Source: Ruminococcus sp. | Lineage (GTDB): Bacteria; Bacillota; Clostridia; Oscillospirales; Ruminococcaceae | Assembly (NCBI GenBank): GCA_015066665.1 | Contig: SVNX01000017.1 | Span: 1 to 51,239 of the forward strand | DNA: 51,239 bases | Reading direction: 5' to 3' | In this document: piece after piece, positions 1 to 51,239 of the stretch | Numbering within the stretch: the stretch's first letter is position 1 | How the letters are laid out: each line of letters begins with the position of its first letter | Notes under the pieces: generated by a model | What the model saw: only the letters and a program-made list of their open reading frames with translations | What the model was told of the DNA's origin: nothing | Databases searched by the model: none | Made by a program: the position numbers and the translations under genes

Positions 1-100
1 GAACGAAGTGAGACAGAGGGGACGGGCTGTTCAGCGGCAGCACCCTCCCTCTTTCCCCCTCCCCTTTGGGGAGGGGGTAGGGGGTGGGGCAAAATTAAGC
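1..100. repeat. GC-rich dispersed repeat, truncated by window edge
   Basis: Begins with a CGAAGTG...ACAGAGGGGACGG block and continues into C-rich then G-rich tracts. The same order of blocks occurs at the far right end of the window (51150-51239), so this is one end of the same dispersed element. Confidence 0.6.
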
Positions 101-126
101 GAAATCATACTTTTTTGACAAGCTGA

Positions 127-160
127 AGTGCATCCCGAAAGGGATGCACTTTTATTTTTC
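127..160 (+). terminator. intrinsic terminator, plus strand
   Basis: Ten-base perfect stem (127-136 with 141-150) around a GAAA loop, followed by TTTATTTTT. The T tract lies on the plus-strand side, so it best serves a plus-strand gene left of the window. It may also stop the ROK gene ending at 164, but the minus-strand side lacks a T run. Confidence 0.7.
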
Positions 161-163
161 CTA

Positions 164-1408
164 TTATTCATCCGTCTCTGTTTCGGAGATGCCGCCGTTC
201 ATATAGAAATTCTTCATCAGTACCAGCGAGCAGCCGCCGAGGAAATCGGTCTTGCCCTCCACCGTGCTGCAGACGATGCGTTCGGCAATGTCATCGCCGA
301 CGAATTCCTTGACGTAGCGCTTGAAATGCATGAAGCCGCGTTCAGTCAGATTGAAGTGATGCAGTACAAGCTTCTGCGCCTGGAAGCTGCAGACCATGTT
401 ATGCAGCAGCACGCTCCAGTCCTGCATGATCTCACGGACAACGTCTTCACAATGCTTGTCACCCGCCGTTACCGCCTGATACAACTCCTCGAGCGTCACA
501 CGCTCAATATAGCCGTCCGTGGCACTGTAGAGGAAGGGGGTGCGCTCCTTGCTGTAGACCTGTGCGACACGGGCCTGCATGGCCTGAATGGACAGCTGTG
601 CACGCACGGAACCGGCCGGATAGCCATCCTGCTGACGGCCGCCGGGACGGACGATGCAGCGTTCGGTGAGATAGCTGTAGGTCAGATAATCGTTCTCGAA
701 TTTTTCGGGTCTGAGCACCGAAATATGGATGTGGTTGCCCAGATGGAGATAGACCTGGCTGGTGTTCTGCATGCCGCCGCGCTGGGTATCGGCATTGGCC
801 AGTGCCAGCAGCCATACGGCATTGCCGCAGAATACAGTCGGCATCTGGGGCACAGAAAGCGCCTTGACAAGCTCGGTGAAGTCGAGCATGCCGTTTTTAT
901 AGAAGACACGCATACGGCCGATCATGATGGGCATGACGCCCACGCCGAGGCCGAGCACATCTGTTTTTTTCAGACAGCTGTTGTTCATCATGCGTTCCGC
1001 CGAGCTGATGATGAACTGCAGAATCTCCTTACGGGAGGTGTGATCCGTGCAGGGCATGCTGGCCTTGTCCAGAATGTCCATGTGCATGGTGCAAAGTCCC
1101 ACCGTGATTTCCTGCTCACTGATGACCGCACCCAGGACGAATTTGTAATTCGCATTGATGTCGAGCAGAATCTTGCGGCGTCCCTTGGGGAGCTTGTCGG
1201 ACTGATTATTCTGGTAGGGTGCTTCGCCGATCTCGGCAAGCAGTCCCTCTTCGATCATGGCATTGGAGATCTGTGTGATGGATGCACGGGTGATCTGCAG
1301 CTTCTGGGAAAGATCCACACGGGAAATGGGGCCGGCTTCCCAGACAGTACGCAGTACCTGCATACGGTTGATGCGTTTAAGATCCAGTTTGCTGATGCCG
1401 TTGAGCAT
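164..1408 (-). CDS. ROK-family-like transcriptional regulator
   Basis: 414 residues. The N-terminal ~75 residues form a winged helix-turn-helix (KRINRMQVLRTVWEAGPISR, then a recognition-helix stretch near RASITQISNAM) of the kind that heads NagC/XylR-type ROK repressors. The rest has the length and layout of a ROK sugar-binding domain, but the usual glycine-rich ATP motif and the zinc-binding Cys cluster are not obvious, so it probably binds an effector without kinase activity. Start chosen at 1408 because AAGAAGG lies 8 bases upstream; the frame extends another 37 codons but those cross the promoter. Likely represses a sugar-use gene set, target unknown. It lies downstream of, and in the same direction as, the AEC transporter but has its own promoter. 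Confidence 0.75.
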   Translation of the reverse strand: MLNGISKLDLKRINRMQVLRTVWEAGPISRVDLSQKLQITRASITQISNAMIEEGLLAEIGEAPYQNNQSDKLPKGRRKILLDINANYKFVLGAVISEQEITVGLCTMHMDILDKASMPCTDHTSRKEILQFIISSAERMMNNSCLKKTDVLGLGVGVMPIMIGRMRVFYKNGMLDFTELVKALSVPQMPTVFCGNAVWLLALANADTQRGGMQNTSQVYLHLGNHIHISVLRPEKFENDYLTYSYLTERCIVRPGGRQQDGYPAGSVRAQLSIQAMQARVAQVYSKERTPFLYSATDGYIERVTLEELYQAVTAGDKHCEDVVREIMQDWSVLLHNMVCSFQAQKLVLHHFNLTERGFMHFKRYVKEFVGDDIAERIVCSTVEGKTDFLGGCSLVLMKNFYMNGGISETETDE

Positions 1409-1451
1409 GAACGACGCCTTCTTTCTTTTGATGCTTCGGTTTGTTATCTTT

Positions 1452-1480
1452 ATTATATCACAATTTCGACAAAAAGACAA
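1452..1480 (-). promoter_or_regulatory. sigma-A promoter of the ROK regulator
   Basis: On the minus strand TTGTCT (1475-1480), 17-base spacer, TATAAT (1452-1457), about 45 bases upstream of the chosen start. Confidence 0.65.
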
Positions 1481-1573
1481 TGAAATTTCCGTGAAGCCCT
1501 GTTTTCTGTACTTTTGCACAACAAATAACAGCTGTCCATTCCGTATTTGTGCACAATATTGGCGATTGCTGGG

Positions 1574-2491
1574 CTATCCAATCCATTCATAGGCCATCAT
1601 CATCAGGGGCATGGTGGCCATGGAAAGGAGCGTGGTGACGCCGAACAGCTCGGAGGCATAGGCGGCATTCTTTTCATAGCGGATGCACTGCATGGTGCAC
1701 ATGGCCGCAGAGGGCGCAGCCGTGGCCGCAAGTACGGTCATTTCCATGATATCGGGCAGGGAAAAGAGCCGGAACAGGAGGATGACGGCGGCCGGAATGA
1801 TGAGGAGCCGGAGGGCTGTGACGTAGAACACACGGGGCTTTTTGAGGACGGCGGGGAGATTGGTCTGCGCAATGGTGGCACCGGCAACGAACATGGCAAG
1901 GGGGGAGTTGAGATTGCCGATCATGGTGAGGGTCTCGGTGAGAAGATCGGGCAGGCGGAGCTGCGCAAAGAAGAGCACCATGCCTGCGGCAATGGCGATG
2001 ATGGCGGGGGAGCGCAGGACTTTTGCCACGGATTTCAGGCTGCGTTCGCCGGAAATCTGCATGACGCCGTGCGTCCAGGCAAGCAGATTGAAGAGTGTGA
2101 CAAAGGCGGTGAGATAGAACACGCCCTCATAATCGAACATGGCCTGTACGAGGGGAATGCCCATGAAGCCGCAGTTGGAATAGATGCAGGAAAAGCGTTC
2201 GATGGCGGTTTCACGGCCCTCCTTATTGCGGATGAGGAGGTAGGAGAGGGCCATTGCGACGGCATAGGAGAGGGCGGAGAGCAGGAATGTCCAGCCGAGT
2301 CCCGCAACGAGATCGGGCTTGAATTCACGCTGATAGGCCAGAAGTATGACGATGGGATTGACAACCGTGAGGACGAGCCGGGAAATCTGGCTGACGGTTT
2401 CTTTGGAGAGCAGCCGGAAGCGGAAGCAGCCGGCGCCGACGAGGATGAGCAGGAGCATGATGATGGCCTGCTGCAGGATGATCTGTGCCAT
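1574..2491 (-). CDS. AEC-family transporter (auxin efflux carrier/permease fold)
   Basis: 305 residues, almost wholly hydrophobic with about ten predicted membrane spans. The N terminus (MAQIILQQAIIMLLLILVG) and a conserved-looking VNPIVILLAY stretch in the second span match the AEC family, whose bacterial members export or import small carboxylates such as malate or malonate. The substrate cannot be told from sequence. Family length is usually 300-320, so it is complete. Starts at 2491 after an AAAGGAG box. It has its own promoter and lies between the dpaAB unit and the ROK regulator, both on the same strand. Confidence 0.85.
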   Translation of the reverse strand: MAQIILQQAIIMLLLILVGAGCFRFRLLSKETVSQISRLVLTVVNPIVILLAYQREFKPDLVAGLGWTFLLSALSYAVAMALSYLLIRNKEGRETAIERFSCIYSNCGFMGIPLVQAMFDYEGVFYLTAFVTLFNLLAWTHGVMQISGERSLKSVAKVLRSPAIIAIAAGMVLFFAQLRLPDLLTETLTMIGNLNSPLAMFVAGATIAQTNLPAVLKKPRVFYVTALRLLIIPAAVILLFRLFSLPDIMEMTVLAATAAPSAAMCTMQCIRYEKNAAYASELFGVTTLLSMATMPLMMMAYEWIG

Positions 2492-2544
2492 GGTGTGGGT
2501 CTCCTTTGCTGGAATTGGGGCAGAGCCCCTGCGATTCTTTCTCC

Positions 2545-2573
2545 ATCATAGCACAATACGATGCGATTTGCAA
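2545..2573 (-). promoter_or_regulatory. sigma-A promoter of the AEC transporter
   Basis: Minus strand TTGCAA (2568-2573), 17 bases, TATGAT (2545-2550). Confidence 0.6.
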
Positions 2574-2641
2574 GGCGCTGCGGTATTTTCCGCATTTCAC
2601 CTAAAAAACCATCCCGTTTGGTGGGGTTTCTGCATGCAAAA

Positions 2642-2668
2642 CGGACAGAGGGCAATGCCTTCTGTCCG
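2642..2668 (-). terminator. terminator after dpaAB
   Basis: Stem CGGACAGA with TCTGTCCG plus inner GGC/GCC pairs, followed on the minus strand by TTTTG. It lies just past the dpaB stop. Confidence 0.6.
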
Positions 2669-2674
2669 CTTGTT

Positions 2675-3268
2675 TTATCCCCGTGCACCGCCGACCATGG
2701 GCTGATACTGTTCTCCCCGCAGTGCCGCTGCAATCGTCTCCGCCGTGCAGGTGAAATCCGCAATCAGCGAGGTGGGTTTCTTTCCGGCATCGTCCTGCGC
2801 ATACGGCACAAAGTAGTAGTGCTTCATATTGGCAAGCATGCCGATGTGCTTGGCACTGCCCGCCAGTGCGTCATTCGAGGCAATCGCCAGTACCACGGGC
2901 TTTTTTCCACGCAGATGCGATTTGACCGCCATGGTGGCTGTGTTGTCCGTCAGGCTCAGTGCAAGCTTTGCCGCCGTGTTTGAGGTGCAGGGCACCACGG
3001 CCATCACATCCGTCAGCCCCTTCGGCCCGATGGGCTCTGCATCGGCGATCGAACAGATGACGGGTCGGCCGGCAATCTCTGCCAGCCGCTCACGGTGGGC
3101 CGCTGCCTCACCGAAGCGTGTGGAGATCTGTGCGGCATGCTCCGACATGACCGGCACCAGAACCGCTCCCAGCGAGACCAGATATTCCGCCTGTGCAAAG
3201 GCATGTTGAAACGTGCAGAAGGAACCGGTCATCACGAATCCGATCCGCACACCTTCAAGATCAATCAT
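2675..3268 (-). CDS. dpaB: dipicolinate synthase subunit B
   Basis: 197 residues. Flavoprotein-like Rossmann fold: opening VRIGFVMTGSFCTF, central VPCTSNTAAKLA and LAIASNDAL, and the spore-family signature around HIGMLANMKHYYFVPYAQDD. Together with DpaA it makes dipicolinic acid from the tetrahydrodipicolinate-pathway intermediate in the mother cell; the product then loads the spore core with calcium. Start at 3268 chosen because GGAGTGGATCC precedes it; a longer frame runs back into dpaA. Its first 8 bases overlap the dpaA end, so translation is coupled. The presence of the pair shows that the organism makes true endospores. SpoVFB is the Bacillus name. Confidence 0.93.
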   Translation of the reverse strand: MIDLEGVRIGFVMTGSFCTFQHAFAQAEYLVSLGAVLVPVMSEHAAQISTRFGEAAAHRERLAEIAGRPVICSIADAEPIGPKGLTDVMAVVPCTSNTAAKLALSLTDNTATMAVKSHLRGKKPVVLAIASNDALAGSAKHIGMLANMKHYYFVPYAQDDAGKKPTSLIADFTCTAETIAAALRGEQYQPMVGGARG

Positions 3269-4145
3269 CGGATCCACTCCTTTCATCGAGTATGTTGCAG
3301 ATGGTGCGGGCGATGATGCGTCCCGCTGTGATTGGTGCGGTTTTGCCGGGGAGGGACAGTGCCCAGACCGCACGGCGGCCGTATTTCCGTGCAGCTTCCC
3401 AGTCGATGCCGCCGGGCTTGGAGGCCAGATCCAGCAAAAGCGGATCGCCCGTCAGTGCCGCAAGATACGATTCATCGGCAACCGGTGCGGGAATGGTGTT
3501 GATGATCACATCAAAGTCGGAGGTGTGCCGGTGCAGCCGGGAGAGCAGCACGGGATGGCAGCCTCGAAGCTCGGCACGGGCGAGCTCTGCCACCTCACGG
3601 GAGGCCACCGAGACGTGGGCACCGAGTCCATGGAGGACGGCCGCCAGATGCGAGCCGATCCGCCCGAAGCCCAGCACAAGAATCCGGCTGTTGTGGATGG
3701 TGACGGGCATCTCCTCAAGCAGCAGCTGCAAGGCGCCCTCGGCCGTGGGAATGGCGTTGAGGGTGCTCAGTTCCTCCCGTTCTAAGTAGTCGATCGCCGT
3801 CAGTCCCATATCACGGAAAAGTGCGGCTGCCTTGCCAAATCGTCCGCCGAGTACAAGACCATCGGGCCGGACACAGGCAGCCAGCTTCTTCAGCGAAAGG
3901 CTCTGGCTGCTGAAGGGGGCCGGTACAAAGACGCCGTCCTCGGAGACGGGCATGGGCAGGACGAGCACATCACAGACGGGAAGCGGCTCGCCGGCAGAAC
4001 CGGTCAGGATAATATCATCAAAGGGGACAATCCTGCGTGAAAAGCCGGCCGCATGGACAGTGCAGCGTGCCGAGAGGGCATGCGCAGTGTAGACATAGCG
4101 CAGATCGCCGCCGGCAACCAGGATCGTATTCCGGTCAGGTTTCAT
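3261..4145 (-). CDS. dpaA: dipicolinate synthase subunit A
   Basis: 294 residues, normal for the family. The N-terminal half carries a substrate domain (VAGGDLRYVYTAHALS, then VLPMPVSEDG). The C-terminal half is a dinucleotide-binding fold with LVLGFGRIGSHLA, typical of DpaA/SpoVFA. Forms the oxidoreductase part of dipicolinate synthase with DpaB. The start at 4145 (second Met) is preferred to 4151 because the GGAG box is only 2 bases from the first ATG but 8 from the second. First gene of the two-gene unit. Expression is expected in the mother cell; see the candidate late-sporulation promoter upstream. Confidence 0.93.
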   Translation of the reverse strand: MKPDRNTILVAGGDLRYVYTAHALSARCTVHAAGFSRRIVPFDDIILTGSAGEPLPVCDVLVLPMPVSEDGVFVPAPFSSQSLSLKKLAACVRPDGLVLGGRFGKAAALFRDMGLTAIDYLEREELSTLNAIPTAEGALQLLLEEMPVTIHNSRILVLGFGRIGSHLAAVLHGLGAHVSVASREVAELARAELRGCHPVLLSRLHRHTSDFDVIINTIPAPVADESYLAALTGDPLLLDLASKPGGIDWEAARKYGRRAVWALSLPGKTAPITAGRIIARTICNILDERSGSDD

Positions 4146-4166
4146 TCTCATCGCTCCTTTTTTGAG

Positions 4167-4209
4167 CTGTAGGCTCCCTACAGGATATGCGTGAGCGGCT
4201 CAGTGGGTG
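4167..4209 (-). promoter_or_regulatory. candidate sigma-K-like promoter of dpaA with a 7-bp dyad
   Basis: Minus strand CACC (4206-4209), 16 bases, CATATCCTG (4181-4189), close to the Bacillus sigma-K pattern AC-N16/17-CATAnnnTA. A perfect inverted repeat CTGTAGG-CTC-CCTACAG (4167-4183) overlaps the -10 edge. No good sigma-A promoter was found here. The assignment rests on motif likeness only. Confidence 0.35.
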
Positions 4210-4263
4210 AAAGCCGGAGGAGAGAATTTGCAAAAGAAAAGGGAAGCGGCGGCATTCAAAAAA

Positions 4264-4288
4264 AGCACCCCGCAGAAAGCGGGGTGCT
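4264..4288 (-). terminator. terminator of the large dockerin gene
   Basis: AGCACCCCGC-AGAAA-GCGGGGTGCT, followed on the minus strand by a run of eight T. Sixteen bases past the stop at 4304. Confidence 0.9.
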
Positions 4289-4303
4289 GATTGCTGATTC
4301 GGA

Positions 4304-7300
4304 TCAGAATTCGATCGGTAAACCGAGGGGATCAAGGAGACTGACAAGGGACTTGAGAATGATGAGGGAGTCGCCGGCGTCCAGTGTGCCGCTGCCGTCA
4401 CAGTCCGCAGCCTTGTACTGTCCTTCATATACAAACTCTTCTGCGCCCATGAGCACCTTGTTTGCGAAGACAACGTCCACGATGGTAACGCTGCCGTCCA
4501 TGTTCAGGTCGCCCGAGTGCGCCAGACCGCTTCTGGCGATCGTGGTTTCATAGGTACCGTTGCCGTCGGTGTCCACAGCCACACCAATGGTGTTTCTGTC
4601 GATCTCATAGATCAGGACTTCCTTGTACTGGGTGGAGAAGAACAGCGTTGCTTCACGCTCGTCACAGCCGGCATTGACCAGAATGTTCTGCAGGCTGCCT
4701 GCGCTCAGGAGATAACCGTTGTCCACCTGTGTGAGGGTGGCATGATCCGTGCTGCGTCCGGCTACGTCCAGCCGGTACCAGTCGGTCACATAGAAGCCGT
4801 CGTTGAAGGTCAGACCCAGCTCGTAATCGGATTTGCCGCCGGTAAAGCCAATGGAACCGGCCGGATCGAAGTTGATGAATTCCGCAGCATCTGCTGCAAT
4901 GTGCAGCAGCGAATCCTGATAGGACATATCCATATCAACGGTCTGCGTATCCTCAACACGCATGGTGTAGCTCTTGTTGCCGCCCATGAATGCGAATTCC
5001 AGAGCATTGCTTTCGCCGCCGATGTTGGAGGAAACAACAACATCCTCGACACCGGACTGGATGGAGCCGTCAGCACTGTCATCGTTCGGATCGTAGAACA
5101 TGTAGATGCAGTCGAGTTCGCCCGAATACAGGATGGGGATGTATTCCTCATCGGTTTGGCCTGTGGTGCCGCTCAGGCAGCCAAGAGCATTGAGCTTATT
5201 GAGGTCGTTTTCTACATAACCGATGCGCAGATCATCTTTTCCGATGCACTGAAAGCGGGAAGGAATGCACCAGCTGCCGGTCTTGCTGTTGAAGAACAGA
5301 TCGATGGCAGTCGTTTTGGTGTTGTCATAGAGCTTGATTACGCCGTCGCAGTAGAACTGGTTCATTTTCAGCTCCGGTGTATCGAGATAATCAATGTCGT
5401 ATGCCACAACAGCATGGCCGACAGGCTCATTTTTTGAGTTTTTATAGAAGAAGACGAACAGTACTTCGGTGTCCGCTTCCAGATAGCTGACCATCAGTTC
5501 CAGCTTTTGCTTATCAGTCAGTTTGTTCTGACGGGCGTGTGCCTGTGCATGGGGGGTGGTATACTGCAGCATCTGGTAGTAGGTGATGATGGATTCGACC
5601 TTGTCATTGTCCTTCGGTTTGTCAGTGATGCTGAACAGTGTGTCGGCACCGTCCATGTAATCCGAAGGATTGAGAATACCCTGGCTTGCCAGAATGGAGG
5701 TCACGGACATACCGTAGCAGTCACCTCCCCATAGGTTGGCTTTCTTTTTCTCGAGATTGGCCCGATCTTTTTTCTCTACATTTGCAAGCAGCGTATTCCA
5801 GAGTTCATCGTCAATGTAATAGGGGCTGTGGAAGTTGGTGCGAGTGTTCAGATAGCGCCATCTGTCCTCTTCAAACACGAAGGTCTCTGTTGTGAGATTG
5901 GGCTTGGTTGTCGTCGTTGTGATCTTGGTTGTGGTTTTTGTGGTCGTGGTTGTGGCTCTTGTTGTGGCCTTGGTGGTAGCCTTAGTTGTGGCCTTGGTGG
6001 TAGCCTTAGTGGTCGTAGTGGCCTTAGTTGTAGCCTTGGTGGTTGTGGTAGCCTTAGTTGTAGCCTTGGTGGTCGTAGTGGCCTTAGTTGTAGCCTTTGT
6101 GGTTGTGGTAGCCTTAGTTGTAGCCTTGGTGGTCGTAGTGGCCTTAGTCGTAGCCTTGGTAGTTGTGGTAGCCTTAGTTGTGGCCTTGGTTGTTGTGGTA
6201 GTCTTAGTCGTAGCCTTGGTTGTTGTGGTAGTCTTAGTTGTGGCCTTGGTTGTTGTGGTAGTCTTAGTCGTAGCCTTGGTTGTTGTGGTAGTCTTAGTTG
6301 TAGCCTTGGTGGTTGTAGTGGCCTTAGTTGTAGCCTTGGTGGTTGTGGTGGCCTTAGTTGTAGCCTTGGTAGTTGTGGTAGCCTTAGTTGTAGCCTTGGT
6401 GGTTGTAGTGGCCTTAGTTGTAGCCTTGGTGGTTGTAGTGGCCTTAGTTGTAGCCTTGGTGGTTGTAGTAGCCTTGGTGGTTGTGGTGGCCTTGGTGGTT
6501 TCCGACCAATGTGTTCCGAAAAACAGTGCACCTGTCACTGTGTGATTTCCTTTGTTGTTGTATTCGAGGAAACGATAACGGATCTGCACGCCCTCTGAAA
6601 TATCGTTGATGCCGGGCAGCCCCTCCAGAGGAAGCGGGCAGGAGTATTCATTACCGACTGTTAGAGGATATGCATACGAGGAGGGTATATGTTCTTCGCC
6701 CTGCAGTACCCATTTATCGAGAACTTCATCACGGGTATACCAAGTTGCACCATCGTCCAGGGATACGCTGGCAGCATGAAGGCTGTTTTCTGCACCGGCC
6801 TGATAAGTAATGTAGAGGGGGCTTGTAGGATCCAACATTGTGTAGTAACCTTCTGTGATTCCTTCATGAACGAGATTTGCTCGAGGTGTCTTCGGTATGG
6901 TCAATACCTCACCGCGGGTTACGTTGATGAGACACAGGTTGTCATATTCGATCGTGGTGCCGACGGGAACCATATCTTCTCCCCGGGAATAGAAATCAAT
7001 TGCCCATTCCACGTTTTCGACGGCACCGGTCAGAGGATTGCCGTTTGCATCAGTACCGTAAAGGGTAAATTCCATACCCTCAATTGAGTAGTAGTTTGCA
7101 TACAGCAAATGTCCGTGCACTGGAAAAGAGGATTCGTATTCCTGAACTGCGCCGGCTTCAGCAGCCATGAGCACGGAAGCGACTTCTTCGTTCGTCAGAT
7201 CCTGTCCGTCTTTAAAATTCAATGCGTTGAGAAAACGGACGTTTTTAGCGTTGCCATACTGAATCGATTCATTCTGGCTGTCACGGAAGGTGATGTGAAT

Positions 7301-8236
7301 GCCGCCTGCATTTGACGCCTTTGCAGTAAAACAGAAACGGTATGTATCTCCATAATACAGCGTCAGTCCGTCATATTGGAACTGAGCATTGTTTACCTCA
7401 TATGATACATCGCCGTGGTCGTGCAGTGTTACTTTATGCGTGCCGTCGTAGCCGTTATAAGAGAGATCGGCATTGTTCTTTTCGTAAACCTGCCAGCCTG
7501 TGTGAATCGGCGCAAATTCGTCGCTTTGGGAGGTCAGAATGCGGCCGGTCTCCACTTCCAGCAGGCAGAGATTGTCAAACAGAAGATGGGTGCCTGCGGG
7601 GAAGCAGTCAGTGCCCGTTATGCTGTTCGCACCGCCGAAATCAATGTACCAGGTGGCATCCCCGAAGCTCCAACTGCCGGTTGTATAGATATCGGGGGAG
7701 AATTCCCATGCAACGGTTGTCCATTCATCTGCCGGAATGGGCTGCGTGAAGCAGTTGACCGTGGAATTCACACGGGAAACCTCTGCGCCGGAAGCAGCTG
7801 CATAGTTCAGATCATATGCAATGGCTGTCTGGCTATAGGTGCCGTTATAGGACATATCAAGCGGAAGACCATTGGAAATCCAGTGGGGGTCGGTCTGTCT
7901 CGGACTGTCAATGTGCGAGTACAGATAACCGGATGCTGAGGGATTGACACTGAAGGTCAGACGATATGTGCGGGAAGCGCTCATGTCCATCCCCTCAAAC
8001 ATCAGGGAAAGCGAATCCGACGCATTGCCTGCATCGTTGATCATGATGCTGTGCATGGTGCCATACTTGCCGTACTCCAGATCGCCGCCGTTCATTTCAC
8101 GGGTCATCCAGCCGGAATTTTCATCGTAAGTGTAAGCGTTTGTGGGCAGGGCGTTTTTGTCAATGACGCTGAAGCTGCCCGAAAGGGCAAACAGCGCTGC
8201 CAGCATGCCCGCTGCCAGCCGTTTCAGTTTTTTCAT
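4304..8236 (-). CDS. secreted dockerin protein with Thr-rich linker and putative papain-like cysteine peptidase
   Basis: 1310 residues. Order: signal peptide (MKKLKRLAAGMLAALFAL, about 1-30); about 550 residues with two or three similar beta-sandwich-like segments, each ending in a pattern like YDNLCLLEVE or YDNLCLINVT, probably carbohydrate-binding; a Thr/Lys/Ala linker (about 579-777) built of KATTTTKATT units; a domain from about 784 with WGGDCYGMS (Cys840), PVGHAVVAYDI (His941) and LYDNT (Asp971/Asn972), spaced and ordered like a papain-type Cys-His-Asn/Asp site; then a C-terminal dockerin (about 1240-1310) with two calcium loops, GDLNMDGSVTIVD and ADCDGSGTLDAGD. Expected to sit on a cellulosome scaffoldin outside the cell, as peptidase-dockerin proteins do in Ruminococcus. 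Start 8236 follows GGAAGGA at good spacing. The peptidase call is inferred from motif order, not proven. Confidence 0.8.
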   Translation of the reverse strand: MKKLKRLAAGMLAALFALSGSFSVIDKNALPTNAYTYDENSGWMTREMNGGDLEYGKYGTMHSIMINDAGNASDSLSLMFEGMDMSASRTYRLTFSVNPSASGYLYSHIDSPRQTDPHWISNGLPLDMSYNGTYSQTAIAYDLNYAAASGAEVSRVNSTVNCFTQPIPADEWTTVAWEFSPDIYTTGSWSFGDATWYIDFGGANSITGTDCFPAGTHLLFDNLCLLEVETGRILTSQSDEFAPIHTGWQVYEKNNADLSYNGYDGTHKVTLHDHGDVSYEVNNAQFQYDGLTLYYGDTYRFCFTAKASNAGGIHITFRDSQNESIQYGNAKNVRFLNALNFKDGQDLTNEEVASVLMAAEAGAVQEYESSFPVHGHLLYANYYSIEGMEFTLYGTDANGNPLTGAVENVEWAIDFYSRGEDMVPVGTTIEYDNLCLINVTRGEVLTIPKTPRANLVHEGITEGYYTMLDPTSPLYITYQAGAENSLHAASVSLDDGATWYTRDEVLDKWVLQGEEHIPSSYAYPLTVGNEYSCPLPLEGLPGINDISEGVQIRYRFLEYNNKGNHTVTGALFFGTHWSETTKATTTTKATTTTKATTKATTTTKATTKATTTTKATTKATTTTKATTKATTTTKATTKATTTTKATTKTTTTTKATTKTTTTTKATTKTTTTTKATTKTTTTTKATTKATTTTKATTKATTTTKATTKATTTTKATTKATTTTKATTKATTTTKATTKATTTTKATTKATTKATTKATTRATTTTTKTTTKITTTTTKPNLTTETFVFEEDRWRYLNTRTNFHSPYYIDDELWNTLLANVEKKDRANLEKKKANLWGGDCYGMSVTSILASQGILNPSDYMDGADTLFSITDKPKDNDKVESIITYYQMLQYTTPHAQAHARQNKLTDKQKLELMVSYLEADTEVLFVFFYKNSKNEPVGHAVVAYDIDYLDTPELKMNQFYCDGVIKLYDNTKTTAIDLFFNSKTGSWCIPSRFQCIGKDDLRIGYVENDLNKLNALGCLSGTTGQTDEEYIPILYSGELDCIYMFYDPNDDSADGSIQSGVEDVVVSSNIGGESNALEFAFMGGNKSYTMRVEDTQTVDMDMSYQDSLLHIAADAAEFINFDPAGSIGFTGGKSDYELGLTFNDGFYVTDWYRLDVAGRSTDHATLTQVDNGYLLSAGSLQNILVNAGCDEREATLFFSTQYKEVLIYEIDRNTIGVAVDTDGNGTYETTIARSGLAHSGDLNMDGSVTIVDVVFANKVLMGAEEFVYEGQYKAADCDGSGTLDAGDSLIILKSLVSLLDPLGLPIEF
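5905..6500 (-). repeat. 30-bp minisatellite coding the Thr-rich linker
   Basis: About twenty near-perfect 30-bp units, each coding KATTTTKATT, inside the dockerin gene. Units differ mostly at third codon positions, but some neighbouring units are identical, pointing to recent slippage or unequal crossing-over. The unit length is a multiple of three, so gain or loss keeps the frame. Confidence 0.9.
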
Positions 8237-8305
8237 AAGATCCTTCCTTTCCATTTCTAAAAATGCAGATGCTATGCGATAAATAACATCTAACAGGTTG
8301 CTTTT

Positions 8306-8334
8306 ATTGTATCACATTTGTGTGGGAATGTCAA
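8306..8334 (-). promoter_or_regulatory. sigma-A promoter of the dockerin-peptidase gene
   Basis: Minus strand TTGACA (8329-8334), 17 bases, TACAAT (8306-8311): near consensus, about 70 bases upstream of the start. Between this and the rightward promoter at 8494 nothing else is recognised. Confidence 0.8.
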
Positions 8335-8493
8335 TATTCGCCTGAAAATATGCCTTGTATATGTTGAAAATTAGGCGATTTGCACAATGCAAAAGTGCTG
8401 GTTTTGGGCAATCTGGGAGGGCACGATGCCGCTTTCCGCCGCAGGAATGGGTGGCGTGATGACAAAAATCTCTCGCAAGCCATGAGATTTCTC

Positions 8494-8522
8494 TTGCAAT
8501 TCACAGTGAAATGGTGTATAAT
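8494..8522 (+). promoter_or_regulatory. sigma-A promoter of the DUF1846 gene
   Basis: TTGCAA (8494-8499), 17 bases, TATAAT (8517-8522). Confidence 0.75.
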
Positions 8523-8596
8523 AAATAGGTAAATGATGTGAAGAACCATCTGCCCGTGCGGAAGGAAATCCGCATGATGATGAAAGAGGTGCCACT

Positions 8597-10060
8597 ATGA
8601 CAGCCATTGGCTTTGATAACGAAAAATACCTGCATATGCAGTCCGAACATATCCGGAACAGAATTGACCAGTTCGGCGGCAAGCTCTATCTCGAGTTCGG
8701 CGGCAAGCTGTTCGATGATTACCATGCATCCCGTGTGCTGCCCGGCTTCCAGCCCGACAGCAAGCTCAAAATGCTCCTCCAGCTGAAGGAGCGTGTCGAG
8801 ATCGTCATGGCCATCAATGCCGAGGACATCGTCAAGAACAAGCTCCGCAGCGACCTTGGCATCACCTATGACCTCGATGTTGTCCGTCTCATTGACTGCT
8901 TCCGCAAGATCGGTCTCTATGTCAGCAGCGTCGTGATGACCCGATTCGACGGTCAGACCGCCGTTGTCGCCTTCCAGAAGCGTCTGGAAGCCCTTGGCGT
9001 GCGTGTTTACCGCCATTATCCCATCGAGGGCTACCCCTCCGATATCCAGAAGATCGTCAGCGATGAGGGCTACGGCAAAAACGAATACATTCCCACCACC
9101 CGTGAGCTTGTGGTTGTGACTGCACCCGGCCCCGGCAGCGGCAAGATGGCCGTCTGCATGTCCCAGCTCTATCATGAAAACAAGCGCGGCTGCAAGGCCG
9201 GCTATGCCAAGTTTGAGACCTTCCCCATCTGGAATATCCCGCTCAAGCATCCGGTGAATCTGGCATATGAAGCCGCCACCGCCGACCTTAACGATGTGAA
9301 CATGATCGACCCGTTCCATCTTGATGCCTATGGCGAAACCACTGTCAATTACAACCGTGACGTGGAGATTTTCCCCGTTGTGACAGCCATGCTTGAGAAT
9401 ATTCTCGGCGAGTGCCCCTACAAATCCCCCACGGATATGGGCGTGAATATGGCCGGCAACTGCATCATTGATGATGAAGTGACCAAGGATGCGTCCCGTC
9501 AGGAAATTCTCCGCCGTTATTATGCCGCCATGTGCGACCAGCGCAAGGGTCTCATCGGCGAGGATGTGACCTTCAAGCTCAAGCTCCTCATGAAGAAAGC
9601 CGGCATCACCGTCAATGACCGTGAGGTGACCGCCCCTGCGCTTCAGCGTGCCGCTCTGACCGGTGCGCCTGCTGCCGCAATGCAGCTGCCGGACGGCACC
9701 ATTGTGACGGGCCGAACCTCCGAGCTGCTGGGTGCGTCCTCCGCACTGCTGCTCAATGCGCTCAAGAAGCTGGCCGGACTTGAGGACAGCCTGCATGTGA
9801 TGTCCCCGACGATCATCGAGCCGATTCAGCATCTGAAGGTCGATCATCTGGGCAACCGCAATCCTTGCCTGCATACGGATGAAACGCTGATTGCCCTGTC
9901 GATCTGTGCGGCAACGGATGAAAAGGCAGAGCTGTGCATGCAGCAGCTGGACAAGCTCCGCGGCTGCGAGGTGCATTCCTCCGTCATTCTGTCGGCCGTG
10001 GATGAAAAGGTCTTCCGCAGACTTGGTGTGAACCTGACCTGCGAGCCTGTGTATCAGTAA
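8597..10060 (+). CDS. DUF1846 family protein
   Basis: 487 residues, full length for DUF1846. It has a Rossmann-like N-terminal part (YLEFGGKLFDDYHASRVLPG is the usual family opening) and a P-loop-like APGPGSGK (about 176-183). Conserved in many Bacillota but with no agreed biochemical role; the P-loop and the large two-domain layout suggest a nucleotide-binding enzyme. Single gene with its own promoter and a weak hairpin after the stop. AGAGGTG lies 5 bases before the ATG. Confidence 0.9.
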   Translation: MTAIGFDNEKYLHMQSEHIRNRIDQFGGKLYLEFGGKLFDDYHASRVLPGFQPDSKLKMLLQLKERVEIVMAINAEDIVKNKLRSDLGITYDLDVVRLIDCFRKIGLYVSSVVMTRFDGQTAVVAFQKRLEALGVRVYRHYPIEGYPSDIQKIVSDEGYGKNEYIPTTRELVVVTAPGPGSGKMAVCMSQLYHENKRGCKAGYAKFETFPIWNIPLKHPVNLAYEAATADLNDVNMIDPFHLDAYGETTVNYNRDVEIFPVVTAMLENILGECPYKSPTDMGVNMAGNCIIDDEVTKDASRQEILRRYYAAMCDQRKGLIGEDVTFKLKLLMKKAGITVNDREVTAPALQRAALTGAPAAAMQLPDGTIVTGRTSELLGASSALLLNALKKLAGLEDSLHVMSPTIIEPIQHLKVDHLGNRNPCLHTDETLIALSICAATDEKAELCMQQLDKLRGCEVHSSVILSAVDEKVFRRLGVNLTCEPVYQ

Positions 10061-10065
10061 TGTCA

Positions 10066-10090
10066 GCAGCCCGCCGGACAGGCGGGCTGC
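10066..10090 (+). terminator. possible terminator hairpin after the DUF1846 gene
   Basis: Perfect stem GCAGCCCGCC / GGCGGGCTGC with a GGACA loop, but only ACTTGTTG follows, so termination may be weak. Confidence 0.45.
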
Positions 10091-10095
10091 ACTTG

Positions 10096-10687
10096 TTGAA
10101 AAGGGGGGCTTTTCAGACGCCTGCCCCGCCCCCAGAGGGGCAATGTCAACAACTTTAGGAAAGTTGTGCAAAGATTGCCCCCACCCCAACCCCTCCCCGA
10201 GGGGAGGGGCTTATGATGCGGGGTGCTGCGCACCCCGCCCCCGCTTGAAAAGGGGGCTTTTCAGACGCCTGCCCCGCTCCCAGAGGGGCAATGTCAACAA
10301 CTTTAGGAAAGTTGTGCAAAGATTGCCCCCACCCCAACCCCTCCCCGAGGGGAGGGGCTTATGATGCGGGGTGCTGCGCACCCCGCCCCGCTTGAAAAGG
10401 GGGCTTTTCAGACGCCTGCCCCGCCCCCAGAGGGGCAATGTCAACAACTTTAGGAAAGTTGTGCAAAGATTGCCCCCACCCCAACCCCTCCCCGAGGGGA
10501 GGGGCTTATGATGCGGGGTGCTGCGCACCCCGCCCCCGCTTGAAAAGGGGGCTTTTCAGACGCCTGCCCCGCTCCCAGAGGGGCAATGTCAACAACTTTA
10601 GGAAAGTTGTGCAAAGATTGCCCCCACCCCAACCCCTCCCCGAGGGGAGGGGCTTATGATGCGGGGTGCTGCGCACCCCGCCCCCGC
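10096..10687. repeat. four tandem copies of a ~148-bp GC-rich unit
   Basis: Units begin near 10096, 10245, 10392 and 10540 (period 147-149) and are almost identical. Each holds a perfect 8-bp hairpin (ACAACTTT-AGG-AAAGTTGT), a C-rich/G-rich inverted tract (CCCCTCCCC-GA-GGGGAGGGG) and a GCGGGGTGC/GCACCCCGC hairpin. Short open frames through it, such as one starting MSTTLGKLCKDCPHP, recur identically in each copy and have no sign of being genes. Confidence 0.95.
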
Positions 10688-10766
10688 CATGGGATGATGC
10701 CTCTTACGGAGAGAAGAACGAATCATGCCCCTGCGGATTCAGGAACATCAGAAAAGGAGCCATCCG

Positions 10767-11246
10767 ATGAAAAAGAACATAGAAAAAACCAATGTCATGC
10801 GGCTGCTCGATCAGAAGAAGATCGCTTATGAGAGCCATTGCTATGCCGATACCGATGCGCTCAGCGGCACCGAGGTCGCCGAAGCCCTCGGCCAGAACCC
10901 CGCACAGGTGTTCAAGACCCTCGTCACGGTCGGCAGCTCAAAACAGTATTTCGTCTTCCTCGTACCCGTGGCAGAGGAGCTTGACCTCAAAAAAGCCGCC
11001 AAGGCCGTCGGGGAGAAGAGCATCGCCATGATCAAATCCAAAGAACTCCTGCCTCTGACAGGATATGTACACGGCGGCTGCTCGCCCATCGGCATGAAAA
11101 AGCAGTTCCGCACCACAATTCATGCATCGGCCGCATCGTTTGCGACCATCATTTTCAGTGCCGGCAAGATCGGCTATCAGGTGGAGCTGTCACCCGAAGC
11201 ACTCCGGAAGGCCATCCGCTATGAGCTTGCAGATCTGATCGTATAA
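10767..11246 (+). CDS. ybaK: YbaK/EbsC-type Cys-tRNA(Pro) deacylase
   Basis: 159 residues. The YbaK domain covers nearly all of it: KTNVMRLLDQKKIAYESHCY at the start, a KTLVTVG strand, the family lysine region in VFKTLV, and GGCSPIGMKK. The family hydrolyses Cys wrongly attached to tRNA(Pro), acting on ProRS products in trans. The start at 10767 is set by AAGGAG seven bases upstream; an earlier in-frame Met (10725) lies in the repeat edge. It follows the tandem repeat array directly and ends in a strong terminator, so it is a single-gene unit. Confidence 0.9.
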   Translation: MKKNIEKTNVMRLLDQKKIAYESHCYADTDALSGTEVAEALGQNPAQVFKTLVTVGSSKQYFVFLVPVAEELDLKKAAKAVGEKSIAMIKSKELLPLTGYVHGGCSPIGMKKQFRTTIHASAASFATIIFSAGKIGYQVELSPEALRKAIRYELADLIV

Positions 11247-11254
11247 ATCATGTA

Positions 11255-11280
11255 CCCCCTCCATGCGGAGGGGGATTTTT
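11255..11280 (+). terminator. terminator of ybaK
   Basis: CCCCCTCC-ATGC-GGAGGGGG followed by ATTTTT. Confidence 0.85.
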
Positions 11281-11284
11281 CGTA

Positions 11285-12001
11285 TTACAGTGTATATCCC
11301 TTTGCCCGCAGATTGTCGATCAGATCGCCCAGAATCGCCGCATTGGCCGAAGAAACCGAATGCAGCAGCAGGATCTCTCCGCCATGGGCTGCGTCCGTGA
11401 GCGATTCAAGTGCCGCTGCCGGATCGGGCTGATCATCCACCAGCCAGTCCACATGTGCTCCGCTCCAGAACAGCGTCTTGTAGCCGAGCGACTGGGCCGT
11501 TTCCAGCGTCATTTCATCGTATTCGCCGCAGGGGCAGCGGAAATACTGCATTGTATAGCCGTATTTTTGGATCACAAATTCATGCAGCGAACCAATCTCC
11601 TCCCGCTTGCCTGCCCCATCCAGAGTGGGGAGACTTGCGTGAGTCATGCCGTGGTTGCCAAGCATGTGCCCCTCGGCGATCATCCGCTCCACAAGTGCCG
11701 TCTCACGCTTGGCATAATCGCCGGTGAGGAAGAAAATCGCCGTGACCTGCTTTTCGGCAAGCGTATCCAGAATGTCATCCGTGTAGCCGTTTTCATAGCC
11801 CTGATCGAATGTCAGAATCACCCGTTTCCGGTCGGGTGTTGTGGCATAGGCGTCGTACGCACCGTACTGCGCATCGAATGCAAGCGCATCCAACGGACAG
11901 CCGTCTGCATCCGTGGCCTTGCCCTGGCCGTAGCCGATGGCTGCCGCCGGCATTGTCTGCATCAGGCTCAGACCCAGCAGCAGTGCCGCAATTCGTTTCA
12001 T
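11285..12001 (-). CDS. secreted NodB-fold deacetylase, PdaA-like
   Basis: 238 residues with a signal peptide (MKRIAALLLGLSLMQTMPAAA). The NodB motifs are TFDQGYENGYT (Asp66 with Gln67 where most members have a second Asp, as in PdaA-type enzymes), NHGMTH (His117 and His121, metal ligands), RCPCGEYD, and LLLHSVS near the end. PdaA-type enzymes remove acetyl groups from muramic acid so that muramic delta-lactam forms in spore cortex. Given dpaAB in the same window, a spore-cortex role is reasonable but not proven; a vegetative peptidoglycan deacetylase is the alternative. Convergent with ybaK. Confidence 0.85.
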   Translation of the reverse strand: MKRIAALLLGLSLMQTMPAAAIGYGQGKATDADGCPLDALAFDAQYGAYDAYATTPDRKRVILTFDQGYENGYTDDILDTLAEKQVTAIFFLTGDYAKRETALVERMIAEGHMLGNHGMTHASLPTLDGAGKREEIGSLHEFVIQKYGYTMQYFRCPCGEYDEMTLETAQSLGYKTLFWSGAHVDWLVDDQPDPAAALESLTDAAHGGEILLLHSVSSANAAILGDLIDNLRAKGYTL

Positions 12002-12093
12002 ACCATCCCTCTTTTCTTTGGCGTATCCGCCGTAATTAGTATCTGCAAAGAGCGGGACGATACAGATGGGAATGGCCGTGAAAAAAACAGGAA

Positions 12094-12121
12094 GCCCGTA
12101 CCGCTTCTATGCAGTACGGGC
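12094..12121. terminator. terminator between ireB and the deacetylase gene
   Basis: GCCCGTAC (12094-12101) pairs with GTACGGGC (12114-12121). Read on the minus strand, the stem is followed after CTTCC by a T-rich stretch; on the plus strand GTTTTTT follows directly. Confidence 0.7.
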
Positions 12122-12134
12122 GTTTTTTACAGAA

Positions 12135-12380
12135 TCAGTGGTTCAGGTAGGACTTCACAAGCACCTGCAGCAGCTCGTCACGGTCGATGTGGCGGATCAG
12201 AGCGCGTGCATTATTATGGGTGGTTATGTAAGTCGGATCCTCGGACAGAATATAACCAACAATCTGATTGATGGGATTGTAACCCTTTTGTACAAGAGCA
12301 TCATAAATAATGGTAAGATTCCGCTTGAGCTCAATCTCCCGCTCCTCGTTCACTGAAAATGTCATTGTTTTATCGAACAT
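12135..12380 (-). CDS. ireB: IreB family regulatory phosphoprotein
   Basis: 81 residues, the exact size of the IreB (DUF965) family, with TMTFSVNEE at the N terminus, GYNPINQIVGYILSEDPTYI in the middle and HNNARALIRHIDRDELL. In Enterococcus, IreB is phosphorylated by the Ser/Thr kinase IreK on N-terminal threonines and restrains cephalosporin resistance. The Thr residues at positions 5 and 7 fit that site. In many Bacillota the gene precedes yrrK and yrzB; here those neighbours are missing. GAGGAAG lies upstream, and it has its own promoter. Confidence 0.92.
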   Translation of the reverse strand: MFDKTMTFSVNEEREIELKRNLTIIYDALVQKGYNPINQIVGYILSEDPTYITTHNNARALIRHIDRDELLQVLVKSYLNH

Positions 12381-12417
12381 GATGCTTCCTCCTTACCGGA
12401 ATAAATTTGCTGTCTTT

Positions 12418-12446
12418 ATTATAACCGATTTTTCGTTTTATCTCAA
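12418..12446 (-). promoter_or_regulatory. sigma-A promoter of ireB
   Basis: Minus strand TTGAGA (12441-12446), 17 bases, TATAAT (12418-12423). Confidence 0.7.
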
Positions 12447-12557
12447 TAGTTTACGGCAGATTTCTCTTCGCTTTCTACGTTTTGTAGGGAAAAGACCTCA
12501 CAGTTTTGTGCATTCTGACGAATCCGCAGGGACCGGAGCCCCTGCGGCACGCCGTAC

Positions 12558-12743
12558 TTACTCGCAGTTTGTGCAGGTTCTTTTCACGAAGGAATCGCAC
12601 TCGGTGCACTCGGGCACGGTGGGATTGGCCTCATGTGTGCCGACCTTGATGCAGTCGAGGCTGCAGTAGTTCTCGGTCTCCATGTTGTACTTGCACTGGG
12701 AAACGGTGCACTGAATGTTGGAATTCTTTTTCATCATATTCAT
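12558..12743 (-). CDS. DUF1540 small Cys-rich protein
   Basis: 61 residues with eight Cys in a DUF1540-like pattern (CTVSQCKYN, YCSLDCIKV, ECTECDSFV, CTNC), probably binding a metal such as zinc. Such proteins are common in spore-formers; no biochemical role is settled. Three in-frame ATGs lie at the start (12743, 12737, 12734). AGGAG is 4 bases from the first and 10 from the second, so the exact start is uncertain by two or three residues. Confidence 0.8.
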   Translation of the reverse strand: MNMMKKNSNIQCTVSQCKYNMETENYCSLDCIKVGTHEANPTVPECTECDSFVKRTCTNCE

Positions 12744-12777
12744 GCATCTCCTAATCTATGCGCCGCGGCGCAAAAAA

Positions 12778-12823
12778 TTTCTGCCCTGTCGGACAATGCT
12801 ATTATGCACCGACGGGGCAGAAA
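12778..12823 (-). terminator. terminator of the 72-residue gene
   Basis: Stem of about 14 bp, TTTCTGCCC-TGTCGG (12778-12792) with CCGACGGGGCAGAAA (12809-12823), followed on the minus strand by TTTTTTG. Confidence 0.8.
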
Positions 12824-12850
12824 TATACACATTTGATTTTGGAGCCGGAC

Positions 12851-13069
12851 TTACTTCTTGCCGAAGAGACCGCCGAGCTTATCGCCGATGCTGTCGAGGC
12901 TGATCTTGGCCTTGACGCCGTCCACGATCTTTTCTACCTGATCATTGGGCAGATCCACGCCGAGCAGGGATTCCACAGCGGAGATGGGATCGTCCTGGAA
13001 CTTCTTCTGCAGATCCTTGTCGTTCTTGATTTTGTCGGTCAGTTCTTCGATTTTTGCCTTGATATCCAT
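12851..13069 (-). CDS. 72-residue helical protein of unknown function
   Basis: Start at the ATG 13069 (AGGTG six bases upstream); a GTG three codons earlier is less likely. Highly charged and helical: IEELTDKIKNDKDLQKKFQ, then DPISAVESLLGVDLPNDQ, then VDGVKAKISLD and a C-terminal GDKLGGLFGKK tail. The pattern of a short helix, a DP turn, a helix and LG-x-DLP recalls leader regions of Nif11/nitrile-hydratase-type peptides, but no maturation enzyme is nearby and there is no clear core peptide. It may simply be a small cytoplasmic protein. Own promoter and strong terminator, so it is a stand-alone, probably well expressed unit. Confidence 0.75.
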   Translation of the reverse strand: MDIKAKIEELTDKIKNDKDLQKKFQDDPISAVESLLGVDLPNDQVEKIVDGVKAKISLDSIGDKLGGLFGKK

Positions 13070-13127
13070 AGTATACACCTGTCTTTCGTAATTTCATGCC
13101 CCATAGAGGACATGGTGGGATACATTG

Positions 13128-13156
13128 ATTATAGCATATTTTAACAGAAAATGCAA
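13128..13156 (-). promoter_or_regulatory. sigma-A promoter of the 72-residue gene
   Basis: Minus strand TTGCAT (13151-13156), 17 bases, TATAAT (13128-13133). Confidence 0.7.
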
Positions 13157-13194
13157 GGGGATGGGGAAAGTTTTCACGATATTTTCATATCTTC

Positions 13195-14100
13195 TCAGCG
13201 AAAGGCCTCGGCAATGTTTGCCTCGGTGAGATTGCGGTAGGGGATGGTGATCTCGCTGCGGCCGCCGAGCGTTTCGCTGTACCATGCTTCATATGCGGTC
13301 ACATCAATGGGTTCGCCGTCGGCGCCGTTCTGGTTGATGTAGTACACAATGCCCGTGCCGCTGGTGTCGATGTCATGCGGGAATGCCTCGCCCTCATAAC
13401 CTGTGGGGAAGCTCTCGCCGTCCCATGCATCCACGAAGGCAATGTCCTCATAGACGCCCGTAGCGGGATTGTAGCGGGAGACGCCATACGGCCAGAAGCG
13501 GCCGGCATGTCCCTGATTATGGGAGACACCGCTTGTCACATAGCCGCCGGTGTAGTAGACCGTTGCCGGAAAGGCACAGTATTCTTCAACGATATTGCCG
13601 GCATCATCCACGCCGAACACATACTCGACCATGGCCGCCATGCAGTTGAAATCATCCCGCAGCATCAGCTCCATCTCGCCGTCCTCGTCGATGTCGATGA
13701 CTGCGAACTGGATGTCAGAGATCTGTCCGAAGCCGTCGAGAATACAGTCCGTCCCGTTCGGATAAATGCTTGCGTAATACAGTGTTTCTGCGGCTGCACG
13801 GAGTGTGGACAGGGTGCTGTCGGCGGGCGGATCGGTTTTCTCGCCGCCGATCTGGATGCCGACAGAAAGACCGCCGGCCGTGGTCGTGGGCGGTTCGGTA
13901 ACGGGCAGTGCCGTTGTGGGAGCTTCAGTGGGGGCGTCGGTAGGCGCTTCAGTAATGGGCTGCGTCGTGGCGATCTCGTAGCGGTCGAATGCACCGGAAG
14001 AACCGCTTTCTGCCGGTTCCGATGCCGTACCGCAGCCGCACAGAAGTACGGCGCACAGAGAAGATGCGCACACTGCGGTGATATTTTTATTCAATTTCAT
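13195..14100 (-). CDS. secreted lipoprotein of unknown function
   Basis: 301 residues. Lipoprotein signal with lipobox L-C-G-C (Cys23 would be lipidated), then a Pro/Thr/Glu-rich stalk (about 45-75: TEAPTDAPTEAPTTAL). The globular part contains FAVIDIDEDGEMELML, an Asp-rich loop seen in secreted clostridial proteins that may bind calcium. No catalytic motif is recognised. The start at 14100 has an ideal AAGGAGG six bases upstream; the open frame continues 41 codons further but crosses the promoter. Exported and anchored to the outer face of the membrane. Confidence 0.8.
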   Translation of the reverse strand: MKLNKNITAVCASSLCAVLLCGCGTASEPAESGSSGAFDRYEIATTQPITEAPTDAPTEAPTTALPVTEPPTTTAGGLSVGIQIGGEKTDPPADSTLSTLRAAAETLYYASIYPNGTDCILDGFGQISDIQFAVIDIDEDGEMELMLRDDFNCMAAMVEYVFGVDDAGNIVEEYCAFPATVYYTGGYVTSGVSHNQGHAGRFWPYGVSRYNPATGVYEDIAFVDAWDGESFPTGYEGEAFPHDIDTSGTGIVYYINQNGADGEPIDVTAYEAWYSETLGGRSEITIPYRNLTEANIAEAFR

Positions 14101-14131
14101 GGATGACCTCCTTAGATGATATTCCATTTTT

Positions 14132-14160
14132 ATTGTACCACAAAAGCGGCAGGAAGTCAA
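14132..14160 (-). promoter_or_regulatory. sigma-A promoter of the lipoprotein gene
   Basis: Minus strand TTGACT (14155-14160), 17 bases, TACAAT (14132-14137). Confidence 0.7.
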
Positions 14161-14360
14161 TCGGCGGGCGGCTGTTTCCGCTGGCATGGGGGATGGAAAG
14201 ATCGCCGTTTCGTCATTTTTCATAAATTTCCACTGCGGGCCTTGGAAGGGGGCGGAATTTGAATTGCCTGTTTTTCGGGAAAAAATCTCAAAGACGGCGG
14301 GAAGGGCATTCGACAGGATGAAAAAACCATTGTATTCCTGCGGTTTTTTAAAAAAAACTA

Positions 14361-14389
14361 TTGAAAATTGAAACCGTTTGTGGTATTAT
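14361..14389 (+). promoter_or_regulatory. sigma-A promoter of guaA
   Basis: TTGAAA (14361-14366), 17 bases, TATTAT (14384-14389). The spacer between here and the lipoprotein promoter (about 14165-14360) holds no gene, repeat or purine-riboswitch consensus that I can recognise. Confidence 0.65.
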
Positions 14390-14469
14390 AATATATATCA
14401 AAAATATCCCGTCAAAACGACGGCATTCCGCCGTACGCTGATGCGTATTCATCTGGAGGAGAGTGTAAT

Positions 14470-15468
14470 ATGAGTAATGTAAGACCGGAATCCATGGCAA
14501 GAATCAACACCCCTGAGCTCGCACAGGCGTTCATTGAAGAACAGATTGCAGAAGTGCGTGCACAGGTCGGTGATAAAAAGGTGCTGCTGGCGCTGTCCGG
14601 CGGTGTGGACAGCTCCGTTGTTGCGGCTCTGCTGATCAAGGCCATCGGCAAGCAGCTGGTATGTGTGCATGTCAACCACGGTCTGATGCGTAAGGGCGAA
14701 AGCGAAGCCGTGATTGAGGTCTTCCGCAATCAGCTCGACGCAAACCTCGTTTATATCGATGCGACTGACCGCTTCCTCGATCTTCTCAAGGACGTTGCAG
14801 ATCCTGAGAAGAAGCGCAAGATCATCGGCGGCGAATTCATTAAGGTGTTCGATGAGGAGGCTGCCAAGCTTGACGGCATTTCCTTCCTTGCACAGGGTAC
14901 CATTTATCCCGATATCCTCGAGTCCATCAAGGCTAAGGAGAGCGGCAAGCCCGTGAAGTCCCACCATAATGTAGGCGGACTGCCTGAAGAGATGCAGTTT
15001 GAGCTGGTTGAGCCTGTGAAGTTCCTGTTCAAGGATGAGGTTCGTGTTGTCGGCAAGGCACTGGGTCTGCCCGCTTCCATGGTAGACCGTCAGCCGTTCC
15101 CCGGCCCCGGACTTGGTGTAAGATGTCTCGGTGCAATCACCCGTGACCGTCTGCATGCCCTGCGTGAGGCAGACGCCATCCTGCGTGAAGAGTTTGAGAT
15201 TGCCGGTCTCAATCAGACCGTATGGCAGTACTTCATCGCTGTGCCCGATGTCAAGAGCGTCGGCGTGAAGGACGAAAAGCGCTATGAGGGCTGGCCGGCG
15301 ATCATCCGTGCCGTGAATACAACGGATGCCATGAGCGCAACGATCGAGGAGATCCCCTATGCACTGCTCCACAAGATCACAGCCCGCATCACAGCAGAGG
15401 TTGAGGGCATCAACCGTGTGCTGTATGACCTCACCCCCAAGCCTGTTGGCACGATCGAGTGGGAATAA
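14470..15468 (+). CDS. guaA: GMP synthase ATP-pyrophosphatase subunit (no amidotransferase domain)
   Basis: 332 residues. ATP-PPase signature SGGVDSS (43-49), then VHVNHGLMRKGE, LAQGTIYPDILES, and the C-terminal dimerisation domain with RQPFPGPGLGVR and a normal family end (LYDLTPKPVGTIEWE). Adenylates XMP and aminates it to GMP. Typical bacterial GuaA is about 510 residues with a class-I glutamine amidotransferase at the N terminus; that domain is absent, so this is the two-subunit form known from archaea and some anaerobes, and the amidotransferase subunit must be encoded elsewhere. GGAGG nine bases before the ATG. Followed by purC in the same direction after 62 bases. Confidence 0.93.
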   Translation: MSNVRPESMARINTPELAQAFIEEQIAEVRAQVGDKKVLLALSGGVDSSVVAALLIKAIGKQLVCVHVNHGLMRKGESEAVIEVFRNQLDANLVYIDATDRFLDLLKDVADPEKKRKIIGGEFIKVFDEEAAKLDGISFLAQGTIYPDILESIKAKESGKPVKSHHNVGGLPEEMQFELVEPVKFLFKDEVRVVGKALGLPASMVDRQPFPGPGLGVRCLGAITRDRLHALREADAILREEFEIAGLNQTVWQYFIAVPDVKSVGVKDEKRYEGWPAIIRAVNTTDAMSATIEEIPYALLHKITARITAEVEGINRVLYDLTPKPVGTIEWE

Positions 15469-15530
15469 TCCCCCCCGACCGCATCATCAAGTTTAGTCTA
15501 TATTCCAATCAATGAAAGGAAGTTATCACT

Positions 15531-16214
15531 ATGGAAAAGATCTACACTGGCAAGACGAAGGACGTTTACAAGCTGGAGAACGGCAATGTAATGCTCAAGT
15601 TCAAGGATGACTGCACCGGCAAGGACGGCGTATTCGATCCCGGCGAGAACACCGTTGGTCTGACCATCGACGGCATCGGCAAGGCAAATCTCCAGACATC
15701 CGTTTACTACTTCGAAAAGCTCAAGGAAGCCGGCATCAAGACTCACTATGTAAGTGCTGACATTGAGAATGCAACGATGGAAGTACTGCCCGCAACTGTA
15801 TTCGGTCATGGTCTGGAAGTCATCTGCCGTCTGGTCGCAACAGGCAGCTTTATCAGAAGATACGGCGAGTACATGGCTGACGGCACAGTGATTGACGGCG
15901 GCTATGTAGAGTGCACCTTCAAGAACGACGAGAAGGGCGATCCGCTGGTAACAAGCGAGGGTCTGGCAGTTCTGGGCGTTATGAGCCAGGAAATGTTCAA
16001 CAGCATGAAGGAGCAGACGCTGAAGATCACAAAGATCGTTGCAGACGATCTGAAGACCATCGGTCTGGATCTCTGGGACATCAAGTTCGAGTTTGGCTAC
16101 AACAACGGCGAAGTGATTCTGATCGATGAGATCGCATCCGGCAATATGCGTGTATACAAGGATGGCGTGATTGTAGATCCCGTTGAGCTGACAAAGCTGA
16201 TCAACAACAGATAA
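15531..16214 (+). CDS. purC: phosphoribosylaminoimidazole-succinocarboxamide synthase
   Basis: 227 residues. SAICAR synthetase: [20 protein letters not shown] at the N terminus with the ATP-binding strand, [14 protein letters not shown] (substrate loop), and [12 protein letters not shown] near the end with the metal-binding acidic residues. Joins CAIR and aspartate in step 7 of purine synthesis. Length is normal for the short bacterial form. No promoter seen between guaA and purC, so they probably form a two-gene purine unit closed by the terminator at 16221. Confidence 0.96.
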
Positions 16215-16220
16215 TTGTAA

Positions 16221-16247
16221 AGGCACCGCTGATGCGGTGCCTTTTTC
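16221..16247 (+). terminator. terminator of guaA-purC
   Basis: AGGCACCGC-TGAT-GCGGTGCCT followed by TTTTC. Confidence 0.9.
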
Positions 16248-16283
16248 GGTTCCAAGGAGGTCTCTGCCTCGGGGCAAAAAATA

Positions 16284-16305
16284 AAACCGCTGAAAACAGC
16301 GGTTT
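16284..16305 (-). terminator. terminator of the two membrane-protein genes
   Basis: AAACCGCTG-AAAA-CAGCGGTTT, followed on the minus strand by TATTTTTTG. It overlaps the stop codon at 16304 by two bases. Confidence 0.8.
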
Positions 16306-16939
16306 ATGTATCGGATGCAGCCTCTTTCTTCACCAGACGTTCTTCCAGATAGCCGATAAGCTCTGCGTAGCCCTCCGTGGATTTCGGAATCTTCTTCTGG
16401 AATTTTTCCGTCACAACCAGCGTGGCGTCCTTCATGTCACGCAGCTCAAGCACTTCCGTCACCTCGTGCACGCGTGCACCGAATACATCGGCCACATCGC
16501 AGAGCAGCGGGATCATCACCTTTTCCACGGTCAGGATCGAGTTCTCCTGCAGACGGATCAGGATCTTCATCTTCGTGATGTGCTCCAGCGGATGCCGTAC
16601 TTTCATGAAGGTCGTGATGAGAGAGAGCGTCTCCTTGTAATATGTCCAGATGTGCACCTCATCACGCAGCTTGAACGAGAGCTTGATGCCCATCCAGATC
16701 AGATAAGCCAGCGCCAGAAGCAGTACCCCGATGGCCACGCCCATCCAGATCAGCGTTGCCGTTGTGAGCAGCGGTTCGGCTTCCGTGCGGACACGGGAGA
16801 CATCCTCCGCCAGACGCAGACAGAATCCTGTTACAGGGATCGCTGTGCAGAGAACAGCAAGGGAAACGTGCAGCACGATCATTTTGATGACTTCTTTTCT
16901 GGTGGTGCGGGTGGGGTAGAATGCAATCGGTTTTGCCAT
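16304..16939 (-). CDS. membrane protein of unknown function, two spans
   Basis: 211 residues. Two hydrophobic spans (about 21-41 and 62-84), separated by a short loop with VSRVRTEAEPLL, then a cytoplasmic or external C-terminal domain of about 120 residues that starts EVHIWTYYKETLSLIT and is charged. No family recognised. The second Met (16939) is used because AGGAGG lies 7 bases from it and only 1 base from the Met at 16945. Twenty-three bases after the SGNH-like gene, so the two are probably one transcript and may act together at the membrane. Confidence 0.75.
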   Translation of the reverse strand: MAKPIAFYPTRTTRKEVIKMIVLHVSLAVLCTAIPVTGFCLRLAEDVSRVRTEAEPLLTTATLIWMGVAIGVLLLALAYLIWMGIKLSFKLRDEVHIWTYYKETLSLITTFMKVRHPLEHITKMKILIRLQENSILTVEKVMIPLLCDVADVFGARVHEVTEVLELRDMKDATLVVTEKFQKKIPKSTEGYAELIGYLEERLVKKEAASDT

Positions 16940-16962
16940 AGACATGCCTCCTGTTCGTTTGA

Positions 16963-17721
16963 TTATTCAGCAATATGGGTCAGAATTGTTTCTCCAATTC
17001 GCTTCCAGGCCGCATCGGTCCGGTCGTAGGCCGCTTCCGGCAGACCATCGTTGCGCTTGAGGGGCGTGCTGATGTCAACATAATGCACGTCCATCCGGTC
17101 GGCAAGCTGCAGGAGTGAGGCGTTCCATGCATCGGCACGGAGGTTCTTCTCACGGCTGCTGTCGGGGAGTGTCGTCAGAAGATAGAGCGGTGCAGTCGTG
17201 TGCTTCTGCAGTGCTTCCAGCAGGGTTTCCATCGAGGCAAGACCAAGGGTTTCATCCTCCGGCAGCGGCGGCCAGAGATAGACCGCAGCCGCATTCTGGC
17301 TGCCGGCCTTGGCGGCAAGTGCAGCAAGCTCGTCCTCTGTGACAGCAAAAACGGCATCCGCATAGACCATACCGGACGCCGTTCCATGATATGTGGTGAA
17401 TGCTGAGACATCGCCGATGAAGACGCATGCGCTCAGATAGCTGTCATCCGCACGTTCTGAAGCGGGTACGGGGTTGATGGCGGCTGATGTCGTGGCATCG
17501 GCCGTATCTTCCGCGTCGGTCGGTTCGGTCGCTTCCGTACTGCCGATGATTTCCTTCTCCCAGTAGTCGGGCTGGGCTGTGGCTGTCAGAATGTGAAGCG
17601 TGAAGCAGCCGCCGAAGGAAATGGCGATGAGCAGCAGCAGGATCCCCAGCTTGAAACGCACCAGGGGTTTGGTCTTGCGCGCTTCGACCTTGCCGTGTTT
17701 TCTTTTGCTTGACTGTGCCAT
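16963..17721 (-). CDS. membrane-anchored SGNH-like protein with degenerate catalytic motifs
   Basis: 252 residues. Basic N terminus, one membrane span (about 24-46), Thr/Ala/Asp-rich stalk (about 55-90), then an SGNH/GDSL-like fold: block I reads FIGDVSAF (Asp104-Val105) where active enzymes have GDS, and the usual D-x-x-H near the C terminus reads DRTDAAWKRIG. Similar membrane-tethered SGNH domains occur in peptidoglycan and polysaccharide O-acetyl modification. Without the block-I Ser and the terminal His this copy may bind rather than cleave a substrate, unless another Ser substitutes. The fold call rests on these blocks and on strand pattern. Confidence 0.65.
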   Translation of the reverse strand: MAQSSKRKHGKVEARKTKPLVRFKLGILLLLIAISFGGCFTLHILTATAQPDYWEKEIIGSTEATEPTDAEDTADATTSAAINPVPASERADDSYLSACVFIGDVSAFTTYHGTASGMVYADAVFAVTEDELAALAAKAGSQNAAAVYLWPPLPEDETLGLASMETLLEALQKHTTAPLYLLTTLPDSSREKNLRADAWNASLLQLADRMDVHYVDISTPLKRNDGLPEAAYDRTDAAWKRIGETILTHIAE

Positions 17722-17780
17722 AGTTGCCTCCTGAATGGGTTCCGCAGATGAACGGGACTGCTCTCTGCGGTGATAATTTC

Positions 17781-17809
17781 ATTATAACCGATATGCAGCA
17801 ATTTTGCAA
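17781..17809 (-). promoter_or_regulatory. sigma-A promoter of the SGNH-like/membrane protein pair
   Basis: Minus strand TTGCAA (17804-17809), 17 bases, TATAAT (17781-17786). Confidence 0.75.
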
Positions 17810-17848
17810 GTGGTTTGCGCATATTTTTTAGAAAATCCGTAATTTTTG

Positions 17849-17877
17849 TTGCAAATTCCAAAGAACTATAGTATAAT
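17849..17877 (+). promoter_or_regulatory. sigma-A promoter of asnB
   Basis: TTGCAA (17849-17854), 17 bases, TATAAT (17872-17877). Divergent from the promoter at 17781, with only 39 bases between their -35 boxes. Confidence 0.75.
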
Positions 17878-17941
17878 AGTAGGAGAAGTTGATGCACTGT
17901 GTAAAGAAAAGAGAAACAGTGCACAGAACGGAGGCAATATC

Positions 17942-19810
17942 ATGTGCGGATTTGTTGGCTTTATCGGAGAAACGCCCCGGCCGGAGCGTGTCATCACGGA
18001 TATGATGGATGCCATCCGTCACCGCGGCCCCGATGCGGAGGGAAAGTTTGTGGAAGACGGCATCGCCCTCGGTCACAGGCGTCTGAGCATCATCGATGTC
18101 ACCGAGCAGGGCAATCAGCCGCTCTACAGTGCGGACGGCAATCTCGTGCTCGTGTTCAACGGCGAGATCTATAATTTCCGTGAAATCCGTGCGGAGCTGC
18201 AGGCACTCGGCTACCGCTTCCGGACGGAAACGGATTCCGAGGTGCTGATCTATGGCTATGCCGCATGGGGCGAAAAGCTGCTGGACAGACTGCGGGGCAT
18301 GTTTGCCTTTGTCCTCTGGGACAGAACCCGCCGGACGCTGTTCGGTGCCCGTGATTTCTTCGGCATCAAGCCCCTGTACTATGCAAGGATGGGACGGACT
18401 CTTCTGTTCGGCTCCGAAATCAAGGCCTTTCTGCATCATCCCGATTTCAAAAAGGAACTGAACACTGCGGCGCTGGAGACCTATCTGACCTTCCAGTATT
18501 CCGCCATGGAGGAAACCTTTTTCAAGAATGTGTACCGGCTTTTGCCGGGGCATTGCTTCACATACAAGGACGGAAAAATGGACATCCGCCGCTACTGGGA
18601 TGTGCAGTTCTGTCCGGATGAAAAGCCCGCTCTGGAGGACTGGGTGCAGCAGATTTCCGGCGTGTTCCGTGATTCTGTCGAGGCGCACAAGATCGCCGAT
18701 GTTGAGGTCGGCTCGTTCCTGTCGAGCGGCGTGGATTCAAGCTATGCTGCCGCCGTTGCTGAGGTGGACAAAACCTTCACCGTGGGCTTCGGCGAGGATG
18801 AACGATACAATGAAATCGGCTGGGCGAAGAATTTTTCTGAAGCCATCGGCCGGAAGAATTACAGCAAGGTCATCACCCCGGAGGAGTACTGGGATCACCT
18901 TGCCAAAATCCAGTATCATATGGATGAGCCGCTGGCCGACCCATCGGCGATTGCACTCTATTTTGTCTGTGGGCTGGCCGCAGAACAGGTGAAGGTGGTG
19001 CTCTCGGGCGAGGGTGCGGATGAGATCTTCGGCGGGTATAATATCTACAGTGAGCCCGGCTCAAGCGCCTATGAAAAGCTCCCCCGGGCCATGCGGCGGG
19101 GGATTGCGGCGGCGGCCGGAAAGCTTCCCGCAGGACGAGGCGTGAATTTCCTTGTCCGCAAGGGCAGGGATGTGGAGGAACGCTTCATCGGCAATGCCTA
19201 CATGTTCACACCCGCCGAGCGCAGGGCACTGCTGAAGATCCGCACGGATGCCCCCGAGCCGCAGCAGCTGACGGCACCCCATTATGCACGGGTGCAGGGT
19301 CAGGACGATGTGACGAAGATGCAGTATCTGGATCTGCACATGTGGATGGCGGGAGACATTCTGCTCAAGGCCGACAAGATGAGCATGGCGCATTCGCTGG
19401 AGCTGCGTGTGCCGTTTCTGGACAAAAAGGTCATGGCTGTCGCCGAACGCATTCCGGCGAAATACCGTGTGACACGCAAGGCTGTGACCGATGCGCACAC
19501 ACCCTATGTGACAAAATATGCCATGCGTCTTGCCGCAAAGCAGGATACACCGGAACGCACGGCCCAAACGGCTGCCAAGAAGAAGCTGGGCTTCCCCGTG
19601 CCGATCCGTGTCTGGCTGCGGGAGGAGACGTATTACCGCATTGTCAGGGAACGATTTGAGAGTGAAGCAGCGGGGCAGTTCTTCCATACAGAAAAGCTCA
19701 TGACGCTGCTGGATGCCCACTATCACGGCAAGCGTGACAACAGCCGGAAGATCTGGACGGTGTTCATGTTCCTTGTCTGGTACGGGGTTTATTTCGGAGA
19801 AGAAACGTGA
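17942..19810 (+). CDS. asnB: asparagine synthetase (glutamine-hydrolysing)
   Basis: 622 residues. The start is fixed by MCGFVGFIG: Cys2 becomes the nucleophile of the class-II glutaminase after Met removal, and GGAGG sits upstream (the frame extends further but wrongly). Glutaminase domain about 2-200 with RHRGPDAEG and NGEIYNF; synthetase domain with the PP-loop SSGVDS (261-266), LSGEGADEIFGGY and KADKMSMAHSLELRVPF. Makes Asn from Asp using Gln and ATP. Length is normal for the AsnB type. The adjoining HD gene begins 26 bases later and may be co-transcribed. Confidence 0.96.
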   Translation: MCGFVGFIGETPRPERVITDMMDAIRHRGPDAEGKFVEDGIALGHRRLSIIDVTEQGNQPLYSADGNLVLVFNGEIYNFREIRAELQALGYRFRTETDSEVLIYGYAAWGEKLLDRLRGMFAFVLWDRTRRTLFGARDFFGIKPLYYARMGRTLLFGSEIKAFLHHPDFKKELNTAALETYLTFQYSAMEETFFKNVYRLLPGHCFTYKDGKMDIRRYWDVQFCPDEKPALEDWVQQISGVFRDSVEAHKIADVEVGSFLSSGVDSSYAAAVAEVDKTFTVGFGEDERYNEIGWAKNFSEAIGRKNYSKVITPEEYWDHLAKIQYHMDEPLADPSAIALYFVCGLAAEQVKVVLSGEGADEIFGGYNIYSEPGSSAYEKLPRAMRRGIAAAAGKLPAGRGVNFLVRKGRDVEERFIGNAYMFTPAERRALLKIRTDAPEPQQLTAPHYARVQGQDDVTKMQYLDLHMWMAGDILLKADKMSMAHSLELRVPFLDKKVMAVAERIPAKYRVTRKAVTDAHTPYVTKYAMRLAAKQDTPERTAQTAAKKKLGFPVPIRVWLREETYYRIVRERFESEAAGQFFHTEKLMTLLDAHYHGKRDNSRKIWTVFMFLVWYGVYFGEET

Positions 19811-19836
19811 CGCAATTTTGAGAGGAGGCCATTCTT

Positions 19837-20505
19837 ATGTCAAGCAATGTGACCTACAAATACATCAAGGAAAATGCCGATATTCAGGAGTATATCCGCC
19901 GTGCCGACAAAGAGCTGGAGGCACTTGGCTACACGGAGCATTCCTTTGCCCATGTGGGAAAGGTGGCACACACGGCCGGTACGCTGCTCGAGGAGCTGGG
20001 CTATGATGCACGCACTGCGGAGCTTGCCCGCATTGCCGGCATGATGCACGATATCGGCAACATCATCAACCGCATTGACCATGCGCAGAGCGGAGCCGTC
20101 ATGGCATTCCGTCTGCTTGATAATATGAACATGCCGGCCTCGGAGATCAGCCAGATCATTTCGGCGATCGGCAACCATGACGAAAGCACAGGTCAGCCCC
20201 TCAATCCGATCTCGGCGGCACTCATCATTGCGGACAAAACCGATGTCCGCCGCAGCCGTGTCCGGAATACGGATCTGCTGACCTTTGACATACACGACCG
20301 TGTGAACTATGCGGTGGAGCATTCCGAGGTGCATCTCAATGAGGACAAAACCGCCATTGTGCTGGAGCTGACCATCGACCCGAAAATCTCATCCGTTGCC
20401 GAATATTTTGAGATCTTCCTGCAGAGAATGCTGCTGTGCAAGAAGTCGGCACAGTACCTGGGCCTGCGTTTCGAACTGATGATTAACGGCACATCCGTGC
20501 TATAA
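19837..20505 (+). CDS. HD-domain phosphohydrolase
   Basis: 222 residues. HD motif: His39 (HSFAHVGKV), His71-Asp72 (MMHDIGN), His114 (IGNHDES) and an Asp later (ADKTDV), which are the metal ligands of the HD superfamily. Such proteins cleave nucleotide or cyclic-nucleotide phosphate bonds; the substrate here is unknown. The ATPase/sensor domains of larger HD-GYP proteins are absent. AGGAGG lies 8 bases upstream. Its last 25 bases form the first part of an 80-bp tandem duplication that continues downstream. Confidence 0.85.
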   Translation: MSSNVTYKYIKENADIQEYIRRADKELEALGYTEHSFAHVGKVAHTAGTLLEELGYDARTAELARIAGMMHDIGNIINRIDHAQSGAVMAFRLLDNMNMPASEISQIISAIGNHDESTGQPLNPISAALIIADKTDVRRSRVRNTDLLTFDIHDRVNYAVEHSEVHLNEDKTAIVLELTIDPKISSVAEYFEIFLQRMLLCKKSAQYLGLRFELMINGTSVL

Positions 20506-20664
20506 TGTGCCGCTTGCACGAAGTGCATAAGGCACAAGCTGCCGGCGGAGGCACTCCGCTGATTAACGGCACATCCGTGCTATGATGTGCCGCTTGCGCG
20601 AAGTGCATAAGGCACAAGCTGCCTGCGGAGGCACTCCGCTGATCAACGGTACATCCGTGCTGTA
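20481..20664 (+). repeat. 80-bp tandem duplication over the HD gene's 3' end
   Basis: Units start at 20481, 20561 and 20641 (third is partial). Each starts with GATTAACGGCACATCCGTGC, then hairpins GCAC-GAA-GTGC and GCGGA/TCCGC. Copy 1 carries the HD stop codon in TATAATG; copy 2 reads TATGATG and copy 3 TGTAACT at that point. The array forms the leader between the HD gene and pyrB. Confidence 0.9.
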
Positions 20665-20702
20665 ACTGCTTACGAATCCATTTCAATATCGGAGGTATAA
20701 AT

Positions 20703-21782
20703 ATGATTTCTGAATTCCCGCATCTGATCGACCTCAACGACCATCCTGTCAGCTGGTGGAACGGGCTGCTTGACCTTGGCGAGAAGATTCTCCAGAATCC
20801 GGCACTCTATGCCGGCAGCTGCAAGGGCAAGATCATGGGCACGCTGTTCTACGAGCCTTCCACCCGCACGCAGATGTCTTTCCAGACGGCAATGCTGCGG
20901 CTGGGCGGCACGGTCATCGGCTTTGACAATCCGGCCACGTCCTCTGTAGCGAAGGGAGAAAACCTCAAGGATACGACAAAAATCGTGAGCGGCTATGCGG
21001 ATGTGGTTGTCATGCGTCATCCGATCATGGGTTCGGCAAAGGCTGCAGCACTGACAGCTGATTGTCCAGTGATCAATGCAGGCGACGGCGGCCATCTGCA
21101 TCCGACGCAGACCTTGACCGACCTGCTGACGCTCAAGTGTGAGAAGAAGCGTCTTTCGGGTCTGACGATCGGACTGTGCGGTGATCTTTACAACGGCAGA
21201 ACAGTGCATTCGCTGTGCAAGGCGATGAGCTGTTATCCGGACAATCATTTCATCATGATTTCGACCAAGGAGCTGCGGATGCCCTCGTACATCAAGGACA
21301 TTGTGCGTGCACATGGCGGCACCTATGAGGAGACGGAGAGTCTGGAGGATGCCATCCCGAAGCTGGACGTGCTGTACATGACACGCATTCAGCGTGAGCG
21401 ATTTGCTTCCGAGGAGGAATATTTTGCGCAGAAGGATACCTACATTCTGACCACGAAGAAGATGCAGCTGGCCAAGCCCGACATGATCGTACTGCATCCG
21501 CTGCCGAGGGTGGATGAGATCGAGGTGCCCGTGGATGATGATCCGAGAGCGATGTATTTCAAGCAGGCAAAGTACGGCATGTACATTCGTATGGCACTGA
21601 TTCTGACGATGCTCCAGAGCAAGGCAAAGACGGAGCTGCTGGCGGGTGAGGTGCACAAGGGTGTGAGCTGTCCGAATCCGAAGTGCATTACGCATGCGGA
21701 GCCCTATCTGCCGAAGAGCTTTGCGGGCAAGGGTACGACGCTTGTCTGCGAGTACTGCGATGAGAGAATTTTGCTGAAATAA
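20703..21782 (+). CDS. pyrB: aspartate carbamoyltransferase with a C-terminal PyrI-like zinc tail
   Basis: 359 residues. Catalytic core about 1-310: carbamoyl-phosphate loop STRTQMSF (53-60) and HPLPR (265-269) mark ATCase rather than OTCase. After the core comes CPNPKCITHAEPYLPKSF and a final CEYC: Cys323-x4-Cys328 and Cys349-x2-Cys352, the same order and near-same spacing as the zinc site of the regulatory chain PyrI (C-x4-C-x23-C-x2-C in E. coli). The PyrI allosteric nucleotide-binding domain is missing. GGAGG before ATG. It carries out the first committed step of pyrimidine synthesis. How the tail affects assembly or control is open. Confidence 0.95.
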   Translation: MISEFPHLIDLNDHPVSWWNGLLDLGEKILQNPALYAGSCKGKIMGTLFYEPSTRTQMSFQTAMLRLGGTVIGFDNPATSSVAKGENLKDTTKIVSGYADVVVMRHPIMGSAKAAALTADCPVINAGDGGHLHPTQTLTDLLTLKCEKKRLSGLTIGLCGDLYNGRTVHSLCKAMSCYPDNHFIMISTKELRMPSYIKDIVRAHGGTYEETESLEDAIPKLDVLYMTRIQRERFASEEEYFAQKDTYILTTKKMQLAKPDMIVLHPLPRVDEIEVPVDDDPRAMYFKQAKYGMYIRMALILTMLQSKAKTELLAGEVHKGVSCPNPKCITHAEPYLPKSFAGKGTTLVCEYCDERILLK

Positions 21783-21787
21783 AAGAA

Positions 21788-21825
21788 AATCTGCGTTCTC
21801 CGAAGGGGAGGACGCAGATTTTTTG
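21788..21825 (+). terminator. terminator of pyrB
   Basis: Stem with ATCTGCGT and ACGCAGAT ends, followed by TTTTTTGG. Confidence 0.85.
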
Positions 21826-21837
21826 GTTTTCTGTGAG

Positions 21838-22260
21838 GGGCTCTGCCCTCAACCGGTGCGCTGCACCGGCATCACGCAGAGCTTGCCCCCCACACCCCCA
21901 ACCCCCTCTCCCCCCACGGGGGGAGAGGGGGCTTTGAGTGCAGGGGCTTCGCCCCTGCACCCCATCGGGGGCATCGCTTGCGCTCGCCCCCGAACCCCGA
22001 GACTCCCGCAAGAGCAGTGCTTCGCTCGCCCCCGAACCCCGAGATTCCCGCAAGAGCATCGCTTCGCTCGCCCCCGAACCCCGAGATTCCCGCAAGAGCA
22101 TCGCTTCCGCTCGCCCCCGAACCCCAAGGCGCCTGCAAAGGGCAGTGCTTCCGCTCGCCCCCGAACCCCAAGGCTCCCGCAAGGGCATCGCTTCGCTCGC
22201 CCCCGCCCCCCAAGGCGCCCGCAAGGGCATCCCCCCGAGGCGCCTGCAGGAGTCAATGCC
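21838..22260. repeat. composite GC-rich repeat, copy 1 (with six or seven ~43-bp units)
   Basis: A head block (GGCTCTGCCCTCAACCGG, the GGTGCGCTGCACC hairpin, a CTCTCCCCCC-A-CGGGGGGAGAG tract and a GCAGGGGC/GCCCCTGC hairpin) followed by units of 42-45 bp containing CTCGCCCCCGAACCCC and GCAAGGGCAT. It lies between pyrB and the end of the propeller gene. Copies 2 and 3 at 24537 and 25415 are in the same orientation. From about 22260 to 22403 nothing is recognised. Confidence 0.95.
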
Positions 22261-22403
22261 CCCACATTCCATCGGCGCGCAGAGCCGCTGCCGATAGACC
22301 GCTTACGTTTCACATTTGTGCAGCCCGAGATAAGTTCTCCCAAAATTTCCATAAAAACACTGTCCCCTCCCCACATGGGGAAGGGGCAGAATGTCCGGAC
22401 AAC

Positions 22404-24521
22404 TTAATGAAATGCTGCCCTGTCCGTTTCTGTGATCCCGTCAATCGCTGCTGCGGCAAAATCACTTCCGGAAAGCACATAGACATAGTCGCCAATGTAT
22501 ACCGCTCTGTTGAAATAGTCGAAAAAGCCCGCGTTCTTCGTCAGTTCGCCCTTGTGGATGAACTGCCCGTTTTCATATGAGAAGAACTGATACGATGTCT
22601 GACAGGTGTTACCTTCCGGTCCGTAATCTTCCCTATATACATCCCGTGATACCGGAACACCAATCAGATTCTTTTCCGGCGCAATCAGCAGTGCCTTGCG
22701 CTCGTGCATCGCTTCCGACCAGATATAACCGCTCTCGCCGCCGCTGAGAATGTGGATCCCGACTTCATCCAGATTTGTGGGATCGGCATTGTCAAACATC
22801 ACAAGCTTTACGCCGTCCTCAACACCCTCTTCATCCGCATTCGCACCAAAGCCCAGCAGCAGGCCTTCGTCCCATTGCTGCATGTAGGTGCTGTAGCCGA
22901 GGATCTTGTATTCATCCAGCATCACAGGTGCCGCCGGATTGCTCAGATCGAACGAATAGAGCGGATCCGTCTGCTCATAAGTCACAATATAGGCCGTGCT
23001 GCCTGCAAAATTTGCCGAACGGATCGTCTCGCCGATGCCGAAATCCCCGATACTGCCCACCATATTCAGTTCCATATCCATCACATACAGGTAATTGTTC
23101 CGGATGTCCTCGATCGGAGCATTGGGTTCCGACCAGTCTTCTGTACTTGCGGCAATGCGGAAATAGCCGTCATATTCGCTCATGGAGAACTGGTCGTTGA
23201 CACGGCCCTTGACTTCCGCCGAGGCCATCGGCGTGATGGCGCCGCCCTCCAGTGCAATGCGGTGGATCTGTGTGTTGTCCCAGCCCCAGGTCACATAGAG
23301 ATTGCTGTCGGAGCAGTAGACATTGCCTGCAAGTCCGGTGACGGCCTTGGTATCACAGTGCGTGAAGCTGCCCTCCGTGCGCAGATCGAGACTGCCCGTT
23401 ACGATATAGGAAAGCTGTGCGATGTCCTCCGGCAGTGTTTGCGGAATCAGGATGTCCTCGGCCGGAAGCAGTTCAATGCAGCCATCCATCCCATAGGTGG
23501 GCACAAACTGCTCGGGCTCGGCGGTTTCATCGAGTGCATACAGCATCTCGGAGCTGTCATTGGTGACGAGATAGAGGAAGCCATCCGCCGTGATGCGTAC
23601 ATCCGTATAGGTGCCCTCCTGCGCGTACGAGCCGATGTGCTTGGGGAATTCTTCCGCAGTAAAGAAATGGACGTATGTCGTGTTTTCATAGCCGCCGATG
23701 GAAACCGCCGGCTCACCGCCGGCAGGATAGGTCATGTAGCTGCTGGTCGAACCGATGACGATGAGCATGCCATTGTAGAGATACATTTCCTGCATGCGGC
23801 CGAAATTTTCCAGATTCGCAGACAGATCGATGCGGTGGGAGCTGAGGAACCGGCCGTCGCTGACTGCTGCGGTATTGAGGAAGGTGTGGCCGTGGGTACT
23901 GCTCTTGCTGTAATCAGTGTAGAGATAGTAGATGAGATTGCCGTCCGTCTGGACGAGATCGGCTTCGAGGACGCCTTCTTCCTGCGAATAGGTCTGGGAG
24001 AAATTTCCGGAGGGGCTTTTTTCCTCTTCGATGACGCCGGTTGTGATCGTGGAACTGCCGTTGTAAATTTGTGCGCCCGCATACAGATCAACAGCACCGT
24101 CATCCATGGCACCGCCGATTGCACCGGGAATGACCATCTCCGCATCGGTAAAGAGGAAATTGAAGTCACCGCTATCACGGATGGAAGCAAGGTGATTGTA
24201 AAGCTCGTCATAGTCCCTGACCGCACGCAGGGTGGAGGTGGGACGGGAGACGGGCTTGCCGTTTTCATCGGTAAAGCTGTTGGAGCGGGGGGCGGCCTCA
24301 CGGAAGCCGATACCGCTCTCATGGGCATAGTGCACACCAAATGTGCACAGCACGGCACAGGCAGCGGCACCGGCCGTGAACCGGAGGGTTCTATGGATGG
24401 TGCGGCTCCGCTTTCTGGCGGGTGCCTTTTCTTCCAGCATGGACTGCATATTGTCAGGGCTGATTTGTTCGGGGACGGATTCCCGGGTGAGATAGTCCCG
24501 CAGCTCATCGTGTTTATTCAT
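22404..24521 (-). CDS. membrane-anchored beta-propeller protein, likely anti-sigma partner
   Basis: 705 residues. About 46 N-terminal cytoplasmic residues (LRDYLTRESVPEQISPDN, the VPE-x-x-SPDN type segment common in clostridial anti-sigma proteins), one membrane span (about 47-66), then an extracellular domain of about 600 residues with repeated blades: LVQTDGNLIYYLY, MLIVIGSTSSY, VRITADGFLYLVTND. This matches the secreted beta-propeller domain family (Pfam Beta_propel). The sigma gene lies immediately upstream on the same strand but separated from it by repeat copy 2. An anti-sigma role, with the propeller as external sensor, is inferred from layout. AGGAG precedes the ATG. Confidence 0.85.
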   Translation of the reverse strand: MNKHDELRDYLTRESVPEQISPDNMQSMLEEKAPARKRSRTIHRTLRFTAGAAACAVLCTFGVHYAHESGIGFREAAPRSNSFTDENGKPVSRPTSTLRAVRDYDELYNHLASIRDSGDFNFLFTDAEMVIPGAIGGAMDDGAVDLYAGAQIYNGSSTITTGVIEEEKSPSGNFSQTYSQEEGVLEADLVQTDGNLIYYLYTDYSKSSTHGHTFLNTAAVSDGRFLSSHRIDLSANLENFGRMQEMYLYNGMLIVIGSTSSYMTYPAGGEPAVSIGGYENTTYVHFFTAEEFPKHIGSYAQEGTYTDVRITADGFLYLVTNDSSEMLYALDETAEPEQFVPTYGMDGCIELLPAEDILIPQTLPEDIAQLSYIVTGSLDLRTEGSFTHCDTKAVTGLAGNVYCSDSNLYVTWGWDNTQIHRIALEGGAITPMASAEVKGRVNDQFSMSEYDGYFRIAASTEDWSEPNAPIEDIRNNYLYVMDMELNMVGSIGDFGIGETIRSANFAGSTAYIVTYEQTDPLYSFDLSNPAAPVMLDEYKILGYSTYMQQWDEGLLLGFGANADEEGVEDGVKLVMFDNADPTNLDEVGIHILSGGESGYIWSEAMHERKALLIAPEKNLIGVPVSRDVYREDYGPEGNTCQTSYQFFSYENGQFIHKGELTKNAGFFDYFNRAVYIGDYVYVLSGSDFAAAAIDGITETDRAAFH

Positions 24522-24536
24522 GGTGATTCTCCTTTC

Positions 24537-24765
24537 GTGTGGGCTCTGCCCTCAACCGGTGCGCTGCACCGGCATCGTGCAGAGCTTGTCCCCCCACACC
24601 CCCAACCCCCTCTCCCCCCACGGGGGGAGAGGGGGCTTTGAGTGCAGGGGCTTCGCCCCTGCACCCCATCGGGGGCAACGCTTCGCTCGCCCCCGAACCC
24701 CGAGACTTCCGCAAGGGCATCACTTGCGCTCGCCCCGAATCCCGAGGCGGGAAGGGTTTCGCTCT
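24537..24765. repeat. composite GC-rich repeat, copy 2
   Basis: Same head block and hairpins as the copy at 21838, with two or three ~43-bp units. It occupies the spacer between the sigma gene and the propeller gene, so a shared transcript would have to cross its hairpins. From 24766 to 24887 nothing is recognised. Confidence 0.95.
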
Positions 24766-24887
24766 TTCCCACTCTGGATGGTTTTTTCTCATATAGAATT
24801 TGTGGGGCGGTGTTTCGGCTTCGTGCAGGGAACAGCCGCATTCTTTGTGCGTGATTCGTTCATGACTTCTTTGGGGCGTGTCCTATT

Positions 24888-25385
24888 TCATTCTTCCAGC
24901 GCCAGCCGGAGCTTCTCTCTGATTCGTGACAGCCGTGAGCGGACAGTCCCTTCACGCATGCCGCTGACTTCGGCAAGCTCCTTTCCGGTGTAGCCGCCCA
25001 GTACCGACAGTGACAGCAGAAGCCTGTCCTCACTGCTCAGCCCTGCCAGTGCTTCCCGCAGCTCGGTATGCCGGAAATCAAAGTCTTCGCCAATGGTTTC
25101 CTCCAGTACGGATGGTGCACGGTAGTATTCCCGCTGCCGCCGCCGGATCTGTGCGGACAGAATCCGCATCATCCAGCTCCGGAAGGCCTTCTCATCCCGC
25201 AGCTTTCCGATATTGCAGAACGCTTCCAGTACGGCATCGCTGACCGCATCGCAGGCGTCTTCCCGATTGCGCAGGCTGTATCTGGCAATCCGGTACAGAT
25301 CTTCGTAGATCTTTGCATACAGCCGTGCAAAGGCGGCTGCGTCTCCTTTTTTTGCAAGAGCCGCATCGGCGGCAAAATCCGTCAT
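24888..25385 (-). CDS. ECF-type sigma-70 family factor
   Basis: 165 residues. Region 2: AAFARLYAKIYEDLYRIARY, then DACDAVSDAVLEAFCNI and FRSWMMRILSAQIR; region 4: LSSEDRLLLSLSVLGGY, GKELAEVSGMREGTVRSRL with a helix-turn-helix. No region 1 or 3, hence the ECF size class. The start at 25385 is set by AAAGGAGG upstream; a frame running on to 25796 crosses repeat copy 3 and is spurious. It probably controls its own gene and the propeller gene, but no autoregulatory promoter could be picked out because the upstream region is repeat. Confidence 0.9.
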   Translation of the reverse strand: MTDFAADAALAKKGDAAAFARLYAKIYEDLYRIARYSLRNREDACDAVSDAVLEAFCNIGKLRDEKAFRSWMMRILSAQIRRRQREYYRAPSVLEETIGEDFDFRHTELREALAGLSSEDRLLLSLSVLGGYTGKELAEVSGMREGTVRSRLSRIREKLRLALEE

Positions 25386-25414
25386 GGATGTTCCTCCTTT
25401 TTGCAATGTCGCAG

Positions 25415-25752
25415 GGTGGGCTCTGCCCTCAACCGGTGCGCTGCACCGGCATCGCGCAGAGCTTGCCCATCCCCCCCCTGCCCCCCTTCCCACAGGGAAG
25501 GGGGGAGAAGAGCGGGGTGCTGCGCACCCCGCCCCCGCTCGGGGGCATCGCTTGCGCTCGCCCCCGAACCCCAAGGCGCCTGCAAGGGCATCGCTTGCGC
25601 TCGCCCCCGAACCCCAAGGCTTCCGCAAGGGCATCGCTTGCGCTCGCCCCCGAACCCCAAGGCGCCTGCAAGGGCAGAGCTTCGCTCGCCCCCGAACCCC
25701 AAGACTCCCGCAAGGGCAGTGCTTGCGCTCGCCCCCGAACCCCCAAAAATCT
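25415..25752. repeat. composite GC-rich repeat, copy 3
   Basis: Head block as in copies 1 and 2, a slightly different C-rich stem, a GCGGGGTGC hairpin and about five ~43-bp units. It lies directly upstream of the sigma gene. From 25753 to 25950 no gene is recognised, apart from a possible frameshifted tail of the gene at 25951 and an inverted repeat around CAATGTG (25850-25890) that could act as a terminator. Confidence 0.95.
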
Positions 25753-25950
25753 GCTTGCACAGCACGCATCACGACATTGCATTCGAATCGATTCACTCAT
25801 ACAGTGCCGTCTCAGCCTCGATTTGCTGCATGATTTTATAAAAAACGGCAATGTGCATAAATCCGGAATCTCGATTTATACACATTGCCAAAAACTATGG
25901 CATCATTCCATCAAAGAAAGCAAGGAGCGGTTCCCGCTCTTCCTCTGGGA

Positions 25951-26187
25951 TCACCAGTTCCTCCAGAAGCTGTGCGATCGCTGCATGCGCTGTACATCGT
26001 TCTGCGTCGGAAAATCGGGGCTGTGCCAGTCGAGCAGCATCACGCCCGTGCTTTTGCGGTTCATTTTGTCGATGTCCGTTTCATCGGGACTCTGCTCCGG
26101 AATGCCATGGGGCTTCCAGACCTGCAGGGCAATCCAGACCTGCTCCGGCGCAAACCAGAGGCAGAAAATATCGCCGGCTTTTGCCAT
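25951..26187 (-). CDS. small protein of unknown function, possibly frameshifted at its end
   Basis: 78 residues. The opening KAGDIFCLWFAPEQVWIALQ and LLDWHSPDFPTQNDV resemble small clostridial proteins with a GDIF start (a pattern also seen in immunity-type domains), but the family is not certain. It ends at HSFWRNW. In another frame of the same strand, translation past this point would read HAAIAQLLEELVIPEE and end DGMMP before a stop near 25900, which looks more like genuine coding sequence than the annotated end. A frameshift is therefore possible. Starts 10 bases after the GNAT stop with GGGGGAT upstream, so it is the last gene of the thiT operon. Confidence 0.55.
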   Translation of the reverse strand: MAKAGDIFCLWFAPEQVWIALQVWKPHGIPEQSPDETDIDKMNRKSTGVMLLDWHSPDFPTQNDVQRMQRSHSFWRNW

Positions 26188-26197
26188 AATATCCCCC

Positions 26198-26668
26198 TTA
26201 CAGAATCTGCTCCATGCCGATTTTCTGCGGCGCCATCCCCATGGCTTCGTAGAATTTCATCGCCGAAGCGTTGCATGTCCAGACGTTCAGTGTCACATTA
26301 TAGCAGCCGATGGCGCGGGCATAGTCCAGTACATATTCGTACAGTGCAGTGCCCACATGCTGTCCGCGGGCCGCTTCATCCACACAGAGATCATCAATGT
26401 AGAGCGTGCGGATATCAGTGAGAATATTGTCGCCGCTGTGTGCCTGCAGGATGCAGAAGGCATAGCCGAGCATCGTGCCGGCATCGTCAAAGGCCGCAAA
26501 TACCGGCCGTGCTTCATCCTCAAGCAGAGCCGCCAGCTCCTCGGGCGTGTATTTCGTGCAGTCCGCCTTGAAAAGATCGGGGCGGCCGTTGTGATGCACC
26601 ATCAGCACCTGCCCGAGCAGGCGGAGAATGGCGGGAATATCGCTTTTCTGTGCGTTGCGGATTGTCAT
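26198..26668 (-). CDS. GNAT-family N-acetyltransferase
   Basis: 156 residues, a single GNAT domain: IRNAQKSDIPAILRLLGQVL at the N terminus, LYIDDLCVDEAARGQHVG (acetyl-CoA loop of the R/Q-x-x-G type, here ARGQHVG), and LNVWTCNASAMKFYEAMG at the end. Uses acetyl-CoA to acetylate an amine; substrate unknown. AGGAGG before the ATG, 14 bases after the previous gene's stop, so it is co-transcribed. Confidence 0.85.
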   Translation of the reverse strand: MTIRNAQKSDIPAILRLLGQVLMVHHNGRPDLFKADCTKYTPEELAALLEDEARPVFAAFDDAGTMLGYAFCILQAHSGDNILTDIRTLYIDDLCVDEAARGQHVGTALYEYVLDYARAIGCYNVTLNVWTCNASAMKFYEAMGMAPQKIGMEQIL

Positions 26669-26682
26669 TGCAGAACCTCCTG

Positions 26683-27615
26683 TCAGAGCGTTTCGGGCAG
26701 AATCATTTCATCGGCCATGGGCACAAATCCGAACGCCTCATAGAGCGGCCGTCCCATGGCAGTGGCTTCAAGTGTGATGTGGGTGATGCCCCGTCCATGT
26801 GCATCGTCCACGAGCATGGCAAGCACCTTCTTCGCAATGCCCCGCCTGCGATGGTCGGGGGCAGTGTACATGTTCATGATGTAAGCCTTCTGTCCGGTGG
26901 GATTATGGACGGTCGGCATGACCTGATAGTAGCTCACACCGCCCGCACCGACGAATTCTTCGCCATCAAAAACGAGCAGAGCCGTGTGGCTGCCGTCCGT
27001 AAAAGCCTTCTCGTAATAACGGCGGGAGGCTTCTTCGACTGCGGAGAGATCCGCCGCCTCGGGGAGGCTGTTGGCTGCACGCAGCACCTCAATGCGTGTG
27101 CGGACAAGCGTATCCAGATCGGCAAGGGACGCCGTGCGGAAGGTGAGCTGCTTTTCACGGCAGGCAAGGTATTCGGCCACAAGATAGCAGTTCTGCAGAT
27201 CCTCCTCATCAAGTCCGCGGAAGGCAAACAGCTCGTCCCAGAGCAGATGACTCATTTCGATGTGGAATTCTCCCGTGACCTCGTCAATGCCCACAAAGAT
27301 GCGGGTCTGGTCACGATAGATGGGATCGTCGGTGAAAAAGCGTGCGCCCGTCCCCTGATTCTCGAGCCAGAAGGTTCTGGGACGGGGCAGGGTGCCCGCA
27401 GGGAGCTTGGCGGCACTATGGGGATTTTCGGTGATGTTGTCGCTGACAATGGATGCGGCATAGGCATCCTTGAATTCGGTCAGCGGATAGCGTGCCAGCA
27501 GATAGGCGATCAGCTCTGTACCGCTCCTGCGGTTGGGGGTGAGGCGGTCACGGTATTTCTGATGGATGACCCGCCATTCGGCAAGCATCTCCGGTGTCGG
27601 TTCAATGCAAAGCAT
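26683..27615 (-). CDS. two-domain GNAT-family acetyltransferase
   Basis: 310 residues. The N-terminal ~150 residues (MLCIEPTPEMLAEW to about EMSHLLWDELFAF) match no family I recognise. The C-terminal half is a GNAT domain: FRTASLADLDTLVRTRIEVL, YIMNMYTAPDHRRRGIAKK (Q/R-x-x-G/A CoA loop, RRRGIA) and HITLEATAMGRPLYEAFGF. The Met at 27615 is used because AGGAG lies seven bases upstream. Located between thiT and a second GNAT gene in an operon under a TPP riboswitch, which makes a link to thiamine or pyrimidine salvage possible but unproven. Confidence 0.8.
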   Translation of the reverse strand: MLCIEPTPEMLAEWRVIHQKYRDRLTPNRRSGTELIAYLLARYPLTEFKDAYAASIVSDNITENPHSAAKLPAGTLPRPRTFWLENQGTGARFFTDDPIYRDQTRIFVGIDEVTGEFHIEMSHLLWDELFAFRGLDEEDLQNCYLVAEYLACREKQLTFRTASLADLDTLVRTRIEVLRAANSLPEAADLSAVEEASRRYYEKAFTDGSHTALLVFDGEEFVGAGGVSYYQVMPTVHNPTGQKAYIMNMYTAPDHRRRGIAKKVLAMLVDDAHGRGITHITLEATAMGRPLYEAFGFVPMADEMILPETL

Positions 27616-27628
27616 GGGGAGACTCCTT

Positions 27629-28291
27629 TCATGCTGCCGCCGCCGCAGGCTCACGCTTTTTGGCAAGATACGGTACTCTTGCCACAATCAGTGCGGCAAT
27701 TGTCGTCAGAAGGATCTCCGGAATCATGTACAGGCCGTTGTAGAAGACCGAGTAAATCAGGGCGAGTTCTGTGCCGGAGCAGTGTGCCATGATCACATCG
27801 CCGATCGCATAGAAACCTTCCTGCGTGAAGAACCACTCCGCCCATGAGCCGAAGAAGAGCGCACCGGAAATGATGTGCACAAGATACCGCAGTCCCAGTG
27901 CCGTGAATGTACCCAGTCCCAGTGCAAGGGAGGGGGAGAAGCGCTTCCGGAAGAGACCGCCAAGTCCCAGTACCGTGTAGGCTGCCACATAGTCAAGCAG
28001 CACGATGCAAATGCCCATCCCGAGCACCTGCATGGTGGAGAGACCGTCCTGCGGCAGGAAGAAGCCGCGCACATTGCCAAAGCCGGTGGCAATCTGAATC
28101 AGGCTGAAGACAAAGGCGGAGAACAGCCCCCATTTCACGCCGTAGCGATAGGAGAGCAGCACGACCGGCAGCATGGAAGCGATCGTGATGCCGCCGCCGA
28201 ACGGCAGCTGGAACGGCTGGATCACCGTCAGCACTGCGGCAATGCCGAGCAGTACGCCGGTTTCGGTCAGTCGAAGCGTTTGGTTTTTCAT
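27629..28291 (-). CDS. thiT: thiamine-specific ECF transporter substrate-binding subunit
   Basis: 220 residues with six predicted membrane spans. GVLLGIAAVLTVIQPFQLPFGG at the N terminus, SMLPVVLLSYRYGVKWGLFS, the family block LDYVAAYTVLGLGGLF, and WAEWFFTQEGFYAIGDVI all fit ThiT, the S component that binds thiamine for the shared ECF energising module (encoded elsewhere). The true start is ATG 28291; the codon before is TTG. AAGGAT lies upstream. The TPP riboswitch just upstream confirms the substrate. Stop and next start are 13 bases apart. Confidence 0.95.
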   Translation of the reverse strand: MKNQTLRLTETGVLLGIAAVLTVIQPFQLPFGGGITIASMLPVVLLSYRYGVKWGLFSAFVFSLIQIATGFGNVRGFFLPQDGLSTMQVLGMGICIVLLDYVAAYTVLGLGGLFRKRFSPSLALGLGTFTALGLRYLVHIISGALFFGSWAEWFFTQEGFYAIGDVIMAHCSGTELALIYSVFYNGLYMIPEILLTTIAALIVARVPYLAKKREPAAAAA

Positions 28292-28313
28292 CAAATCATC
28301 CTTTCACGGGAGC

Positions 28314-28341
28314 AAAAAACGTCACCGGAAACCGATGACGC
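28314..28341 (-). terminator. riboswitch expression-platform terminator
   Basis: Minus strand CGTCATCGG-TTT-CCGGTGACG followed by TTTTTTG, between the TPP aptamer and thiT. Forms when TPP is bound and stops transcription. Confidence 0.85.
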
Positions 28342-28349
28342 AAAGAATC

Positions 28350-28432
28350 CATGTTTCCCTACGTCGGCATTATCCGCATCAGGTTATGGGTCGAAGCAAA
28401 TGCTTCCTCTCAGCCATGACAGCTCCCCTTTG
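28350..28432 (-). promoter_or_regulatory. TPP (THI-box) riboswitch
   Basis: On the minus strand in order: GGGGAGC, CTGAGAGGAAG, ACCC, AACCTGATGCGGATAATGCC and CGTAGGGA, the conserved THI-box blocks for the pyrimidine and pyrophosphate arms. It precedes thiT and a terminator hairpin, so thiamine pyrophosphate should switch the operon off. Confidence 0.97.
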
Positions 28433-28442
28433 TGTTGGTTCT

Positions 28443-28471
28443 ATTATACTATATATACCGGCGTTTGTCAA
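28443..28471 (-). promoter_or_regulatory. promoter of the riboswitch-thiT operon
   Basis: Minus strand TTGACA (28466-28471), 17 bases, TATAAT (28443-28448): perfect consensus boxes. Confidence 0.9.
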
Positions 28472-28554
28472 GGCAGGGGGGCGGGAAAAGCGATGTGTAT
28501 GATGCACGCTTTTCAGCAGCAGTCCCATGAAATCCACGCCCATGGAGGGTCACA

Positions 28555-29605
28555 CAAGCCCCCCTTGTGCATTTTCCGCTCACAGAAGACGGTTTCAAAA
28601 GGCGAAAGCCTTTGGCGGCGGCGGTGCGCAGCACCGCCATCCATCGCCCCTTCCCTTCGGGAGCAGGGGGAGTCACAGCAGAGCCGCCCCCTTGTGCAGT
28701 CTGCCGCTCACAGAAGACGGTTTCAAAAGGCGAAAGCCTTTGGCGGCGGCGGTGCGCAGCACCGCCATCCATTGCCCCCTCCCTTCGGGAGCAGGGGCAG
28801 TCACAGCAGAGCCGCTCCCTTGTCATCTTCCGCTCACAGAAGGCGGTTGCAAAAGGCGAAAGCCTTTGGCGGCAGCGGTGCGCAGCATCGCCATCCATCG
28901 CCCCCTCCCTTCGGGGGGAGGGCAGTCACAGCAGCGCCGCCCCCTTGTGCAGTCTGCCGCTCACAGAAAACGGTTGCAAAAGGCGAAAGCCTTTGGCGGC
29001 GGCGGTGCGCAGCACCGCCATCCATCGTCCCATCTCTTCGGGAGCAGGGGCAGTCACGTCAGCGCCGCCCCCTTGTGCATCTGCCGCTCACAGAAGACGG
29101 TTTCAAAAGGCGAAGCCTTTGGCGGCGGCGGTGCGCAGCACCGCCATCCATCGCCCCCTCCCTTCGGGAGCAGGGGCAGTCACGGCAGAGCCGCCCCCTT
29201 GTGCATCTGCCGCTCACAGAAGACGGTTTCAAAAGGCGAAAGCCTTTGGCGGCGGCGGTGCGCAGCACCGCCATCCATCGCCCCTCCCTTCGGGAGCAGG
29301 GGCAGTCACAGCAGCGCCAACCCCTTGTGCATCTTCCGCTCACAGAAGACGGTTTCAAAAGGCGAAAGCCTTTGGCGGCGGCGGTGCGCAGCACCGCCAT
29401 CCAACGCCCCCTCCCTTCGGGAGCAGGGGCAGTCACGGCAGAGCCCCCTTGTGCATCTTCCGCTCACAGAAGACGGTTTCAAAAGGCGAAGCCTTTGGCG
29501 GCGGTGGTGCGCAGCACCGCCATCCATCGCCCCCTCCCTTCGGGAGGGGGTCGGGGGGAGGGCAGTCACGGCAGAGCCGCCCCCTTGTGCAGTCTGCCGA
29601 ACGAA
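28555..29605. repeat. eight tandem copies of a ~126-bp unit
   Basis: The marker CCGCTCACAGAAGACGG recurs with starts (at CACAGA) near 28581, 28709, 28835, 28962, 29089, 29215, 29341 and 29465, spacing 124-128. Each unit has hairpins AGGCGAAAGCCT and GGCGGTGCGCAGCACCGCC and a CCCTTCGGGAG hairpin, ending in CAGTCACAGCAGAGCCGCCC. A degenerate last edge lies near 29600. It lies between the thiT promoter and the promoter of the large RNA. Confidence 0.97.
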
Positions 29606-29669
29606 ATCGTTTTCAACATGTGCAGTCTTCACAAAGTACAAAAAATCACAAAAAACTTTGAAAAACCTA

Positions 29670-29698
29670 TTGACATTTCACAAAAGCCGTGGTATAAT
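29670..29698 (+). promoter_or_regulatory. strong sigma-A promoter of the large non-coding RNA
   Basis: TTGACA (29670-29675), 17 bases, TATAAT (29693-29698): perfect consensus boxes and spacing, with an A-rich stretch upstream. Confidence 0.85.
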
Positions 29699-29704
29699 AG
29701 AATC

Positions 29705-30260
29705 AAGATAAAGGAACTGCAGCACTTTATACAGGCAGAGCTTCCCATCGGGAACTAAGGCATGACCTTCGGTGGAAGCAATCGGTCGAAAAGGAGGCGA
29801 GCCCCGTGGAAAATATGGAATCATGGCAGCAGGCGGCTTCGCCGTCCGCAGTTAAGTGAATGGGAACAGACGGCTATCAGTGCATGGCGGGTTCCAAGTG
29901 AATGAAATCAATTCTGCGGATTTCGGTTGAGCAATGCCAATTCCTGTATGCGAACAAGTTTCAACGCCAGTGTACAGGAACGCGTGCATAGGACTAAACA
30001 GGCACCTGAAACTTTACATAGTATGCATTAGTTCGATTCTTCTGACTGGAGGGTTTCCCATGGAAATGTGATCCTGCCTTCAATCATCAAGGAAAGCTGG
30101 GATGCGATGTGAAAGTAATGGTTAATCGGATTTTAAAAGAACCCAGATAAAGGACGTGTTTTACCGATGCACAAAATGATGACCGCGGCTTGACCGCATC
30201 GATACAATTGAATAGAAGCAAATTCTCCCGGATATGTGTCTATCCGGGAGTTTGTGTTTG
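29705..30260 (+). ncRNA. large structured non-coding RNA (~555 nt), class unknown
   Basis: Bounded by a consensus promoter and a terminator hairpin, with no open frame longer than a few tens of codons on this strand. Visible helices: CTTCCCATCGGGAA near 29741, a GGCGGCTTCGCCGTCC stem-loop near 29833, TTCCTGTA (29940-29947) with TACAGGAA (29973-29980), GGTTTCC-CAT-GGAAA near 30053-30065, CGATGC with GCATCG (around 30164 and 30196). It is AT-richer than the repeat arrays beside it. It does not show tmRNA, RNase P, SRP, 6S or group I/II intron landmarks that I can recognise. Size and isolation recall large ornate RNAs such as ROOL, OLE or GOLLD, but I cannot assign it. A 17-codon frame with a ribosome site lies inside (29806-29859). 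Confidence 0.65.
30225..30260 (+). terminator. terminator of the large RNA
   Basis: CTCCCGGATA-TGTGTC-TATCCGGGAG followed by TTTGTGTTTG. Confidence 0.75.
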
Positions 30261-30262
30261 TA

Positions 30263-30754
30263 TCAGTGTTTTTTGATTTCGGGGAGGAGACTGTTGACGT
30301 CGACATAGTAATGGCGATAGTCCCCGTCCTTGCAGTAGACACGCACAGAGGCATCCATGAGGAGGGACGTCGGATCGAAGTAGATGTTCTGGCTCCGGAA
30401 AAGATGAATGGCACCCGTGACAGGATCTGTGAAGCAGCATTCGGCAAAGTACGGACAGCGGCCGTTCACACGGACATTGTAATTGGGCTGGACGCTGGTT
30501 ACTGTGGCAGTGATAAAGTGCCCTTCGGCAACAATCCGGCGGAGCAGCTTGCGTTTCTGCCAGCCAAAAAGAAGCATGGCCGTGCCGGTGAGCAGGAAAA
30601 TCAGCCCCACACCGCCGAAGATCAGAAGAAAAAGCCGGTCAGCCCCACGCAGCATAAGTCCCAGCAGGGCAAAAAACAGCCCGAGCGGTGCAAAAATCAT
30701 CCCCACAATGTCTGTGGCAGAAAAGGAAAATTTCGGTTCTGTCTGCTTGTACAT
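30263..30754 (-). CDS. small membrane protein of unknown function
   Basis: 163 residues. Two spans (about 16-36 and 43-65: GLFFALLGLML and LIFGGVGLIFLLTGTAMLL), then a soluble domain of about 95 residues with ITATVTSVQPNYNVRVNGR and VRVYCKDGDYRHYYVDV, a layout like the DUF3592 type (membrane hairpin plus small beta domain). No known function. Start at 30754 follows AAGGA at 9 bases. Convergent with the large RNA; single-gene unit with its own promoter. Confidence 0.75.
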   Translation of the reverse strand: MYKQTEPKFSFSATDIVGMIFAPLGLFFALLGLMLRGADRLFLLIFGGVGLIFLLTGTAMLLFGWQKRKLLRRIVAEGHFITATVTSVQPNYNVRVNGRCPYFAECCFTDPVTGAIHLFRSQNIYFDPTSLLMDASVRVYCKDGDYRHYYVDVNSLLPEIKKH

Positions 30755-30799
30755 GTGTATCAGTCCTTTCGTTGCGCGATTCACGAATCAGCCGATTTC

Positions 30800-30828
30800 A
30801 TGATACCAGATTTTGCTTTCTTTGTCAA
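30800..30828 (-). promoter_or_regulatory. sigma-A promoter of the small membrane protein
   Basis: Minus strand TTGACA (30823-30828), 17 bases, TATCAT (30800-30805). Confidence 0.7.
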
Positions 30829-30846
30829 GAAATTTTTCCAAACCCC

Positions 30847-30875
30847 TTGCAATTCCGACGAAGTTCGTGTATAAT
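30847..30875 (+). promoter_or_regulatory. sigma-A promoter of glyA
   Basis: TTGCAA (30847-30852), 17 bases, TATAAT (30870-30875). The leader is only about 50 bases and has no room for a glycine riboswitch. Confidence 0.8.
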
Positions 30876-30929
30876 AAAAATAGCTGTTGTTCGACAGCCT
30901 GAAATACGAATACAAAGGAGAATCCACCT

Positions 30930-32186
30930 ATGTTTAACAATCTGATCGACACCATCGGTTATGTGGAAAGCGTTGACCCCGAGGTTGGCGCAGGCATGCA
31001 GCAGGAGCTGGCACGCCAGAGAAGAAACCTCGAGCTGATCGCAAGTGAAAATATCGTTTCCCCGGCTGTGATGGCAGCAATGGGCAGCGTTCTGACAAAT
31101 AAGTACGCTGAGGGCTATCCGGGCAAGCGTTACTACGGCGGCTGCGAATGCGTTGACGTTGTAGAGAAGATCGCCATCGAGAGAGCATGCAAGCTCTTCG
31201 GTGCCAAGTTTGCCAATGTACAGCCCCATTCCGGCGCACAGGCAAATACTGCTGCCTATTTCGCAGTGCTGCAGCCCGGTGATACCGTTCTGGGCATGAG
31301 CCTTGCAGACGGCGGTCATCTGACACATGGTTCTCCTGTGAATCTGTCCGGTAAGTACTTCAACTTCGTTTCCTACGGTCTGGATGATGAGACTGAAACC
31401 ATCAACTATGAGACAGTCTACAAGCTGGCTGTGAAGCACAAGCCCCGCCTGATTGTAGCTGGTGCATCCGCATATCCGAGAGCAATTGATTTCAAGAAGC
31501 TCTCCGAGATCGCAAGAGCCGTTGGCGCACTGTTCATGGTGGATATGGCACATATCGCAGGTCTGGTTGCAGCAGGTCTCCATGAGTCTCCGGTTCCCTA
31601 TGCGGACATCGTAACCACCACCACTCACAAGACCCTCCGTGGCCCGAGAGGCGGTCTGATTCTGACCAACAACGAGTACCTCGCAAAGAAGATCAACTCC
31701 GCAATCTTCCCCGGCACACAGGGCGGCCCTCTGATGCACACCATCGCAGCTAAGGCAGTATGCTTCGGCGAAGCTCTGAAGCCCGAGTTCAAGGAATACC
31801 AGAAGAGAATCATCGAGAATGCAAATGCACTCGCTGAGGGTCTGGTAAAGCGCGGCTTCAATCTGGTATCCGGCGGTACGGACAACCACCTGATGCTGGT
31901 TGACCTGCGTCCGTTCAACATCACCGGCAAGGAGCTGGAACACAGACTGGACGAGGTATATATCACTGTGAACAAGAATGCAATCCACAACGATCCCGAG
32001 AAGCCGTTTGTCACCAGCGGTATCAGAATCGGTACACCGGCTGTGACCACCAGAGGTCTGGGCGTTGAGGAAATGGAAATGATCGCTGAATACATCTACC
32101 TGTGCGCAACGGACTTCGAGAACAAGGCAGACGAGATCCGTGCAGGCGTGACTGCGATCTGCGAGAAGTATCCGCTGTATCAGTAA
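30930..32186 (+). CDS. glyA: serine hydroxymethyltransferase
   Basis: 418 residues, normal length. PLP enzyme of fold type [21 protein letters not shown] near the N terminus, [25 protein letters not shown], and [13 protein letters not shown] with Lys234 as the cofactor lysine. Interconverts serine and glycine and charges tetrahydrofolate with one-carbon units for purine and thymidylate synthesis. AAGGAG before the ATG. Single-gene unit with strong promoter and terminator. Codon use looks highly biased, as expected for a strongly expressed enzyme. Confidence 0.97.
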
Positions 32187-32205
32187 AATATCATACATCA
32201 AATGG

Positions 32206-32232
32206 GGGCGGACGGAGGTGTCCGCCCTTTTC
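32206..32232 (+). terminator. terminator of glyA
   Basis: GGGCGGAC-GGAGGT-GTCCGCCC followed by TTTTCT. Confidence 0.85.
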
Positions 32233-32306
32233 TATATCCTGCGAATCGTTTTCTGCGAGGAGTCCGCCCTCATACTCCTCTCAAGAAATGTGTTCTTGCG
32301 TCCTAA

Positions 32307-32404
32307 CGTTTTCTATATGCCCCTGTTGGGGCATATAGAAAACGCCTTGGGATTCTCAAGGGATTCCATCCCTTGAGCGGGGGTGTGGGGGCAGAGCCCC
32401 CACA
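32307..32404. repeat. three consecutive perfect hairpins (REP-like)
   Basis: A 17-bp perfect stem around TGTT (32307-32323 with 32328-32344), then CTCAAGGGAT-TCC-ATCCCTTGAG, then GTGGGGGC-AGA-GCCCCCAC. None has a T tract. Related hairpin blocks occur at 38645-38698 and 48607-48623. Confidence 0.85.
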
Positions 32405-32432
32405 AAATAATTCACCGAAAGGAGCTGATACC

Positions 32433-33692
32433 ATGCCACTTGCCGATTCCATCCGACCGAAAACCCTTGATGATGTTGTCGGACAGCAGCATCTGCTGGG
32501 GGAGGGGAAACCCCTGCGCCGCATCATCGAAAGCGGACGCATTCCCAATATGATTTTCTACGGCCCGTCCGGCATCGGGAAAACCACCCTTGCCAGCATC
32601 ATCGCAAGCCGCACCAATATGACCCTGCACATCCTCAACGGCACGCAGGCAGGCGTGTCCGACATCAAATCCGTCATCGCCGATGTGGGGACGTTCGCCT
32701 CGATGAACGGCATTCTCTTGTACCTCGATGAGATCCAGTACCTCAACAAAAAACAGCAGCAGAGTCTGCTTTCCTATATCGAAAACGGCGATATTACGCT
32801 GATTGCATCCACGACCGAAAATCCCTATTTCGCCGTGTACAATGCCGTCATCAGCCGGAGCACCGTCTTTGAATTCAAGCCCGTCGATGCAGCCGAGATG
32901 GAAAAAGCCGTCCGCCGTGCTTTCCGCATTATGCAGGAAGAACAGGGGAATGCCATCGAAATCGAGGAGGGCGTGACTGCCCATATCGCACAGGGCAGCG
33001 GCGGCGATGTCCGCAAGGCGATGAATGCCGCAGAACTCTGTGTCCTCTCCGGTGAACCGACCGCCGACGGCATCCGTGTGACCATGGACATTGCAAAATC
33101 GCTCACACAGCGCAGCAATATGCGCTATGACCGTGACGGCGATGCGCATTACGATATCCTCTCCGCACTCCAGAAATCCATCCGCGGCAGCGATGAAAAT
33201 GCCGCTCTTCATTATACCGCAAGACTGCTGGAAGCGGGTGATCTCATTTCCCTCACAAGGCGTCTGCTCGTGATTGCGTGTGAGGACATCGGCCTTGCCC
33301 ATCCGCAGGCCGTGGCAATTGTAAAGGCCTGTGTGGATACCGCATTGCAGCTGGGTCTGCCGGAAGCGAGAATTCCGCTTGCAGAAGCGGTGATCCTGCT
33401 GTGCACGTCACCGAAATCGAACTCGGCGATCAATGCCATCGATGCTGCCATTGCCGATGTGCGATCGGGCGATTACGGCGATATTCCGGCATATCTGAAG
33501 GACGGCCACTATGGCGGCGCCCAGAAGCTCGGCAATGCCATCGGCTATCAGTACCCCCACGCATTCCCGAACCATTATGTGCAGCAGCAGTATCTGCCCG
33601 ATAACATCGCCGACCATGTCTATTATGAATTCGGCGATAATAAGCAGGAGCAGGCCGCTGCCGCCTACTGGAAGAAGATCAAGAATGAATAA
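32433..33692 (+). CDS. rarA: replication-associated recombination protein A (MgsA/WRNIP1 family)
   Basis: 419 residues. Clamp-loader-like AAA+ ATPase: DVVGQQHLLGEGKPLRR, Walker A GPSGIGKTT (44-52), Walker B LLYLDEIQ (Asp99-Glu100), sensor 1 ASTTENPYFAV, then the C-terminal tetramer domain with LVIACEDIGLAHPQAV and HYGGAQKLG. Acts at stalled replication forks with single-strand-binding protein and RecA. Start at 32433 follows AAAGGAG; upstream in-frame codons lie in the hairpin element. Length and motifs are complete. Confidence 0.95.
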   Translation: MPLADSIRPKTLDDVVGQQHLLGEGKPLRRIIESGRIPNMIFYGPSGIGKTTLASIIASRTNMTLHILNGTQAGVSDIKSVIADVGTFASMNGILLYLDEIQYLNKKQQQSLLSYIENGDITLIASTTENPYFAVYNAVISRSTVFEFKPVDAAEMEKAVRRAFRIMQEEQGNAIEIEEGVTAHIAQGSGGDVRKAMNAAELCVLSGEPTADGIRVTMDIAKSLTQRSNMRYDRDGDAHYDILSALQKSIRGSDENAALHYTARLLEAGDLISLTRRLLVIACEDIGLAHPQAVAIVKACVDTALQLGLPEARIPLAEAVILLCTSPKSNSAINAIDAAIADVRSGDYGDIPAYLKDGHYGGAQKLGNAIGYQYPHAFPNHYVQQQYLPDNIADHVYYEFGDNKQEQAAAAYWKKIKNE

Positions 33693-33717
33693 AAAAAGCC
33701 GCAGAAGCGGCTTTTTT
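33692..33717. terminator. bidirectional terminator between rarA and the alarmone synthetase gene
   Basis: AAAAAGCCGC-AGAA-GCGGCTTTTT with A and T tracts on both sides, serving the two convergent genes. Confidence 0.9.
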
Positions 33718-33749
33718 ATATGTAAGGATACAAAGGGGCGGCAGCCGCC

Positions 33750-34424
33750 TTAATCCAGCTCGTGAATCTGCTGGTAGATGTCCTGCATCCGCATGTCCGT
33801 CAGTGCAATCGTCTCCGCACATTCCAGCAGCTCCTGTTTGAGCGAGGGCGGCACCTCACAGCTCGTCTTGTAGTGCAGCTGATGCTCCAGCGCTGCCCAG
33901 AAATCCATTGCAATCGTCCGGATCTGAATCTCCACCGGCACACGGCGTGTCATGGTCGACATGCATACCGGCACCGTCAGCACCAGATGCAGGCTCCGGT
34001 AGCCGCTGGGCTTCGGGTTCTTGATGTAGTCCTTGACCTTGATCACCTGAAACGCCTCATTCATGGTCAGAAGCTCCGCCATTGCGTAAATATCATCGAT
34101 ATAGTAACAGATCACACGAATGCCCGCAATGTCCGTCAGATGCTGCTCTGCGGACTTCGCCGAAACCGGAAATCCCTTGCGCTGCAGCTTCTCCACAATG
34201 CTCTGCGGCGATTTGATGCGGCTCTCGATGCTGTGAATCGGGTTGCGCTGGAATTTCATGCTGAATTCATTGTCATAAATCCCCAGCTGCGTCTTCACAA
34301 TCTCCGCTGCCGATTCGTACAGATGCTCCAGCTCCAGAAATTCGTAGAACGCCGTCATGATCTGTTCCCGCTGTGCCGGTACGATCTGTTCTATTGTGTC
34401 AAGGTAAAAGTTCTTTTCATCCAT
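33750..34424 (-). CDS. small alarmone synthetase (RelQ/YjbM-type GTP pyrophosphokinase)
   Basis: 224 residues, the size of stand-alone (p)ppGpp synthetases. RelA/SpoT synthetase motifs: RIKSPQSIVEKLQRKG (ATP side), LTDIAGIRVICYYIDD, KDYIKNPKPSGYRSLHLV with the GTP-binding Tyr, and VEIQIRTIAMDFWAALEHQL. The hydrolase, TGS and ACT domains of long Rel proteins are absent. It makes (p)ppGpp from ATP and GDP/GTP, probably under cell-wall or nutrient stress. Start 34424 follows a modest AGGT box; upstream in-frame codons cross the promoter region. Confidence 0.92.
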   Translation of the reverse strand: MDEKNFYLDTIEQIVPAQREQIMTAFYEFLELEHLYESAAEIVKTQLGIYDNEFSMKFQRNPIHSIESRIKSPQSIVEKLQRKGFPVSAKSAEQHLTDIAGIRVICYYIDDIYAMAELLTMNEAFQVIKVKDYIKNPKPSGYRSLHLVLTVPVCMSTMTRRVPVEIQIRTIAMDFWAALEHQLHYKTSCEVPPSLKQELLECAETIALTDMRMQDIYQQIHELD

Positions 34425-34566
34425 TTCGGCACCTGCTTTCCTGTTGTGATTGGAATATATGCTTTCATTATACCATACATCCCCACCCATTTCAAGTCTA
34501 TTTGCACAAATTTCATTACGTTTTTCATAAGATTTCACTAAATTTTCTCAAATTTCATTTTCCCTC

Positions 34567-34595
34567 TTGACATAGTAGCAAAAGTATACTATAAT
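34567..34595 (+). promoter_or_regulatory. sigma-A promoter of nadR-pnuC
   Basis: TTGACA (34567-34572), 17 bases, TATAAT (34590-34595). Confidence 0.85.
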
Positions 34596-34627
34596 AGAAC
34601 TAAGGTAAGTAGCAAAAACATACTTAC
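34574..34627 (+). promoter_or_regulatory. paired operator over the nadR promoter
   Basis: Two copies of a 17-base site, AGTAGCAAAAGTATACT (34574-34590) and AGTAGCAAAAACATACT (34608-34624), 34 bases apart (about three helical turns). The second extends to a perfect dyad GTAAGTA-N9-TACTTAC (34605-34627). Site 1 fills the promoter spacer, so binding should repress. Confidence 0.7.
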
Positions 34628-34645
34628 ATGAAGGGAGCGATTTCA

Positions 34646-35656
34646 ATGAAATACAAATGCGGTATGTACGGCGGCAGCTTCAATCCCCTGCATATGGGAC
34701 ATGTGGAATGCATCATCCGCAGTGCGAATCAGTGCGAGCGTCTGATCGTAGTGATCAGCCACGGGACGCACCGTGACGAAATTGACGTGCGTGAGCGTTA
34801 TCGCTGGATCTATCAGATCACAAAGCACATCGGCAATGTGAAAATCATGATTCTGGAGGATACCGCACCGACCAAGGCGGAGTATGACTGCGAGGACTAC
34901 TGGATGGCAGATGCGCAGAAGGTCAAGGAATTTGCCGGCGAGCCGATCGACGTGGTATTCTGCGGCAGTGACTACACGGATGACAGCTTCTGGGCAAAGT
35001 GCTATCCGGAGGCGAAGCTTGTGATTTATCCGAGAAACGGCATTTCTTCCACGCAGATCAGAGAAAATCCCTATCGCTGCTGGGAGATGATCCCGAATGT
35101 GGCGAGACCGCATTATGTGAAGAAAGTGCTGCTGATCGGTGCGGAGAGCACGGGCAAATCCACGCTGACAGAGAATCTGGCGAATTACTTCAACACAAAT
35201 TTTCTGGAGGAAGTCGGTCGGGACATTTCCGAGCGTTCCGGTACGGATGTTCTGATGCTGCCGGAGGATTTCACGGACATTCTGCTGACGCACAAGCTGC
35301 GTGAACGGGAAGCGGTCAAGCACAGCCGGATGGTGCTGTTTGAGGATACGGACTGCCTGATCACCCGCTTCTTTCTGGAATTTCTGGAGGGGAAGGACAA
35401 GGAGCGGAACATCGCTCTTGCCGATGCGATTGCGGCACTCAATGACTATGATCTGATTCTGTTCCTCGAGCCGGATGTGAAATTCGTGCAGGACGGTGAC
35501 CGGAGCGAGGTCATTGCGGCGGATCGGGAATATTACAGCACGACGATCAAGAATCTCTATCGGGAGCATGGTTTTGCTTTCGTGGAGGTGCGTGGGGATT
35601 ATGACGAACGCTTCCGCAAGGCGGTGGCACTGACGAAGGAAATGCTGAATATCTGA
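34646..35656 (+). CDS. nadR: NadR-type NMN adenylyltransferase / ribosylnicotinamide kinase
   Basis: 336 residues. N-terminal nucleotidyltransferase: GMYGGSFNPLHMGH (HMGH 16-19) and ISSTQIRENPYRCW. C-terminal kinase: P-loop GAESTGKST (165-173, Lys171) and FEDTDCLITRFF. The kinase phosphorylates nicotinamide riboside and the transferase turns NMN into NAD. Unlike enterobacterial NadR there is no N-terminal DNA-binding domain, so it is not the regulator of its own promoter. The start 34646 has GGGAG eight bases upstream. pnuC follows at 35872, fitting a riboside uptake-and-salvage unit, though repeat sequence lies between them. Confidence 0.95.
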   Translation: MKYKCGMYGGSFNPLHMGHVECIIRSANQCERLIVVISHGTHRDEIDVRERYRWIYQITKHIGNVKIMILEDTAPTKAEYDCEDYWMADAQKVKEFAGEPIDVVFCGSDYTDDSFWAKCYPEAKLVIYPRNGISSTQIRENPYRCWEMIPNVARPHYVKKVLLIGAESTGKSTLTENLANYFNTNFLEEVGRDISERSGTDVLMLPEDFTDILLTHKLREREAVKHSRMVLFEDTDCLITRFFLEFLEGKDKERNIALADAIAALNDYDLILFLEPDVKFVQDGDRSEVIAADREYYSTTIKNLYREHGFAFVEVRGDYDERFRKAVALTKEMLNI

Positions 35657-35669
35657 TGTGTCCGGTATG

Positions 35670-35815
35670 CATCCCCCCCGCTTGGGAGGGACATCTGGAA
35701 AGCTGCACCATTTATGAACTTGCCATCCATGCTGCCGCTGCGCAGCAGCGGCAGCCAATCCCCCTCCCTTGGGGAGGGGGAAGGGGGTGGGGGAGTCTGG
35801 GAAGGCCTCCCATTT
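35670..35815. repeat. GC-rich dispersed repeat between nadR and pnuC
   Basis: Contains the GCTGCCGCTGCGCAGCAGCGGCAG-type hairpin and a CCCCCTCCC-TTGG-GGAGGGGG stem followed by AAGGGGGTGGGGGAG, the same building blocks as the copies at the window ends. Confidence 0.8.
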
Positions 35816-35871
35816 CCGATGAAATACATCTAATACATCTGCAGAAAACGAATAAGGCAGGAGGAACAACT

Positions 35872-36555
35872 ATGAACACATTCAAAAAAATCGCCGCCTA
35901 CATGACCCCATTCCAATGGTTTGAGGTGCTGGGCGTAATTGGATTTACCATTTATTTTGCAGTGATTGACAAAGAAAGCCCGATATGGTATACTGTCATC
36001 AGTTCCATTGCTGCGATCGCCGGTATTTTCTGCGTGGTACTCTGTGCCGCAGGCAGACGGGCGCAGTATTACTGGGGCTTTGCCAATATCATCGCCTACA
36101 TCATTGTTTCGTGGATGATGCGTTTTTACGGCGAAGTGATGCTCAATGCCCTGTACTATCTGCCGACGCAGTTCATCGGGCTGTATCTCTGGAAAAAGAA
36201 TGCCGCCGACGGTGACGGTGATCTGGTGAAATGCCGGAAGCTCACGCTCCCATGGGTGGCGGGACTCCTTGCGGTCACGGCACTTGGCATCTGGGGCTAC
36301 AAGATGATTCTGACAGCACTGGGCGGCAATGCGGCGTGGCTCGACAGCACAAGCACGGTGATTTCCATCGTGGCCAATGCCCTGATGGTGCTGCGCTTCC
36401 GTGAGCAGTGGCTGTTGTGGATCATTGTGGATGCGGTGACCGTTGTGATGTGGCTCGGCACGGGCGATTACATCATGACCGCAATGTGGGCATTCTATCT
36501 GCTGAATGCAGTGTATGGGTTTGTGGTGTGGACGAAGCGGAGCAGAAAGCAGTAA
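35872..36555 (+). CDS. pnuC: nicotinamide riboside transporter
   Basis: 227 residues with seven predicted spans. TPFQWFEVLGVIGFTIYFAV, the family QYYWGFANIIAYIIVSW and LYYLPTQFIGLYLWKKN with conserved Trp and Gln, and LWIIVDAVTVVMWL at the end, all fit PnuC. It lets riboside in by facilitated diffusion; NadR kinase traps it inside. Start set by GGAGG eight bases upstream; a much longer frame crosses the repeat. Probably co-transcribed with nadR under the dyad operator, since no separate promoter is visible. Confidence 0.95.
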   Translation: MNTFKKIAAYMTPFQWFEVLGVIGFTIYFAVIDKESPIWYTVISSIAAIAGIFCVVLCAAGRRAQYYWGFANIIAYIIVSWMMRFYGEVMLNALYYLPTQFIGLYLWKKNAADGDGDLVKCRKLTLPWVAGLLAVTALGIWGYKMILTALGGNAAWLDSTSTVISIVANALMVLRFREQWLLWIIVDAVTVVMWLGTGDYIMTAMWAFYLLNAVYGFVVWTKRSRKQ

Positions 36556-36630
36556 ATCAATCATCCGGCAATGCAATGCAGATGCTTTTTCTGAGGTGAG
36601 TGCTCCAAGACTGCCCCCACCTTACAGGTG

Positions 36631-36717
36631 CCGTCCCCTCTGTCACTTCGTGACGTCTCCCCACCCCGTGGGGAGCAGCCCTCCACCCGCCAAAGGCTAT
36701 CGCCTTTTGAATCCATT
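36631..36717. repeat. 87-bp dispersed repeat, inverted partner of 51094-51180
   Basis: Its reverse complement matches 51094-51180 almost base for base through the hairpins GTCACTTCGTGAC and CTCCCCACCCCGTGGGGAG. It sits between pnuC and gph. Confidence 0.9.
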
Positions 36718-36769
36718 ATTGATCTTTGGTTGTCGGAGTCATAACATACACAAACTAAAGGAGTTACCT

Positions 36770-37423
36770 ATGAACTACAAACTCGCTATTTTCGATTTGG
36801 ACGGCACAATTCTTGATACTTTGGAAGACCTCACGGATGGGGTGAATTATGCCCTCTCCGAATGCGGCTATCCCGTCCGCACGATTGCGGAAGTCCGCCG
36901 CTTTGTCGGCAACGGTATCCGCAAGCTGATTGAGCGTGCGCTTCCCGCCGGCACACCGGAAGCGGAGATCGACCGTGTGCATGGGATTTTCTCGCCCTAC
37001 TACAAGGCGCACTGCGATGTCAAGACCAAGCCCTATGACGGCATTCCGGAAATGCTCCAGGCACTCCGAGCAGCCGGCATGGAGACAGCCGTCCTCTCGA
37101 ACAAGGGCGATTTCGCCGTACAGCCCCTCATCCGCCATTATTTCCCCGATCTGTTCATCCTTGCCTTCGGCGAGCGTCCCGGCATCCCCCGCAAGCCCGC
37201 ACCGGATGCGGTGTTTGAAATTCTGGAACGCCTTGGCACGGACAAGGCCGATGCCGTCTACATCGGGGATTCGAATGTGGACATTGAAACCGCACGGAAT
37301 GCAGGCCTTTCCTGCATCTGCGTGGATTGGGGCTTCCGTGACCGTGCACAGCTGATCGAAGCCGGAGCGGAACGCATCGTATCCACGCCGGAGGCACTGC
37401 GGAAGGCTTTGCTTGGCACATGA
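36770..37423 (+). CDS. gph: HAD-family phosphatase, phosphoglycolate phosphatase type
   Basis: 217 residues. HAD motifs: I, FDLDGTILDT (Asp9/Asp11); II, AVLSNKGD; III, Lys in RPGIPRKPAP; IV, VYIGDSNVDIETA. A helical cap domain follows motif I, as in phosphoglycolate phosphatase and PpaX-like enzymes. It clears 2-phosphoglycolate or related phosphates; exact substrate uncertain. Start 36770 follows AAAGGAG; an earlier frame crosses the repeat. Confidence 0.88.
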   Translation: MNYKLAIFDLDGTILDTLEDLTDGVNYALSECGYPVRTIAEVRRFVGNGIRKLIERALPAGTPEAEIDRVHGIFSPYYKAHCDVKTKPYDGIPEMLQALRAAGMETAVLSNKGDFAVQPLIRHYFPDLFILAFGERPGIPRKPAPDAVFEILERLGTDKADAVYIGDSNVDIETARNAGLSCICVDWGFRDRAQLIEAGAERIVSTPEALRKALLGT

Positions 37424-37431
37424 ATTATGTA

Positions 37432-37451
37432 AGGCGGCTGCAAAGCCGCCT
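37432..37451. terminator. hairpin between gph and the endolysin gene
   Basis: AGGCGGCT-GCAA-AGCCGCCT between two convergent stops; only TTCAT follows, so it is a moderate terminator. Confidence 0.6.
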
Positions 37452-37454
37452 TCA

Positions 37455-38069
37455 TCAGATTTTCAGCACCCAACCCGCCTGAATATCATCCCTCGTCATG
37501 CGGGGGTATTTCGTCCGGTTTGCTTCCACAAGCCCGTCCACAGTTGTGCCGAAGCGGCGGGCGATTTTTGTCAGCGTATCGCCACGCTGCACAGTATAGA
37601 CGGTCTGCTGGTCGAATCGTGTCAGCTCGAACCGTTCGATCAGCCCGATGAGCTTGCCCGCATAGTCGGGATCCGTGGCATAGCCCGCTTGTTGCAGGGC
37701 GATGCAGGCGGCACGGTAATTGTCCTCCCCGATCACATGCCGGTATCGGGACAGTCCGCAGAGGAAGGCACCATGATCGGCGATGCTCTCCGCCCAATCT
37801 GCATAAGCACGGAAGCAAGCCGTTTCTTTGGTGAAACGTACGCCGTCATAACATTCCTTTGTGCGGCTGGCATAGACGGGCCCCGTCCAGTTTTTGTCCG
37901 CCTTGATGCCGAAGAGGGCGTTGGCTTTTTGGGTGAGGGCGGATTTCCCCCAGCCCGATTCGAGAATGGCCTGTGCGATGGTGACACTCGGAAGGATTCT
38001 GGCAGCGGCGGCATCGGCCTGCACGAGTGCACCGACGGTTTCGATGAACTGTTTTTGTGCGTCAGTCAT
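37455..38069 (-). CDS. phage-type endolysin: glucosaminidase domain plus LysM
   Basis: 204 residues. Glucosaminidase (GH73-like) domain about 1-145 with AILESGWGKSAL (Glu37 as likely catalytic acid), NALFGIKADKNW and FRAYADWAESIADHGAFL; then one LysM about 157-204 (YTVQRGDTLTKIARRFGTT). No signal peptide, so release needs the adjoining holin. Start 38069 has GGAG nine bases upstream, whereas the Met at 38078 has no spacing. Overlaps the holin gene by 8 bases. The order holin then lysin is that of a phage lysis cassette, but no other phage gene is near. Confidence 0.88.
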   Translation of the reverse strand: MTDAQKQFIETVGALVQADAAAARILPSVTIAQAILESGWGKSALTQKANALFGIKADKNWTGPVYASRTKECYDGVRFTKETACFRAYADWAESIADHGAFLCGLSRYRHVIGEDNYRAACIALQQAGYATDPDYAGKLIGLIERFELTRFDQQTVYTVQRGDTLTKIARRFGTTVDGLVEANRTKYPRMTRDDIQAGWVLKI

Positions 38070-38484
38070 GCTTTTCATCTCCCTTCGATTTCAGAATATC
38101 AATGGCATTCTGGAGCGCCTTGGGAAAGGGGATGCCCATCATACCGGCATTTTCGAGGATGGAAACAAGCTCATTGGCAAGGAAGGCAGCACACACGCCG
38201 TCACGGATCCAGCCGCCCCCGACGATGAGATCGAGCCTGTGGGCGATGAGGACGATCAGGAGGATCATGCCCTTCCGGACGAGTCCCTGAAAACCGATGC
38301 GGGAGCAGAGTCCGCCGTTTTCGGATTTGAGCGAATGCCGGAACACACCTGCGACGAGGACGCCCGACAGGTAATCGATGCCCATGCAGATGATGAGGGC
38401 CTGCAAAGCGGCATCCCAGCTGCCAAAGCACCATGACAGCACACCGCCGAGCAGACCGCAGATGGTACAGAATTTCAATTGCAT
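38062..38484 (-). CDS. phage holin (toxin-secretion/holin family)
   Basis: 140 residues with three or four hydrophobic stretches: LKFCTICGLLGGVLSWCFG, ALIICMGIDYLSGVLVAGV and GMILLIVLIAHRLDLIVG, and the family GIDYLSG motif plus a LANELVSILENAGMMG C-terminal block. It makes holes in the membrane so that the downstream lysin reaches the wall. Start at the second of two Mets (38484, GGGGGT seven bases upstream). Two intrinsic terminators lie on the coding strand just upstream (38511-38551 and 38570-38595), leaving almost no room for a promoter. Confidence 0.85.
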   Translation of the reverse strand: MQLKFCTICGLLGGVLSWCFGSWDAALQALIICMGIDYLSGVLVAGVFRHSLKSENGGLCSRIGFQGLVRKGMILLIVLIAHRLDLIVGGGWIRDGVCAAFLANELVSILENAGMMGIPFPKALQNAIDILKSKGDEKHD

Positions 38485-38510
38485 CATCACACCCCCTTTC
38501 AAAAGGGGGC

Positions 38511-38551
38511 AAAAAAACCCGCATGGTTGTACACGAATGTACATGCTGCGG
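38511..38551 (-). terminator. strong terminator directly upstream of the holin gene
   Basis: Minus strand stem from CCGCA/TGCGG outer pairs through CATGTACA-TTCG-TGTACA (38519-38551), followed by seven T (38511-38517). It points toward the holin start 27 bases away. Confidence 0.85.
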
Positions 38552-38569
38552 TGAGTTTTTTGTAAAGAA

Positions 38570-38700
38570 AAGCACCCGCCGTCCGGTGGGTGCTTCAGTC
38601 TGTCAGAAAAACATCAAAAGATAACGCGGAGCAGCCTGAGGATGCCAAAGGGAATCATTCCCTTTGGCAGGGGGTCAAGGGGGACAGCGTCCCCCTTGCA
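38570..38700. repeat. second terminator-like hairpin and REP-like block
   Basis: AAGCACCC (38570-38577) pairs with GGGTGCTT (38588-38595), with TTTTCTTT on the minus-strand side. Then come REP-like hairpins CCAAAGGGAAT/ATTCCCTTTGG (38645-38667) and CAAGGGGGAC/GTCCCCCTTG (38676-38698). From 38701 to 38845 nothing is recognised. Confidence 0.75.
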
Positions 38701-38845
38701 TGGTTTTGATTCAAAAAGCATCAAAATGTAACTGAAGAGCCTATTTCGCCTTTAGTCTTGATGTTCTTTCCTCTGCGATGCGTAAGCGAGCAGACGCACT
38801 GCCTCATTGTCCCCATCAAATATCGTGGGCTGTTTCGACAAAAAC

Positions 38846-38871
38846 AAGCACCCGCCGTCCGGCAGGTGCTT
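38846..38871 (-). terminator. terminator of the pheB-hom unit
   Basis: AAGCACC/GGTGCTT outer stem and GCC/GGC inner stem, followed on the minus strand by GTTTTTGTC. It lies 23 bases past the hom stop. Confidence 0.8.
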
Positions 38872-38893
38872 ATATTTTCAGCTATTTCGGAAA

Positions 38894-40126
38894 TTACAGC
38901 AGGATCGGATACTGTGCCAGCACCTGCACACCCTTCTGCGCCAGTGCCTTGACGGCAGCGTCCACCTGTGCTGCATTCATCTCGGTCTCAGCGATGCAAA
39001 CCGTCTCGCCCTCTTCTGTGGAAACGGTTCTCTCACCCAGCGTGCCCAGCACTTCAGTCAGTGTGGCCGCATCGGCAGCGGTGGTACGGAAATAACGCTT
39101 GGCTGTGAATGCCGCATAATCTTCAATGAAATCAGCATTGTCGGAGGCTTCCCATGTCTGTGCGGAGATGGTGCCATCGAGCTGTACCTGCTCGATCATA
39201 TCGCCCAGCACGGCACTTGCAGTCGGGAACTTGCCGGCACCGCGGCCATAGAACAGGGAGCGGTCCGCACCGTCCGTATCGGTCATCACAGCATTGAATA
39301 CGCCGTTGACCTGGCTGAGCAGATTGTCGCCCTGTACGGCCATGGGCATAACCGTCGGCAGGATCTTGCCGTTTTCGAGCTTCTTCACCTGTGCAATCAG
39401 CTTGATGGCATAGCCCAGCATGCTGCAGAGCTTCACATCGGTCAGGTCAACCTCACGGATGCCCTTTGTGAAAACAGCATCGGGGTAAACATGCTTGCCG
39501 AATGCAAGGGAGGAGAGGATGCAGATCTTGCGGCAGGCGTCGTGGCCTTCCACATCGGCGGTGGGATCCTTCTCGGCATAGCCCAGCTCCTGTGCGAGCT
39601 TGAGGGCGGTATCGAAGTCCATGTTATCGCAGATCATCTTGTTGAGGATGAAGTTGGTGGTACCGTTGAGAATACCGGAAACTGCGGAGAAATCATTGGC
39701 AGCCAGGCACTTGTGCATCGGGCGGATGATCGGAATGGCACCGCCGACACTGGCTTCGAAGAAGAAGTTGACATTGTGCGCCTTCGCAGCAGCGAGCAGG
39801 ATATCGCCCTTCTTGGCCACCAGCTCCTTATTGGAGGTGGACACGCTCTTGTCGGCCTCAAGGCAGGCCTTGACGAAGGTGAAGGCAGGCTCCACGCCGC
39901 CCATGCATTCAGCCACAACGGTTACATCGGGATCGGCGAGGATGGGATCAATGCTCTTGACAACCAGATTGCCGTAGGGTCTGTCCGGGAAGTCACGCAG
40001 ATCGAGGATATAGCCCATTTCAAGGGACTTTCCGCATCTCTTTTCGATGAGCGCCTTGTTCTTTTCAAAGAGTTCCACTACGCCGGAGCCGACAACGCCG
40101 CAGCCCAGCACTGCAAATTTATTCAT
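38894..40126 (-). CDS. hom: homoserine dehydrogenase
   Basis: 410 residues. NAD(P)-binding VLGCGVVGSGVV (Gly8, 10, 13), catalytic core with ASVGGAIPIIRPM, GILNGTTNFILNKM, DPTADVEGHDACRK (the Glu/Asp/Lys of the active site), and a C-terminal ACT domain (about 330-410). Reduces aspartate semialdehyde to homoserine, the branch to Thr, Met and Ile; the ACT domain is where threonine feedback acts. Length is typical of the ACT-bearing type. Starts 46 bases after pheB with AGGAGG, so the two form one transcript. Confidence 0.96.
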   Translation of the reverse strand: MNKFAVLGCGVVGSGVVELFEKNKALIEKRCGKSLEMGYILDLRDFPDRPYGNLVVKSIDPILADPDVTVVAECMGGVEPAFTFVKACLEADKSVSTSNKELVAKKGDILLAAAKAHNVNFFFEASVGGAIPIIRPMHKCLAANDFSAVSGILNGTTNFILNKMICDNMDFDTALKLAQELGYAEKDPTADVEGHDACRKICILSSLAFGKHVYPDAVFTKGIREVDLTDVKLCSMLGYAIKLIAQVKKLENGKILPTVMPMAVQGDNLLSQVNGVFNAVMTDTDGADRSLFYGRGAGKFPTASAVLGDMIEQVQLDGTISAQTWEASDNADFIEDYAAFTAKRYFRTTAADAATLTEVLGTLGERTVSTEEGETVCIAETEMNAAQVDAAVKALAQKGVQVLAQYPILL

Positions 40127-40171
40127 TTCAAAATCCTCCTAAAGATTTGATCGTGATCGATGGATACCGGA

Positions 40172-40615
40172 TTATTCACCGGACAGAATTTTCACATCCA
40201 CAACACCCGGCACATCGCAGAGCAGACCGAGCAGGTGGTGGGGGGACTGCACCTCTCCATGGAGTCTGACGGTAAAAGTAACGCTTGCGACGCCGTCGAC
40301 GGGAATGCTCTGATTCACTGTCAGAATGTTGGCATCAAGGTCATACAGAACGGAAAGGACGCTGGACAGCACGCCGGCCTCGTCACGGAGCACGGCATGA
40401 AGATTGATGATGCGCTGCGTCAGCTTGTCCTCATAGGTGAAGACGCAGTCCTTGTATTTGTAATATGCACTTCGGGAAATGCCGACACGCTTGCAGGCCG
40501 CTGCGGAGCTTTTCTCCTCCCTATTGGCGAGGAGTTTTTTGACCTCGAGCACCTTGCCGATGACCTCCGGCAATACGGAAGCATCCACGACAATCAATTG
40601 TGTACGCTGTTCCAT
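40172..40615 (-). CDS. pheB: ACT-domain protein, PheB/UPF0735 type
   Basis: 147 residues. The N-terminal half carries a helix-turn-helix-like stretch (ACKRVGISRSAYYKYKDCVF) and the C-terminal half an ACT domain (IINLHAVLRDEAGVLSSVLS, then VASVTFTVRL). This is the UPF0735 layout; the B. subtilis homologue pheB sits by pheA and thrB. Pairing with hom here suggests that it senses an amino acid and tunes the aspartate pathway, by binding DNA or the enzyme. Start 40615 follows AGGAGG; codons further back overlap the promoter. Confidence 0.85.
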   Translation of the reverse strand: MEQRTQLIVVDASVLPEVIGKVLEVKKLLANREEKSSAAACKRVGISRSAYYKYKDCVFTYEDKLTQRIINLHAVLRDEAGVLSSVLSVLYDLDANILTVNQSIPVDGVASVTFTVRLHGEVQSPHHLLGLLCDVPGVVDVKILSGE

Positions 40616-40674
40616 CCTGATCCTCCTGGTTTGAATCGTCCGTGTAGAAAGTACAGTTGTATTCATACTGTGTC

Positions 40675-40703
40675 ATTATACCATGTTTTGCGCTTTTTGT
40701 CAA
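40675..40703 (-). promoter_or_regulatory. promoter of pheB-hom
   Basis: Minus strand TTGACA (40698-40703), 17 bases, TATAAT (40675-40680): perfect consensus boxes. Confidence 0.85.
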
Positions 40704-40724
40704 GGGGGATTTTTCGTAAAAAAA

Positions 40725-40748
40725 GAACCCCCGCATGTGCAGGGGTTC
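40725..40748 (-). terminator. terminator of the zinc-ribbon gene
   Basis: GAACCCC/GGGGTTC stem with seven T on the minus-strand side. It abuts the pheB -35 box. Confidence 0.85.
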
Positions 40749-40757
40749 GTTCATATC

Positions 40758-41189
40758 TTAATAATTCTTGATGGTGTCAGCATTGAAGAAGCTGTCGCTC
40801 TCGGTGTAGTAATCGTTGGTCTCCAGAGAGGTGAAATCCTCATCGTCGGAGTCGGGCAGTCTTGCACCGCATACACCACAGAACTGGAACTTCTCGTTAA
40901 CCTCAGCATCGCACTTGGGGCAGATTTTGAAGCCGCGCATGCCGTTCAGTTCAAAACGCATCTTCTTGATGCGGCGGCGTCTTGTGTCGATATCCTCGCA
41001 CAGTGCCTTCAGTACAGCCGGATCCTCATCGGGATTCTTGTAGTACTTCTTGCCGATGTCTGCAAATACCTCGACAATACGCTCCTCCTCATACAGGATC
41101 TTGCGCTTCAGATTGTTCACTTCAGAAACATTTTTCGTCTTCTCTGTAATACCACGGCCTGCGCCGCTCAGACTGTCAATGATTCCCAT
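40758..41189 (-). CDS. zinc-ribbon protein with coiled-coil, unknown function
   Basis: 143 residues. First 85 residues helical and charged (NVSEVNNLKRKILYEEERIV, then DIDTRRRRIKKMRFELNG), likely a coiled coil; then a zinc ribbon CPKCDAEV...CGVCGARL (C-x2-C, C-x2-C) and an acidic tail ending DTIKNY. Common arrangement in clostridial proteins that are said to respond to stress or to scaffold; function not known. The ATG 41189 has GGAG nine bases upstream; the preceding in-frame start is only TTG. Single-gene unit. Confidence 0.8.
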   Translation of the reverse strand: MGIIDSLSGAGRGITEKTKNVSEVNNLKRKILYEEERIVEVFADIGKKYYKNPDEDPAVLKALCEDIDTRRRRIKKMRFELNGMRGFKICPKCDAEVNEKFQFCGVCGARLPDSDDEDFTSLETNDYYTESDSFFNADTIKNY

Positions 41190-41289
41190 ACTTCTCAACT
41201 CCTATACAAAATAGTCTTGCTGCATCCACTGTTCCGAAATCGTTTCAGGGTAAAATGCAATGATGCCAGGACTTTATCTCCTACTATAA

Positions 41290-41317
41290 ATTATACAACA
41301 TTTTTGGAATTTGTCAA
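41290..41317 (-). promoter_or_regulatory. promoter of the zinc-ribbon gene
   Basis: Minus strand TTGACA (41312-41317), 16 bases, TATAAT (41290-41295). Confidence 0.75.
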
Positions 41318-41362
41318 GGCTTTTTTGGACAGAATCCGAAAAATTCATAAATAGTTTGCAAA

Positions 41363-42793
41363 TCACTTTTCCACAGGTGCGAAGCGGATACGGATTTTCG
41401 GCATTTTTTCAATTGTTGCATAGGAATTGAACAGACCGTCCTCAAGGGAAAGATCATTCTCACCGCTTGCGGGCGGTGCAAAGATTTTCAGGGTCATGTC
41501 ACAGGCACCCGAGAGGGGCTTTTTGTAGAAGGCGGACATCATGTCGATCACCTTGGCCTTGGGGGATTTCCAGAACCAGTGGCCGTTGATCTCGAGCATG
41601 TAGTTGCCCTCATCCTCAAAATAGACCTCGCAGAAGGTCGGATTGCCCTCGAAATGCAGCGGGATTGCCAGACCCTCGGCATCCTCGGAGCTGCCCCAGC
41701 GCAGTGTCACCGGCAGCTGGGTCTCTTCGCCCTCGGTCATCTTCGGCAGGAAACGCTCGGAATGAATGAGCTTTCTGTAGGTTTCCATCACCGGCTGTGC
41801 AATGCCGACCTCGGGGTTGTTCGGGTCCTCGATCTCCAGACCCAGTCTGCCCCTGTCACGGAACTGATAGAAGGTGAAGCCCGTGAACCAGTCAGCCTGC
41901 TCTTCCTCAAGAATATCGCAGAATTCCTGCACCATGGCCGCCTGATCATAGGCACCGGTCACATCGCCGTCCGCATTGAATTCGGACATGATCATGGGCT
42001 TCGGCGTGCCGCCGTTGAGCTGGCAGTAGCGTTCGTAGCTGGCCTTTGTCATGTCATAGACATCACGCACCTTGCTGCGGCTGTGGCTCTTTCCGCCGGT
42101 CTCGGCCACATCATACGGCCAGCCCCAGTGCAGAGCCATGTATTTGTCCACCGACCAGATGTCGGCTGCGGGAATGGTCTGGGCAAATTCGGCTTCCTTC
42201 TCCATTTCCTCGGCACCCTTATGCTCGATGCCGCCGATGCAGATGATGGTCTGGACATTGGGGGCATGCGCCTTGATGATGCGGGACGCACGCACAAAGA
42301 AATCTGCCACTTCCTGATAGGAGCAGCGGCGGTTGAAGGAGAACCAGTTGCCGGTGGCCTCGTGGTTGATGCGGAGCAGCACACGGCCGAAGGGACGCAG
42401 ATCCTCACCGATGGCCGCCAGATGCGCATCGGAGACATGGGGGTCGATGGTCAGGGTGAGGGTGACATCCTGTCCGTGGGCACGGATCTCACGCATGCAG
42501 GTGAAAGGCTCGCCGTCGGTGCTGCCGCCGAGACCGCCCTTGTAGGTGAAGTAGTCGTCATAGGGATAATCCCATGCGAAGCTGACATCGGGATTGGCAT
42601 GCACAACACTTGCACGGCCCGGCCAGCCCTCATCGAGGGGATAGTAGCAGTACATCAGGGAGATGCTTCTGTGGGGACGGCCGAGGGTGTGGAGGATGTA
42701 GTCCTGATTGACATATTCTCCCCGCTCGCTGCCGTCACCGAGGTCAACGGCGCACTTGGCCGGCCCCATGTGGAGCTTGTAGATAGTTTCCAT
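41363..42793 (-). CDS. GH26-like glycoside hydrolase, cytoplasmic
   Basis: 476 residues. TIM-barrel core about 1-330: VLLRINHEATGNWFSF places Glu145 as acid/base in the H-E-x-N/T-GNW context typical of GH26 mannanase-like enzymes, and MIMSEFNADG places Glu271 as nucleophile, the strand-4 and strand-7 positions of clan GH-A. The C-terminal ~130 residues form a beta domain. No signal peptide or dockerin, so it acts inside on imported oligosaccharides. GH26 assignment is by motif; another GH-A family is possible. Met 42793 has GAGGAA six bases upstream; an earlier Met (42820) lacks one. Confidence 0.72.
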   Translation of the reverse strand: METIYKLHMGPAKCAVDLGDGSERGEYVNQDYILHTLGRPHRSISLMYCYYPLDEGWPGRASVVHANPDVSFAWDYPYDDYFTYKGGLGGSTDGEPFTCMREIRAHGQDVTLTLTIDPHVSDAHLAAIGEDLRPFGRVLLRINHEATGNWFSFNRRCSYQEVADFFVRASRIIKAHAPNVQTIICIGGIEHKGAEEMEKEAEFAQTIPAADIWSVDKYMALHWGWPYDVAETGGKSHSRSKVRDVYDMTKASYERYCQLNGGTPKPMIMSEFNADGDVTGAYDQAAMVQEFCDILEEEQADWFTGFTFYQFRDRGRLGLEIEDPNNPEVGIAQPVMETYRKLIHSERFLPKMTEGEETQLPVTLRWGSSEDAEGLAIPLHFEGNPTFCEVYFEDEGNYMLEINGHWFWKSPKAKVIDMMSAFYKKPLSGACDMTLKIFAPPASGENDLSLEDGLFNSYATIEKMPKIRIRFAPVEK

Positions 42794-43222
42794 GTTCGAT
42801 TCCTCATTCTTCATTTTCATTTTCTAAAAAAAGGCGGCGCCGGCGATTCCGGTCCGACCGCATTATGTTTATTATATCGGATTTCGGGGGATGTGTCAAT
42901 ATAAAAAAATGCATCTTACTGCAATATTATCGCAGTTCTGCGCAAGCTTCATACGCTGCCGGGCGCTCCCTGCGGACTTTTCCACACGATTCCACAGTGG
43001 AAAGAAGGGGGAAAACGGGGGAAAACCGGAGTTGTACGCATTTGTCCATCTGTGCCGATCGCAGAATGCGCCGAAGTTGTATCGATTTGTACAATCAACA
43101 ACATGCCGAAAACCATGTGAAATAAGCTGATTTCATCGCAGGACAGGCGTTTTTCTGATTTTGGACTGTTGTACGTTTCGAAAGCATATGCTTTTTCAAA
43201 ACAACCAAAACAAGCAAAACAA
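42794..43222. other. spacer with no confident gene
   Basis: Short frames only. Two GTTGTA...TTTGT stretches lie at 43031 and 43076, and a perfect 14-base palindrome AAAGCATATGCTTT lies near 43180. A plus-strand frame (from about 43121) runs into the hexamer tract and ends at 43435; a minus-strand frame also crosses it. Neither has a clear ribosome site. The spacer may be the remnant of a gene. Confidence 0.4.
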
Positions 43223-43390
43223 CCTGATACTGATCCTGAACCTGATCCTGTTCCTGTACCTGTACCTGAACCTGTACCTGTACCTGAACCTGTTCCTGTA
43301 CCTGAACCTGTTCCTGTACCTGAACCTGTTACTGTACCTGAATCTGTTCCTGTACCTGAATCTGTTCCTGTACCTGAATCTGAATCTGAT
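43223..43390. repeat. 28 consecutive hexamers of CCTGWA/CCTGTT type
   Basis: Runs CCTGTA, CCTGAA, CCTGTT, ACTGTA, TCTGTT and so on without interruption, 28 units. Plus-strand reading gives Pro-Val-Pro-Glu repeats (PVPEPVPVPEP); minus-strand reading gives Ser-Gly-Thr repeats. It never shifts frame because the unit is six bases. Confidence 0.95.
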
Positions 43391-43496
43391 TTTTCTTCCC
43401 CCCGAGGGGGAAGAAGAAAGAGAGAAAGAAAATAAAAAAGCAAAAGAAACAGTCTGATGAAAGCAGCAGATTGTAAAGACGAAGTCATCCGGCGTG

Positions 43497-44010
43497 GGGC
43501 GGCATATGGGGAAGCCCCCCTATTTTCACAATGCAGCGCACAGCATGTGCACGGAGCGGGGTGACGGGGCTGCCAAGCCCCGTCCGATTCCCCTCACCCT
43601 TTGGGGGAGGGGCAGGGGAGGGGGCAGTATATGGGGAAGCCCCCCCCATTTTCGTGTTTCGTGGCAAGACACGATAAATCTCAGCTTTCACAATGCAGCG
43701 CACATGATGTGCACTGGGCGGGGCGACGGGGCTGCCAAGCCCCGTCCGATTCCCCTCACCCTTTGGGGGAGGGGCAGGGGAGGGGGCAGTATATGGGGAA
43801 GCTCCCCCATTTTCGCATTTCGAGGGCAAGACACGATAAATCTCAGCTTTCACAATGCAGCGCACATGATGTGCACTGGGCGGAGTGACGGGGCTGCCAA
43901 GCCCCGTCCGATTCCCCTCACCCTTTGGGGGAGGAGCGGGGCGACGGGGGCGGCTTATGGGGAAGCCCCATTTTCCGTGTTTCGTGGGCAAGACACGATA
44001 AATCTCAGCA
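43497..44010. repeat. three tandem copies of a 162-bp unit upstream of dapF
   Basis: The marker CACAATGCAGCGCACA recurs at 43527, 43689 and 43851 (period 162). Units hold GGGGCTGCCAAGCCCC, the CCCTCACCCTTTGGGGGAGG stem and a GGCAAGACACGATAAATCTC tail; a partial tail precedes the dapF promoter. Confidence 0.95.
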
Positions 44011-44016
44011 AAAGAC

Positions 44017-44045
44017 TTGATTTTTTCCGGAAAACATGGTAGAAT
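44017..44045 (+). promoter_or_regulatory. promoter of dapF-dapL
   Basis: TTGATT (44017-44022), 17 bases, TAGAAT (44040-44045). No lysine riboswitch in the short leader. Confidence 0.6.
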
Positions 44046-44084
44046 TAAAGATAGACCTATGAATCCCGAAAGGAGTGCGGTTTT

Positions 44085-44951
44085 ATGAAATTCAGCAAAA
44101 TGCACGGTCTTGGCAATGACTATGTCTATGTCAACGGCTTTACCGAGTACGTCCCGTTCCCTGAGCCTGTGTCCATGTTCATCAGCGACCGCCGGTTCGG
44201 CATCGGTGCGGATGGTCTCATCCTCATCCTGCCGTCGGAAGTGGCAGACTGCCGTATGCGTATGTTCAATGCGGACGGCTCCGAGGGCATGATGTGCGGC
44301 AATGGCATCCGCTGTGTCGGCAAATATGCCTATGACCACGGCATCGTGCAGAAGGAACAGCTCTCCGTGGAAACCAAGTCCGGGATCAAATACATCACCC
44401 TCAGGACATCGGACGGCGTTGCCACCGATGCCACGGTCGATATGGGCAAGGCCATTCTGAAGCCCGCCGACATTCCCGTGAAGGCAGAAGGGGAGACCTT
44501 CGTGCAGCAGCCGCTTTCCGTCTGCGGCAGCGAGTACACGGTTACCTGCGTTTCCATGGGCAATCCCCACTGCATTGTCTTCACGCAGGAGGATCCCATG
44601 CAGATGAAGCTGGAGGAGATCGGCCCGCATTTTGAGCACCATGCGCTCTTCCCCGAGCGCATCAACACCGAATTTGTGCAGGTGCTCGATGACACCCACC
44701 TGTTCATGCGTGTCTGGGAGCGGGGCAGCGGCGAGACCTTTGCCTGCGGTACGGGTGCATGTGCCACAGTTGTGGCGGCCGTTCTGAACGGCTTCTGCAA
44801 GCAGGACACCGAGATCACAGTCAGCCTGCGCGGCGGCGATCTGAAAATCACATGGCAGTCCGACGGCCGTGTCATGATGACGGGGCCTGCCACCCATGTT
44901 TTTGACGGTGAGATCGACATTTCACAGATTCCCTGTCCCCTCAGCGAATGA
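44085..44951 (+). CDS. dapF: diaminopimelate epimerase
   Basis: 288 residues. FSKMHGLGNDYVYVN at the N terminus, catalytic Cys71 in MCGNGIRC and Cys221 in FACGTGAC, the two-base racemase pair of DapF. Turns LL- into meso-diaminopimelate, the precursor of lysine and peptidoglycan cross-links. AAAGGAG eight bases upstream of the ATG. dapL starts 31 bases after the stop, so the product of DapL is the substrate of DapF in one transcript. Confidence 0.97.
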   Translation: MKFSKMHGLGNDYVYVNGFTEYVPFPEPVSMFISDRRFGIGADGLILILPSEVADCRMRMFNADGSEGMMCGNGIRCVGKYAYDHGIVQKEQLSVETKSGIKYITLRTSDGVATDATVDMGKAILKPADIPVKAEGETFVQQPLSVCGSEYTVTCVSMGNPHCIVFTQEDPMQMKLEEIGPHFEHHALFPERINTEFVQVLDDTHLFMRVWERGSGETFACGTGACATVVAAVLNGFCKQDTEITVSLRGGDLKITWQSDGRVMMTGPATHVFDGEIDISQIPCPLSE

Positions 44952-44982
44952 GCGGGCAAACATACATCAAAGGAGTAAAACT

Positions 44983-46188
44983 ATGGTAAAGATCAATGAA
45001 AATTTCCTGAAGCTCGAAAAGAACTATCTGTTCATCAACATCGCCAAGAAGGTCAATGCCTTCAAGGCTGCCAATCCCGATGCTGCACTCATCCGCATGG
45101 GCATCGGCGATGTGACCCTGCCTCTGGCTCCGGTTGTTGTGGAAGCCATGAAGAAGGGCGCCGATGAAATGGGCGTGAAGGAGACCTTCAAGGGCTATGA
45201 GGACAGCGGTGCCGGCTATGATTTCCTGAAGAATGCCATTGCCGACTATTACAAGAGCTTTGGTGCGGATGTTTCTGCGGATGAGATCCGTGTGAATGAC
45301 GGTGCCAAGAGCGACTGCGGCAACATCGTTGACATTTTCGGCGATGACAATGTGGTACTCATCACCGATCCCGCCTATCCCGTATATGTGGACAGCAACC
45401 GCATGAGCGGCCGCAAGGTGATCTTTGCCGATTCCAATGAAGAGAACGGCTTTGCCGCAATGCCCGATGACAGCGTGCATGCCGATCTGATTTATCTCTG
45501 CTCTCCGAACAATCCGACCGGTTCTGTTTACACCAAGGAGCAGCTGGCAGAATGGGTGGCCTATGCAAAGCGTCATGAGTCCATCATCATTTTCGATGCA
45601 GCCTATGAGGCATTCATCACCGATCCCGCACTGCCCAGAAGCATCTTCCAGATCGAGGGTGCCAAGGAGTGCGCAATCGAGATGTGCTCCCTGTCCAAGA
45701 CAGCGGGCTTCACAGGCGTACGCTGCGGCTACACAGTCGTACCGGAGGCACTGAAGGTGAAGGCATCCGACGGCACAGAGGTGAGCATTGCGCAGCTCTG
45801 GGGACGCCGTCAGGGCACAAAGTTCAATGGTGTATCCTATCCCGTACAGTGCGGTGCGGCAGCTGTCTTCACAGAAGAGGGTCAGAAGCAGATCAAGGAG
45901 AACATCCGTTACTATCAGGAGAATGCCAAGATCATTGCCGAGACCATGGAATCCCTTGGCATCAAGTACACCGGCGGTGTGAACTCCCCCTACATCTGGT
46001 TCAAGTGTCCGGATGGCATGGGCAGCTGGGAATTCTTTGACAAGATGCTTGCTGAAATTGCAGTTGTCGGCACACCGGGCGAGGGCTTTGGCAAGAACGG
46101 CGATGGCTGGTTCCGTCTGACGGCGTTCGGCGATCGTGACAATACGATTGAAGCAATGCGCCGCTTCAAGGAGATGCTGAGCAAGTAA
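44983..46188 (+). CDS. dapL: LL-diaminopimelate aminotransferase
   Basis: 401 residues. PLP aminotransferase of class I: RMGIGDVTLPLAPVVVEAM, YEDSGAGYDFLKNAI, LCSPNNPTGSVY, and SLSKTAGFTGVRCGY with Lys239 as cofactor lysine; these are DapL signatures. It makes LL-diaminopimelate directly from tetrahydrodipicolinate, bypassing the succinylase/acetylase steps. The same precursor feeds DpaA/DpaB for dipicolinate. Start 44983 follows AAAGGAG; upstream in-frame codons overlap dapF. Confidence 0.97.
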   Translation: MVKINENFLKLEKNYLFINIAKKVNAFKAANPDAALIRMGIGDVTLPLAPVVVEAMKKGADEMGVKETFKGYEDSGAGYDFLKNAIADYYKSFGADVSADEIRVNDGAKSDCGNIVDIFGDDNVVLITDPAYPVYVDSNRMSGRKVIFADSNEENGFAAMPDDSVHADLIYLCSPNNPTGSVYTKEQLAEWVAYAKRHESIIIFDAAYEAFITDPALPRSIFQIEGAKECAIEMCSLSKTAGFTGVRCGYTVVPEALKVKASDGTEVSIAQLWGRRQGTKFNGVSYPVQCGAAAVFTEEGQKQIKENIRYYQENAKIIAETMESLGIKYTGGVNSPYIWFKCPDGMGSWEFFDKMLAEIAVVGTPGEGFGKNGDGWFRLTAFGDRDNTIEAMRRFKEMLSK

Positions 46189-46196
46189 TGCAGGAA

Positions 46197-46223
46197 GCAG
46201 GGGCTATACGCCCCTGCTTTTTT
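46197..46223 (+). terminator. terminator of dapF-dapL
   Basis: GCAGGGGC-TATAC-GCCCCTGC followed by TTTTTT. Confidence 0.9.
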
Positions 46224-46985
46224 GGTGCACCGGAGGGGCCATGCACTCACGGAGGGCGCTGCCCTCCATTCCTGCATGGCTTAGCCCATCCCCCCTGCCC
46301 CCCTTCCCCACGGGGAAGGGGGGGATTGGTTGAGGGTGCTGCGCACCCTCAACCCGCTCGGGGACGAGCTGACGCCGTCCCCGAACCCCACAGGACGAGC
46401 AGGCACCGTCCCCATGGAACGATCCGTCCCCGAACCCCATGGGACGAGCCGTCCCCGAACCCCACGGGACGAGCCGTCCCCGAACCCCACGGGATGAGCA
46501 GGCACCGTCCCCATGGGACGAGCCGTCCCCGAACCCCATGGGACGAGCAGGCACCGTCCCCCTTTTTGGGTGCACCGGAGGGGCCATGCACTCACGGAGG
46601 GCGCTGCCCTCCATTCCTGCATGGCTTAGCCCATCCCCCCTGCCCCCCTTCCCCACGGGGAAGGGGGGATTGGTTGAGGGTGCTGCGCACCCTCAACCCG
46701 CTCGGGGACGAGCTGACGCCGTCCCCGAACCCTACAGGACGAGCGGGCACCGTCCCCCTTTTTTTGGTGCACCGGAGGGGCCATGCACTCACGGAGGGCG
46801 CTGCCCTCCATTCCTGCATGGCTTAGCCCCATCCCCCCTGCCCCCCTTCCCCACGGGGAAGGGGGGATTGGTTGAGGGTGCTGCGCACCCTCAACCCGCT
46901 CGGGGACGAGCAGGAGCCGTCCCCACGGGCCGAGCCGTCCCCGAACCCCACAGGACGAGCCGTCCCCGAACCCCATGGGCACGCC
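46224..46985. repeat. three-part GC-rich composite array
   Basis: A head block (GGTGCACCGGAGGGGCCATG, GGAGGGCGCTGCCCTCC hairpin, CCCCTTCCCCACGGGGAAGGG stem, GGTTGAGGGTGC/GCACCCTCAACC hairpin) occurs at about 46224, 46569 and 46766. After each come ~24-bp units with GGACGAGC, CGTCCCCGAACCCC. No gene is seen between dapL and the dockerin gene at 47147. Confidence 0.95.
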
Positions 46986-47019
46986 GAACTCTCGCATTTT
47001 TTACAGAAAATCCCCCGAA

Positions 47020-47052
47020 TTTAAGCTTCCTTTAAGAAACCGCCGCTATAAT
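47020..47052 (+). promoter_or_regulatory. TTTAAG direct-repeat promoter of the first dockerin gene
   Basis: TTTAAG (47020-47025), 5 bases, TTTAAG (47031-47036), 10 bases, TATAAT (47047-47052). No -35 consensus at the normal place. The 11-base period of the direct repeat is what OmpR/PhoB-type response regulators bind. Confidence 0.7.
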
Positions 47053-47146
47053 GGAGGCAGACGGCCACCCTCCCTGTCCGGTCTGCGCTCCGGCAGGGGG
47101 TGTCCATATATGATCGGATGAATTTGATGCAAAGGAGTGGAATTCT

Positions 47147-48505
47147 ATGAATACAACAAAAATTTGCCGCATGCTCGCAGGCGTACTGGCTGCCGGTACA
47201 CTCGCTGCCGCTATGCCCGTGCTCGATTTTTCCGCTGCATCCCAGACCATGGCCGGCGATGCCAACCTCGATGGTGCTGTCACTGCGCAGGATATCGTCA
47301 CGCTGCAGTCCTATCTCTTCGGCAAAACTGCCTTCGATGAAACCATGTTTGCAAACTGTGATCTCACTGCCGACGGCAAGGTCAATGCCTTCGATCTCGG
47401 TATGCTCAAAAAGAAAATGCGTGTCAATCCCATCGCCGAACCCGTGACCATCCACCTCGCTGATACCGGCATCACTGTCGAGGGCGATGCGGACGGCACT
47501 GTACAGGTGACGGATCGTACCGTTACAATCACCGCCTCCGGTGTGTATTATATCGATGGCACTCTCACGGACGGCCAGATCTATGTCGAAACAGCAGCCG
47601 AGGACATCGCCGATGTTGAACTGGTGCTGACCGATGTCACCATGACAAGTTCCACAAAGTCAGCCATCTATACCGCCGCTGCCTCCGGCTCGGAGAAGAC
47701 CAAGATCACCCTCGTGGGCGAGAATATCCTCACCGATACCGCTGCGGCTGCCTATGCTGAAAGCGGCGTGATCTATACCTCAAATAAGCTCACCATCACA
47801 AATGACAGTACCGGCACGCTGCAGGTGAATTCCAACATGAACACCGGTATTTATGCCGATAAGAAAATGAATCTCAACGGCGGTACCATTATTGTGAATA
47901 CGGCGGACGGCGCGGATACCGCCGATGCCGATGCGATCGTAGGCGACAATAACATTGAAATCGAGGGCGCTGTCATTGACATCGATTCCTCTGCGGATGG
48001 CCTGAAGTCCAAGGACAAGGGCGTGTATCTGCTGGACGGCAGCGTGACCGTCAAGGCCGGCAATGACGCCGTACAGGCCTGCACAGAGATTGCCGTTTCG
48101 GGCGGTACACTGACAGCGGGCGGCGACAGAGGCTTCCGTCTCGATGCCGCGGGACTGCTGAACATTACAGGCGGTCAGGTACTCGCCACAGCCACCGATT
48201 ATCAGGTGACGGGTGCGGGTGTGGCCGTGAGTCTTGCAGGCAGCACACAGACGATCATGATGCTGGATCTGGCGGCCGAGTGGACAAAGGCCAATGCGAT
48301 TGCCATCGGCGAGAACATTTACCAGCCGAACAAGAAGTACAGCTATGTGCTTGTCTCCGATGCGGCACTGGATGCTGCGGGAACTTATGCGGTTTCCGTC
48401 GGCGGCTTTGCCATGACACAGGGTGCGGAGGCTTCCGCATCGTTCCAGAACACGGGTACGGTGACGCAGTACACAAATGTTGCGGCCATGCCGAGTGTAT
48501 CCTGA
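47147..48505 (+). CDS. secreted protein with N-terminal dockerin and DUF4353-like carbohydrate-binding domain
   Basis: 452 residues. Signal peptide about 1-32 (MLAGVLAAGTLAAAMP), then directly a dockerin (about 36-95) with calcium loops GDANLDGAVTAQD and CDLTADGKVNAFD, then about 350 residues of right-handed beta-helix-like repeats (NGGTIIVNTADG, DIDSSADGLKSKD, AVSGGTLTAGGDRG) of the DUF4353 carbohydrate-binding type. It would dock on a scaffoldin through its N terminus. No catalytic residues recognised. GGAG nine bases before the ATG. Paralogue of the gene at 48890, which lies behind the same promoter type. Confidence 0.85.
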   Translation: MNTTKICRMLAGVLAAGTLAAAMPVLDFSAASQTMAGDANLDGAVTAQDIVTLQSYLFGKTAFDETMFANCDLTADGKVNAFDLGMLKKKMRVNPIAEPVTIHLADTGITVEGDADGTVQVTDRTVTITASGVYYIDGTLTDGQIYVETAAEDIADVELVLTDVTMTSSTKSAIYTAAASGSEKTKITLVGENILTDTAAAAYAESGVIYTSNKLTITNDSTGTLQVNSNMNTGIYADKKMNLNGGTIIVNTADGADTADADAIVGDNNIEIEGAVIDIDSSADGLKSKDKGVYLLDGSVTVKAGNDAVQACTEIAVSGGTLTAGGDRGFRLDAAGLLNITGGQVLATATDYQVTGAGVAVSLAGSTQTIMMLDLAAEWTKANAIAIGENIYQPNKKYSYVLVSDAALDAAGTYAVSVGGFAMTQGAEASASFQNTGTVTQYTNVAAMPSVS

Positions 48506-48552
48506 TGAAACGCAGACAATCCCACTTCTCATACTTTAATATCTATCGCAGA

Positions 48553-48577
48553 AGCAGCGGCCATTGTGCCGCTGCTT
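48553..48577 (+). terminator. terminator of the first dockerin gene
   Basis: AGCAGCGGC-CATTGT-GCCGCTGCT followed by TTTG. The spacer after it holds a small REP-like hairpin AAAGGAC-GCA-GTCCTTT (48607-48623). Confidence 0.8.
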
Positions 48578-48683
48578 TTGTCTGTCGTAAAAACCTTATC
48601 AGGTGCAAAGGACGCAGTCCTTTGTCGGGGTGGGCAGTGTCCCCATTTTCCCCTTTTTCCAAAAAAATAAAATTTTTTGTTTT

Positions 48684-48716
48684 TTTAAGATTCCTTTAAG
48701 AGAGCGTTGCTATAAT
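48684..48716 (+). promoter_or_regulatory. TTTAAG direct-repeat promoter of the second dockerin gene
   Basis: TTTAAG (48684-48689), 5 bases, TTTAAG (48695-48700), 10 bases, TATAAT (48711-48716). Identical geometry to 47020-47052; conserved TTTAAGNTTCCTTTAAGA core. Confidence 0.75.
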
Positions 48717-48889
48717 GTGGATAATCGCTGAGAAGCATCTTCGCTGCAGTGCGGCAAAGGCCCCGAAGATACGTCCGAATCCAGCGGCAGCGGATTCAAA
48801 GGCATGGGACGTGTCGGGCGGGGATGCCATCTCCCCCGCGAATGAAAATGAAGAATGAAGAACGAACGTGATAAAGGAGTGTAATGATT

Positions 48890-50908
48890 ATGAAGAAGAA
48901 TCCCTTCCGCCGCGGTATGGCCGGTCTTCTCGCAGCAGGCACCCTCGTCGCTGCAATGCCCGTGCTCCATTTCTCCGCTGCGTCCCAGACCATGGTCGGC
49001 GATGCCAATCTCGATGGCGCCGTCACCGCAGCCGATATCGTAGAGCTGCAGTCCTATCTCTTCGGCAAGGCGTCCTTTGACGAAACCAAGTTCGCCAACT
49101 GCGACCTCGTTGCCGATGGCAAGGTCAATGCTTTCGACCTCGCTATGCTCAAGAAAAAGATGCGTGTCACACCCCCCGAGACAACAACCGGTACCGTTGC
49201 CAAGATTACTTACAGCGAAAGCAGCGTCACCCTCTATGACGCTTCCGGCAATGTCGTTTCCCCCGATGATGCCGTTGCTGTCAATGGCACCGAAGTCACC
49301 ATCAAGAAGGCCGGCGAGTATGAAGTGAACGGCACTTCCGCATCCGGACGCCTCGTTGTATCCACCGACGATACCGCAGAGCCGGAAGCCCTCGTGCAGC
49401 TCAACCTCACAGGCCTTACACTGACAAATGCCACTATGGCCCCCATTTTCGTGGAAAATGTCGGCGATGAGTGCGTCATCTCCGTCAAGAACGGCTCCGT
49501 CAATACCATCGCTGACGGTACAAGCCATACCGATATCCAGACCAACAGTGAGGGTGTCGCCGAGACCATCAATGGTGCCCTCTATGCCTGCGACGACCTC
49601 AAGATCAAGGGTAAGGGTACCCTCATCGTCAAGGGCAACACTGCCGATGGTATCGTCTGCAAGAATGACCTGAAGATCTGGAACGGCACCATTCAGGTAA
49701 CGGCTGTGGATGACGGCATCCGCGGCAATGATTCCGTCCGCATCGGCGATCCCGATGATACCGATTATACTGCTCTGAACGTGAGCGTGACCACCACCGC
49801 AGGCGATGGCATCACCTCCACCAATGCCGAGGAAACCGACAAGGGCTTTGTCCGTGTATCCGGCGGCTCCGTGACCGTCAATTCCTACGGCGACGGCATT
49901 CAGGGTGAGCAGGCTGTGGAGATCAACGGCGGCACACTCGATATCACAACCTATCAGGGCTCCTCTTATACAGGCAGCGGCTCCTCCTCCGGCTCCACCG
50001 GCAGCACCGGCGGCTGGGGCGGCGGCATGGGCGGCATGGAAGGCGGCAATACCAATAAGACCGACTTCAGCTGCAAGGGCATCAAGGCCGTGGGTATCTT
50101 TGACGAGGCCGGCACAACCTGGCAGAGTGCAGGCAACCTGACCATCACCGGCGGCACCATCAAGGTGAATGCAACCGATGACGCCCTCCACTGCGGCGGC
50201 GATATGGTACTCACAGGCGGCGTGATGAATCTCCAGAGTGCCGATGATGCAATGCATTCCGACCATAACCTCACCATTGGTACAAACGGCAATGCAAACG
50301 TATTTGACGATGTACAGGTCTATGTTCCCTTTGCATATGAGGGCGTGGAAGCTCTGAACATCTACCAGTACAGCGGTACCGTTTACACCGTAACCACCGA
50401 TGACGGCTACAACGCAGCAGGCGGTGCGGATTCTTCCGGCGGCTCCTGGGCACCCGGCGGTATGGGCAGCACAGGCGGCGGCTCCTATTCTTTGAATATC
50501 AGCGGCGGTCTGGCTGTGGTTAATTCAGCAAGCGGCGACCATGACGGCTTTGACTCCAACGGCAGCATCAACATGACCGGCGGTTATGTCGGTGCAAACG
50601 GTCAGGAACCGGCCGACTGTGACGGCACAAAGAACATGAGCGGTGCCTGCTACATCACCATCAACCGCGGCGGCAATACCAATCTGACAACCCGCTACAG
50701 CTTCCTTGACAGCACAGGCAATGTCATTGTTTCCTTCCTGTCTGCAAGCGGCGGCAGTGCCACCACAACAAACGGTGTGACATCCCAGACCGGCGGCACA
50801 GTTTCCGGCGGCACACAGCTGATGCCCGAATGCATTGGCGAAGTGTACATCGGCGGTACGCTCTCCGGCGGCACCACCGGCGGCAATACCGGCAACATGG
50901 GCTGGTAA
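48890..50908 (+). CDS. secreted protein with N-terminal dockerin and DUF4353-like carbohydrate-binding domain (paralogue)
   Basis: 672 residues. Signal peptide about 1-34, dockerin about 36-96 (GDANLDGAVTAAD, CDLVADGKVNAFD), then a long beta-helix-like DUF4353 domain with repeats ADGIVCKNDLKIW, DGIRGNDSVRIG, DGIQGEQAVEINGG, DDALHCGGDMVLTGG and DGFDSNGSINMTGG. A Gly/Ser-rich, low-complexity insert (TGGWGGGMGGMEGG) lies about 365-390 and the protein ends Gly-rich. Same N-terminal layout as the protein at 47147. ATG at 48890 is aligned with the paralogue; 48884 is also possible, with AAAGGAG 4 bases before it. Likely a cellulosome-borne or surface glycan-binding protein. Confidence 0.85.
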   Translation: MKKNPFRRGMAGLLAAGTLVAAMPVLHFSAASQTMVGDANLDGAVTAADIVELQSYLFGKASFDETKFANCDLVADGKVNAFDLAMLKKKMRVTPPETTTGTVAKITYSESSVTLYDASGNVVSPDDAVAVNGTEVTIKKAGEYEVNGTSASGRLVVSTDDTAEPEALVQLNLTGLTLTNATMAPIFVENVGDECVISVKNGSVNTIADGTSHTDIQTNSEGVAETINGALYACDDLKIKGKGTLIVKGNTADGIVCKNDLKIWNGTIQVTAVDDGIRGNDSVRIGDPDDTDYTALNVSVTTTAGDGITSTNAEETDKGFVRVSGGSVTVNSYGDGIQGEQAVEINGGTLDITTYQGSSYTGSGSSSGSTGSTGGWGGGMGGMEGGNTNKTDFSCKGIKAVGIFDEAGTTWQSAGNLTITGGTIKVNATDDALHCGGDMVLTGGVMNLQSADDAMHSDHNLTIGTNGNANVFDDVQVYVPFAYEGVEALNIYQYSGTVYTVTTDDGYNAAGGADSSGGSWAPGGMGSTGGGSYSLNISGGLAVVNSASGDHDGFDSNGSINMTGGYVGANGQEPADCDGTKNMSGACYITINRGGNTNLTTRYSFLDSTGNVIVSFLSASGGSATTTNGVTSQTGGTVSGGTQLMPECIGEVYIGGTLSGGTTGGNTGNMGW

Positions 50909-50960
50909 GCCATTTTTCCAAACCAAATCCCTCTCATAATATAATCATCCATCACAGAAA

Positions 50961-50985
50961 CAGCGGCCAATGGCCGCTGTTTTTG
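50961..50985 (+). terminator. terminator of the second dockerin gene
   Basis: CAGCGGCC-AAT-GGCCGCTG followed by TTTTTG. Confidence 0.85.
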
Positions 50986-51052
50986 TGTAAGGGGAGCAGT
51001 ATGTCTGCTCGCTGACGCCTTGCAGAGAGAGGCGCCGCCTTGTATGCAAAAA

Positions 51053-51074
51053 AATCCTCCCGAAAGGGAGGATT
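51053..51074 (-). terminator. terminator of a minus-strand gene beyond the window
   Basis: AATCCTCCC-GAAA-GGGAGGATT with seven T on the minus-strand side; the gene it serves would lie to the right of 51239. Confidence 0.75.
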
Positions 51075-51093
51075 CAGTCTGTCGAAAAACTTC

Positions 51094-51239
51094 AATGGAT
51101 TCAAAGGGCTATGCCCTTTGGCGGGTGGAGGGCTGCTCCCCACGGGGTGGGGAGACGTCACGAAGTGACAGAGGGGACGGCGGCAGTAAGCCGCGCAGTA
51201 CCCTCCAAATATAGCCCCTCCCCCTTTGGGGGAGGGGTT
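51094..51239. repeat. dispersed GC-rich repeat, inverted copy of 36631-36717 plus extension
   Basis: 51094-51180 is the near-exact reverse complement of 36631-36717. It then continues into a CCCCTCCCCC-TTTGGGGGAGGGG tract cut by the window edge, like the element at 1-100. Confidence 0.9.

Follow-up and report, generated by a model that had tools for sequence, protein, structure and literature searches.

A folded chromosomal RNA with serial mini-ORFs in a family of gut bacteria: a candidate for an undescribed, possibly ribosome-engaging RNA class

Introduction

Bacterial RNAs are usually sorted as messengers or as non-coding RNAs. RNAIII is an independent structured RNA that carries a translated small ORF, and, to our knowledge, the dual-function RNAs described to date carry one small ORF each. 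In the bar minigenes of phage lambda, a start codon behind a ribosome-binding sequence is followed by a stop within a few codons, and arrest or leader peptides of the TnaC type are short, carry a proline next to the stop codon, and can be encoded by an ORF that overlaps a helix. Coding by small RNAs is described as common (PMC5521070), and a survey of the human microbiome, according to its own account, applied an RNAcode filter and lists candidates of 27 to 219 bp (PMC8040213). Among the large structured RNAs, ROOL and GOLLD are described as carried by phages and prophages, in many cases close to tRNA islands (PMC12286853).

Here, we analyze a unit in a 51,239-nt stretch of DNA from Ruminococcus sp. 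(contig SVNX01000017.1; in the following, the window), for which a sequence-only reading had proposed a large structured RNA without a gene, belonging either to a class such as ROOL, OLE, or GOLLD or to a new one. Our comparison with related genomes confirms the prediction that positions 29670–30250 form a promoter-to-terminator RNA gene of about 550 nt without a long frame, and it is highly probable that this is a real RNA gene with translated mini-ORFs.

Results

Boundaries of the RNA gene

The following features were assigned, with positions given in the window:

29670–29698, + strand: promoter, TTGACA (29670–29675), 17-nt spacer, TATAAT (29693–29698), TG before the −10 box; inferred start site at about 29705
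29708–29730, + strand: hairpin P1, ATAAAG/CTTTAT, stem placed by eye
29742–29754, + strand: hairpin P2, TTCCC-ATC-GGGAA, read by eye
29793–29805, + strand: Shine–Dalgarno module A1, GGAGGCGAGCCCC, 5′ of ORF1; GGAGGCGAGTCC and close variants in other genera
29806–29859, + strand: ORF1, GTG start, 17 codons (MENMESWQQAASPSAVK), open in 31/31 genus sequences
29832–29843, + strand: hairpin P3, GGCG-GCTT-CGCC, within ORF1; 100% paired, tree-null P = 0.02
29845–29920, + strand: helix P4, TCCGCAG (29845–29851)/CTGCGGA (29914–29920); 98% paired, two pairs with both-side changes
29941–29980, + strand: helix A, TTCCTGTA (29941–29948)/TACAGGAA (29973–29980); both-side changes, tested against a tree null
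29958–30012, + strand: proposed pseudoknot helix K, GTTTC..GCC (29958–29968)/GGC..GAAAC (30001–30012); two parts, 100% and 90.5% paired
29985–30027, + strand: helix B, TGCATA (29985–29990)/TATGCA (30022–30027); 83.8% paired, tree-null P = 0.56
30048–30059, + strand: Shine–Dalgarno module A2, GGAGGGTTTCCC, 5′ of ORF2; GGAGGTACACTCC in most relatives; hairpin P = 0.25
30060–30071, + strand: ORF2, 3 codons (MEM); in 29/31 sequences, 3–9 codons
30109–30150, + strand: ORF3, GTG start, 13 codons (MKVMVNRILKEPR); in 29/31 sequences
30167–30193, + strand: candidate ORF4 (MHKMMTAA), by eye behind an element like the last A module of other genera
30204–30214, + strand: conserved 3′ motif ACAATTGAATA, found in the genus and in two genomes of genus g16 (loci L137, L138)
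30225–30250, + strand: intrinsic terminator CTCCCGGATA..TATCCGGGAG with a T-rich tail; arms conserved

The promoter boxes, which the sequence-only reading had described as perfect and 17 bases apart, are indeed so. Just one other 12/12 promoter exists in the 6 kb scanned, in which promoter-like sites on both strands number 11, vs. 2.8 ± 1.8 in shuffles. The hairpin anchor was located in 29 genus sequences, G000 among them, and each of these has a matching promoter upstream; the other three of the 32 sequences, in which no anchor was located, are left out of the count. The terminator, too, is as clear as it had been called, with a 10-bp stem at 30225–30250, a loop of 6 nt, and then TTTGTGTTTG. 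Its outer arms CTCCCG/CGGGAG are constant in 26 of 30 genus sequences, its inner part varies, and contig ends account for two of the four misses. The conserved 3′ motif takes the form AAAATTGAATA in G052, a genome of another genus.

As for coding capacity, just two + strand ORFs of at least 50 aa reach into 29700–30225, and both, with ends at 29711 and 29758, are read-outs of the repeats upstream. The statement that the unit contains no gene thus holds for long frames; it does not hold for serial mini-ORFs, which are present, and of which ORF3, and ORF1 across genera, appear to be under selection for translation. A GC-rich tandem repeat array (CGCTCACAGAAGACGGTTTCAAAAGGCGAAAGCCTTTGGCGGC...) lies at 28500–29600, directly 5′ of the RNA promoter, and was not seen in the RNA itself.

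Comparison with known RNA families and mobile elements

Nothing credible was found within the unit by Rfam 15 at E ≤ 10, all matches being far below gathering scores. The same search at E ≤ 1 in eight genus relatives gave chance matches, again far below gathering scores, and, also at E ≤ 1, no match fell inside the RNA in eight loci from other genera, some of which hold only part of the RNA. The sequence-only reading had seen no landmarks of tmRNA, RNase P, SRP, or 6S RNA and had suggested such a scan; none of these models matches the unit. The identities tmRNA, RNase P, and 6S were rejected, as the unit has no match to their models and all three occur elsewhere in the genus: tmRNA is over the cut-off in 23 of 38 genomes, RNase P was found in 32/38, and 6S has E ≤ 0.001 in 33/38 (over the cut-off in 20). 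In genome G000, which is 77% complete, 6S was found, tmRNA was found below the cut-off only, and RNase P was not found. Over the whole window, the sole match at gathering score was a TPP riboswitch elsewhere (28338–28439, − strand; 54.5 bits, just over gathering), which has a perfect 12/12 promoter and fronts a thiamine transporter gene (Thia_YuaJ; 27629–28294, − strand). In the loci from other genera, the matches to a T-box leader (over gathering) and, more weakly, to 6S and an L20 leader were rejected because they fall outside the RNA. The 6S matches (L138, 2951–3143, − strand, 35.6 bits; L139, 604–792, − strand, 30.7 bits), from two other genera, are below gathering and divergent, and lie about 500–600 nt upstream of the mini-ORF RNA.

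The proposed membership in ROOL, OLE, or GOLLD was not borne out, as there was no Rfam match and no phage link was found; the other option, a class of its own, is supported, with no credible Rfam match to the unit or its relatives. We found no phage or plasmid match to the RNA and no match of three specific patterns in viral contigs, a short viral pattern gave 84 matches, by estimate a chance-level number, and no tRNA was found in the window, tRNA islands being a frequent ROOL/GOLLD setting. The unit shares with ROOL, GOLLD, and OLE that it is a large structured RNA, and it has a palindromic loop like the kissing loops described for OLE and GOLLD (PMC12286853), but it differs from them in lacking an Rfam match or a detected phage link and in having selected mini-ORFs. 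The raiA-motif RNA (ModT) is likewise described as a structured non-coding RNA of Clostridia (PMC11706538), but the unit has no Rfam match and a different content. In the titles and abstract openings of open-access literature, we found nothing like this mini-ORF array.

Distribution in the genus

Absence of conservation in relatives had been named as an outcome that would speak against an RNA; instead, conservation is present. By blastn, the unit is single-copy in its own genome and has at least a partial match in 25 of 100 genomes (own included), which all belong to a single genus. Of 38 genus genomes, 31 are matched, once each, by a covariance model built on the central domain (R1), and a model of the 5′ domain (R2) matches 33/38 (own included), among them all 12 genomes with at least 90% completeness and at most 5% contamination. 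The five genomes without an R2 match are 72–84% complete, and second R2 matches, which are weak (E ≥ 0.001), occur in four. The core motif is found in 13 named records (Ruminococcus sp., Oscillospiraceae, Clostridia, or Clostridiales bacterium), and several of the record titles name sheep, goat, or roe deer gut. The window copy is among the more divergent ones, with an R1 score of 76 bits vs. up to 127, GTG starts of ORF1 and ORF3, and an ORF3 that ends in EPR.

Covariation and folding

The folding energy of the window sequence alone is not better than that of shuffles (z = −0.12), and since the single sequence is not unusually stable, the case for the RNA rests on comparison. An 8-bp long-distance pair, TTCCTGTA/TACAGGAA, had been read from the sequence. 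It corresponds to helix A, which covaries in relatives, with both-side changes in all 11 pairs of a model-fitted alignment of 31 sequences, an alignment that leans towards structure. In a sequence-only alignment tested against a tree-based null, in which changes are redistributed along the tree and near-identical rows are merged (31 to 27 and 28 to 26), P = 0.0025, the lowest value that the test can give, was obtained for helix A and P5a, and P6 and P3 are supported with P = 0.0075 and P = 0.02, so that covariation, whose absence would also have counted against an RNA, is found. No support was obtained in this test for P4 (0.16), P4b (0.07), P5 (0.96), the SD2 hairpin (0.25), helix B (0.56), and helix K (1.0); helix K is nearly invariant and therefore beyond the reach of covariation, and most of P4 also barely varies. 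In an all-pairs scan with the tree null, from which G013 (large insertion) and G011 (contig end) were left out and in which rows more than 97% identical were merged (29 to 27), one terminator pair was significant (E = 0) and was the only pair with E < 1; the helix A pair had E = 6.45. A switch pairing, TGCTAAGG/CCTTAGCA, 3′ of ORF3 was dropped because, by eye, relatives do not keep it.

In relatives, P4 encloses P5a and P6, and the final part of ORF1 contains its 5′ arm. Together with P3, these helices make up the 5′ domain, which folds similarly across individual sequences, as judged by eye, and whose energy is below the shuffle mean in 27 of 28 sequences (mean z −1.63). The energy of the central domain is not below that of shuffles (mean z −0.15; negative in 15/26).

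The loop of P1 holds the palindrome CTGCAG (29717–29722). Perfect palindromes of 6 nt or more that begin between +7 and +13 are found in 28 of 31 sequences, with three lacking them, and have four different cores, CTGCAG, TTGCAA, TGCGCA, and TGTACA. A change from palindrome to palindrome is given as support for symmetric kissing loops in OLE and GOLLD (PMC12286853), and as similar changes are seen here, RNA dimerization is a possibility: the 5′ palindrome may be a self-kissing loop or dimerization site, and a DNA operator would look identical.

Mini-ORFs in the genus

Three short frames, ORF1 to ORF3, occur at fixed places across the genus sequences. ORF1, which has a Gln run, is open in all 31 sequences, with 15–18 codons and once 29. 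Its substitutions within the genus, tested without G005 and G021 (both counted for length), are not significantly conservative, with 85 of 300 permutations as good; within the genus, RNA helices constrain ORF1. ORF2 sits behind GGAGG or CGAGG, and its shortness is indecisive, as frame +1, too, meets a stop within nine codons in 23/29.

ORF3 shows protein-level selection, judging from its codon changes. The two sequences in which it is missed (G028, G011) both end there with the contig. Its length varies from 10 to 17 codons, and its conserved C-terminal end stays in frame despite the length changes; third codon positions vary most, and the differing codons have a mean BLOSUM score of +1.00 vs. 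−0.33 ± 0.38 in column permutations, none of which was as conservative (0/300). A proline precedes the stop in 28 of 29 sequences, the exception being the window copy (EPR), and K-x-P is found in 25/29. By eye, ORF3 has no strong Shine–Dalgarno sequence. A C-terminal proline is described as able to stall termination in E. coli, with expression unaffected in one library study (PMC7246954).

For the candidate ORF4, there was no support on its own within the genus. Two divergent genus members fit the plan by eye: G021 has an ORF1 of 29 codons, MRSV as ORF2, and MKILKDLNPILEILKEP as ORF3, and G018 an ORF1 of 22 codons, MRTS as ORF2, and an ORF3 ending in LKRP. A naturally altered copy in G013 (L060) has about 280 extra bases between the Shine–Dalgarno sequence and the ORF1 start, and ORF2 was not found in it.

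Relatives in other genera and repeated modules

Outside the genus, R1 gave nothing credible in 347 genomes of the family, 394 of the order, and 391 of the class (overlapping samples); its matches in G164, G453, G530, and G091 were judged to be chance, the one in G164 lying inside a 334-aa ORF, which we take to be fliM. With R2, the RNA was found in 10 genomes of seven other genera of the same family. The family scan at E ≤ 0.01 gave 37 genomes, namely six of the own genus, 10 accepted (G046, G124, G164, G186, G207, G247, G250, G264, G278, G371), six judged by eye to be chance (G042, G139, G170, G305, G413, G415), and 15 counted neither way, among them G158, G201, and G228, in whose fetched sequence no ORF1 motif was found. 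As the E-values of accepted and rejected matches overlap, acceptance rests on the joint presence of a promoter-like sequence, ORF1, and a terminator-like hairpin. In all 10, the promoter-like sequence lies 116–290 nt upstream of the ORF1 ribosome site and the hairpin downstream. A pattern search, with matches in 3 of 224 genomes, added G052 from one of those seven genera; its third match (G521) was rejected, since by eye it lies in coding sequence.

The RNAs of the other genera are longer, at about 0.64–1.6 kb. ORF1 has 17–22 codons in all 12 cases read (the 10 accepted genomes, G052, and G018) and often opens with M-[ED]-x-x-E followed by S-Q-Q or similar, though not in every genus. Its substitutions across genera are conservative (0/300 permutations for the other genera; 0/200 for all, without G005, G033, and G021), in a test that gapped columns make approximate. 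ORF1 thus shows signs of protein-level selection only across genera.

Downstream of ORF1, many of these RNAs carry further modules, of two types. Type A consists of a purine-rich GGAG-N-GAGUCC-N element, followed by AUG or GUG and a very short frame, or by no start; its frames in other genera include MA, MK, MEM, MFK, MAL, and MQR. Type B has a GAAAG-like sequence and AUG, with peptides of 8–20 codons, the range searched. G186 and G264 have tandem copies of type-B modules (MIKLRRVFRDLNF/L), and similar peptides occur in G247; in the G186 and G264 loci (L145/L146), the units are about 163–178 nt apart, and every unit combines a 13-codon ORF, MIKLRRVFRDLNF/L, with a GGRGTGAGTCC element that lacks a start. 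As many as seven A elements, start-less ones included, are found in one RNA, and the module search found no further type-A modules in G207, G278, and G052. The peptides differ strongly between genera. Seen against this multiplication of modules elsewhere, the RNA in the window's genus seems to be an abbreviated form of the class.

Besides ORF1, the RNAs of six other-genus members contain 28 type-A elements, 17 with a start and 11 without. For the count of minigenes, near-identical sisters (G264, G164) and members without further A modules were left out, and the repeated MFK of G247 was counted once. A stop within three codons follows 11 of the 16 distinct A-module starts (ORF1 excluded) vs. 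14 of 189 other ATG/GTG triplets, a binomial p of 1.9e-5 in the same six RNAs that is partly post hoc, because the A-module definition was drawn after the short frames had been noticed. The axe-txe minigene is described with the same order of a start and then a stop within a few codons behind a ribosome-binding sequence (PMC8708949). Here, a stop within 2–3 codons behind such a sequence is what the 11/16 A-module starts have, and ORF2 has 3 codons in the window and 3–9 in the genus. Unlike the bar and axe-txe minigenes, these frames form arrays within a dedicated chromosomal RNA with conserved helices. As 11 of 28 elements have no start codon, the GGAG..GAGUCC element must do more than initiate.

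Genomic neighborhood

The neighbors, named by homology to window proteins and by eye, vary over 17 contexts (16 genus relatives and the window), with rarA/glyA in some and pncB-pncA in others. The nearest downstream ORF is convergent, on the opposite strand, in 12 of the 17, and in the remaining five, a mechanically called + strand ORF comes first, which is spurious in the window. Because the neighbors vary and the first downstream ORF is mostly convergent, we argue for an action in trans; with such neighbors, a downstream gene controlled in cis, as expected for a leader or attenuator, was not found. The unit resembles TnaC-type peptides in the proline adjoining the stop and in an ORF overlapping a helix, but differs in having its own terminator, no constant downstream gene, and mostly convergent neighbors. 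In the window, a convergent 173-aa protein without a Pfam match is encoded between the RNA and glyA (30263–30784, − strand).

Discussion

The observations may be brought together as an undescribed RNA class in one gut-bacterial family, a folded chromosomal RNA of 0.5–1.6 kb made of alternating modules, which would serve as a ribosome-engaging sensor or decoy and would perhaps dimerize via its 5′ palindrome. Many of the modules would be a ribosome-loading element with a start, followed by a near-immediate stop or by a basic peptide of 10–15 codons. We put forward this joint reading tentatively, as a little short of evenly balanced. On the narrower question of function, a ribosome-engaging role, as a translation-state sensor or a ribosome-decoy RNA acting in trans, appears evenly poised. 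What looks categorically new is the architecture, an array of minigenes in a folded scaffold, and it is to this, rather than to the proposed function, that the claim of novelty refers.

In the proposed mechanism, a folded RNA from an independent gene would present serial, very short frames to ribosomes, which would load at A elements, initiate, translate a few codons, and terminate. A ribosome that finishes ORF1 would have to open the 5′ domain, because P3 and the 5′ arm of P4 lie within this frame, and at ORF3 it would encounter a Pro-stop context, which is reported to slow release in E. coli. The shape or stability of the RNA, or its availability to a partner, would then change with the initiation and termination of ribosomes on it; alternatively, the RNA may simply occupy ribosomes and charged tRNAs. 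The enriched frames have too few codons for useful peptides, the modules multiply, and ORF1 translation and P3/P4 folding exclude each other; for these reasons, we favor ribosome engagement as the function. A single switch would account less well for the multiplying modules than a role in dosage or as a decoy. Against this reading stand mainly the start-less elements and the lack of an ORF1 signal within the genus.

Of the alternatives, the one that survives best, while still unlikely, is a dual-function regulatory RNA of the RNAIII kind, which would pair with target mRNAs in trans and for which the small ORFs would be a secondary product or a control. The size, the multi-helix structure, the own promoter and terminator, and the small ORFs all agree with it. 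C-rich elements that bind Shine–Dalgarno sequences are typical of such RNAs, and the constancy of the outer terminator arms (26/30) around a variable inner part may be seen in this light. RNAIII, VcdRP, and SgrS, as far as their descriptions go, combine an independent structured RNA with a translated small ORF, as the unit would, and the promoter, terminator, covariation, and coding selection seen in the sequence fit what defines a dual-function RNA, a translated ORF in an independently transcribed structured RNA. However, with this many ORFs, and with modules that recur within the RNAs of other genera, the class goes beyond a single small protein, and unlike the dual-function small RNAs, with which kinship was compared through Rfam, it has several ORFs, many of 2–9 codons, in a repeating module.

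It is rather improbable that the RNA is a micropeptide messenger, in which the product would be the type-B peptides, those of ORF3 and of its repeated equivalents (MIKLRRVFRDLNF, for example), and the folds would serve their translation. The selection on ORF3 at the amino-acid level and the repetition of type-B ORFs with similar peptides in G186, G264, and G247 would be expected from such a messenger, but the enriched class consists of frames of 2–3 codons (MA, MK, MEM, MFK), which are unlikely to give meaningful products, and the peptides diverge strongly between genera. We consider it more doubtful again that the unit is an ornate self-assembling structural RNA like OLE, ROOL, or GOLLD, with ORF-like stretches as by-products of conserved RNA motifs. 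Such an RNA would account for the 11 of 28 A elements without a start and for a palindrome that is kept in 28 of 31 sequences despite sequence change, as described for the kissing loops of OLE and GOLLD (PMC12286853); it is at odds with the selection seen at the level of codons in ORF3 and, across genera, in ORF1, with the enrichment of immediate stops, with the lack of an Rfam match, and with the three sequences that miss the palindrome. A leader or attenuator controlling a neighboring gene in cis is hardly tenable: leader-peptide-like ORFs overlapping helix P4, the Gln run of ORF1, and the terminator at the end would suit it, but the neighbors differ between clades, and in 12 of 17 contexts a convergent ORF comes first downstream.

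Under the ribosome-engaging reading, frames that start and stop almost immediately, in modules that multiply while promoter, 5′ ORF, and terminator stay, would mean that initiation and termination themselves are the function. Coding filters in RNA discovery, such as the RNAcode filter described in PMC8040213, can hide RNAs of this kind. If the reading is true, these RNAs would represent a new way of sensing or tuning translation.
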